Shown here: positions 1 through 20,825 of the stretch, one piece after another
Layout: each line of letters opens with the position of its first letter
Position numbering within the stretch: position 1 is the first letter of the stretch
From: a virus
Reading direction: 5' to 3' (one strand)
Length of the DNA: 20,825 bases
IMG/VR virus record: IMGVR_UViG_3300043313_000864
Coordinates: 1 to 20,825 of that record
The notes under the pieces: generated by a model
Databases searched by the model: none
What the model was told of the DNA's origin: nothing
Seen by the model: only the letters and a program-made list of their open reading frames with translations
Translations under genes and position numbers: made by a program

Positions 1-36
1 TGTCGGGGTCGGGAACTTTTAGGAAAAAATCGCGGC

Positions 37-135
37 TCAATTGAGGCCAAGCGATGTGACAACAATTGTGATTATCACTAGTGCTAGACCAACGATGATG
101 ATCAACGCATCAGTGGTGTGCTGGTCCTTAGTCAT
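37..135 (-). CDS. Tiny single-pass membrane protein (32 aa), putative
   Basis: This short ATG-to-TGA frame encodes 32 residues. A polar N-terminus (MTKDQHTTDA) is followed by about 18 almost uninterrupted hydrophobic residues (LIIIVGLALVIITIVVTS) and a short LGLN tail. That is a typical single transmembrane helix and is unlikely by chance in a GC-rich genome. The base composition here is clearly more AT-rich than in neighbouring genes. No Shine-Dalgarno site precedes the ATG; a strong hairpin lies just upstream instead, so it may be transcribed separately or be leaderless. The function is unknown. Tiny membrane proteins of this kind occur in many phages, where they may affect lysis or exclusion, but nothing here shows that. 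Confidence 0.45.
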   Translation of the reverse strand: MTKDQHTTDALIIIVGLALVIITIVVTSLGLN

Positions 136-147
136 CTATGCATGGTA

Positions 148-183
148 GTGGCCCGCACCCACCACAACGTGGATGCGGGCCAC
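148..183 (-). terminator. Strong hairpin, probable terminator after the early operon
   Basis: GTGGCCCGCA (148-157) is the exact reverse complement of TGCGGGCCAC (174-183). The stem continues inward with CCAC (159-162) against GTGG (169-172) after one mismatch, leaving a 6-nt loop. It begins about 20 nt after the stop of the 61-aa membrane gene. No T-run follows, so it could be a U-less actinobacterial-type terminator or an mRNA-stabilising hairpin. It sits between a GC-rich operon and an AT-rich stretch, which fits a transcription boundary. Confidence 0.5.
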
Positions 184-203
184 ATGCAGGCCAGCCCTGG
201 TGC

Positions 204-389
204 CTACCCCTGTCGGGACAGTACCAGGTGAAGCGCCAGCGCCAGGGCCACCAGGACCACCAGGCCAGGCGCCCACAGGATCAGCTTGACCAGCAGGACG
301 AACAGGGTCACAGCCAGGGCAGCCGAGCATACGGCGCCCGCCACCAGCAGGCAGCCAGCGGCGGCGCCAGCGTCAAGCGATCGGGACAC
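204..389 (-). CDS. Small hydrophobic membrane protein (61 aa)
   Basis: The GTG start at 389 has a good ribosome site (GGGAGGTG, about 8 nt upstream), which supports a real gene. After a short N-terminus (MSRSLDAGAAAG) come two hydrophobic segments, roughly residues 13-35 and 36-57, separated by a single lysine and a WAPG turn. This suggests a helical hairpin in the membrane. It overlaps the end of the 55-aa gene by 17 nt and ends just before a strong hairpin, so it is probably the last gene of the early transcript. The size and topology would suit a holin, an antiholin or an exclusion accessory, but it is far from the lysin and close to an Ltp-like protein. No family was recognised. Confidence 0.6.
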   Translation of the reverse strand: MSRSLDAGAAAGCLLVAGAVCSAALAVTLFVLLVKLILWAPGLVVLVALALALHLVLSRQG

Positions 390-540
390 GCGTCAGCACC
401 TCCCGTGTCACCTGGATGAACGTCGCGCCGCGGAGCTGGAGGTAGTAGACGCGCCACTGCCAGGGCTCTGGCTGGAGGCCAGTCATCTGCAGCATGTCAG
501 CGGCGCGGCGGAACCAGAGCGCATAGGCCGGGCCCATCAT
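373..540 (-). CDS. Small protein of unknown function (55 aa)
   Basis: The reading frame starts at ATGATG, whose first A is the last base of the preceding TGA stop (TGATG coupling). It encodes 55 residues beginning MMGPAYALWFRRAADML and ending TREVLTRVPIA. The second ATG at 537 is an equally good start. The protein is rich in Trp, Tyr, Arg and Leu and looks soluble, with a likely amphipathic helix near the N-terminus. Its stop overlaps the GTG start of the next membrane gene by 17 nt, which is the packing seen across this operon. I do not recognise a family. The neighbourhood (an Ltp-like protein upstream, a small membrane protein downstream) suggests an accessory role at the cell envelope, but that is only context. 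Confidence 0.6.
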   Translation of the reverse strand: MMGPAYALWFRRAADMLQMTGLQPEPWQWRVYYLQLRGATFIQVTREVLTRVPIA

Positions 541-1196
541 CAGTAGACCTGAGCCACGGCGTAATCAGCTTCAGCCTTAGTGAACCCCTCGCCATACGAG
601 GAGGTGAGCTGGCTGCGCAGCTCACGCTTTGAGAACGAGCCGCTCTCCAGGTAGGACTTAGCGGACTCCACGGCCTCAGCCTTGTAGTCAGCGTCCACGT
701 GATCGATTGCCCACCTAGCGTCGGCCTTGTCGAAGTCCTCGCCGTATTTCGATGTGAGCTGGTCAAGCAGGCCCTTCTTTGAGAACGAGCCACTCTCCAG
801 GTAGGACTCAGCGGACTCTAGGGCCTCCTTCTGAGCCCTGGTCACCTTGGCCCTGGGCTTAGGTGACACCGGATCGGCGGGGTCAGTGTGGCCAGGGTCA
901 GCGGGCTGGTCAGCAGGAGACGCAGGCGCCTCGGAGTAGTCGCTGGTATCGAACAAGCCAGACTCTGGGTTAGTGGGCTGGCCGAGCACGAAGCCGATAA
1001 GCAAGCCCACGACGAACACGGCCACCAGCATGGGCCAGCCGAACCGCTTGGGTTTCTTGGCCTGGCGCTGAGGCTGCGGCGGGTTATGTGGCCATGGGTC
1101 AGGATCAGGTCCGGCCATGAACGCGCTGCCAGGGATCATCTGGCGCTGGGTGGGGTCCTGCTCGAACTGGTGCGGGTACTGCTGCGGGGTAGACAC
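540..1196 (-). CDS. Ltp-like superinfection-exclusion membrane protein
   Basis: The protein has 218 residues from the GTG at 1196, which has GAGGGG about 8 nt upstream. Residues 1-50 are cytoplasmic and rich in Pro and Gln, ending in a basic stretch (KKPKR). One transmembrane helix follows (about 54-72, WPMLVAVFVVGLLIGFVLG). Residues 73-118 are a Pro/Asp/Ser-rich spacer. Two 46-residue repeats follow (about 123-168 and 173-218), both with the pattern SYLESGSFSK...LTS.YGE.F.KA.A..A. These match the repeats of the Ltp family (host cell surface-exposed lipoprotein, PF07553), founded by the Streptococcus thermophilus phage TP-J34 lipoprotein that blocks DNA injection by superinfecting phages, reportedly through the incoming tape measure protein. 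No lipobox is seen here; a transmembrane anchor appears to replace the lipid. Exclusion of related phages is inferred from the family. Confidence 0.8.
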   Translation of the reverse strand: MSTPQQYPHQFEQDPTQRQMIPGSAFMAGPDPDPWPHNPPQPQRQAKKPKRFGWPMLVAVFVVGLLIGFVLGQPTNPESGLFDTSDYSEAPASPADQPADPGHTDPADPVSPKPRAKVTRAQKEALESAESYLESGSFSKKGLLDQLTSKYGEDFDKADARWAIDHVDADYKAEAVESAKSYLESGSFSKRELRSQLTSSYGEGFTKAEADYAVAQVY

Positions 1197-1273
1197 GTGA
1201 TGTGCCCCTCTCTGGGTTGTGAGCCGGGTGGCTCGGTTTGGGCTGTCTCGCTGTCTCTCTGCCTGCTCCACTG

Positions 1274-1302
1274 CTCCCCTATGACTACGTCATATAGGGG
1301 AG
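1274..1302. promoter_or_regulatory. Palindromic element upstream of the Ltp-like gene
   Basis: CTCCCCTAT (1274-1282) is the exact reverse complement of ATAGGGGAG (1294-1302). Inside it, GAC (1283-1285) faces GTC (1289-1291), leaving a 3-nt loop and a 2-nt AT bulge. It lies about 80 nt upstream of the Ltp-like start and next to the GTGGACA repeats. It could be an operator, a transcribed hairpin, or part of an origin. No clear promoter boxes were recognised around it. Confidence 0.45.
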
Positions 1303-1308
1303 TGCACA

Positions 1309-1481
1309 GTGGACAGAGCTGGCCGGGCCAGATTCTACAGAGGTGGACAGTGAGGAAACAGTGGACATCTAACCACGTTTCACTAGGGGTTTCTCTGTAT
1401 CCTCCGAAAATCTTGAACTGGTGTACAGAGGTGTACAGAGGCCTGCTGGTGGCTTTTGAGTTGATCATGGGTGGTGTACAG
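1309..1481 (+). repeat. Six iteron-like repeats GTG(G/T)ACA(G/T), candidate origin or operator array
   Basis: Six copies of an 8-mer lie on the same strand in the non-coding stretch. GTGGACAG occurs at 1309 and 1343, GTGGACAT at 1361, and GTGTACAG at 1421, 1431 and 1474. The copies at 1421 and 1431 form a perfect 10-bp tandem (GTGTACAGAG twice), and TACAGAGG recurs at 1336-1343 and 1546-1553. The stretch 1197-1490 has no convincing gene, is less GC-rich than its surroundings, and lies directly downstream of the primase and helicase genes. Short directly repeated sites beside replication genes are typical of iteron origins, but repressor operators would look similar. Confidence 0.55.
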
Positions 1482-1552
1482 ACGTTTGCCCTAGTCAGCA
1501 TCGGTTTCGGGCTCCTCTGTATCCTTGACAACTTTCAGCGGAGGATACAGAG
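1393..1552. repeat. 14-bp perfect inverted repeat flanking the end of the helicase gene
   Basis: CTCTGTATCCTCCG at 1393-1406 is exactly reverse-complemented by CGGAGGATACAGAG at 1539-1552. A further direct copy of its first part, CTCTGTATCC, lies at 1515-1524. The arms are about 130 nt apart: one is in the non-coding stretch among the iteron-like repeats, the other inside the last codons of the helicase gene. The shared TACAGAG core links them to the repeat family. They may be extra protein-binding sites of the same origin or operator. Confidence 0.55.
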
Positions 1553-2639
1553 GAATCTGAGGTGGAGGCTCCTCTGCTGGCGCATCCTCAGGGGGTGGTT
1601 CAGGGTCTGGCTCGGGCTCGGGCTCCTCTCGCGGGATGGTCCACTCAGTGCGGGTGCGGGTGCCCCAGGGCGTGTCGATGCGGAGCACGAGCTTGCGGCG
1701 ATCGAGCTGGCCTAGGGCCTTCCAGAGCCCGCTCCGCTGGTTCTGCTGGATGCCCATCCGCTCACCCAGGGCGCTGACTGACAGTGGGCTGGGATGGTCG
1801 CCCAGGATGTCTAGGCACTCCCGCTGGAGTGTGCTGAGAGGCCCTCCCACGCTGTCCGTGGTGATGCTCTGGAGGACCGCACTCTCCCGATAGCTGATCA
1901 GGTCCAGCATGATCGGGTCCTGTTCGATCATGTCCTTCTGTTTCTTGGTCTGGATCTTCACCAGCGTGGCCCCGGGGTCCTTCTCAGTGCGTAGCACGGT
2001 GCTGGCGGCGCCCTCCAGGGCGGTGGAGCCCCGGAGGTTCTCAGCGCCACGAGCCTCATGGTGCACCACCAGAATGCAGGCCCCACAGGCCACACGGAGC
2101 CGCTCCAGCGCGTCTACGAATAGCCCCATGTCCTTGCTGCTGTTCTCCTCCAGGCCCGCTGTGACGCGCGCCTGGGTGTCTATGACCAGCAGTGAGGGTT
2201 TCGCCTCGAACAGGATGCGGCGCATGGCCTCCAGCCCCTCACGCTCATGGATCTGGACCGCCTCGGGCAGGATCACCAGCGGGCCAGGCTCCTGGCCTGT
2301 GTGGTTGATCCAGGCGTCAATCCGCGGCGCGAGCCCGTAGGCGCCCTCTGCCGCCAGGTACAGGACGCGGCCCTGGGCGACCGGGTTACCCCGCCAGGGC
2401 CGGCCCGAACTGACACAGCAGGCCAGATCTACGGCTAGAAAGGACTTCCCGCTGCCTGGCCTGCCCCCGAGCCAGGCCAGGCTGTTGCGTAGCAGGTAAT
2501 TCTCTATGAGTGGCTCCGGTGGCGGGAGACCCCTAAGGGCCTCCACGTTCATCAGCCGCCGTTTCAGCCTCTCAAATAGCGGTCCATGCTCCGGGATCTC
2601 CTCTCCCGGTGGCTGGAGGTCCTCGGGCCCAAGGTCCAC
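1491..2639 (-). CDS. RecA-fold replicative helicase (RepA/AAA_25-like)
   Basis: The 382-residue protein starts at a GTG preceded by GAGGGG. Walker A is GGRPGSGKS (58-66), Walker B is LLVIDT (150-155), and VVHHE (191-195) followed by RGSTALEGAAST (203-214) matches the conserved C-terminal half of RepA/AAA_25 hexameric helicases. Residues 265-335 look like a winged-helix segment (QRECLDIL...SALGERMG...LWKALGQLDRRKLV). The tail (about 336-366) is a run of Pro and Glu that may be a disordered protein-interaction arm. ATP-driven unwinding at the replication fork is expected from the family. It starts 12 nt after the primase stop, so the two probably form one replication unit. The last codons contain one arm of an inverted repeat and border the possible origin. 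Confidence 0.88.
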   Translation of the reverse strand: MDLGPEDLQPPGEEIPEHGPLFERLKRRLMNVEALRGLPPPEPLIENYLLRNSLAWLGGRPGSGKSFLAVDLACCVSSGRPWRGNPVAQGRVLYLAAEGAYGLAPRIDAWINHTGQEPGPLVILPEAVQIHEREGLEAMRRILFEAKPSLLVIDTQARVTAGLEENSSKDMGLFVDALERLRVACGACILVVHHEARGAENLRGSTALEGAASTVLRTEKDPGATLVKIQTKKQKDMIEQDPIMLDLISYRESAVLQSITTDSVGGPLSTLQRECLDILGDHPSPLSVSALGERMGIQQNQRSGLWKALGQLDRRKLVLRIDTPWGTRTRTEWTIPREEPEPEPDPEPPPEDAPAEEPPPQIPLYPPLKVVKDTEEPETDAD

Positions 2640-2650
2640 CCCCGGACCCC

Positions 2651-3676
2651 TCAGACTCTGGAACGCGCGCGCGCGGCGCTAGCGATGGTCTGGGTGGCTT
2701 CCTTCTCACTGAGTCCGATGGACCGGGCAGCGGCCAGCAGCGGCTCCGTGGGCAGGCCCTTCTCATGCGCCCGGGCAGCAGCCCAATAGAGCGAGTGGTT
2801 GCGCTCTCCCTGCCCTGCTGCGGCCACGAACCGGACCAGCCCGTCCAGGGCTCCGCGGTTCTCTCCTGTGGCCACAGCGGCCGGTGTGGGCCGCGTGCCG
2901 TACCTCTCGGGGTCTAGGTAGGCCATCGCGCCGTCCCAATCGAACGTGGCGCCGTAGCGGCCACCCATGGCGAAGTCCCACGAGTAGCTCCCCCATGGGT
3001 GGCCCGGCTCCCGCGCGTCTATCCGGCTGGGCGCGCCCACGATGTACCCACCGCGGCCGCGGAAGTCCAGCCCGGTCTTTGCGCTCGCGTGGTTGCCGCC
3101 GCCGGACGGTGCGAACAGGACGTGTTTGCCGCCCGTGGGCGTGCTCTGGACGGCGAATCCGCCGCTGAGGTACCCCTGAGCCCTGATCTTGTTGAAAGAC
3201 TCCAGCCCGGGCGCATCGCCCTTGACATCCACGTCCAGCGCATCGAACAGTACGCCGCACGCTAGGCCGATATTGAACTCGGGCTGCATGTTCCACCAGG
3301 CGCGGATCGTGCCCAGGTCGGTGGTCGCATCCTTCACGCCCTCAGTGGTGGCCGGGACCTTGCTGCGGCGGCGCAGCGGGTGAACAGGTACGCCCGCGAT
3401 CGCGTACACCATGGCAGCAGCGCCCAGGGTCAGGTCGTTGGCCTCGCGCATGCGTGAGATCCCGATAGTGCGGGCTCGGGCTTGGATCACGTAGTGGCAC
3501 TTCGCGCCGAACGTCCCGCCCGGGCCAGGCTCCTCCTTATGGCAGCGTGGGCAGACGTTCGCGTCAGGGTGCTCCGCGGGGTCGGCGTCTGGGTGGCGCG
3601 GCTCCAGCGGGACGGTGGGGTCCGTTTCCGCGTTCACCATTGCCTGGATTGTGCTGGTCTCTTGATCATTGGTCAC
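2651..3676 (-). CDS. Bifunctional DNA primase/polymerase (prim-pol)
   Basis: From the GTG at 3676 the protein has 341 residues. I chose this start for the AGGAGAGAGG ribosome site just upstream; an in-frame ATG at 3703 is the alternative. A zinc-type motif (VCPRC at 41-45 with C60-H61) precedes the prim-pol fold (PF09250-like): GVPVHPL, KVPATTEGVKDATTD (about 106-120), WW (127-128), NIGLACG, and the metal-binding LDVDVK at 147-152 with acids D148 and D150. Then come STPTGGKHVLF (178-188) and GLDFRGRGGYIVGAPS (202-217). The C-terminal helices (about 278-341) resemble the usual alpha-helical primase tail. It would lay primers and may extend them at the phage origin, together with the RecA-fold helicase directly downstream. 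It overlaps the upstream gene by 11 nt. Confidence 0.88.
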   Translation of the reverse strand: MTNDQETSTIQAMVNAETDPTVPLEPRHPDADPAEHPDANVCPRCHKEEPGPGGTFGAKCHYVIQARARTIGISRMREANDLTLGAAAMVYAIAGVPVHPLRRRSKVPATTEGVKDATTDLGTIRAWWNMQPEFNIGLACGVLFDALDVDVKGDAPGLESFNKIRAQGYLSGGFAVQSTPTGGKHVLFAPSGGGNHASAKTGLDFRGRGGYIVGAPSRIDAREPGHPWGSYSWDFAMGGRYGATFDWDGAMAYLDPERYGTRPTPAAVATGENRGALDGLVRFVAAAGQGERNHSLYWAAARAHEKGLPTEPLLAAARSIGLSEKEATQTIASAARARSRV

Positions 3677-3896
3677 TGTCTGGGGCCTCTCTCCTGATTC
3701 CATCCATGTATGTAATTTCGTACAGCGCATCACCCTGGCGCAGCGTGGGAAACATGGTCTCCGGGAACTTCCAGGCCCGCACCTTGAGCACCGCTGAGGC
3801 AACCGCGGCCTCCACCGAATCGGCCTCCGCTACCTCCACCACAAGCGTCCGCTGGACTGTCAGTGCCACCGTGTAGGGTGCTCCGCTTTCACTCAT
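3666..3896 (-). CDS. Small unknown protein (76 aa) of the early operon
   Basis: I start this protein at the ATG at 3896 (MSESGAPYTVALTVQRTLVV), which follows an AGGCGG ribosome-site-like stretch and overlaps the upstream stop by 8 nt. A longer in-frame start at 3932 would add 12 basic residues inside the previous gene and is less likely. The pattern is a beta strand pair, then an acidic helix (EADSVEAAVASAVLKVRAW), then a short strand (ALYEITYMDG). This is a small alpha/beta fold common among phage early proteins of unknown role. It is tightly packed against the primase start, so co-translation with the replication genes is likely. No function can be assigned. Confidence 0.65.
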   Translation of the reverse strand: MSESGAPYTVALTVQRTLVVEVAEADSVEAAVASAVLKVRAWKFPETMFPTLRQGDALYEITYMDGIRREAPDSDQ

Positions 3897-4164
3897 CAGC
3901 GGCCGCCTGGTCCCGCGCTGCCCAGGCCTCACGCGCCTCCTCCAGCTCCGCGCCGATGCTGACCACGCCGTCCACGCTCACGTAGATCGGACCCACCAGG
4001 GTGAGGTCTACTTCCGGAATGTTGGGCCCGGGGACCCTCACGCCGTCCACGTAGCGGGGTTCAGTGGTGTGCCGCACCGCGACGCTGGTCACGTAGTTGG
4101 CGATGTCGCGGCCGTCCACAATGATCTTGCACGCGCCGCTGCTTCTCAGTTCGATAACGATCAT
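3889..4164 (-). CDS. Small beta-rich unknown protein (91 aa)
   Basis: The ATG at 4164 overlaps the upstream TGA in an ATGA junction, which fixes the start. Residues 1-70 are a series of short strands (MIVIELRSSGACKIIVDGRD..., VTSVAVRHTTEP, EVDLTLVGPIYVSVDG), giving a compact beta fold. Residues 72-91 form an acidic, Ala-rich helix (IGAELEEAREAW). The N-terminal pattern, strands with a DGRDIANYV turn, recalls small phage proteins of unknown function that I cannot name. It lies between a winged-helix protein and another small protein in the early operon, so a regulatory or replication-accessory role is possible but not shown. Confidence 0.65.
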   Translation of the reverse strand: MIVIELRSSGACKIIVDGRDIANYVTSVAVRHTTEPRYVDGVRVPGPNIPEVDLTLVGPIYVSVDGVVSIGAELEEAREAWAARDQAAADE

Positions 4165-4472
4165 GATTCCTCGGGCTCCTCTGGGTTGGGGTTAGCTGTG
4201 TAGCGGTACTCCCACAGGCCGCGGCCGATGTGGCGCCGCTCCACCGTGTGGCCGCCGAACTTGCGTTTGCGGAGGTCCCGGAGCCGGGCAGAGACGGACG
4301 CCTCTGGGGCCTGCACACGCTGCGAGATCTCCCACAGCGATCGCCATTTTCCATCAGACATGAGGTCTTGGACGTGCCTGAGGATCGTGGCCAGGCGGGC
4401 ATGGTCCCGCTCGCGGTCGTACGTCTCACCATCGAAGTCCGGAGTATCGCCGAACAACATATCCATGCTCAT
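4161..4472 (-). CDS. Winged-helix DNA-binding protein (103 aa)
   Basis: The start ATG at 4472 overlaps the upstream stop (ATGA). Residues 18-40 form a helix (YDRERDHARLATILRHVQDLM). Residues about 43-70 form a helix-turn-helix (WRSLWEISQRVQAPEASVSARLRDLRKRKFGG), where SVSARLRDLRK is the recognition helix. HTVERRHIGRGLWEYRYT makes the beta wing. This pattern (a short winged helix ending in GLWEYR, after a D.ERDHARL lead) is common in actinobacteriophages and is usually annotated as a helix-turn-helix DNA-binding protein. It is the best candidate in the window for a transcription regulator or an origin-binding protein. Possible targets are the palindromes and GTGGACA-type repeats near 1274-1481, though that link is inference. 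Confidence 0.8.
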   Translation of the reverse strand: MSMDMLFGDTPDFDGETYDRERDHARLATILRHVQDLMSDGKWRSLWEISQRVQAPEASVSARLRDLRKRKFGGHTVERRHIGRGLWEYRYTANPNPEEPEES

Positions 4473-4933
4473 CGCGGCCCCCGAAGCTCAGCCAGGCGCG
4501 TCTTGATGACACTGGTTTGCCGGGCGCCCAGCTCAGCCAGGAATGCCGCGTCCTGGAAGTCATCGAGCAAGCCCAGCAACTGGTCCAGGACCTCGTCTAG
4601 ATGATCATCACGGCGGGCGAGGTACTCCTGGACGTGAGGCCAGATCGCCTGGCTGTACGCCTCGGGGATCGGGATGTGCTGATTAAGATCCAGCGGCGCC
4701 ACTTGGATATAGGACTTGAGTCCCTCCTGGGTGACCCCGCGGACTTCCCCCAGATGGATCGTGATGGCCCGGAGGCGTGAGTAGAGCACCGTGGCAGGTA
4801 TCGCTATGCTGGCCCCACTGCCCACGGTGCTCGGCTCTCTGGTCTCGCTGATTTTTGAGCCCACCGTGGGCCCTTCTGTGCCCGGGAGCATCGCGCATCC
4901 CATGGCGTGGCAACTGTGCTGTGAATGGTCCAC
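4469..4933 (-). CDS. Unknown protein, first gene of the early operon (154 aa)
   Basis: The GTG at 4933 has an excellent ribosome site (GAGAGGAG about 6 nt upstream) and is the first gene after a candidate promoter. The N-terminus is rich in His and Cys (HSQHSCHAMGC, residues 3-13), a possible metal-binding patch although no second Cys pair follows. Residues 47-80 contain ATVLYSRLRAITIHLGEVRGVT, perhaps a helix and strand. Residues 92-150 are helical and acidic (VQEYLARRDDHLDEVLDQLLGLLDDF), likely a helical bundle or coiled-coil segment. No family was recognised. As the leading early gene it could act on host takeover or gene control, but nothing in the sequence decides this. Confidence 0.7.
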   Translation of the reverse strand: MDHSQHSCHAMGCAMLPGTEGPTVGSKISETREPSTVGSGASIAIPATVLYSRLRAITIHLGEVRGVTQEGLKSYIQVAPLDLNQHIPIPEAYSQAIWPHVQEYLARRDDHLDEVLDQLLGLLDDFQDAAFLAELGARQTSVIKTRLAELRGPR

Positions 4934-5062
4934 TGACCACTCCTCTCCGTGTCTGCCCAGCCCGATCGAGCTGGGTCCCTGGCGGGGTCAGGGTATGGCA
5001 AACACGCTGAGTCGTGGTCAGCTTCAGTGATCTATGTGGGGTCCTGATCTCGCTGTGGGCAC

Positions 5063-5092
5063 ATTATCAAAGCCCAGCGATCGCTAGGTCAC
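5063..5092 (-). promoter_or_regulatory. Candidate promoter for the early operon
   Basis: On the minus strand GATAAT (5068-5063, 5 of 6 to TATAAT) lies 18 nt after GTGACC (5092-5087, 4 of 6 to TTGACA). The pair sits over the end of the lysin gene and points into the 150-nt gap before the first early gene, giving a leader of roughly 120 nt. The 10-bp palindrome AGCGATCGCT (5076-5085) lies between the boxes and could be an operator. The gap also holds a short hairpin (CCCAGC...GCTGGG, 4958-4977). There is no other convincing promoter here. Confidence 0.4.
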
Positions 5093-6274
5093 TGACGGCG
5101 TGTCGGGTCCCGGTGTGTCGATCTTGAATGACGCACGTACGAGGTTGTGATCACTGGCGTGAGGCTCGTACTCAGGCGTCCCGGTGATCACCAGCGTGCC
5201 CGCGTACGGGGCCACGGCTGGGCTCGTCAGGACGTCATCGATCCAGATGCCCTCGCGGCCGGTGACACCCCACCCGTTGCGGCTGTTCCGGCTGTCTCCG
5301 TCCATCTGGTTATCCGTGAGCCGGTCCCTGAGGTGGCGGTAACCAGCAGCGCCCAGGATCTTCCGGACACCCGTGTTGAATAGCTGGTCCTTCTGGGCGT
5401 CGTTCAGGTCGCCGAAGATCACCACGCGGTCATGCTCAGGCAGGCCGGCAAGGATCGCCACGATCTCCCCGGCCTGAGCCTCGCGCAGCTTGGCCTCGCC
5501 GGGCATGTTGACGGCCAGGTGAGTGGCTACCGCCCAGAAGTCAGCACCAGTGGCGATCGACTGGAGCCGGACGCATGTCAGCGGCCGCGTGGACGGGAAG
5601 CCAGGCAGCGCAGTGCTCTTGAGCTTGAACTCCCGGTGATCAATCGCGACCCACTTGTCAGCCCTCCATATGATCTTGGCCGTTCCCGAGCCCCAGAAAT
5701 TCCAGTTAGGCCCGAGCCCGTGTGTCAGCTCAGTGGCTCGGGCGTCGTTGCACTCCTGGACGCCGAGCACACTGGGCGCTACGTCGTTGATCACTCGCAC
5801 GAGCTGGGGGAGTCGCTTGGACCAGGCCCTGGGGCCCACGTCTACGGGCGTCTTGTGGCGAATGTTGAACGATGCTGACCTGACTGAGGTTTTAGTGTCC
5901 ACGGCGCCTGGGTCCTCTCTTCCGTAGCTGATATGGATATGCCCGGTGTGAGGGTCGGAGCCGTTGTACTGGCGGACGCCCTCAGAGGCCCGCGCGACTG
6001 ACCAGATGCGCCGTCTGGTGATGATGTAGGTGGCGCCCAGACGCTTGGCGTTGGTCTTGAACCACGCCAGAACTTGATCATGGTGCGCGGCGCTGTTGTC
6101 GTACAGCCAGAAGTCTGCCGCGTACCCACCAGACGGCACAGTGTCCTTGCCCGGGTCACTGTGAGCGTGGTGAGGGTAGGTGCCTATCTGGGTGTTGAAT
6201 CGGTGCGCGATCTCCTCATTCGATTTGACCACCCAGCCCGGCCAGGGTCGGTAATTATCGATGTACAGCCCCAT
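5084..6274 (-). CDS. Lysin: VldE-like wall hydrolase fused to EEP nuclease domain
   Basis: The protein has 396 residues. Residues about 30-120 match the ARB_07466/VldE-like peptidase domain found in actinobacterial wall hydrolases: HSD (38-40), GYAADFW (50-56), RRIWSVARASEG (88-99) and DPHTGHIHISYG (108-118), with candidate metal ligands H38, D54 and H112 or H114. After a short linker, residues about 130-386 form an endonuclease/exonuclease/phosphatase (DNase I-like) domain with SFNIR (135-139), GVQEC (171-175), ATHLAV (250-255), FGDLND (287-292) and SDHNLV (374-379), so the usual Asn, Glu, Asp-x-Asn and Asp-His residues are all present. No signal peptide is seen and no wall-binding repeat. 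It directly follows the holin-like gene, which supports release through a holin. The EEP part could degrade DNA or another phosphodiester. The fusion is unusual. Confidence 0.82.
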   Translation of the reverse strand: MGLYIDNYRPWPGWVVKSNEEIAHRFNTQIGTYPHHAHSDPGKDTVPSGGYAADFWLYDNSAAHHDQVLAWFKTNAKRLGATYIITRRRIWSVARASEGVRQYNGSDPHTGHIHISYGREDPGAVDTKTSVRSASFNIRHKTPVDVGPRAWSKRLPQLVRVINDVAPSVLGVQECNDARATELTHGLGPNWNFWGSGTAKIIWRADKWVAIDHREFKLKSTALPGFPSTRPLTCVRLQSIATGADFWAVATHLAVNMPGEAKLREAQAGEIVAILAGLPEHDRVVIFGDLNDAQKDQLFNTGVRKILGAAGYRHLRDRLTDNQMDGDSRNSRNGWGVTGREGIWIDDVLTSPAVAPYAGTLVITGTPEYEPHASDHNLVRASFKIDTPGPDTPSVT

Positions 6275-6276
6275 GA

Positions 6277-6591
6277 TCAGTAACCCTTCTGCTTTGTCTG
6301 CTCGGCCAGGACGCGGGTGACGATCGACGCTATGCGCTCGTCCAACTGGCCATTGGTTTGGGTCTCCACCCGCTCAGTCACTTTCGCGTTATCACCCACG
6401 CGCGACCGGATCGACAGCCAGCCAGCAGCGATCGCCGCGAAGTTCGTTATCCACGCGTAGTCGATCATCGCGCCAGGATCGTGCGGCGCCCACTGCATGC
6501 CCGCCCGGACGAGCACAGCAATGCCGAATATCCACAGGCCAGCCTTGTCAGCGCCCGTGATCTTGAACTGGTCCCGCATATCGTTGCTCAC
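6277..6591 (-). CDS. Holin-like small membrane protein (104 aa)
   Basis: The GTG at 6591 overlaps the upstream stop (GTGA) and follows a GGGAG-type site; a longer ATG start would lie inside the HNH gene. Residues 16-35 (about AGLWIFGIAVLVRAGMQWA) and 43-60 (about YAWITNFAAIAAGWLSI) are two hydrophobic helices. They are followed by a charged, probably cytoplasmic tail (about 61-104) with a short coiled-coil-like stretch (KVTERVETQTNGQLDERI). Two helices with a charged C-terminus, placed immediately before the lysin, fit a holin that opens the membrane for the lysin. There is no sequence family I can name, so the call rests on topology and position. Confidence 0.7.
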   Translation of the reverse strand: MSNDMRDQFKITGADKAGLWIFGIAVLVRAGMQWAPHDPGAMIDYAWITNFAAIAAGWLSIRSRVGDNAKVTERVETQTNGQLDERIASIVTRVLAEQTKQKGY

Positions 6592-6839
6592 CAATGCTCC
6601 CTTGGCTCTGGATCGGATGTTTCGTCTACGTGAGACAGGTTGCAGGGTGCACACGCTGCCCTGACGTTATCTGGGTGATCGGTCCCGCCCTGGGATTTGG
6701 GCACTATGTGCGCGGCCTGGGTTGCGACCGTCGTGCACCGCGGCCCCCTGATCTGGCAGCGGTACTGATCACGGCGCAGCACCAGGAGGCGGACGCCGCG
6801 CCATGCTGCGGTAGAGCCGCCGGCCCACGCCTTGCTCAT
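6588..6839 (-). CDS. HNH endonuclease (83 aa)
   Basis: The short protein carries the complete HNH signature: C28 and C35 of a zinc pair, the catalytic AAHIVPKSQGG (H44), HPDNVRAAC (N58) and CAPCN (C63, C66, N67). HNH proteins of this size in HK97-like phages usually sit beside the terminase and help DNA packaging. Here the gene lies between a tail-fibre gene and the holin, about 12 kb from the terminase in this orientation. If the genome is circular or permuted it still is not adjacent. It could therefore be a packaging nuclease that has moved or a free-standing homing-type nuclease. The start overlaps the previous stop (ATGA) and the end overlaps the holin start. Confidence 0.85.
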   Translation of the reverse strand: MSKAWAGGSTAAWRGVRLLVLRRDQYRCQIRGPRCTTVATQAAHIVPKSQGGTDHPDNVRAACAPCNLSHVDETSDPEPREHW

Positions 6840-7390
6840 GCCGCCCTGTAGTCCAGGAAGCCAGACAGGATGTCATTCGTGGCCCAGGTGATCGGGTCAG
6901 TGGAGTCCATGCGCCTGATCGACGCTCCGCCAGCAGCGATCGGGGCGCCACCGAAATGCACCCGGTCGCTGCTGACCTGGAACAGGCCCAGCGTCCCCGC
7001 CATGTGCTGGACGGGCGAGGTGGAGTCATCACGGAGGACCCAGCTACCCAGGGCAGCGTTCAGCCCGTTGCCTCCCCAGACGAAAGCAGGAACCGGCAGC
7101 ATCAGGACGAACGTCCCGGACTGGATCGAGAACCCCGCGCCGAGCTGGAATCGGAACTCAGCATGGACGTGCTTGCCGCGCTGGTTATAGTGCCCGCCGA
7201 TCGCGCCAGCGCCCACGCTGGTGATGCCGCCATTGCCTGGCGTGTCAAAGGTGGGCGTCCAGGCGTTCCACGCCTCCATGGCAGCGAACTTGGCCTGCGC
7301 TGAGGTGGCCAGGTTCTGGACGTGTTGCCAGATGGAGGTCCCGCCAGAGGCGTCCGGGTAAGTCAGGTTGTCAGGTGAGGTTCCGGGCAT
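6836..7390 (-). CDS. Minor tail / tail-fibre-like protein (184 aa)
   Basis: I start at the ATG at 7390, one base into the previous TGA (TGATG) and 7-8 nt after AAGGA. An in-frame TTG 18 nt upstream would add six residues. A helical lead (about residues 18-38, TSIWQHVQNLATSAQAKFAAME) precedes a beta-sandwich: WTPTFDTPG, GGHYNQRGKHVHAEFRFQLG, SGTFVLMLPVPAF, and a second set of strands. The G.Y...GK.V...F..G......G...LPVPA pattern is widespread in phage tail-tip and fibre proteins. It is the last tail gene before the lysis cassette, where receptor-contacting fibres often lie. Host binding is therefore a reasonable inference, but the target is unknown. Confidence 0.75.
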   Translation of the reverse strand: MPGTSPDNLTYPDASGGTSIWQHVQNLATSAQAKFAAMEAWNAWTPTFDTPGNGGITSVGAGAIGGHYNQRGKHVHAEFRFQLGAGFSIQSGTFVLMLPVPAFVWGGNGLNAALGSWVLRDDSTSPVQHMAGTLGLFQVSSDRVHFGGAPIAAGGASIRRMDSTDPITWATNDILSGFLDYRAA

Positions 7391-8163
7391 CAGGAGATCC
7401 TTGTCCAATCGAGAGTGAGCACCATGCTGGAGGAGTAGCGCGAGCGGCCCGCCAGCCTTACGTGGGGTTGTGAATCATCGGAGACCCATATACCGATCCC
7501 GCCAGCCAGCCCGTCCACAATGTCCTGGGCGAGTGCGTTAGGAAGCGTCAACGTGTCCACCTCATTGACCGACAGATTAGGGCCCAGAGTGCCCGAGCCG
7601 GAGCGTGTCGGCGCGCCGCTGGGCCGCGTGTTTTCCACGATCCGATAGAACTCAGGTTTGCGGGCCGAGCTATCCCCGCCCGCCACGCGTTTCATCTTGA
7701 GCCGGGCCACCGTCACCACAGCGCCAGCCAGGGCTCGCGGCGCGGAGCCGTAGAACGCGCAGCCGGTGAACAGGTCCCCGCCCCACTCGCTTTGGAGTAG
7801 ATCGTCTGTGTCGAACCTCCAGGCGTTGGGCCCAGGTCCCGTGTGATATGAGCGGGTCTCGACTGGGAGGAAGACGCTTTGACCTGAGCGGGACGCGCCC
7901 TCTGGTGGTGGCGGGTAACCATTGGCCTCCGGTGGCGCGCTGGGTGCGCTGGCGTGCATCCGCCCCAGGATCAGGACCTCACCGCCGACCCGGACGCCAG
8001 CCACGATGTCACCCGCGGCCGTGGTGATACCGCGGAGAGCCCGGCAGACGATGACGGTCCCCATGATCTTGACGCTGACCGTTGCGGAGCCGCTCACCGT
8101 GCCCTGGGCAATCCCCTTGATCACGCTCGTGCGGGGCGAGACCCTCAGCCCTTGCCACTCCAT
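7390..8163 (-). CDS. Minor tail protein with OB-fold-like N-terminus (257 aa)
   Basis: The start overlaps the upstream TGA by one base (TGATG). Residues 1-70 (MEWQGLRVSPRTSVIKGIAQ..., GDIVAGVRVGGEVLILGRM) look like the small OB-fold-like barrel often found at the start of tail-tip proteins. A Pro-rich linker (about 72-92, SAPSAPPEANGYPPPPEG) leads into a beta-rich C-terminal domain, about 98-257, with PGPNAWRFDTDDL, VTVARLKMKRVAGGDS and a closing SSMVLTLDW. The linker and two-part layout suggest a structural adaptor plus a presented domain. It lies between the hub-like protein and a fibre-like protein, so it probably attaches to the tail tip. There is no enzyme motif. Confidence 0.72.
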   Translation of the reverse strand: MEWQGLRVSPRTSVIKGIAQGTVSGSATVSVKIMGTVIVCRALRGITTAAGDIVAGVRVGGEVLILGRMHASAPSAPPEANGYPPPPEGASRSGQSVFLPVETRSYHTGPGPNAWRFDTDDLLQSEWGGDLFTGCAFYGSAPRALAGAVVTVARLKMKRVAGGDSSARKPEFYRIVENTRPSGAPTRSGSGTLGPNLSVNEVDTLTLPNALAQDIVDGLAGGIGIWVSDDSQPHVRLAGRSRYSSSMVLTLDWTRIS

Positions 8164-9278
8164 CAGTCCTTCAGCCTCACCGTGAGGGGCGCCTGAGCGT
8201 TAGCAGGCTGGTGTCCAAGCCCGTAGCCCTGGACCCTGCCCAGGGCGCCAGAGAGCCCCAGGCGCGCGCTGGTGACCGCTACAGCATCGCCCAGCTTGAT
8301 CGCGGGGTGAGGGACAGCGTCGATCGAGACTGTGCGGCCGCTGGTGCCGCGGAGGGTCCTGAGCCGGGTGTTCGCGGCTGCCTGGACCATCGTGGGATCG
8401 GTCATCAGTGGCGACTCGTAGCCGAACGGCACCAGGAACGGGCTGAACGGGCCGCCGTAGCGAAACGGAGAGGTGGCCACCAGGTCATAGCCAGTCGCCA
8501 CGATCTCCTGGCCAGCGAGACCGCCAGCAGTGTCCGGGTACGCGCCGCGGGCCACCACAGCATTGAACGCGCCGTCCCTGGACAGCTCACTGCTGAATTG
8601 CTCCACGTTGACCGTGTCCGAGAATGTCATCAGAGCACTGGTGGGCTCGGCCGGGACAGGCGTCACCTTGAGCACGCCGTCCACAGTGACCTCAGCCTGA
8701 GCTGGCCAGGCATCGAGCGCGTTTGCCACGTTGTCCAGCCGGTTGTCCGACCAGGTCACGTTGCTGGGCGCGGTCCTGTCCGTGGGCGCCGTGGTGAGGT
8801 CAACGATTAGGCCAGGTTCGACCAGAGCTCGGATGATGGAGCCGAGCGTGGCGCCCGCCTTGGGCTGGTATTCGCTGACCAGGCTGGCCTCGTCCACCAG
8901 GTACAGCAGGCCAGCACACGCCATGCTGACCGAATCCCCAGAGGTCTCCGCGCTGATCACCAGGAACTGGCCGCGGGTCAGCCACTCGACCTGGCCGCTG
9001 TCGATCCCCACGCCCACCTGGGCCACGATGCGCTGGCCCCAGATTCCGAGCGGATGATCATACGAGCTGGGCACCCAGGACACACCGCGGTCAAGGATCG
9101 GGACCTTAAAGCTCAGCGTCTCGGGCACCCGCAGGCTAGCGTCCGCCTCCTCGCGGACGTCCACGGCCGGGATGTCATCAGCCAGCACTACGCCCGCCTG
9201 GATGGAGATCAGCCGGTTATAGAGCTTGTAACTGTTCCCCGCCAGGATGCCCTTGAGCGTGTCCGAGATCGTGATCAT
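8163..9278 (-). CDS. Tail-tip / hub-like minor tail protein (371 aa)
   Basis: The ATG at 9278 overlaps the previous stop (ATGA). The protein opens with ISDTLKGILAGNSYKLYNRL and continues with ADDIPAVDVREEADASLRVPETLSFKVP, the style of tail-tip proteins that begin with a substrate-like strand pair. This is the pattern of siphovirus hub proteins (DUF5047 or Tal-like) in actinophages. Later segments (NRLDNVANALDAWPAQAEVTVDG, AVVARGAYPDTAGG, and an OB-like end with HPAIKLGDAVAVTSARLG) are also typical of such hubs. It follows a Dit-like protein and precedes two fibre-like proteins. Its likely role is the centre of the tail tip through which DNA passes. The exact family is not certain. Confidence 0.75.
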   Translation of the reverse strand: MITISDTLKGILAGNSYKLYNRLISIQAGVVLADDIPAVDVREEADASLRVPETLSFKVPILDRGVSWVPSSYDHPLGIWGQRIVAQVGVGIDSGQVEWLTRGQFLVISAETSGDSVSMACAGLLYLVDEASLVSEYQPKAGATLGSIIRALVEPGLIVDLTTAPTDRTAPSNVTWSDNRLDNVANALDAWPAQAEVTVDGVLKVTPVPAEPTSALMTFSDTVNVEQFSSELSRDGAFNAVVARGAYPDTAGGLAGQEIVATGYDLVATSPFRYGGPFSPFLVPFGYESPLMTDPTMVQAAANTRLRTLRGTSGRTVSIDAVPHPAIKLGDAVAVTSARLGLSGALGRVQGYGLGHQPANAQAPLTVRLKD

Positions 9279-10120
9279 GACCAGTCAGCCAGCGCAATGT
9301 CCAGGAGGGTCCCACCAGGGAACATGTCAGCCAGGTCCTGGAGATCGTTGGGTGGGCTAGGCAGCGCGGCCGCGATGTCCCCCAGGGTGAACGACCTAGT
9401 GCCCAGGGTGGCCGCCCAGCCTTCCACCTCCACGACCTCAGCGACCACCACGCGGCGATCGTCAGAGCCGTCCTGGCTCCAGCGGCGGATGTTGAGACCC
9501 AGGACAGCCAGGTAACAGTCCACGTCGTCATAGCCGCCCGGGCCGCGGAGCTGGACGATGCCCTGGGTGGCGTTTTTAAGCAGGTTGACCAGGTTCGTAC
9601 GGCTGTCCGTGGTCTCGCAGTAGAACTCAATCGTGGAGGTGAAGCCCACCAGGTCACCCAGGACAGCGATATTGCGATCATCCACCTGGAAGACAGTGGA
9701 CGGCCGGGCCATGTCTTTGTCCGGCCAGGCCAGGATCACAGTCTCAGCAGCGTTGCCCGCGATCGCGTCCGTTATCGCGACCTTGCCACCGTCCAGGGTG
9801 AGCGTGACCATTTCGGTCTCCAGCGGGAGATCAATCCCGCTGACCTCGAGGAGGTACTCGAGCGGAATCCCGTAGGGCGCTTCATGATCGTAGGCGATGA
9901 TCGGGCCTGAGTCCGTACGCACCAGATGGTCAGCACCGCGCACGGCGACGCGGTCAGTCTGCCCAGCGATGCGGCGCCAGATGGTGACAGTGGTCCCGGC
10001 CACGTTCTCAGTGACCACGAGCTGGACGCGGTCGGGATAGACGTCCTGGACCGTCAACGCAATATCGGTGTCACCGCTATAGACCCCGGAACCGTAGATC
10101 CCCACACCCCAGATGCCCAT
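9275..10120 (-). CDS. Dit-like distal tail / minor tail protein (281 aa)
   Basis: The 281-residue protein is almost all beta. It begins with a Gly-rich MGIWGVGIYGSGVYSGD, then DIALTVQDVYPDRVQLVVTE, which resembles a fibronectin-type module (about residues 18-118, ending VTLTLDG). A second part (about 119-240) has the STIEFYCETTDSRTNLVNLLK and GYDDVDCYLAVLGL pattern that recalls the belt or galectin-like parts of Dit proteins. Its place, two genes after the tape measure and directly before the hub-like protein, is where Dit usually lies. An adaptor ring joining the tail tube and tip is the likely role. The overlap with the next gene is ATGA. Confidence 0.7.
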   Translation of the reverse strand: MGIWGVGIYGSGVYSGDTDIALTVQDVYPDRVQLVVTENVAGTTVTIWRRIAGQTDRVAVRGADHLVRTDSGPIIAYDHEAPYGIPLEYLLEVSGIDLPLETEMVTLTLDGGKVAITDAIAGNAAETVILAWPDKDMARPSTVFQVDDRNIAVLGDLVGFTSTIEFYCETTDSRTNLVNLLKNATQGIVQLRGPGGYDDVDCYLAVLGLNIRRWSQDGSDDRRVVVAEVVEVEGWAATLGTRSFTLGDIAAALPSPPNDLQDLADMFPGGTLLDIALADWS

Positions 10121-10121
10121 A

Positions 10122-10682
10122 TCAGGCCCGCTGAGCCTTGAGCCAGGAGCCTTTACGGATGATCAGCGAAGCACCGGCCACCACCTGGGCGAATTGCATC
10201 TGGAGGTTGCCGGGGGTGGCCGATACCTCCAGGTAGCCCTGGCCTCGGATGTGCTGGAAGGTGGATGCGGCGATGCTTCCGTGTTGGACCACGGTCCCAA
10301 TGGTGGGCGCGTCGGTCCAACGGAGCACGTCAGCGAAAGCGGCCGGAGCGTTGACCGTGGTCGCGATGTCAGCGCCCAGGGAGGCCCAGACCATGGTGGC
10401 GCTGGCCGGGCCCACGAATGAGTATTTGAAATCGCTGGCCGCTGGGCTATCGATCCTCAGCCACCAGTCCACCAGATACGCACCGCTGGCCAGGACGGGC
10501 AGCAGCAGCGAGGCGTCGCTGGCCAGAGTGGTGGAGTTGATCGCGCCACTATCGGCAGAGCGCCGCGCCGCCAGGTTGTCATCGTTGACCTGGTTAATCG
10601 CAGCGTTGACCGCGATCCCATACACGTCATTCGTTGCGGGATCTCCCGGAGTCGGGAGAGCGGGAGAGAACGGCCTACCCAT
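10122..10682 (-). CDS. Minor tail / virion protein directly after the tape measure (186 aa)
   Basis: The start has AGGAAGG about 9 nt upstream, inside the end of the tape measure gene. A helical segment (about residues 17-50, NDVYGIAVNAAINQVNDDNLAARRSADSG) precedes a beta-sandwich: TLASDASLLLPVLASGAYLVDWWLRID, DFKYSFVGPASATMVW, HIRGQGYLEVSATPGNLQMQFAQ. This jelly-roll-like pattern is common in tail-fibre or tail-surface proteins and in some capsid decorations. Normally the Dit-like protein follows the tape measure directly; here this smaller protein is inserted first. It may be a side fibre or part of the tail tip. I recognise the fold type but no named family. Confidence 0.68.
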   Translation of the reverse strand: MGRPFSPALPTPGDPATNDVYGIAVNAAINQVNDDNLAARRSADSGAINSTTLASDASLLLPVLASGAYLVDWWLRIDSPAASDFKYSFVGPASATMVWASLGADIATTVNAPAAFADVLRWTDAPTIGTVVQHGSIAASTFQHIRGQGYLEVSATPGNLQMQFAQVVAGASLIIRKGSWLKAQRA

Positions 10683-10684
10683 GG

Positions 10685-12406
10685 CTAGCGCCTTCCTATG
10701 CGGGCGCGGTATGCGTCGCCCTTGTTTGCTTCGCGGATCTCTGACCTGACGATTGCCCGGATCTCGCGCGAGTCCAGGCGGACACTTACAGCCACGTTCG
10801 GCGCGGCCACGTTGACCTGAGTGGGTCCAGCAGTGCGCGCCCCAGCCATAGCAGACGCGCCCCAGGACATGCCGTTAGCCCACGAGGTAGACCCGCCGCC
10901 GCCGCCGCCCGCGTTGCCGCTGGCCTTGGCCTTGAGCCCCAGAATGGTGCGGACCTTGGCTGCGATCTTGCCAGCGAAGCTAGTCACGCCATCTAGAACG
11001 GTCTGGAATGCGCCCTTCATATGGCCCCAGAGCCCAGCCACCGCACGGCCAGCAGCGGCAGGTAGGCGCTTGAGGAACCTGACAGCAGTGGAGACTACGG
11101 CGCGGGCTCGGCCGCCGCCGCCGTGGACAGCTTCGTCAAAGTGCTTTTTAAGGCTGGCCCACATGTGGGAGATCGCAGCGCCAGCGCGGCTAGGCAGGCG
11201 CTTGAACCAGGCCACGACCCTCTGAACTGTCCGGGACGCGAAATCGGAGGCCTTCGCATAGATCTTGTTCCACTGCCGCTGGATGCCAAGACCCAGCGAG
11301 CGGATGCCCGTGAGGATCTTGGGCGCGTTGCGCTTGACCGCCTTCCACATGCCCCCGAGCGGGCCACCGTTCTGGCTGCCAGTGGACTCCTCGAATTTGT
11401 TTACCTTCTCAGAGAGGGTCTTGTACTTCTGAGAGATGGTGACCAGGGCGGCAGCAAGATCGACAGCAGAGTCAGCGGCTCCGCGGAGCAAATCGGCCGT
11501 GTTGCGGACAGCGTCCTGGACTTTCTTAGGGTCCTTCAGGATGGCCGCAATCGCGTCACCGATGCCCTTGCCGATCTTGGGAGCCTGTTTGCCCCACTCC
11601 TTCATCCCCGCGTTTATGCCTGGGATGGCTGGCTCCAGGGCTGTGATGAACGCCACAACGCCATCCATCACCCCGCCCACGAGTTTCTCAAATCCGGGCG
11701 CTAGCCCCTTGATCATCTTCGAGAATCTGGGCCCGAACTTATCGAGCAACCGGCCAGCGCGATCCATCAGCCGGAACACCGTAGGCTGCAGCGGCTTAGA
11801 AATGACGTCCATGAACCGGCGCGCGGAGCCCTTGAGTCGGTTGAGGTGCGCGGCCTGTTTGCGGAGTACGCCCAGGCGCTTCAGCTCACCATCCATCTCC
11901 TCTTGGATGCGCTTTTTTGCGTCCTTACTCCTGGCCGTTTCGAGACGTTTGCGGAGGCCCTCCAGCTTTTTAAGCGAGGCCTCCTGCTCTTTCGCCGCGT
12001 TGGCTTGTTTCTTGAGGATGCCTATCAGCGGCAGGGCCAGGAGAGCCGGGCCCAAGATCAGCGGGAGCCCGGCCAGGATGATGTTGCCAGCCTGAGCCAG
12101 CACCGCGCCAGCTAAGCCCACAGCGAACACGCCACCTAGGCGGATGCCCATCCGCGCGAACTGAGGCCCCATCTTGCTATCCACCGTGGCGCCGATCTTG
12201 CCGAACGTGAGCCCGCGGAGGAAGGACTGGAAGAACGCCTGAGCGCTATCGGTGCCGGACTTGGCCAGAGACTTTTTTGTGTCTGTGTTGAATCGGGTCA
12301 CCTTGCGGCGTAGCCGGTCCAGGTTGTTCCCGGCCGACCTGGTGGCGCGGCCGGTGTGATCGTTGCCCTCCAGGTTCAGCTCAACATCACGACTGTTGAC
12401 GCCCAT
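10685..12406 (-). CDS. Tape measure protein (573 aa)
   Basis: The longest tail gene has the composition expected of a tape measure. The N-terminus is basic and helical, with a hydrophobic stretch at about 92-131 (GVFAVGLAGAVLAQAGNIILAG...) flanked by charged helices. A strong coiled coil follows at about 133-195 (KKLEGLRKRLETARSKDAKK...). Two related repeats (about 396-428 and 439-472) share the pattern F.KRLP..AG.A...W...K. A glycine run (about 500-505) precedes the C-terminal VNVAAPNVAVSVRLDS domain. From 573 residues at about 0.15 nm each, a short tail near 85 nm is expected. No peptidase or lysozyme domain was recognised. The chaperone frames lie two genes upstream, as expected, with a gp10-like gene between. 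Confidence 0.9.
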   Translation of the reverse strand: MGVNSRDVELNLEGNDHTGRATRSAGNNLDRLRRKVTRFNTDTKKSLAKSGTDSAQAFFQSFLRGLTFGKIGATVDSKMGPQFARMGIRLGGVFAVGLAGAVLAQAGNIILAGLPLILGPALLALPLIGILKKQANAAKEQEASLKKLEGLRKRLETARSKDAKKRIQEEMDGELKRLGVLRKQAAHLNRLKGSARRFMDVISKPLQPTVFRLMDRAGRLLDKFGPRFSKMIKGLAPGFEKLVGGVMDGVVAFITALEPAIPGINAGMKEWGKQAPKIGKGIGDAIAAILKDPKKVQDAVRNTADLLRGAADSAVDLAAALVTISQKYKTLSEKVNKFEESTGSQNGGPLGGMWKAVKRNAPKILTGIRSLGLGIQRQWNKIYAKASDFASRTVQRVVAWFKRLPSRAGAAISHMWASLKKHFDEAVHGGGGRARAVVSTAVRFLKRLPAAAGRAVAGLWGHMKGAFQTVLDGVTSFAGKIAAKVRTILGLKAKASGNAGGGGGGSTSWANGMSWGASAMAGARTAGPTQVNVAAPNVAVSVRLDSREIRAIVRSEIREANKGDAYRARIGRR

Positions 12407-12407
12407 G

Positions 12408-12869
12408 TCAGGCCCTCACGATCCTCTCAGCAGCGTTCTCACAGGCCTCCAGCGTGGCGTCCAGGAGCTGGTCCATGCCTTCCTCTGACGCGCCCTCGCT
12501 GAATGAGCCGGCCACTACCGTCTGGGCGGACCAGGGCCTATGCCCCCAGGTGAGGTGGCGCACGCGGCCCATGCTGTCTAGGCGCTTCAGGTCCGACCGC
12601 TTGCCGGTGCCTGAGTTGCGCCCCTGGACGACAGTCACCCCAGCGGAGGTGGCGCCGCGGCGTACCCGAGCGGTGATCCGACCGCTGGCCATCCACTCGC
12701 CTAGCCCGCTGGGTAGTACTTCCACCTCGTGGGCGCGGATCGCTTTACGGAGTGGCGCCACGCCGCGACGGATACCCGCGGCCATGTCATTGACGATCTT
12801 CCGATCAGCGCCCACAGCACGGACGGCGGCAGCGACCAGCGCGATCTCTTCCGCGCCTGTAACTCTCAC
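12408..12869 (-). CDS. HK97 gp10-like minor tail component (153 aa)
   Basis: The protein starts at GTG with GGGGAG about 10 nt upstream. It is helical at the N-terminus (EEIALVAAAVRAVGADRKIVNDMAAGIRRGVAPLRKAIRAH), then strands (GRITARVRRGATSAGVTVVQG), and ends with an EEGMDQLLDATLEACENAAERI helix. This helix-strand-helix arrangement, with WGHR and the closing helical segment, resembles the HK97 gp10-like tail-completion family, which usually lies between the connectors and the tail tube. Here it lies between the chaperones and the tape measure, so either the order is rearranged or it has a different tail role. Length and composition suit a small structural protein. Confidence 0.65.
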   Translation of the reverse strand: MRVTGAEEIALVAAAVRAVGADRKIVNDMAAGIRRGVAPLRKAIRAHEVEVLPSGLGEWMASGRITARVRRGATSAGVTVVQGRNSGTGKRSDLKRLDSMGRVRHLTWGHRPWSAQTVVAGSFSEGASEEGMDQLLDATLEACENAAERIVRA

Positions 12870-12875
12870 GTCCGC

Positions 12876-13022
12876 TCAACTCCCCTTGGCCGCGTCTTTC
12901 GCCGCCTTCTCCTGCTCCTCCAGCACCAGCACCGCGACGCTGAGAGCCTTGGGTTCCCACGTCATCAGCTCCGACAGTGGCTGTCTGGTGGCCAGCGCCA
13001 TCCGGACATATAAGTCCATCAT
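12876..13022 (-). CDS. Second tail-assembly chaperone frame (48 aa, -1 frame)
   Basis: This short frame begins at ATGATG, overlapping the TGA of the upstream chaperone. It encodes 48 residues: MMDLYVRMALATRQPLSELM, then TWEPKALSVAVLVLEEQEKA and AKDAAKGS. The ATRQPLSELMTWEP core is typical of the downstream part of actinophage tail-assembly chaperones, which normally is made as a -1 frameshift extension of the first chaperone. It is indeed in the -1 frame, but the open -1 stretch before the overlap is short (from about 13064) and has no clear slippery heptamer. The product may be made by frameshifting or by stop-start reinitiation. It would help guide tail tube polymerisation on the tape measure. 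Confidence 0.75.
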   Translation of the reverse strand: MMDLYVRMALATRQPLSELMTWEPKALSVAVLVLEEQEKAAKDAAKGS

Positions 13023-13318
13023 GGAGCCGGAATCGTAGGGTCCACCGTCTCCTGGGGCGCCTCCTCATCGGGCTCCTCCACGGAGATGACGTTCTCCTCC
13101 CACACCTCAAACGGCACCTCAGTGCGGCCGAGCCTGCGCAGCGCACACCACCCGATGTATCGCTGGAAGATCAACGTCGCATCGGCCAGCGCGCGCGCTG
13201 TGCCCATCGAATACTTTCGCTCGAACGCAGCCATGTCACGCTGATCAGCCCTGACCAGCTCAGGCTCCTCGGCTCCGTCCTTCCAGATTTCCAGGTCAAC
13301 GACCGTTGGGACTCCCAT
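13019..13318 (-). CDS. Tail assembly chaperone (99 aa)
   Basis: The protein (MGVPTVVDLEIWKDGAEEPE...) has a helical centre (ADQRDMAAFERKYSMGTARALADATLIFQRYIGWCALRRLG) and a long acidic tail (about 74-99, VISVEEPDEEAPQETVDPTIP), typical of first tail-assembly chaperones of actinophages. AGGAG lies about 10 nt before the ATG at 13318. A second chaperone-like frame overlaps its stop in the -1 frame. Its place before the tape measure supports the call. Chaperones of this kind are not found in the mature virion; they hold the tape measure and recruit tail tube subunits. The two overlapping frames are the strongest evidence. Confidence 0.82.
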   Translation of the reverse strand: MGVPTVVDLEIWKDGAEEPELVRADQRDMAAFERKYSMGTARALADATLIFQRYIGWCALRRLGRTEVPFEVWEENVISVEEPDEEAPQETVDPTIPAP

Positions 13319-13324
13319 GTCTCT

Positions 13325-13552
13325 CTACTCCTCTAAAGCGCGGCGGGGTACGGGTGTATTGCTAGATGCCACAGTGTTGGCGCTTGCGGCTAGGAACGCC
13401 TGCACCGCGATGGCCACACTGAGCCACAGCGGCTGGACGCCAATGACGATGTAAGCCACCTGGACGGCGCCCGTGATCGTGCCAGATGCGGCCAGGATCG
13501 CGTAGACCCAGGCGCGCACCTTGACAGGAATCAGCTCCAGGATGGCGGGCAT
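13325..13552 (-). CDS. Small two-helix membrane protein (75 aa), possible holin
   Basis: The 75-residue protein has a short lead (MPAILELIPVKVRAWVY) and two hydrophobic helices, about residues 16-37 (VYAILAASGTITGAVQVAYIVIG) and 40-62 (PLWLSVAIAVQAFLAASANTV), ending in a short basic tail (PVPRRALEE). The form KVRAWVYA, a helix, a short turn with PLW, and a second helix closely resembles small phage holins of actinobacteria. However, it lies between a decoration-like gene and the tail chaperones, far from the lysin, where a second holin-like gene already exists. It may be a holin or antiholin with an odd location, or a structural membrane-associated factor. Confidence 0.68.
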   Translation of the reverse strand: MPAILELIPVKVRAWVYAILAASGTITGAVQVAYIVIGVQPLWLSVAIAVQAFLAASANTVASSNTPVPRRALEE

Positions 13553-13553
13553 G

Positions 13554-13895
13554 TCAGGGAAGCCGCTTCACCATCGAAGTGATGCCAGCGCCCTGGGCGG
13601 ACGTGGTGACTGTGATGATGCCAGCACTGTCAGCGAACTCAGGCAGCACCAGGATCTCGCGATCGCCAGTGGTGGCCGGGACGCTGACGCCAGCGTTGGA
13701 GCCCGAGCTACCGCCCGGAGTCTTGCCGTTGTCCACCACAGTGAACGTCACGGCTGAGCCGGTGGTGTTCTTCGCGTGGAGGATCGCAGGACGGCCGCCC
13801 AACAGGTTCACATCGATGGTGTCCGACGCGGCGGCCACAACCGGCGCGGGTGCGACGCCCGCCTTGCTGATAGTCGTTACTGGTAGTGCTGCCAT
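13554..13895 (-). CDS. Small beta-rich virion protein (113 aa), decoration-like
   Basis: The sequence (MAALPVTTISKAGVAPAP...) has the strand pattern of small phage structural proteins: DTIDVNLLGGRPAILHAKNTTG, SAVTFTVVDNGKTPG, GVSVPATTGDREILVLPEFADS, GIITVTTSAQG. The segment SVPATTGDREI is a frequent motif in phage head-decoration or tail-associated proteins of this type. It directly follows the tail tube candidate. It could be a head decoration protein, a tail tube ornament or a small virion protein; the sequence cannot choose between these. No membrane segment or catalytic motif is present. The ATG has a GAGAGG-like site about 9 nt upstream. Confidence 0.7.
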   Translation of the reverse strand: MAALPVTTISKAGVAPAPVVAAASDTIDVNLLGGRPAILHAKNTTGSAVTFTVVDNGKTPGGSSGSNAGVSVPATTGDREILVLPEFADSAGIITVTTSAQGAGITSMVKRLP

Positions 13896-13939
13896 GGTCC
13901 GGCCTCTCGAATCGTTTCGGAATAATCAGGGCCAGCCGA

Positions 13940-14350
13940 TTAAGGCTGGGTCCCCAGGGTGGGCTCACCGATGATCGGTAGCTCAAGCTGGATCTGGAGG
14001 AACTCGCCCTGCTTTCCACCCGCGGGCGGCGCCACAGCGATGAGCGTTCCGGAGAACTGAGCCAGGCCCGAGCCCTTGCGGGGCGCGAACACGAACGCCA
14101 CCTGAGCGCCGCGGTTAGTCCACAGAAACTTGGCCAGACCAGTGGTCTCCCAATCCTGGAGACCCTCCAGGCTGATCTTGTACAGCGCAGTGTCAACGTC
14201 GGAGACCCCACCGTCAGGCACAAGCGTGCGCTGCTGCTGGATAGGCGTGTCGCCCTCCATGTTGATCTCCCACGCCTGATTGGTGAAGTCCGTTCCGGAC
14301 AACTTGAGCATGGCGTCGCGGAACACTCGGGCTCCTGCGTAAGCGGGCAT
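13940..14350 (-). CDS. Major tail (tube) protein candidate (136 aa)
   Basis: The small protein is beta-rich. It begins with GARVFRDAMLKLSGTDFTNQ and has two strand groups, one at GDTPIQQQRTLVPDGGVSDVDTALYKISLEG and one at AQVAFVFAPRKGSGLAQFSGTLIAVAPPAGGKQGEFLQIQLELPIIGEPTL. The alternation of long strands with ISLEGLQDW and the Gly-rich loop fits siphovirus tail tube subunits, which share a beta-sandwich fold across phages. At 136 residues it is short for a tube protein, but this genome is small throughout. It follows the tail terminator candidate and lies upstream of the chaperones and tape measure, the normal place of the major tail gene. Confidence 0.75.
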   Translation of the reverse strand: MPAYAGARVFRDAMLKLSGTDFTNQAWEINMEGDTPIQQQRTLVPDGGVSDVDTALYKISLEGLQDWETTGLAKFLWTNRGAQVAFVFAPRKGSGLAQFSGTLIAVAPPAGGKQGEFLQIQLELPIIGEPTLGTQP

Positions 14351-14352
14351 GG

Positions 14353-14703
14353 CTAGCTCTCTCTCTTGAGTGTGATTTCAGCGCCATACAGGACGCCAGC
14401 GTTTGGGATTTGGAAGTCAACCGGGAGCGTCGTGACCACATACCCGAGCGGCGCGAGAGCCGCCACCAGCAGCGCCAGGTGTGCGTCCAGGAAGTTCATT
14501 GCATCAGTGGGCGTGCCGCCAGTGATCACATCCACGAGCCAGGTCCGCTCGAATAGTTCGATCGGGCCGGCGGCTACGTCGCCACCCCAGCGCACCCACG
14601 CGTCACCCACGTTGAGCAGCGCGGGTTGATCGTCGTATCCGGTGATGTCCTGGACAGCGTCCACAGCCTGGGCGAGCGCGAGCCTGTCAGCGGCGAGGGT
14701 CAT
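14353..14703 (-). CDS. Tail terminator / head-tail connector candidate (116 aa)
   Basis: The ATG overlaps the previous stop (ATGA). The protein begins with a helix (TLAADRLALAQAVDAVQDITG), then strands (ALLNVGDAWVRWGGD, IELFERTWLVDVITGG), a second helix (TDAMNFLDAHLALLVAALAPLG) and closing strands (YVVTTLPVDFQIPNAGVLYGAEITLKRES). This alpha-beta-alpha-beta order, with a central helix of about 20 residues, is that of small tail terminator or completion proteins, which form a ring between the connector and the tail tube. It lies between the connector-like protein and the tail tube candidate, as expected. The exact family is uncertain. Confidence 0.65.
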   Translation of the reverse strand: MTLAADRLALAQAVDAVQDITGYDDQPALLNVGDAWVRWGGDVAAGPIELFERTWLVDVITGGTPTDAMNFLDAHLALLVAALAPLGYVVTTLPVDFQIPNAGVLYGAEITLKRES

Positions 14704-15707
14704 CCAGTCACCAGCTTTCGATACGGAGCCTCCAGGCGCCGGACCTCAGGATCAAAACGCGGGACAAACGACGGGCCGCCGCTGTCCGACGCCTGCTCGA
14801 TAACCCCGAGCGGGAGGCCACGCTTCGCCATGTTCACCACCACGCGACGGGACAGGGCCTCCACCACGCTGGGCGGACCCAAGCTAGGGCCAGCAGCGGG
14901 AGCCGCCGCGACAGTCGGATCAATCACCAGATCGTTAGAGGCCCAGAGCTTGCCGAACGTGGCCGGGACGTCCGTAGCGCCGTTGGTCTCGAACAGTTCC
15001 CATATCGCATAGTTGGCCGTCTCGCTTGACAGATAGGCGCTAGTGATCGTGGCTTTAGAGCCGTCCGGCCAGGTGATGATGGCTTGCTGATTGACCGGGT
15101 CAAGCGCAATATCCAGCGGCTTGTAGCCACTGCCCCACGTGGAGCTGGAGAAACGGCCGTGTGTCGTGTAGTTGGCGATCGTTGTGGAGCCGCCGGTAGT
15201 GAACCGAATCAGGCTCCAGATCCCGTTCCCGTTGACGGATAGATGGAAGCCCGCATTCGGGAGCACGCCGTTAGACCAGGGCGCAGACGGGATGACGAAC
15301 GCTGCGACGCCCAGCGCATTCAACGGCCAGGCCACCATGGCGCCCATGCGGCGCACGCGGCCGCCCAGGTTGGCCTGGGTGTACCCCGCAGAGTTGGCGC
15401 CAGCGAACGGCGTATGGACGATCACGCCACCGTTGTAGGCCAGTGGAGCGGCGCCGCTCGGCTGAACGAACGCGGTCATGGGCTGGCCGGTGTCAGCGGT
15501 GAAGTTTGCAGCCAGGTTGGCATTCGCCTTGCCCGCCGGATCATGGACCAGCAGCGGGAGCGCCGGGACCATGACCGCGGCGCGTAGGGCTTTCTTCTGG
15601 TTGCCCTGCTCAGTCGCGATGACCTGAGACAGGACCGCGTCAGAGTATCGGCCAGCGGGCACGCCAATAGACGCAAGGTAATCCTTGACGTCCTGTAACG
15701 CTGTCAT
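14700..15707 (-). CDS. Connector-like protein with large beta-rich (lectin-like) insert (335 aa)
   Basis: Residues 1-60 are helical (MTALQDVKDYLASIGVPAGR, YSDAVLSQVIATEQGNQKKA) and resemble the N-terminus of gp6-like head-tail connector proteins. Residues about 288-335 (SRRVVVNMAKRGLPLG, DSGGPSFVPRFDPEVRRLE) match the usual C-terminus of such connectors. Between them, about residues 61-275, is a long beta-rich part that connectors normally lack: LPNAGFHLSVNGNGIWSLIR, HGRFSSSTWGSGYKPLDIAL, AIITWPDGSKATITSAYLSS. It resembles concanavalin-like or LamG-like carbohydrate-binding sandwiches. The protein may therefore sit at the head-tail junction and also display a glycan-binding surface. The insert call is by pattern only. 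Confidence 0.62.
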   Translation of the reverse strand: MTALQDVKDYLASIGVPAGRYSDAVLSQVIATEQGNQKKALRAAVMVPALPLLVHDPAGKANANLAANFTADTGQPMTAFVQPSGAAPLAYNGGVIVHTPFAGANSAGYTQANLGGRVRRMGAMVAWPLNALGVAAFVIPSAPWSNGVLPNAGFHLSVNGNGIWSLIRFTTGGSTTIANYTTHGRFSSSTWGSGYKPLDIALDPVNQQAIITWPDGSKATITSAYLSSETANYAIWELFETNGATDVPATFGKLWASNDLVIDPTVAAAPAAGPSLGPPSVVEALSRRVVVNMAKRGLPLGVIEQASDSGGPSFVPRFDPEVRRLEAPYRKLVTG

Positions 15708-15734
15708 GCCCGCTGGCCTTCCCCTGTGTTGTGG

Positions 15735-16031
15735 CTACTCGCCCGAACGCCAGGCGTCCAGGTCTTCGCGAGTGAGACGCTGCCCCGTGGCCGGGTCAAC
15801 GGTGGAGCCGTACATCTCCAGCTCAGCGACCACAGACGAACTGAGGTAGCCGGGCGCCGGATTCCGGGACCCGCCGCTCTGAGTGTCACCGGGGAACGGG
15901 AACGCCTCGCGGACCTCTGCGCGAGGCAGGAGGAAACCCTCCTGCTCGGGCACTGGTGTGCCTGAGGTGATCTCGGGCTCGGGTGCGGACGCGTCCGCCT
16001 CGCTGGTAACTGTGTCGTTCTTCCGGACCAT
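15735..16031 (-). CDS. Small acidic virion-region protein (98 aa)
   Basis: A near-perfect ribosome site (AGGAGG, 7 nt before the ATG at 16031) supports strong expression. The N-terminal half is acidic and low in order (SEADASAPEPEITSGTPVPEQEG), and the C-terminal half has a probable helix (AELEMYGSTVDPATGQRLTREDLDAWRSGE). There is no membrane segment or enzyme motif. It follows the capsid segment and precedes the connector-like protein, a place where small head-completion or unknown proteins often occur. It does not resemble a scaffolding protein, which would be longer and lie before the capsid. The function is unknown. Confidence 0.7.
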   Translation of the reverse strand: MVRKNDTVTSEADASAPEPEITSGTPVPEQEGFLLPRAEVREAFPFPGDTQSGGSRNPAPGYLSSSVVAELEMYGSTVDPATGQRLTREDLDAWRSGE

Positions 16032-16068
16032 GTCCGTTCCTCCTGGATTGTTGATCTTGAACGCTGAG

Positions 16069-16113
16069 CCTGGCCCGCCGCGAGAGGCCCCCGCCGCAGA
16101 ACGACGGGCCAGG
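16069..16113 (-). terminator. Hairpin just after the capsid segment, possible attenuator
   Basis: CCTGGCCCG (16069-16077) is the exact reverse complement of CGGGCCAGG (16105-16113), with a 27-nt GC-rich loop. It begins 8 nt after the stop of the capsid reading frame, on the minus-strand transcript. There is no T-run, so full termination is uncertain. It could lower downstream expression or protect the 3' end of capsid mRNA. Expressing capsid above connector genes would fit. Confidence 0.4.
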
Positions 16114-16120
16114 AGTCCGA

Positions 16121-17428
16121 CTATGTGCCCGGGTCGTAGCTAACGCGACGGATGCCGGGGTTGTCGATGACCTCCACGACGCGGTAGCCCCAGACAGCCA
16201 GCTCAACCGAGCGGACCTGCCACTGGAACTCAAGCCGCTGCGGCGCGCTGGCCGCGGCGTAGATCGCGGCCGGGTCAAACAGGTAGCTGTTCGACGATGC
16301 GTTGCTAGGCGCAGCCGCTGAGGTCACCGGGTAGCCCTCCAGGCCAGCGATGGACAGGCGGGCGAACCGCGGCGACACCGTGCCATTGGCATTGACCGGG
16401 CCGAACATCGGGTAGAGCTTCCGGCCGCTGGTGTCAGTCGCGCGAGCGAACAGACGGTAGAGGTCCTGCTGAAGCGCCAGCGAGGTATAGGAGTTACCGG
16501 TTGCCACGTACTGAAGATCAGCGATCGCGGCCTCGAACGCGGCGGCAACCGGGTAGTCCTGGGCCTGGGTGTAGGTGGCCGGCCAGGTGCCCGCGTTCGT
16601 CGGCAGGGTGATGGTCGCACCCGGAGACTCCGCCTCAAGCTCCGTCCACGCGATGGCCTCTAGAGCCTTGTTGTACTCATAGACCATCTTCTGCCAGATG
16701 AGCGCCGACGCCATAGGACCGCCCTGGTCCCACAGCTCACGAGAGATGCGGACCTTGCCGGACACAGCACCCGGGGTGATCGTCTCGCTGGTCGCCGTGA
16801 ACTGACCCTCAGCGGGCTCAACATCCTCGGTGTGAGCCGCGACCAGGGACGAATGGGCGGACCACTTCGGAACGACCATCGGCGTGATTTCTTCCAGGGT
16901 CTCCTTGCGGATCGCCTCCCACAGCGGGAACACGAACTCACGCTGAGTGACGTAGAGGTCAGGGCGCTGGACGTTCGGATTCAACGCGGCGACGTTGGCC
17001 ACAGGGATGACCGCGAAGCCCTCGCCGGCGCCCGCATCGGTACGTACTGGACCGTCCGGCGCGGAGGTGATGGGAGCGGTAAAAATATGCTCCTGGATGA
17101 ACGACATGGCGCGCTGAGTAGCGGCTGCGTCGTGCTGAGAAGCGGCGCGGAGGTCAGACGCGAAGTCGTGAGTACCGGCCATCAGCACACCACGATCGAA
17201 GCGGTACGGCTCCGGCTCATTGACCTCAAGAGTGACGCCCGGTGCGCCAGTAGCGCCCTCAGCCGGGTTAATCACCTCAGGGCCCTGAGCACCAGCAGGC
17301 GCGGCCGGGTTGGCGGCCAGGTAAGCCTGGAACGCCTGGGCGAACTGCCCCATGTCGAACTGAGGCGCGGGCGTGCAGGCTGCCTGCCCAGCGGTGTGAA
17401 CGTGTCCGCAGACAGCGCACGGTTCCAT
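16121..17428 (-). CDS. Major capsid protein, probable internal translation product
   Basis: This frame is the last part of the giant portal-protease-capsid gene, but it has its own ATG at 17428 with AAGGAG 5 nt upstream, one of the best ribosome sites in the window. The product would be 435 residues. It starts MEPCAVCGHVHTAGQAACTP, a Cys/His cluster resembling a small zinc site, then an Ala/Pro/Gly-rich region (about 22-65) that may serve as the delta or scaffold-like part. The HK97-type capsid fold follows, for instance DLYVTQREFVFPLWEAI, VSGKVRISRELWDQGGP, EYNKALEAIAWTELE, and the end RSVELAVWGYRVVEVIDNPG. Separate initiation would give the many capsid copies a shell needs. This entry is nested within the long fusion. 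Confidence 0.65.
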   Translation of the reverse strand: MEPCAVCGHVHTAGQAACTPAPQFDMGQFAQAFQAYLAANPAAPAGAQGPEVINPAEGATGAPGVTLEVNEPEPYRFDRGVLMAGTHDFASDLRAASQHDAAATQRAMSFIQEHIFTAPITSAPDGPVRTDAGAGEGFAVIPVANVAALNPNVQRPDLYVTQREFVFPLWEAIRKETLEEITPMVVPKWSAHSSLVAAHTEDVEPAEGQFTATSETITPGAVSGKVRISRELWDQGGPMASALIWQKMVYEYNKALEAIAWTELEAESPGATITLPTNAGTWPATYTQAQDYPVAAAFEAAIADLQYVATGNSYTSLALQQDLYRLFARATDTSGRKLYPMFGPVNANGTVSPRFARLSIAGLEGYPVTSAAAPSNASSNSYLFDPAAIYAAASAPQRLEFQWQVRSVELAVWGYRVVEVIDNPGIRRVSYDPGT

Positions 17429-19129
17429 GATTTCTCCTTGGTTGTCAGCCTCAGCCACGACGGCAGAGACACGAGCGGAATCGAAAGCTGGCGACGGGGT
17501 CAGGGAGACCTCGGCCAGGATGTTGCCTTGCCCGGAGTGCCAGACCCCGGAACGTTCCGAGAATTGGGCATCGTCCAGGAGACCGATAGACAAGCCGTCA
17601 TAGACGCCATCCTCAGCCAGCACCAGGGCGCGGTCACCCTCTGGAGTGCGGGCGATCTTGAACGTCACCCTGAGACCGTCGGGCCCATCCTCAAACGTCA
17701 CGCCGCGGCCCACGGCCTGCGAGCGGTCATGCTGGATCAGGAGCTTCACGCGGCTGGGCTCGGCCCAGGTGAGCGACCCCTGAGAGAACTGGTACGTGCG
17801 GCCGTTGCGGCGGGCGGTCACACCGTACGGGACGGCCAGGCCCGTGATGGTCCGGGCCGCTTGGTCAACCGCAAATATGTTGCGCGATTCTGGCGTTTCA
17901 AAGCCAATAAGCAGTGAGCCGGCGTCAAAGTTGTTGCGCGAGCTCGGGGCCTCAGCCGCAACATCATTGCTTGACTCTTGATCTTGACCAGCAGGGAGCG
18001 CCGGGCGCGGCATCGCGAACATCGGCCGCGGCAGGCCCTCGCGCTCGGCCACAGCGTTGCGGTCATAGATACCCATTGCGATCCCCAATTGATAGACCTT
18101 GAAGCGGCTTAGATCGTCCGCCCTCAGGAAGCCGTTGAAGTCCGCGAGGATGCGATAGCCGCGCGGCGTGACATCGGGCATGCTGAGCCGCTCCTGGATC
18201 GCGGACACGTACATGCCGATTGATTCATTGATCTTGGAAATGCGCCGGTCCTGGCTGTTCTGGTAGGTCCGGCTAGTGGTGCTGACGCCCAGGTCCTCAG
18301 GGTCGATACCCAGCACACGCCCGATTTCCACCACGGCGGCCGAGCGGGCAGCGTCAAGCTGGAGTTTCTCCGGGTCCCACTGGAGCGTCTTGTAGTCCAG
18401 GGCACCCGGGACATAGGCGTCCGCGCGGGTCTGGCGGGCCTTAGTCCAATCGTCCAGGAACTCAGGAATGTCAGCCTCATCCGGGTCCGCTTCAGGCATG
18501 GGCGTGAAATAACCCTGTGGGAGCGGGCTGTCCGCGTAGCGATCGGCGGCCGCGGAGAGCTTCAGATAGGTGCGGATCGCGCGGGCGCCAGCGTCCAAGA
18601 TGCCATCGGTGGGCGAGTCGAACTGGATGTAATCCCTGGGCGGGACCTTGACCTCATTCCCGTTGGGCATATTCACGTGCAGGTAGCCCTCAGCGTCCAC
18701 CTGAGAGCCCGGGTCAACGCGCCACACATAGGCCGGGTAATTCCTGTAATCCCGCTCGCGGGTCCACCAGTAGGCGATCCCCTCGAACAGGAGATCCTCC
18801 ACCAGGCGCGTCATGGTGATGGATCGGGCGCGGTTCCGCTCGGGCTGGGTGAGCAGCGAGCTAACGTGCTCCACGTTCTCCGTATCCACGAGGCGGAAGG
18901 GAATCCCGCCCACCTCGCCAGCTATCAGGTCACGGCCGCGTTTGACAGCCGGGACCTGGATAGCCTCACGGCGCGGCACTTTTGGAGCCGGGCCCGTGGT
19001 CGTTTGGTAGGACTCCAGGCCAAATACCTGAGCAGGGATCGAGCCCGCGTCGATCTCAAACCGGGGGGCGGTCGGAGAGTCGGGACGTTCGAAGCCGAGC
19101 CACTCAGCTAACCGCCACCAGAACGACAC
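16121..19129 (-). CDS. Portal-protease-major capsid fusion polyprotein
   Basis: I start at GTG 19129 (VSFWWRLAEWLGFE), giving 1002 residues; a TTG 60 nt upstream inside the terminase gene would add 20. Residues below follow the GTG start. About 1-385 is an HK97-type portal (VKRGRDLIAGEVGGIPFRLV near 62-81, VVEIGRVLGIDPEDLG near 266-281, YQNSQDRRISKINE near 289-302). About 400-565 is a prohead protease of the HK97/S78 type: LIQHDRSQAVGRG (His467), GLSIG (Ser514) and EVSLTPSPAF (Glu540). About 568-1002 is the major capsid part. No stop or frame change interrupts these parts in the sequence given. A strong internal start precedes the capsid. The protease presumably cleaves the polyprotein during maturation. 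Confidence 0.85.
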   Translation of the reverse strand: MSFWWRLAEWLGFERPDSPTAPRFEIDAGSIPAQVFGLESYQTTTGPAPKVPRREAIQVPAVKRGRDLIAGEVGGIPFRLVDTENVEHVSSLLTQPERNRARSITMTRLVEDLLFEGIAYWWTRERDYRNYPAYVWRVDPGSQVDAEGYLHVNMPNGNEVKVPPRDYIQFDSPTDGILDAGARAIRTYLKLSAAADRYADSPLPQGYFTPMPEADPDEADIPEFLDDWTKARQTRADAYVPGALDYKTLQWDPEKLQLDAARSAAVVEIGRVLGIDPEDLGVSTTSRTYQNSQDRRISKINESIGMYVSAIQERLSMPDVTPRGYRILADFNGFLRADDLSRFKVYQLGIAMGIYDRNAVAEREGLPRPMFAMPRPALPAGQDQESSNDVAAEAPSSRNNFDAGSLLIGFETPESRNIFAVDQAARTITGLAVPYGVTARRNGRTYQFSQGSLTWAEPSRVKLLIQHDRSQAVGRGVTFEDGPDGLRVTFKIARTPEGDRALVLAEDGVYDGLSIGLLDDAQFSERSGVWHSGQGNILAEVSLTPSPAFDSARVSAVVAEADNQGEIMEPCAVCGHVHTAGQAACTPAPQFDMGQFAQAFQAYLAANPAAPAGAQGPEVINPAEGATGAPGVTLEVNEPEPYRFDRGVLMAGTHDFASDLRAASQHDAAATQRAMSFIQEHIFTAPITSAPDGPVRTDAGAGEGFAVIPVANVAALNPNVQRPDLYVTQREFVFPLWEAIRKETLEEITPMVVPKWSAHSSLVAAHTEDVEPAEGQFTATSETITPGAVSGKVRISRELWDQGGPMASALIWQKMVYEYNKALEAIAWTELEAESPGATITLPTNAGTWPATYTQAQDYPVAAAFEAAIADLQYVATGNSYTSLALQQDLYRLFARATDTSGRKLYPMFGPVNANGTVSPRFARLSIAGLEGYPVTSAAAPSNASSNSYLFDPAAIYAAASAPQRLEFQWQVRSVELAVWGYRVVEVIDNPGIRRVSYDPGT
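17426..17439 (-). promoter_or_regulatory. Strong internal ribosome binding site and start for the capsid
   Basis: On the minus strand AAGGAG (17439-17434) lies 5 nt before ATG (17428-17426), within the fusion gene at the border of the protease and capsid segments. Six consecutive bases match the 16S anti-Shine-Dalgarno and the spacing is near ideal. No comparable site is seen at the portal-protease border. It decides the nested capsid start and suggests that the capsid is made in excess of the fusion. Confidence 0.7.
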
Positions 19130-19169
19130 GCGCCAAACAGTAGCGTGCTCCCCCCACAATGATGTTGCG

Positions 19170-20723
19170 CTACGCGCCGCGCGACACAACTAATTTGAGC
19201 CGTTGCGTCGGACGCGCAACTCTCGCGAGGTGGACAGCACCAGCAGCCGCATAGGCCGCGTCCGCGTTTCCGAACTTCCGGCTGAAGCGCCAGCCGTCTC
19301 CCATGGGCAGGCGATGCGAGCCCAGAACGTGCGCGTTGAGGAGCGGGTCATTGCCGTGGATGATCATCCTTGAGCGGACCTGTTCCGCCAGGCCCTGACA
19401 CACGGCCGGGATCTCAGCCGATTTCAGCTCCACTTTCGCGGCCTTGCCTACGCTCTTAGCGGTCCACTGGCCAGGCGCGCGCATCTGGTGGAGGTCAGCC
19501 ATCACCGCGGCCGCTGGGCCACCAGGAAACCACCCCAGCGTCTTGGGCTGGTATTGCGCTATGAGACCAGGAAGATCAGCAACCATGCGAGACAGGTCGG
19601 ACCAGGCGCCCACGACGCCCACCCGAACACGGCCAGAATCAGTGACGCTGGCGGCGGCAAGGGTGGCGTGCTCACCCTCCGGGGCGACGTCGAGACAGAA
19701 GAACTTGCGATCTGCCTCCATCACCCGGGAGCCAGCAGGATCGCCGCACGCGTTCCACGCCTGAGCCGAGATCGGGCTATCGAGCGACTCGACCGACTGA
19801 CAGAGGATCTCCGTCCGGAAGACAGACGGGGGATCGGTGCCCATGCTGGTGCGGATCGCCTCCGCGCTAACCCCATAACCGAGCCCGGGGCACGCCTGGG
19901 CAATCTGGCCCCAGTCATCCAGCTCACAACCGTCATAGCCAGACCACTCCATGAGCCCGATTGACGGGTCAAGCCCGGCCAGCGCGGACTCCCGGAGCTG
20001 GTTAAGGACCACGCTCGTGGCGTCGCCAGCGTTCGAGATCGCGACAATCAGCCCATTAGCCTGGGCGATCGTGGTCTTAGACAGCGCACTCCACGCCTGC
20101 CAGTCCTTCTGCTCGCGGATCTCGTCCAAGATCAGCAGATTCACGGACAGGCCGCGGCCAGCGCCCTGGCGGGTAGCGGTCAGCCGATAACGGGAGCCGT
20201 TGACGAGCTTCAGGCTGGTCTCCGTGTTGCCGCGCTTCACGGCCGCGACCTGCTTTGCGATCTTGTAATTCGTCTCCGCGATATCGACCGCGCCGGACCA
20301 GGCCTCCCGCGCGATGTCCATCGATTGAGCCGCACCCAGCACCATGGCGCCCGGGCGTTTTGTCATTAGCCACAGCGCCACCACCTTGAGCAGCGTGGTC
20401 TTGCCGGACTGGCGGCCCACCAAAGTGAGCACCGTGCGGAAGCGATAGACGCGCGTCCGATCAACCACCCCGGCGCCCGGGTCCGCGTACTCGAACGCGT
20501 GCATGAGCCACCACTTCTGCCATGGGTATAGCTCGATGCCTAGCGTGTGCTTCGCAAAGCGGATGATCTCCGGGCCAGCAGTCGTGGCAGAGGTGAGCGG
20601 GCGCAGCTCCGGGGTGTAGAGCCTGGGCTCCGTGAGGCCCTTGATTCCATCGGGAGCCGGGGCGTGCGGGCTGGCGTCGAATAGGACCTCCTGGTCCGGC
20701 ATCGAGCCAGCTTGCAACGTCAT
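19170..20723 (-). CDS. terL: Terminase large subunit
   Basis: The 517-residue protein has a complete ATPase: Walker A VGRQSGKTT (102-110), Walker B LLILDE (196-201) and the coupling motif AISNAGD (228-234). The nuclease half follows, with FFCLDVAPEG (341-350, D345) as the first catalytic acid and KFGNADAAYAAAGA (483-496, D488) as the last. It packages phage DNA into the prohead through the portal and cuts it. The length is typical. The ATG at 20723 has GAGGTGG about 13 nt upstream; an in-frame ATG at codon 8 is the alternative. The end lies 40 nt before the GTG start of the portal fusion. A small terminase subunit was not clearly found; only the end of a partial gene precedes it. Confidence 0.95.
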   Translation of the reverse strand: MTLQAGSMPDQEVLFDASPHAPAPDGIKGLTEPRLYTPELRPLTSATTAGPEIIRFAKHTLGIELYPWQKWWLMHAFEYADPGAGVVDRTRVYRFRTVLTLVGRQSGKTTLLKVVALWLMTKRPGAMVLGAAQSMDIAREAWSGAVDIAETNYKIAKQVAAVKRGNTETSLKLVNGSRYRLTATRQGAGRGLSVNLLILDEIREQKDWQAWSALSKTTIAQANGLIVAISNAGDATSVVLNQLRESALAGLDPSIGLMEWSGYDGCELDDWGQIAQACPGLGYGVSAEAIRTSMGTDPPSVFRTEILCQSVESLDSPISAQAWNACGDPAGSRVMEADRKFFCLDVAPEGEHATLAAASVTDSGRVRVGVVGAWSDLSRMVADLPGLIAQYQPKTLGWFPGGPAAAVMADLHQMRAPGQWTAKSVGKAAKVELKSAEIPAVCQGLAEQVRSRMIIHGNDPLLNAHVLGSHRLPMGDGWRFSRKFGNADAAYAAAGAVHLARVARPTQRLKLVVSRGA

Positions 20724-20760
20724 GGCCGAGATTGTGCCACCTCGCGCAACGTATTTGCGC

Positions 20761-20825
20761 CTAGCGTGGCCGCTTCATGTTTTTCGACCGCTTCTGAGGC
20801 CCCAAGATCAGGGGAGGGGGATTCA
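20761..20825 (-). CDS. C-terminal end of an upstream gene (partial)
   Basis: Up to the window edge, one frame ends in NPPPLILGPQKRSKNMKRPR and TAG. Its codon third positions are GC-rich like those of the other genes, and the basic end looks protein-like. A second frame runs SPSPDLGASEAVEKHEAATL and stops with TGA overlapping the terminase ATG (ATGA), the overlap style of this phage, but its third positions are poorer in GC. I prefer the first. The place suggests a terminase small subunit or packaging-associated gene, but too little is visible to say. Confidence 0.35.
   Translation of the reverse strand, partial: NPPPLILGPQKRSKNMKRPR

Follow-up and report, generated by a model that had tools for sequence, protein, structure and literature searches.

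A predicted phage endolysin that joins a VldE-like domain to an exonuclease-endonuclease-phosphatase domain

Endolysins are normally viewed as enzymes that cut peptidoglycan and carry parts that bind the wall. About half of those from phages of Gram-positive hosts are predicted to use internal starts, and several of these starts have been confirmed (PMC9430671). Among bacterial wall enzymes, the L,D-endopeptidase VldE binds its catalytic zinc through H301, D308 and H375; H373 completes the HxH motif, and R294 holds the catalytic water (PMC11667670). Wall hydrolases of the VirB1 type, which belong to the T4SSs of monoderm bacteria, combine SLT, CHAP, M23 and LysM domains (PMC12102498).

The DNA analysed here, hereafter the window, is a stretch of 20,825 nt from a soil phage, making up positions 1 to 20,825 of IMG/VR virus record IMGVR_UViG_3300043313_000864. 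An initial annotation, made from the letters alone, had described a lysin in which a wall hydrolase-like domain is followed by an exonuclease-endonuclease-phosphatase (EEP) domain. Its coordinates were borne out, and the list of open reading frames places the gene on the minus strand, with the ATG at 6274 and the stop codon at 5086-5084 (Table 1). The fusion is present in the window and in six other IMG/VR contigs, which together form one clade of seven. These other contigs come from several metagenomes; five of them (L002-L006) keep the protein at full length with 72-96% identity, and the sixth (L007) has a truncated homologue. Values of dN/dS were 0.07-0.19 in the first domain and 0.10-0.38 in the EEP domain, so that both halves are under purifying selection. 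Conservation across metagenomes and low dN/dS rule out a chimera, an assembly error or a frameshift between two genes, the last being one of the two outcomes that the initial annotation had named as fatal to its proposal. The fusion is thus real, conserved and correctly described at the outset.

Table 1. Coordinates of the lysin gene, its parts and neighbours in the window, and of EEP-bearing conjugation proteins on other contigs
Feature	Coordinates	Strand	Basis or remark
Two-domain lysin gene	5084-6274	minus	ORF, 396 aa; homologues L002-L007
N-terminal VldE/ARB_07466-like (LAS, clan MD) domain, residues 1-124	5903-6274	minus	PHROG 32486, alignments, VldE structures
C-terminal EEP domain, residues 128-386	5117-5893	minus	PF03372, fold, invariant catalytic residues
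Candidate internal start GTG (V125), domain boundary	5900-5902	minus	EEP-only product of ~272 aa
Shine-Dalgarno-like stretch GGAAGAGAGGAC	5912-5923	minus	upstream of internal start
Holin-like membrane protein gene	6277-6654	minus	ORF; weak hydrophobic segment
HNH endonuclease gene	6588-6839	minus	upstream of holin-like gene; database matches
Conjugation protein L153	8769-11927		membrane segment - EEP - SLT-like part - EEP - VldE - M23
Conjugation protein L170	4198-6603		SLT-like - VldE - M23 - EEP
Conjugation protein L171	2912-4711		VldE - M23 - EEP
Conjugation protein L165	5770-8529		wall-hydrolase protein with EEP domains
Conjugation protein L166	5854-8520		wall-hydrolase protein with EEP domains

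Gene order in the window is tail, HNH, holin-like, lysin. The holin-like gene ends 2 bases ahead of the lysin ATG, which has an AGAAGGG-type ribosome site of its own. Read at its greatest length, the holin-like ORF overlaps the HNH gene; it probably starts at an internal ATG. In the lysin homologues a holin-like gene likewise lies directly upstream; in L004 and L005 it is a different gene at the same distance, and its product in L005 is a clear two-TM protein. No signal peptide was found in the lysin protein, and no second lysin within the window, though the window may not cover the whole genome. The first domain was also retrieved in 74 other phage loci, and 65 of these genes adjoin a short membrane-protein ORF by a simple hydropathy test that had no chance control. 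One of the relatives, the lysin of Arthrobacter phage 1191A, is followed by an annotated holin. The holin neighbour, the membrane ORFs beside first-domain relatives, the 1191A lysin and the lack of another lysin candidate in the window argue strongly that the protein serves a small actinophage-like siphovirus as its endolysin, in agreement with the lysis role first proposed for it. That it would instead be a virion-associated tail enzyme used for entry is highly improbable: the gene does come directly after the tail genes, but the holin-like gene stands immediately upstream in all homologues, and first-domain relatives adjoin holins.

The large terminase matches Arthrobacter phages. A single ORF of 1022 aa (16121-19189, minus) contains portal, prohead protease and major capsid parts (Pfam Phage_portal, Peptidase_S78 and Phage_capsid_4), and this head polyprotein matches small-genome phages of Arthrobacter, Gordonia and Curtobacterium. 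Elsewhere on the minus strand, a Prim-Pol primase/polymerase gene adjoins an AAA_25 ATPase gene (2651-3802 and 1491-2639), and the ORF at 540-1271 encodes a TM segment with two Lipoprotein_Ltp repeats (PF07553, E 2e-37); some members of this family are superinfection-exclusion lipoproteins.

Pfam gave no match for the first half of the lysin. PHROG 32486, of unknown function, matched residues 30-117 (E 5.9e-7), and a sequence profile of the domain retrieved VldE (E 2.9e-7). The N-domain was unresolved in a first structure model built from six rows; an AlphaFold model built from 36 phage-derived sequences resolved it at the expense of the EEP part, with pLDDT around 90 over residues 60-100 and confident values across 60-120. 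Residues 8-119 of this model align with the pneumococcal VldE crystal structure 9flm at Z 10.1 (103 of 114 residues, rmsd 2.7 A, VIA-align), and the VldE structures 9flm, 9fln and 9flh match it at Z 9-10. Assignment of this half to the VldE/ARB_07466 family, already made from the letters, was therefore correct. Secreted wall proteins of actinobacteria contain the same domain together with SLH, PG-binding or M23 partners, which were recognised by eye.

Inspection of the zinc site revealed a change that the initial annotation had not foreseen. D54 and H112-x-H114 are invariant across the 36 aligned sequences, and H109 is likewise listed as invariant. The equivalent of VldE H301, seven residues before the Asp, is K43 in the window, L002 and L003, so that the first zinc His is absent, and the equivalent of R294 is P34 in the same three. 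The sisters L004-L006 keep H43, shifted by two residues, and R34. The window lineage retains the nearby H35, H36 and H38, among which only H36 is invariant. Since K43 and P34 replace the zinc His and the Arg, the domain is called VldE-like here and not a proven active VldE peptidase; judged from its residues, peptidase activity in the window lineage is plausible, not secure. The domain might even have lost its peptidase in this lineage and serve as a wall-binding anchor, leaving EEP as the sole enzyme. Such a role would fit the intact EEP active site and the loss of two residues still present in L004-L006, the zinc-ligand His and the Arg that frames the site (H301 and R294 in VldE, PMC11667670); yet D54, H109, H112 and H114 are still invariant, a zinc ligand could come from H35, H36 or H38, and the domain has a lower dN/dS than its EEP partner. 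We consider it improbable that the domain is an anchor only.

For the second half, PF03372 (Exo_endo_phos) covers residues 134-376 over its whole profile (1-225 of 225) with 31.5 bits and E 1.9e-7, the curated cut-off being 24.5 bits. Profile searches thus place each half in the family first named for it. All the EEP motifs reported at the outset are present, SFN at 135-137, QE at 173-174, GDLND at 288-292 and SDH at 374-376, and N137, E174, H252, D289, N291, D346/D347, D375 and H376 are invariant in six homologues. Given these catalytic residues and the purifying selection, the EEP domain is predicted to be active, and the view that one lysin joins two enzyme-type domains is supported.

Foldseek placed the EEP model, which is of modest confidence (pLDDT 56 overall), among EEP enzymes, with 3mpr and 3g6s first (E 3e-14 to 3mpr). 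A phage-only profile run against solved structures gave 3g6s (1.4e-8), 3mpr (2.1e-5), 4c1r (8.5e-5) and then TDP2 (1.3e-3), with DNase I, ExoIII and sphingomyelinase all absent at E <= 10. After two secreted actinobacterial homologues were added to the profile, 3g6s, 3mpr and 4c1r led by far and sphingomyelinase was marginal. By sequence, then, the nearest solved EEP structures are those of the BVU_0621/BT3783 group, not DNases or sphingomyelinases; structure scores do not discriminate the subfamilies, Z scores lying within 1-2 of each other. In alignments, all phage homologues have GSGT where the BVU_0621 branch has a GE-containing insertion, and the phage clade lacks the acidic residue found ahead of the A-I-F-Y strand in BVU_0621 and the secreted relatives. 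Cellular EEP relatives are exported, with Tat-like or other signals, and one of them carries a fused type I phosphodiesterase. Exported proteins of ~620 aa with an EEP and a type I phosphodiesterase-like half were seen at L167:5690-7561, L168:6986-8872 and L169:6268-8130, each near a second exported EEP gene (~360-420 aa).

These matches bear on a possible lipid target. The EEP domain could act on a membrane or lipid-linked phosphoester (a phospholipid, an undecaprenyl-linked precursor or a phosphoinositide) and so disrupt the membrane or wall synthesis; the EEP family includes sphingomyelinases and inositol phosphatases, and the structures that the model matches best include sphingomyelinases (8j2f, Z 11.4). 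But such Z scores hardly differ across all EEP enzymes, sphingomyelinase reached only a marginal score once bacterial sequences were added, and sphingomyelin is generally absent from actinobacteria. We consider a lipid target quite unlikely, and the sphingomyelinase activity listed in the initial annotation, with no phage-only profile match at E <= 10, is unsupported by sequence.

The distribution of the architecture was then surveyed. The fusion was absent from 50,697 phage records (INPHARED) at tblastn sensitivity. The only other carriers found are the six IMG/VR contigs, and the EEP half is missing from every one of the 74 further phage lysins that have the first domain. An EEP match in phage Frankenweenie (tblastn) was rejected as chance, being on the opposite strand with E 1. 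DNA-pattern scans for the architecture returned, from viral contigs, the known clade and two chance matches and, from genome contigs, 11 matches without a significant relative of either domain. Viral contigs scanned with an EEP-only profile gave the same clade alone, and with a T4SS-type EEP profile gave nothing. About 1,180 actinobacterial genome draws, some of which repeat a genome, contained no copy of the phage fusion; T4SS proteins surfaced instead. NCBIfam and PADLOC gave no match, and a comparison of domain net charge was uninformative. Gp5 of Streptomyces phage Yosif (L065:1675-2373, hypothetical) is an EEP-fold enzyme that adjoins HNH and terminase genes, not a lysis module, and was set aside. 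In BFVD, an EEP-like match lies in a tail fibre of Citrobacter phage CR8. In the literature searched, neither lysins nor T4SS wall hydrolases were described with an EEP domain, which does not by itself prove that such a description is lacking.

The T4SS proteins of actinobacteria, with one or two EEP domains each, show at least four layouts in which EEP accompanies wall hydrolases of the VldE, M23, SLT or CHAP type (Table 1; in L153 and L170 the SLT-like part was recognised by eye, Pfam making no call). Plasmids pTC1 (AAur_pTC10035) and pNOCA01 have the order EEP - EEP - SLT - CHAP, the CHAP match being below the Pfam cut-off. L153 lies within a transfer operon that also has TrbL/VirB6 and TraG genes, and the plasmid copies lie beside T4SS genes; these conjugation proteins are the counterparts of VirB1-type hydrolases in monoderm T4SSs. 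In trees of both domains the phage sequences fall into clades of their own, without close grouping with T4SS domains, so the pairing of EEP with wall hydrolases probably arose more than once. Descent of the phage fusion from a T4SS protein is unsupported by either tree, within the limits set by long branches.

The same proteins bear on whether the EEP domain would be a DNase that cuts spilled host DNA at lysis, which would make the lysate less viscous or destroy DNA of the host or of rivals. The fold includes DNase I, ExoIII and TDP2, the models match such structures, and all nuclease-type catalytic residues are present. However, none of the solved structures closest in sequence is a DNase, and the phage EEP has no acidic residue at the position beside the first catalytic strand. 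Furthermore, an active enzyme lacking a signal peptide would share the cytoplasm with replicating phage DNA before lysis, and an EEP beside the conjugation DNA channel would be harmful unless single strands were spared. A DNA target fits less well because a DNase in either place would harm its own bearer, and we regard it as unlikely.

A wall target would best explain the EEP domain, since its fusion to wall hydrolases recurs in machines built to breach the envelope. It would also suit the nearest solved EEPs, BVU_0621 and the BT3783-type glycan phosphatase, and the export of the cellular relatives. The reading that we favour, with a probability of roughly 0.48 for the whole mechanism, is that of a lysin with two functions, the EEP domain acting on a wall glycopolymer. 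The protein would fold in the cytoplasm and, once the holin opens the membrane, be released to the wall. The first domain would cleave peptidoglycan cross-links or, in the window lineage, perhaps only bind them, while EEP would hydrolyse phosphoester or phosphodiester bonds of a teichoic-acid- or glycosyl-phosphate-type glycopolymer, so that the wall comes apart. Among the functions offered at the outset, cutting of wall-polymer phosphoesters thus fits best, given the conjugation proteins, and thinning or destruction of DNA fits less well; the two-domain lysin and its lysis context were supported, and sphingomyelinase found no backing in sequence. Against the favoured reading, association does not fix a substrate, and the fusion appears limited to one phage clade. 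The residues lost before the A-I-F-Y strand and from the window's VldE site (first zinc His and Arg) would also weigh against it.

An internal start, which the initial annotation had not foreseen, may also yield the EEP domain on its own. Each of the five distinct homologues has a start codon at the equivalent boundary site, ATG in L006 and GTG in the other four, and each time a GAGG-type site precedes it. The mean SD energy there is -7.4 kcal/mol, versus -3.9 for the next best conserved internal site, and in the window, L002 and L006 the boundary SD is stronger than that of the gene's own start. When codons were shuffled synonymously with the amino acids fixed, 105 of 2000 shuffles did as well, nearly all at the boundary site (p ~0.05); with the protein sequence fixed, the internal start is thus only marginally above chance, which also counts against the favoured reading. 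The site is suggestive of a start that would yield the whole EEP domain.

If EEP domains do act in this way, their presence in a lysin and in conjugation hydrolases would mark wall glycopolymers (or DNA) as a second barrier in actinobacteria, one that both phages and plasmids would have to remove, and could supply enzymes against polymers of the wall teichoic-acid type. A broader proposal, which we regard as tentative and rather doubtful, is that EEP domains are an unrecognised accessory of actinobacterial wall-breaching machines, which would cut wall glycopolymer phosphoesters so that peptidoglycan hydrolases can act, and which phage lysins and conjugation systems would have adopted independently, the phage making a two-enzyme chain and free EEP.

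The VldE-EEP protein is a variant within a known class, the endolysins. Arthrobacter phage Mariposa (Decurrovirus) has the order terminase, portal, protease-capsid, tail, two separate endolysin genes and holin; after its tail genes the window has the HNH, holin-like and VldE-EEP genes, and its portal, separate from the protease-capsid fusion in Mariposa, is joined to the other two. The 1191A lysin, of the same first-domain family, ends in PG_binding_1 where the window lysin has EEP, which supports the statement that EEP sits where a wall-binding domain was expected. The lysin of Glutamicibacter phage Montesquieu shares the first-domain family beside a holin, and its C-terminus is unassigned and without EEP. 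Pneumococcal VldE (Spr1875) has in common with the window protein the fold of residues 8-119, the HxH motif and the zinc-ligand Asp, and differs in the residues at K43/P34, in its LysM and in having no fused EEP. BVU_0621 (3g6s), 3mpr and the BT3783 mannosyl-6-phosphatase (4c1r) share W-x-x-R and the catalytic motifs with the phage EEP, which is ~20% identical to them and lacks the GxGRxxGxxxGE insertion. Endolysins made as two polypeptides from single genes (PMC9430671; mycobacteriophage Ms6 LysA, PMC3111421) use an inter-domain start, as the candidate here would; the second polypeptide would in this case be an enzyme domain. Finally, the T4SS proteins of Nocardioides/Pimelobacter plasmids and their integrated copies, of pTC1 and of pNOCA01 join EEP to wall hydrolases as the phage lysin does, whereas they are membrane-anchored, ~600-1050 aa long, in some cases with two EEPs, and encoded in a conjugation operon. 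Beyond the initial annotation, the analysis adds that actinobacterial conjugation proteins, too, combine EEP with wall hydrolases.
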